Shown: positions 1-7,324 of the stretch, piece by piece
Numbering within the stretch: the first letter of the stretch is position 1
How the letters are laid out: the number at the start of each line of letters is the position of its first letter
Source of the DNA: Paracoccaceae bacterium
GTDB taxonomy: Bacteria; Pseudomonadota; Alphaproteobacteria; Rhodobacterales; Rhodobacteraceae
Length of the DNA stretch: 7,324 bases
Assembly: GCA_016764835.1 (NCBI GenBank)
Contig: JAESRD010000041.1
Coordinates: 1 to 7,324 of the forward strand
Direction of reading: 5' to 3'
Translations under genes and position numbers: made by a program
Notes under the pieces: generated by a model
The model's input: only the letters and a program-made list of their open reading frames with translations
Told to the model about the DNA's origin: nothing
The model's database searches: none

Positions 1-656
1 AACCGTTCGGGGTAGGCCACGCGCGGGCGGGTGCCTGCCGATTCTGGGTAGAGCCGCACATAGATTGAGATAACCACGATATAGCCGAGGGCCGCCAAGA
101 TGCCTGGAATGAAGGCCGCAAGGAATAGTTTGGCAATGTTTTGCTCGGTCAGGATCGCGTAGATCACCAACACCACGGAGGGGGGGATCAGGATGCCGAG
201 CGTGCCACCGGCGGCGAGGGTTGCGGTGGAAAATCCACCTGCATAGCCGTAGCGGCGCATCTCAGGCAGCGCGACCCGGCCCATTGTTGCCGCCGTTGCC
301 AACGACGAGCCGCACACGGCGCCAAACCCGGCGCAAGAGCCAATGGCGGCCATTGCCACCCCGCCCTTGCGGTGACCAAGCCAGCTTTCGCCAGCCTTGA
401 ACAGCGCCTGCGACATGCCGCCAAGCGTTGCGAAATGGCCCATCAGCAAGAACATTGGAATGATCGACAATGAATAGCTGGAGAAGGTGGTAAAGGTCTC
501 TGATTTTAGCCGGCCAAAGGGCACGCTGCTGTCGCCGGTGACAAGGACCAAGCCGACCAGCCCGGCCAAAAACATGGCAAGCCCGATCGGGACTCGCAGA
601 AATATCAGCAGCAGTACTGCTGGAAATGACAATATGCCAATTAGTATGTCACTCAA
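1..656 (-). CDS. dctM: TRAP transporter large permease (DctM), partial
   Basis: This is the large membrane subunit of a TRAP transporter, which moves a carboxylate handed over by DctP across the inner membrane using an ion gradient. The window shows 218 residues, about half the usual length of around 430; the C-terminal half lies beyond position 1. The translation starts with a hydrophobic helix ending in FLRVPIGLAMFLAG. It then carries family signatures: PMFLLMGHFA, GSSLATAATMGRVALPEM around residues 116-133, and AAGGTLGILIPPS at about 148-160. Translation most likely begins at a TTG (656-654), because AGGAG lies seven bases upstream at 664-668 and no ATG occurs in frame until well inside the first helix. 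The start overlaps the dctQ stop as TTGA, so the two genes are probably translationally coupled. Family assignment is very secure; the substrate is not visible in the sequence. Confidence 0.95.
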   Translation of the reverse strand, partial: MSDILIGILSFPAVLLLIFLRVPIGLAMFLAGLVGLVLVTGDSSVPFGRLKSETFTTFSSYSLSIIPMFLLMGHFATLGGMSQALFKAGESWLGHRKGGVAMAAIGSCAGFGAVCGSSLATAATMGRVALPEMRRYGYAGGFSTATLAAGGTLGILIPPSVVLVIYAILTEQNIAKLFLAAFIPGILAALGYIVVISIYVRLYPESAGTRPRVAYPER

Positions 657-1237
657 TGATCTGCTCCTAGATCTGCTGGCAAAAGGTCACGGCCAGTAAG
701 GCTTTCCATCAGCCGCATACCGGCCAAGTATACCGCGATTGCAGCTGCAATGACGGCGCCGACAAGCGACGGCGCATAGGCCCACCAGACCGGAAATTCG
801 ATGAGAAAAGTTGTCTGCCCCGTGCGTAATTTACTGAGCATACCGCCATATAATTGCACGGCTATCAGCACGAATACGGCTGCAAAAACGGCGTCAGTTA
901 TCACCCGCAAAATACGGTTTGCGCGCAGCGAAAACCCGGATGTGAAGACATCGACAGTGGCATGGCCACCGGTGATTTGGCACAAAGGCATGAAGGCAAA
1001 AATGGCAAAAGCAACGCCTGCTTCGATCAATTCATAATCGCCATTTATTGGGCCAATGCCGATGTCCAAGCCCCATTGAGAGAGACCGGCCAAATTTGCT
1101 TGGAAGAAGTCCGAATGAAACATGCCATTTAACGACCGACCAATGATCGATGCGCATGTCAGAAAAATTAGAGCAACCAGCATCAGGCCACCAAGAACAG
1201 CCATGAATCTGGAAATTTTCAGCATGAATTCGTACAT
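653..1237 (-). CDS. dctQ: TRAP transporter small permease (DctQ)
   Basis: This is the small membrane subunit of the TRAP transporter, which pairs with DctM in the inner membrane. The 194-residue product has four likely membrane segments, at about 11-32, 70-87, 108-132 and 150-175. The stretch NGDYELIEAGVAFAIFAFMP followed by CQ...GGHATVDVF is a typical DctQ signature. A hydrophilic or amphipathic stretch of about 30 residues (roughly 36-66, rich in G, S and Q) separates the first two helices and is longer than in compact DctQ proteins. The ATG start at 1237 has a strong GGAGGTGA ribosome site at 1241-1248. The stop codon TGA (655-653) overlaps the TTG start of dctM. The gene lies 68 bp after dctP, with a hairpin in that gap. 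Confidence 0.93.
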   Translation of the reverse strand: MYEFMLKISRFMAVLGGLMLVALIFLTCASIIGRSLNGMFHSDFFQANLAGLSQWGLDIGIGPINGDYELIEAGVAFAIFAFMPLCQITGGHATVDVFTSGFSLRANRILRVITDAVFAAVFVLIAVQLYGGMLSKLRTGQTTFLIEFPVWWAYAPSLVGAVIAAAIAVYLAGMRLMESLTGRDLLPADLGADH

Positions 1238-1264
1238 TGCTCACCTCCACACTCGCAATGAAAA

Positions 1265-1292
1265 GGGCCGCTGCTCAAACGAACAGCGGCCC
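1265..1292 (-). terminator. Hairpin with T-run between dctP and dctQ
   Basis: A perfect 9-bp GC-rich inverted repeat (GGGCCGCTG at 1265-1273, CAGCGGCCC at 1284-1292) encloses a 10-base loop. Read on the minus strand, the stem is followed directly by TTTT (1264-1261), as in an intrinsic terminator. It lies just after the dctP stop and before the dctQ ribosome site. It is therefore more likely a partial terminator or a 3'-end stabiliser of the dctP message than a full stop. TRAP operons often need much more binding protein than permease, and such a structure would provide that. The structure is seen directly; the role is inferred. Confidence 0.75.
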
Positions 1293-1305
1293 CGTATTGT
1301 TGGTC

Positions 1306-2346
1306 TTAATTATTGGCGCTGTACTCAGCCATCAAGGAGCGGGCCTGATCAATCAGTGCCTGACCGTCGATGTCTTTTTCGGCCATATCAGCAATCCATG
1401 TGTCATAGATTGGCTGAACAAGTGGCAACCACTCAGACTCGGCAGTTGCCGCATCAATTGTGATAATGTTGTTGCCAAGCTCAACCGCAATTTCACGCGC
1501 CGGGCCGTCAGCATCAGACTGTGTGCCGCCAGCAAAGATCGAGAAATCAAGGCCAGAATTGGCGTCAATCACCGCTTGCAGGTCTTCTGGCAAGCTGTCG
1601 TAGGCGTCATTGTTCATCGCCAGCACAGAGGTGAGGTTGTAAAGCGCAGGGCCTTCAAACTCAGTGTGGTTCTCAACCAGCTCGGAGACGCGCAACGCTG
1701 CCGTTACTTCCCAAGGGATGGTTGTACCGTCGATCACACCTTTGGAAAGCGCTTCTGGAACGGCGGGCACAGGCATGCCAACTGGGGTAGCGCCTGAGAG
1801 TTCCAGGAGCTGGTTTACGAGACGCGAGCCGCCACGGATTTTCATGCCCTCAAGATCAGCCGGGGTTTCAACCGGATCAGCAGTGTGGAGCATGCCGGGG
1901 CCGTGCAGCCATGTACCCAGAATGTGCACATCGGCAAAATCTTCCTGCATATGCTCTTCGTACATTGTCCAATAAGCATAAGATGCTGCACGCGCATCAT
2001 TGACCATGAACGGCAGTTCAAAAACTTCAGTCCGTGGGAAGCGGCCCGGCGTGTAGCCAACCACTGTCCAGACGATATCGGCAACGCCGTCAATCGCTTG
2101 GTCCAACAATTCTGGTGGTGTGCCGCCCAGCTGCATTGAGGGGAAGCTATCGATATGAATGCGGCCACCAGACTGCTCTTCAACATTGGCTGCCCAAACA
2201 TCAAGGATCAGCCGTGGCACATTGGCCTGAGCTGGCAAAAACTGGTGCAGTTTGAATGTGTGCTCTTGAGCGAACCCGCTTGTGGCTGTCAGCGCCGCAA
2301 GTGTTATCCCACCCAGAGTTCCGAGAACTATTCTACGATTGGTCAT
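1306..2346 (-). CDS. dctP: TRAP transporter substrate-binding protein (DctP)
   Basis: This is the periplasmic solute receptor of the TRAP system, 346 residues long. It opens with a signal peptide (MTNRR, a hydrophobic core to about residue 21, then ATSGFA with likely cleavage near residue 26). The mature part reads as DctP: KLHQFLPAQANVP near the start, PRTEVFELPFM at about 104-114, and MKIRGGSRLVNQLLELSGATP at about 168-188. Arg171 in the last motif aligns with the arginine that grips the substrate carboxylate in this family. PVPAVPEALSKGVIDGTTIPWE follows. The ATG at 2346 has a strong GGGAGGAA site at 2351-2358. The gene is first of dctP-dctQ-dctM and follows paaZ on the same strand after 144 bp. 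Phenylacetate or another aromatic or monocarboxylic acid is a reasonable guess for the ligand from context, not from sequence. Confidence 0.95.
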   Translation of the reverse strand: MTNRRIVLGTLGGITLAALTATSGFAQEHTFKLHQFLPAQANVPRLILDVWAANVEEQSGGRIHIDSFPSMQLGGTPPELLDQAIDGVADIVWTVVGYTPGRFPRTEVFELPFMVNDARAASYAYWTMYEEHMQEDFADVHILGTWLHGPGMLHTADPVETPADLEGMKIRGGSRLVNQLLELSGATPVGMPVPAVPEALSKGVIDGTTIPWEVTAALRVSELVENHTEFEGPALYNLTSVLAMNNDAYDSLPEDLQAVIDANSGLDFSIFAGGTQSDADGPAREIAVELGNNIITIDAATAESEWLPLVQPIYDTWIADMAEKDIDGQALIDQARSLMAEYSANN

Positions 2347-2467
2347 ATGTTTCCTCCCTAAGACCCTTCAAAAACTTTTCGTTCAGCTTGTCATTTATCG
2401 GCCCACCAGACAACACTTTCTCCTCCTGCATTCTCTGGCAATGCGCGACAATAACGGTAGTATTCAT
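2333..2467 (-). other. Possible small ORF (44 codons) upstream of and overlapping the dctP start
   Basis: An open frame runs from ATG at 2467 to TAG at 2335-2333, ending 14 bases inside dctP in another frame. An internal ATG at 2431 would give 32 residues, and a GTG further in (2416) follows AGGAGG at about five bases, an apparently good ribosome site. The end of the product is strongly charged (INDKLNEKFLKGLREETYDQS). It could be a leader peptide coupled to dctP, the remnant of a lost gene, or chance. I do not recognise a family, and the open frame is short enough to arise by chance. Confidence 0.15.
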
Positions 2468-2490
2468 TCCCTATGATCTATGGCCCGGCT
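2347..2490 (-). promoter_or_regulatory. paaZ-dctP intergenic region with the dctP ribosome site
   Basis: This 144-bp gap separates the paaZ stop from the dctP start. It holds the dctP ribosome site (GGGAGGAA, 2351-2358), a second AGGAGG (2421-2426) in front of a possible small ORF, and a 5-bp inverted repeat (GCATT 2428-2432, AATGC 2440-2444). No hairpin followed by a T-run, typical of a terminator, is evident after paaZ. Read-through from paaZ into dctP is therefore possible. I could not find a convincing -35/-10 pair, so whether dctP has its own promoter is open. Confidence 0.35.
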
Positions 2491-4383
2491 CTAAACCGCC
2501 ACCATGGTCAGCAATTCGTAAATTGCGACAGTTTCATCGTCTTCATTCGTGAGCCGAACATGCCACCGCACTTCGCCGTATTCAGCATTACGCGGGGTTT
2601 TGTGCTTAACCGTGAGCGCGGCTGTGATGCTTTGGCCCGGCTCAACCGGCTTCATGAAGCGCAGATTATCAAGCCCGGTATTGGCAAGAACCGGCCCTTC
2701 GCTTGGCTCAACAAACAGGCCCGCAGCAAAGGAAAGCAGCAGATAGCCATGGGCCACGCGGCCGGGGAAAAACGGGTTCCGCTTGGCGGCGGCGTCATCC
2801 ATATGGGCATAGAACGTATCGCCAGTGAAGGCGGCAAACTGCTCTATATCTTCGAGCGATATTTTGCGCGGGTCTGAGATTAGCGTCTCGCCAATGGCCA
2901 GTGCGCCAAAGCGGCGGGTAAACGGGTGCGCGTCAGAACGTGTCTGCGCCGCCCCCGGCACCCATTTGCCGCCAATCGCCGTAATAATATCCGGGCTGCC
3001 TTGGATCGCCGTGCGCTGCATAAAGTGTTTTACGCCGCGGATACCGCCCAGCTCTTCGCCGCCACCGGCGCGGCCCGGGCCGCCATGAACCATATGCGGC
3101 ATAGGCGAGCCGTGGCCTGTACTCTCCGCCATACTGTCGCGATTGTTGAAATACAGCCGCCCATGATAGGCCGCCGCCCCAAGGGTGATTTCAACGGCCA
3201 CATCAGGGTCACGGGTGATCACTGAGGCGACAAGGCTGCCCTGCCCCTTATTCGCCAGCGCAACTGCATGGCCGACATCGCGGTAACCCAAAATGGTGGA
3301 TACCGGGCCAAAGGCTTCGACTTCATGCACTTTAACGGCCGCGTCGGGGTCGGCGCAATGAAACAACATTGGCGAGACAAAAGCACCGTTTTCGATGCCC
3401 CTGCCAAGCGGCGTAAAATCAGGGTTGCCCCAAACTTGCTCAGCCTCTGTGTTAATAATTTTGGCCTTGGCCAGCACATCGTCTTTTTGGGCCAATGACA
3501 CCAGCGCCCCCATGCGCACGCCCTCAACCTGAGGGTCACCAATTGTGGTCTTGGCCAAACGCTGCCCGAGGGCTTCTATCAATGGCTGCACCAGCGCATC
3601 GGGGGCAATGATCCGGCGAATGGCTGTACATTTCTGGCCCGCCTTCACGGTCATCTCGCGGCTGGCCTCTTTGACAAACAGGTCAAATTCTGGCGTGCCC
3701 GGCGCGGCATCTGGCCCAAGAATTGACGCGTTCAGACTGTCTTGCTCGGCGGTAAAGCGCACTCCATTGGCGATGATATTGCGGTTGGTGCGCAGCAACA
3801 TGGCCGTGTCGGCGGAGCCGGTGAATGTCACCGCATCCTGACAGCCGAGCAGGTCGAGCGTATTGCCCAAACCACCGGTAACCAGCTGCAACGCGCCTTC
3901 GGGCAAAATCTCGCTCTCGATCATTAGCCGCATGCAAGCTTCGGTCACATAGCAGCTGACTGTTGCCGGTTTGACCACCGATGGCACACCGGCCAAAATG
4001 CTGGGCGCGAGTTTTTCCAACATGCCCCAGACCGGGAAGTTGAATGCATTGATATGGACCGCGACGCCCTGCCTTGGCGTATAAATATGTTGACCAAGAA
4101 AGAGCCCCTTCTTGCCAAACTGCTCGATGTCGCCGTCGAGCAGCACTTTTGCATCAGGCAATTCGCGCCGGCCTTTGGCGGCATAAACAAACAAGGTGCC
4201 AATGCCGCCATCGACATCAACCATATTGTCAGACTGGGTGGCACCAGTGGCAAATGACAGATCGTATAGCGCTTGTTTATTGGCGTTCAGATGCAAGGCC
4301 AGCGCCTTGAGCATCCGGGCGCGGTCATGAAATGTCAGTGCGCGCAGAGCTTTGCCGCCCCGCTCGCGGCCATAGTCCAGCAT
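2491..4383 (-). CDS. paaZ: Bifunctional oxepin-CoA hydrolase / semialdehyde dehydrogenase PaaZ (open frame after a 5' frameshift)
   Basis: PaaZ opens the oxepin-CoA ring (C-terminal MaoC-like hydratase domain) and oxidises the resulting semialdehyde with NADP+ (N-terminal aldehyde dehydrogenase domain) in the phenylacetyl-CoA pathway. The 630-residue open frame shows HINAFNFPVWGMLEKLAP at 110-127, FTGS at 187-190, catalytic Glu213 in FTAEQDSLN, catalytic Cys252 in GQKCTAIRR, and STGHGSPMPHMVHGGPGRAG at 421-440. The hydratase part has FTGDTFYAHMD at 519-529 (Asp522, His527) and FPGRVAHGYLLLSFAAGLF after it. Glu213 and Cys252 are each 43 short of Glu256 and Cys295 of the E. coli enzyme, so the N-terminus is missing about 42 residues. 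Those residues are encoded just upstream (4384-4508) in two frames, implying a one-base frameshift. The ATG at 4383 has no good ribosome site, so it is probably not the native start. If the frame is restored, the protein is about 672 residues. Confidence 0.93.
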   Translation of the reverse strand: MLDYGRERGGKALRALTFHDRARMLKALALHLNANKQALYDLSFATGATQSDNMVDVDGGIGTLFVYAAKGRRELPDAKVLLDGDIEQFGKKGLFLGQHIYTPRQGVAVHINAFNFPVWGMLEKLAPSILAGVPSVVKPATVSCYVTEACMRLMIESEILPEGALQLVTGGLGNTLDLLGCQDAVTFTGSADTAMLLRTNRNIIANGVRFTAEQDSLNASILGPDAAPGTPEFDLFVKEASREMTVKAGQKCTAIRRIIAPDALVQPLIEALGQRLAKTTIGDPQVEGVRMGALVSLAQKDDVLAKAKIINTEAEQVWGNPDFTPLGRGIENGAFVSPMLFHCADPDAAVKVHEVEAFGPVSTILGYRDVGHAVALANKGQGSLVASVITRDPDVAVEITLGAAAYHGRLYFNNRDSMAESTGHGSPMPHMVHGGPGRAGGGEELGGIRGVKHFMQRTAIQGSPDIITAIGGKWVPGAAQTRSDAHPFTRRFGALAIGETLISDPRKISLEDIEQFAAFTGDTFYAHMDDAAAKRNPFFPGRVAHGYLLLSFAAGLFVEPSEGPVLANTGLDNLRFMKPVEPGQSITAALTVKHKTPRNAEYGEVRWHVRLTNEDDETVAIYELLTMVAV

Positions 4384-4508
4384 GGCTTCAAAGTTCAGTG
4401 CCGTGTTACCGGCGCGGGCAAAAACCTGCCCGTCACCGCATTAGCGATATCGCGTGCGCCGTCACCAGACCCGACCCAATCGCCGCAGACATAACTTTGA
4501 ATGTCCAT
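4384..4508 (-). pseudogene. paaZ: Detached 5' end of paaZ, out of frame with the rest
   Basis: From ATG at 4508 the minus strand reads MDIQSYVCGDWVGSGDG, then ARDIANAVTG, a typical PaaZ/ALDH N-terminus (xSYVxGxW...NxxTG). It then runs into a stop at 4397-4395 after 37 codons. Shifting frame at about 4420-4431 continues as QVFARAGNTALNFEA and joins the main paaZ frame at Met 4383 with the expected spacing. One base seems to be missing, either after GGG at 4431-4429 or in the T-run (A5 on the plus strand, 4420-4424). The native start is probably the ATG at 4508, although the nearest AGGAG (4527-4531) is about 18 bases away, which is too far for a normal ribosome site. This could be a real mutation or a sequencing or assembly error. 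Confidence 0.8.
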
Positions 4509-4608
4509 GTGTGTAATTGCTGGCGGCTCCTAATTGATTCCATCCAATCATTGACCGTCCAGTCGGTTTATGCAAGCTTTTGATTGTGACAAGCGAAAAG
4601 GTGAAAAC
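4509..4608. promoter_or_regulatory. Divergent paaZ/paaG control region
   Basis: This 100-bp stretch lies between the inferred paaZ start (minus) and the paaG start (plus), so promoters for both transcripts should lie here. On the minus strand TTGCAT (4575-4570) and AATGAT (4552-4547) are spaced 17 bp apart and form a weak promoter candidate for paaZ. On the plus strand TTGACC (4551-4556) resembles a -35, but no good -10 follows at the usual distance. The inverted repeat annotated separately overlaps both candidates, as an operator for joint repression would. The paaG ribosome site AAGGTG is at 4598-4603. Confidence 0.5.
4549..4572. promoter_or_regulatory. Imperfect inverted repeat, candidate TetR/PaaR operator
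   Basis: The dyad is centred between 4560 and 4561. Pairs match at 4549-4551 with 4570-4572 (CAT/ATG), at 4554-4557 with 4564-4567 (ACCG/CGGT), and at 4559 with 4562, giving 8 of 12 possible pairs. ACCG/CGGT half-sites of this sort are common for TetR-type regulators of acyl-CoA pathways. A TetR-type gene lies at the end of the plus-strand operon, and the site overlaps the likely promoters of both paaZ and paaG. The repeat is seen directly; its binding protein is inferred. Confidence 0.4.
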
Positions 4609-5388
4609 ATGTCTCAGCCGATTTTGGTGACCGATCATGGCAAATGGGTGGAAATCACCCTCAACCGGCCTGACCGTCTAAACAGCTTCACGGCCGACAT
4701 GCATTTGGCTTTACGCCATGCTCTTGAAGATGCGCAAAGCAAACGTGCGGTTTTGCTAACGGGCGCAGGGCGCGGGTTTTGTGCCGGCCAAGACCTGGGC
4801 GACAGAGACCCTGCCAAAATGGACGGCCCGCCAGATTTGGGCGCCACCGTGCGTGAATATTGGGCGCCCTTGGTGCGGCAGATCAGAGCGCTGGAAATGC
4901 CTGTCATCTGTGCTGTCAACGGGGTCGCGGCGGGCGCGGGCTCTAGCCTTGCGCTCAATTGTGATATCGTTCTAGCGGCGCAAAGCGCTAAATTCATCCA
5001 GTCATTTTCCAAGGTTGGGCTGATCCCTGATACGGGCGGCAGCTGGCAACTGACCCGTTTGCTCGGCCCCGCCCGTGCCCGCGGCTTGGCCCTGACCGCC
5101 CAGCCGCTCACCGCGCAGATGGCCGCAGATTGGGGCATGATCTGGCAAGCTTTGCCAGACGATAGCTTGCTTGATGAGGCCCGCAAACTGACCGTGCAAT
5201 TGTCTAACGGCCCGACCCTCGGCTTTGCGGCCACGAAGCGCGCAATTGACGCCGCCGCGACAAACACGCTTGATGAGCACCTCGATCTTGAGGCAGAATT
5301 GATGAAAACCTGCGGCGAAAGCGCTGATTACGCCGAAGGAGTGAGTGCATTTTTGAACAAGCGCAAAGCGGAGTTTAAAGGGCGATGA
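4609..5388 (+). CDS. paaG: Ring 1,2-epoxyphenylacetyl-CoA isomerase PaaG
   Basis: PaaG is a crotonase-fold enzyme that converts ring-1,2-epoxyphenylacetyl-CoA into the oxepin-CoA, and it also shifts double bonds later in the pathway. The 259-residue product matches the family in length. It shows LNRPDRLNSF at 18-27, LTGAGRGFCAGQDLGDRDP at 50-68 (CoA-binding and oxyanion-hole region), VICAVNGVAAGAGSSLAL at 99-116, and FSKVGLIPDTGGSW at 133-146 with the likely catalytic Asp141. The end, ADYAEGVSAFLNKR, is typical of the family. An in-frame ATG at 4570 would add 13 residues (MQAFDCDKRKGEN). I prefer 4609 because AAGGTG lies five bases upstream and family members begin near there. The stop overlaps the paaI start as ATGA. 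Confidence 0.95.
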   Translation: MSQPILVTDHGKWVEITLNRPDRLNSFTADMHLALRHALEDAQSKRAVLLTGAGRGFCAGQDLGDRDPAKMDGPPDLGATVREYWAPLVRQIRALEMPVICAVNGVAAGAGSSLALNCDIVLAAQSAKFIQSFSKVGLIPDTGGSWQLTRLLGPARARGLALTAQPLTAQMAADWGMIWQALPDDSLLDEARKLTVQLSNGPTLGFAATKRAIDAAATNTLDEHLDLEAELMKTCGESADYAEGVSAFLNKRKAEFKGR

Positions 5389-5810
5389 CAACAATTGCAC
5401 AGCGCTGCGCCGCCGCCATGTGGGCAAATGACGCCGCCTCCAAATGGTTTGGCTTCAAACTTGAGGATGTGACTGAGGGGCGGGCAACCGTCACACTGGA
5501 TGTCCAGCCGCACCACTGCAATGGCCACGGAAATTTGCACGGCGGCGTCACGTTTGCACTGGCCGACAGCGCCTTTGCCTTTGCCTGCAACAGCCGCAAT
5601 CAAGTCACCGTCGCGCAGTCGAACTCAATAACCTATCTGTCGCCGGGCGTTGTTGGCGAAGTGATCACCGCGCAGGCGCATGAAGTCACGCTCAGGGGAA
5701 AAACCGGCATTTATGATGTGCGCGTTACCCGCCCTGACGGCACCATCATTGCAGAATTTCGCGGTCAATCCCGTGCGGTTTTGGGCACATTATTCGAGGA
5801 AACAACTTGA
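5385..5810 (+). CDS. paaI: Hydroxyphenylacetyl-CoA thioesterase PaaI
   Basis: PaaI is a hotdog-fold thioesterase that releases CoA from hydroxylated or stalled phenylacetyl-CoA derivatives, so that the CoA pool is not trapped by dead-end products. The 141-residue length is normal. The core motif NGHGNLHGGVTFALADSAFAFACNS spans 46-70, and Asp61 sits where the catalytic aspartate of the E. coli enzyme lies. YLSPGVVGEVITAQAHEV and GKTGIYDVRVTRPDG follow, and then FRGQSRA. The ATG start overlaps the paaG stop (ATGA, 5385-5388), and the stop overlaps the start of paaK (TTGA, 5807-5810), so all three genes are probably co-translated. Confidence 0.95.
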   Translation: MTTIAQRCAAAMWANDAASKWFGFKLEDVTEGRATVTLDVQPHHCNGHGNLHGGVTFALADSAFAFACNSRNQVTVAQSNSITYLSPGVVGEVITAQAHEVTLRGKTGIYDVRVTRPDGTIIAEFRGQSRAVLGTLFEETT

Positions 5811-7117
5811 AAGATTTAACCCCAGCCCGCGAAAGCCTAGACCCGATTGAGATTGCCAGCCGCGATGAGATCGGTGCGCTGCAACTCAAACGCATGAAAT
5901 GGTCACTGCGCCATGCCTACGATAATGTCCCGCATTACAAACGCAGTTTTGATGCGGCAGGTGTGCATCCTGATGACCTAAAAACACTGGCCGATCTGGC
6001 CAAGTTTCCGTTCACGTTCAAATCCGACCTGCGCGACAATTATCCCTTTGGCATGTTCGCCGTGCCGCAAGACCAGATCTCGCGCATTCATGCATCCTCG
6101 GGCACCACCGGCAAACCAACCGTGGTTGGCTATACGCCAAATGACATTGGTATTTGGTCTGATGTGGTGGCGCGTTCGATGCGCGCAGCCGGCACACGGC
6201 CCGGCGATAAGGTGCATGTCGCCTACGGCTACGGGCTGTTTACCGGCGGGCTTGGTGCGCATTACGGCGCTGAAAAACTCGGCTGCACAGTGATCCCGGT
6301 TTCTGGCGGCATGACCGAGCGCCAAGTAACGTTGATCACGGACTTTGAGCCCTCAACCATCATGGTGACACCGTCCTACATGCTCAATATCATGGAGCAA
6401 TTCCACCGCACCGGGCTTGATCCACGCGACTGCTCGCTTGATGTCGGCATATTTGGCGCAGAGCCATGGACCAACGCCATGCGCAAAGAGGTCGAAGACG
6501 CGTTTGATATGCATGCAGTCGATATTTACGGCCTGTCCGAGATTATGGGCCCCGGCGTGGCCAGCGAATGTGTCGAGACCAAAGACGGGCTGCATATTTG
6601 GGAAGACCATTTCTACCCCGAGATCATCGACCCTGAAACCGGTGACGTGGTCGCTGACGGCGAAATGGGCGAGCTGGTATTCACCACGCTGACCAAAGAG
6701 GGCCTGCCGATTATTCGTTACCGCACCCGCGACCTGACCCGGCTATTGCCGGGCACCGCGCGCTCTATGCGGCGGATGGAGAAGATCACCGGCCGCTCGG
6801 ATGATATGATCATTTTGCGCGGGGTAAATGTGTTTCCAACCCAGATTGAAGAGCAGGTTCTGCGCACCACTGGCCTCAGCCCGCACTTTCAGATTGAGCT
6901 ATTTTCCAAAGGCCGGATGGACGCTATGAGGGTGCATGTCGAAAGCCTGCCCGATATGGCAGATGACGTAGCCCGCGCCGCACAGGCCAAGCAGCTCAGC
7001 AAGTTTGTGAAAGATGTGGTCGGGATCAGCACAGAGGTTGCCGTGGCCAAACCCGGTGGGGTTGCCAGATCGCAGGGCAAAGCCCAGCGTCTGGTCGATA
7101 ACCGAAAAAGGGAATAA
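5807..7117 (+). CDS. paaK: Phenylacetate-CoA ligase PaaK
   Basis: PaaK is a cytoplasmic AMP-forming ligase that activates phenylacetate to phenylacetyl-CoA, the first step and the inducer-forming step of the pathway. The product has 436 residues, the usual length. It shows the P-loop SSGTTGKPTVVGYT at 97-110, AYGYGLFTGGLGAHYGAEKLG at 139-159, FGAEPWTNAMR at 216-226, and YGLSEIMGPGVASEC at 241-255. RYRTRDLT follows at 304-311, TGRSDDMIILRGVNVFPTQIE at 328-348, and the C-terminal catalytic lysine Lys425 is in RSQGKAQR. Translation starts at a TTG (5807), supported by GAGGA at 5796-5800 with a six-base gap. The first in-frame ATG is about 30 codons further in and would delete conserved sequence. 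The gene overlaps paaI by four bases. Confidence 0.96.
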   Translation: MKDLTPARESLDPIEIASRDEIGALQLKRMKWSLRHAYDNVPHYKRSFDAAGVHPDDLKTLADLAKFPFTFKSDLRDNYPFGMFAVPQDQISRIHASSGTTGKPTVVGYTPNDIGIWSDVVARSMRAAGTRPGDKVHVAYGYGLFTGGLGAHYGAEKLGCTVIPVSGGMTERQVTLITDFEPSTIMVTPSYMLNIMEQFHRTGLDPRDCSLDVGIFGAEPWTNAMRKEVEDAFDMHAVDIYGLSEIMGPGVASECVETKDGLHIWEDHFYPEIIDPETGDVVADGEMGELVFTTLTKEGLPIIRYRTRDLTRLLPGTARSMRRMEKITGRSDDMIILRGVNVFPTQIEEQVLRTTGLSPHFQIELFSKGRMDAMRVHVESLPDMADDVARAAQAKQLSKFVKDVVGISTEVAVAKPGGVARSQGKAQRLVDNRKRE

Positions 7118-7120
7118 ATT

Positions 7121-7324
7121 TTGGCTCGTACTATCGCCACAGATTATGCAGATAAACGCCGCGCAATTTTGCGGGCGGCCGCGCGGCTGTTTGCCGATGA
7201 GGGCTTTAACAAAGCCTCAATGGCAAATGTCGCCACGGCTTGCGGCATTTCCAAGGCAAATATCTACCACTATTACCCCAGCAAAACTTCCCTGCTTTTC
7301 GACATGCTCGAAAGCCATTTGCGC
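7121..7324 (+). CDS. paaR: TetR-family regulator, probable PaaR, partial
   Basis: The 68 residues seen (the 3' part lies beyond the window) form a TetR N-terminal DNA-binding domain. A first helix (KRRAILRAAARLFADEGFN, 12-30) leads to a helix-turn-helix with MANVATACGISKANIYHYYPSK at 34-55, and LLFDMLESHLR follows. It starts only three bases after the paaK stop, at a TTG (7121) with AGGGA at 7109-7113. In-frame sequence upstream offers only an ATT before the TAA at 7115, so TTG is the sole sensible start. TetR-type PaaR proteins repress phenylacetate genes and are released by phenylacetyl-CoA; E. coli uses the unrelated PaaX. The role is inferred from family and position; the ligand-binding half is not visible. 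Confidence 0.9.
   Translation, partial: MARTIATDYADKRRAILRAAARLFADEGFNKASMANVATACGISKANIYHYYPSKTSLLFDMLESHLR

What the first reader, a model, noticed from the sequence alone, without database searches (positions are those of the whole stretch)
4420..4431. Apparent one-base frameshift near the 5' end of paaZ
Sequence directly shows PaaZ-like N-terminal residues (4508 to about 4431) in one frame, and the rest of the enzyme in another, joining near GGG at 4429-4431 or the homopolymer at 4420-4424. Glu213 and Cys252 in the open frame are 43 short of the E. coli catalytic positions, and the 42 residues lost match the missing N-terminus. If real, the cell makes PaaZ without its normal start, and the downstream ATG has no good ribosome site. 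PaaZ would then be weak or absent, which would leave reactive aldehyde or oxepin intermediates to accumulate.
Basis: partly seen in the sequence, partly recalled or inferred. Interest (0 to 1): 0.75.

Follow-up and report, generated by a model that had tools for sequence, protein, structure and literature searches.

The report
Frame break in paaZ, probably error
A gene for breaking down the aromatic compound phenylacetate appears cut near its start by a one-base frame break, but a nearly identical intact copy is known from another, longer contig, so this is most likely a sequence error or a private recent mutation.

Summary
On the minus strand, codons 4517-4431 encode a PaaZ N-terminus and codons from 4428 to 2491 the rest, in another frame; the sequence is one base short at the GGG at 4429-4431. 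The five-base run at 4420-4424 is rejected as the junction. The open 630-aa frame is otherwise an ordinary PaaZ; the 12 active-site residues checked are all present.

The interpretation (a PaaZ-poor cell) is conditional and probably wrong for the organism. A database protein (P0001, 675 aa, contig of 67,292 bases) is continuous through the break and differs at 1 of the 630 downstream residues. The window's PaaK (436/436) and DctP (345/346) also have matches listed with a contig of that length. 80 of the 80 genome loci kept show paaZ in one frame. The 7,324-base window, apparently a whole contig, has further private oddities: DctP Ser240 (Phe in 118 of 118 others), PaaZ Arg328 (0 of 120), and ATT where P0001 starts with Met.

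Best reading: uncorrected errors in a short contig (about 0.75). Rivals: a real, recent, strain-private null or weak allele (about 0.2); recoding (about 0.02). Read mapping would settle it. Interest is low.

The parts
4429..4431 (-). Junction of the two frames; one base short within the codon of the conserved Gly30
4431..4517 (-). PaaZ N-terminal residues 1-29 in frame A (ATT 4517-4515, ATG 4508-4506)
   Evidence: 28 of 28 identical to P0001 residues 2-29
4384..4428 (-). PaaZ residues 31-45 in the frame of the long ORF, with no ATG, GTG or TTG start of its own
   Evidence: 15 of 15 identical to P0001; codons
2491..4383 (-). Open paaZ frame of 630 aa (aldehyde dehydrogenase and MaoC-type hydratase domains)
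   Evidence: TIGR02278 917.1 bits, cut-off 562.8; Pfam Aldedh and MaoC_dehydratas
4395..4397 (-). TGA that ends frame A, 11 bases before ATG 4383
4441..4443 (-). TAA that closes the long ORF's frame upstream
4527..4531 (-). AGGAG, a Shine-Dalgarno-like site 9 bases before ATT 4517 and 18 before ATG 4508
3400..3402 (-). PaaZ codon 328, Arg here, Thr in P0001, Arg in 0 of 120 relatives
1627..1629 (-). DctP codon 240, Ser here, Phe in P0242 and in 118 of 118 further relatives
1306..2346 (-). dctP, TRAP transporter solute-binding protein, 345 of 346 identical to P0242
4609..5388 (+). paaG, intact, divergent from paaZ
   Evidence: TIGR02280 370.2 bits, profile 1-256 of 256
5385..5810 (+). paaI thioesterase, intact
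   Evidence: TIGR02286 137 bits
5807..7117 (+). paaK, intact, 436 of 436 identical to P0121

Best explanation
The break is most likely an uncorrected one-base error in a short contig of modest quality; the organism probably carries an ordinary intact paaZ. Shown: the sequence is one base short within the conserved Gly codon, and a near-identical protein continuous through the break is listed with a contig of 67,292 bases. Inferred: that the base was lost in sequencing or assembly and not in the cell.
For: P0001 (675 aa, contig 67,292) matches both frames and differs at 1 of the 630 downstream residues. PaaK is 436/436 identical to P0121 and DctP 345/346 to P0242, both listed with a longest contig of 67,292, so that contig most likely covers the same locus of a very close relative. 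The window's own DctP (P0241) is listed with a contig of 7,324, so the window appears to be a whole short contig. In the protein-level differences from the sibling the window tends to be the odd one: Ser240 of DctP against Phe in 118 of 118 others; Arg328 of PaaZ in 0 of 120 relatives; ATT where P0001 has its first Met. The 120 listed database relatives, of 8000 scored, are 672-688 aa long.
Against: No reads, coverage or sequencing platform were available, nor the DNA of the 67,292-base contig. The break is at a three-base GGG, a weak error hotspot, and not in one of the 21 runs of five or more in the window. No other frame break is seen in paaG, paaI, paaK or dctP, so the indel rate is low. 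In the conserved-column test the window's PaaZ has no departure of its own: window and sibling depart at the same 8 columns; PaaK (2; six controls 0-5) and PaaG (0; controls 0-1) look ordinary, PaaI has 2 (controls 0-1), and only DctP has one window-only case. Thr328 of P0001 is itself unique among the 120 (97 have Ala), so that site does not clearly mark the window as wrong. The codon behind Met1 of P0001 was not seen. A real private allele would look the same at this resolution.
Confidence: 0.75

Rival explanations
1. A real, very recent, strain-private frameshift. Frame A gives a peptide of some 37-40 residues that stops at 4397-4395, and PaaZ is absent or made weakly by reinitiation at ATG 4383. 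The cell would then convert phenylacetate poorly and leak oxepin-CoA or the semialdehyde product.
For: The break is in the sequence. ATT at the usual start position could be a second lesion in the same gene. The window differs from the sibling at other residues, so it could be another strain. The stop-to-ATG distance of 11 bases would permit reinitiation.
Against: The other 630 codons are intact and 629 of 630 residues match the sibling, so there is no further decay of the reading frame. The intact form is listed with a contig nine times longer. The lesion is not shared by any of 80 kept loci. Ser240 in DctP, at a column where 118 of 118 others agree, would need a second private change in a neighbouring gene.
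Confidence: 0.2
2. Recoding: ribosomes shift frame at the junction and make full-length PaaZ from the sequence as it stands.
For: The two frames overlap by about 43 bases (4440-4398) in which a shift would give a nearly normal protein.
Against: No X XXY YYZ heptamer in frame A between 4508 and about 4390; the break is not conserved, 0 of 80 kept loci. Structure of the message near the junction was not tested.
Confidence: 0.02
3. A truncated PaaZ with its true start at ATG 4383, an evolved shorter form.
For: ATG 4383 is the first ATG, GTG or TTG of the open frame.
Against: That Met is an ordinary internal residue: Met in 116 of 120 relatives at the same position. The upstream residues are still encoded and identical to the sibling's. 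The lost part holds 8 columns that are invariant among 30 relatives and five predicted strands.
Confidence: 0.03

Closest known systems
PaaZ, bifunctional oxepin-CoA hydrolase / 3-oxo-5,6-dehydrosuberyl-CoA semialdehyde dehydrogenase (TIGR02278; E. coli structures 6jql-6jqo)
   Same: Domain order; 917.1 bits against a cut-off of 562.8; residues matching Glu256, Cys295, His472, Asp561 and His566 present; paaG, paaI and paaK beside it
   Different: N-terminal 42-45 residues lie in another frame in this contig
P0001, intact 675-aa PaaZ listed with a 67,292-base contig, organism not named
   Same: 629 of 630 residues downstream, residues 2-29 and 31-45 identical
   Different: One continuous frame; Met at residue 1; Thr where the window has Arg328
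Phaeobacter inhibens PaaZ2 and the laboratory variant PaaZ-E256Q, ALDH-deficient PaaZ (passages of PMC7497051)
   Same: A PaaZ whose dehydrogenase function would be impaired while the hydratase domain remains, if the break were real
   Different: There the loss is by replacement of a catalytic residue; here those residues are kept and an N-terminal piece is lost
Frame-breaking indel errors in metagenome assemblies (passages of PMC8103633)
   Same: Single-base break in an otherwise conserved gene, absent from another, longer contig
   Different: The platform of this contig is unknown; that paper concerns Nanopore data

Membership tests
PaaZ (TIGR02278) | Whole-protein score above the curated cut-off | tested here: met
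   917.1 bits, cut-off 562.8, profile 43-663 of 664
PaaZ (TIGR02278) | Dehydrogenase residues Glu256, Cys295, His472, Asn158 and hydratase residues Asp561, His566 | tested here: met
   All present, mapped through the alignment to 6jql; roles from passages of PMC6739347 and PMC7497051
PaaZ (TIGR02278) | Complete N-terminus in one reading frame | tested here: not met
   Two frames in this contig; the profile match begins at position 43
PaaZ (TIGR02278) | Enzyme activity on oxepin-CoA and its product | not testable with these tools
   Needs expression and assay
Programmed ribosomal frameshifting | Break conserved among relatives | tested here: not met
   0 of 80 kept loci broken
Programmed ribosomal frameshifting | Slippery heptamer X XXY YYZ in register | tested here: not met
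   None in frame A from 4508 to about 4390
Programmed ribosomal frameshifting | Stimulating message structure downstream | not tested
   No folding call was made
Pseudogene | Further decay beyond one lesion | tested here: inconclusive
   ATT at the usual start position and Arg328, but the remaining frame is open and 629 of 630 identical to P0001
Sequence error | Reads contradict the consensus | not testable with these tools
   No reads available; indirect evidence

The most novel reading that the evidence does not exclude
A real natural PaaZ allele that loses the N-terminal strands of its dehydrogenase domain but still makes a 630-residue protein by reinitiation, with the hydratase active and the dehydrogenase crippled. 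It would divert phenylacetate catabolism to the seven-membered-ring CoA ester that is the precursor of tropones, without any catalytic residue being changed.
Probability: 0.03. Interest if true: 0.5.

Novelty: not a real feature. Interest (0 to 1): 0.1.

Why it matters
Mostly as a caution: a frame break in a conserved catabolic gene on a single contig can be weighed by looking for an intact near-identical sibling and for other private, family-violating residues in the same contig. If it were real, it would be a natural case of dehydrogenase-impaired PaaZ, the condition reported to feed formation of the tropone precursor (passages of PMC7497051).

Tried and rejected
Rejected: junction at the homopolymer 4420-4424 (would give Arg-Phe at residues 31-32, where P0001 has Gln-Val). 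In other relatives position 31 is Arg in 4 of 120 and position 32 is Phe in none of 120. Programmed frameshifting (no slippery heptamer; not conserved). ATG 4383 as an evolved start (Met in 116 of 120 relatives at that position).

Led nowhere: the plasmid search gave one match covering 5% of the query (query 608-721). A DNA search of 390 genomes drawn from the order of G002 gave 137 with a match at E 1e-100 or better, best 71% identity, so no close relative whose DNA could be compared. The one viral contig scan gave one distant partial match. A literature search for paaZ with frameshift gave 4 papers, seen as a listing only and none with a title on the subject. A search on ATT start codons was seen as a listing only and not used. 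The AlphaFold model has modest confidence (mean pLDDT 75.4; blocks of the first 50 residues 80-94) and was used only for the secondary structure of the N-terminus. The conserved-column test had 119, 118 and 119 relatives for PaaZ, DctP and PaaK, 35 and 53 for PaaG and PaaI, 12 for DctM; for DctQ only 1 relative was found and no test was run. DctM showed 5 departures on 12 relatives (six controls 16, 0, 1, 0, 1, 0), too few to judge. No comparison of synonymous and non-synonymous change was possible without the sibling's DNA.

Full report
Observation. The window carries a phenylacetate gene cluster: paaG, paaI and paaK and the start of a TetR-type regulator on the plus strand, and on the minus strand paaZ followed by TRAP transporter genes dctP, dctQ and a partial dctM. 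The paaZ ORF is 630 aa (4383-2491) and passes the PaaZ model TIGR02278 with 917.1 bits against 562.8, but matches the profile only from position 43. Upstream, another frame encodes the missing piece: 4517-4431 reads ITHMDIQSYVCGDWVGSGDGARDIANAVT; the ORF's frame resumes at 4428 with QVFARAGNTALNFEA.

Exact place. The database protein P0001 (675 aa) reads straight through: its residues 2-29 equal frame A (28 of 28) and 31-45 equal frame C (15 of 15). Residue 30 is Gly in 120 of 120 listed relatives, and only two bases are available for it in the window. The junction is at GGG 4429-4431. A break in the five-base run 4420-4424 would give residues 31-32 other than those of P0001, so that alternative is rejected.

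Intact sibling. P0001 is listed with a contig of 67,292 bases and differs from the 630-aa ORF at one residue (window Arg328, P0001 Thr). The window's PaaK is identical to P0121, listed with a contig of the same length, 67,292. Its DctP differs at one residue from P0242, listed with 67,292, while the window's own DctP, P0241, is listed with 7,324, the window's length.

Who is odd. At DctP 240 the window has Ser, while P0242 and 118 of 118 further relatives have Phe. At PaaZ 328 Arg is in 0 of 120 relatives, Ala in 97 and Thr only in P0001, so this site is less telling. At the family start, used by 108 of 120 listed relatives, the window codon is ATT; P0001 has Met, though its codon was not seen. 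Among 80 genome loci the codon placed there by ungapped extension is ATG in 48, GTG in 2, TTG in 3 and ATT in 2, but where starts differ this placement is not reliable. An AGGAG lies 9 bases before ATT 4517 and 18 before ATG 4508. Against an error-rich contig: at PaaZ columns conserved to 97% or more, window and sibling depart at the same 8 places, so none is the window's own (six controls 2-9). PaaK has 2 departures (controls 0-5), PaaG 0 (controls 0-1), PaaI 2 (controls 0-1) and DctP 5, of which 4 are shared with the sibling (controls 0-1).

Relatives. All 80 show one stop-free match from residue 8 or earlier to 672 or later. The 120 listed proteins, of 8000 scored, are 672-688 aa; the search would have admitted 630-aa forms by its length rule.

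Consequence if real. The 630-aa form would keep each of the 12 residues checked, those matching K69, F108, N155, N158, F159, W162, E256, C295, H472, D561, H566 and R613 of E. coli PaaZ (mapping; roles from passages of PMC6739347 and PMC7497051). It would lose five predicted strands and begin inside a predicted helix (residues 43-60), and lose 8 columns invariant among 30 relatives. ATG 4383 follows the frame A stop by 11 bases, so low-level reinitiation is possible. A dehydrogenase-impaired but hydratase-active PaaZ would favour the tropone precursor (passages of PMC7497051). That the 630-aa form is made, folds or has either activity is inference.

Verdict. Most likely a sequence error in a short contig (0.75); a real private recent allele is the main rival (0.2). 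Indels that break frames in metagenome assemblies are described for Nanopore data (passages of PMC8103633). Nothing new in kind.

Noticed in passing
window 1627-1629 (minus strand): DctP Ser240 where the sibling P0242 and 118 of 118 further relatives have Phe.
   Followed up: yes
window 4515-4517 (minus strand): ATT stands where 108 of 120 listed PaaZ relatives start; the AGGAG at 4531-4527 is spaced for this codon rather than for ATG 4508.
   Followed up: partly
window 4570-4609: The paaG ORF is listed from ATG 4570, but the family match begins at its residue 18, so ATG 4609 is the likelier start.
   Followed up: no
L094:1282-1887: An IMG/VR contig holds the N-terminal part of a PaaZ (52% identity over P0001 residues 6-171) that ends abruptly in unrelated sequence; neighbouring ORFs look partly bacterial, partly phage-like by eye, so a chimeric join or an insertion is possible.
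   Followed up: no
window 3-2346 (minus strand): A TRAP transporter set (dctP, dctQ, partial dctM) follows paaZ on the same strand; whether its substrate is an aromatic acid is a guess. DctP relatives at 83-87% identity exist.
   Followed up: no
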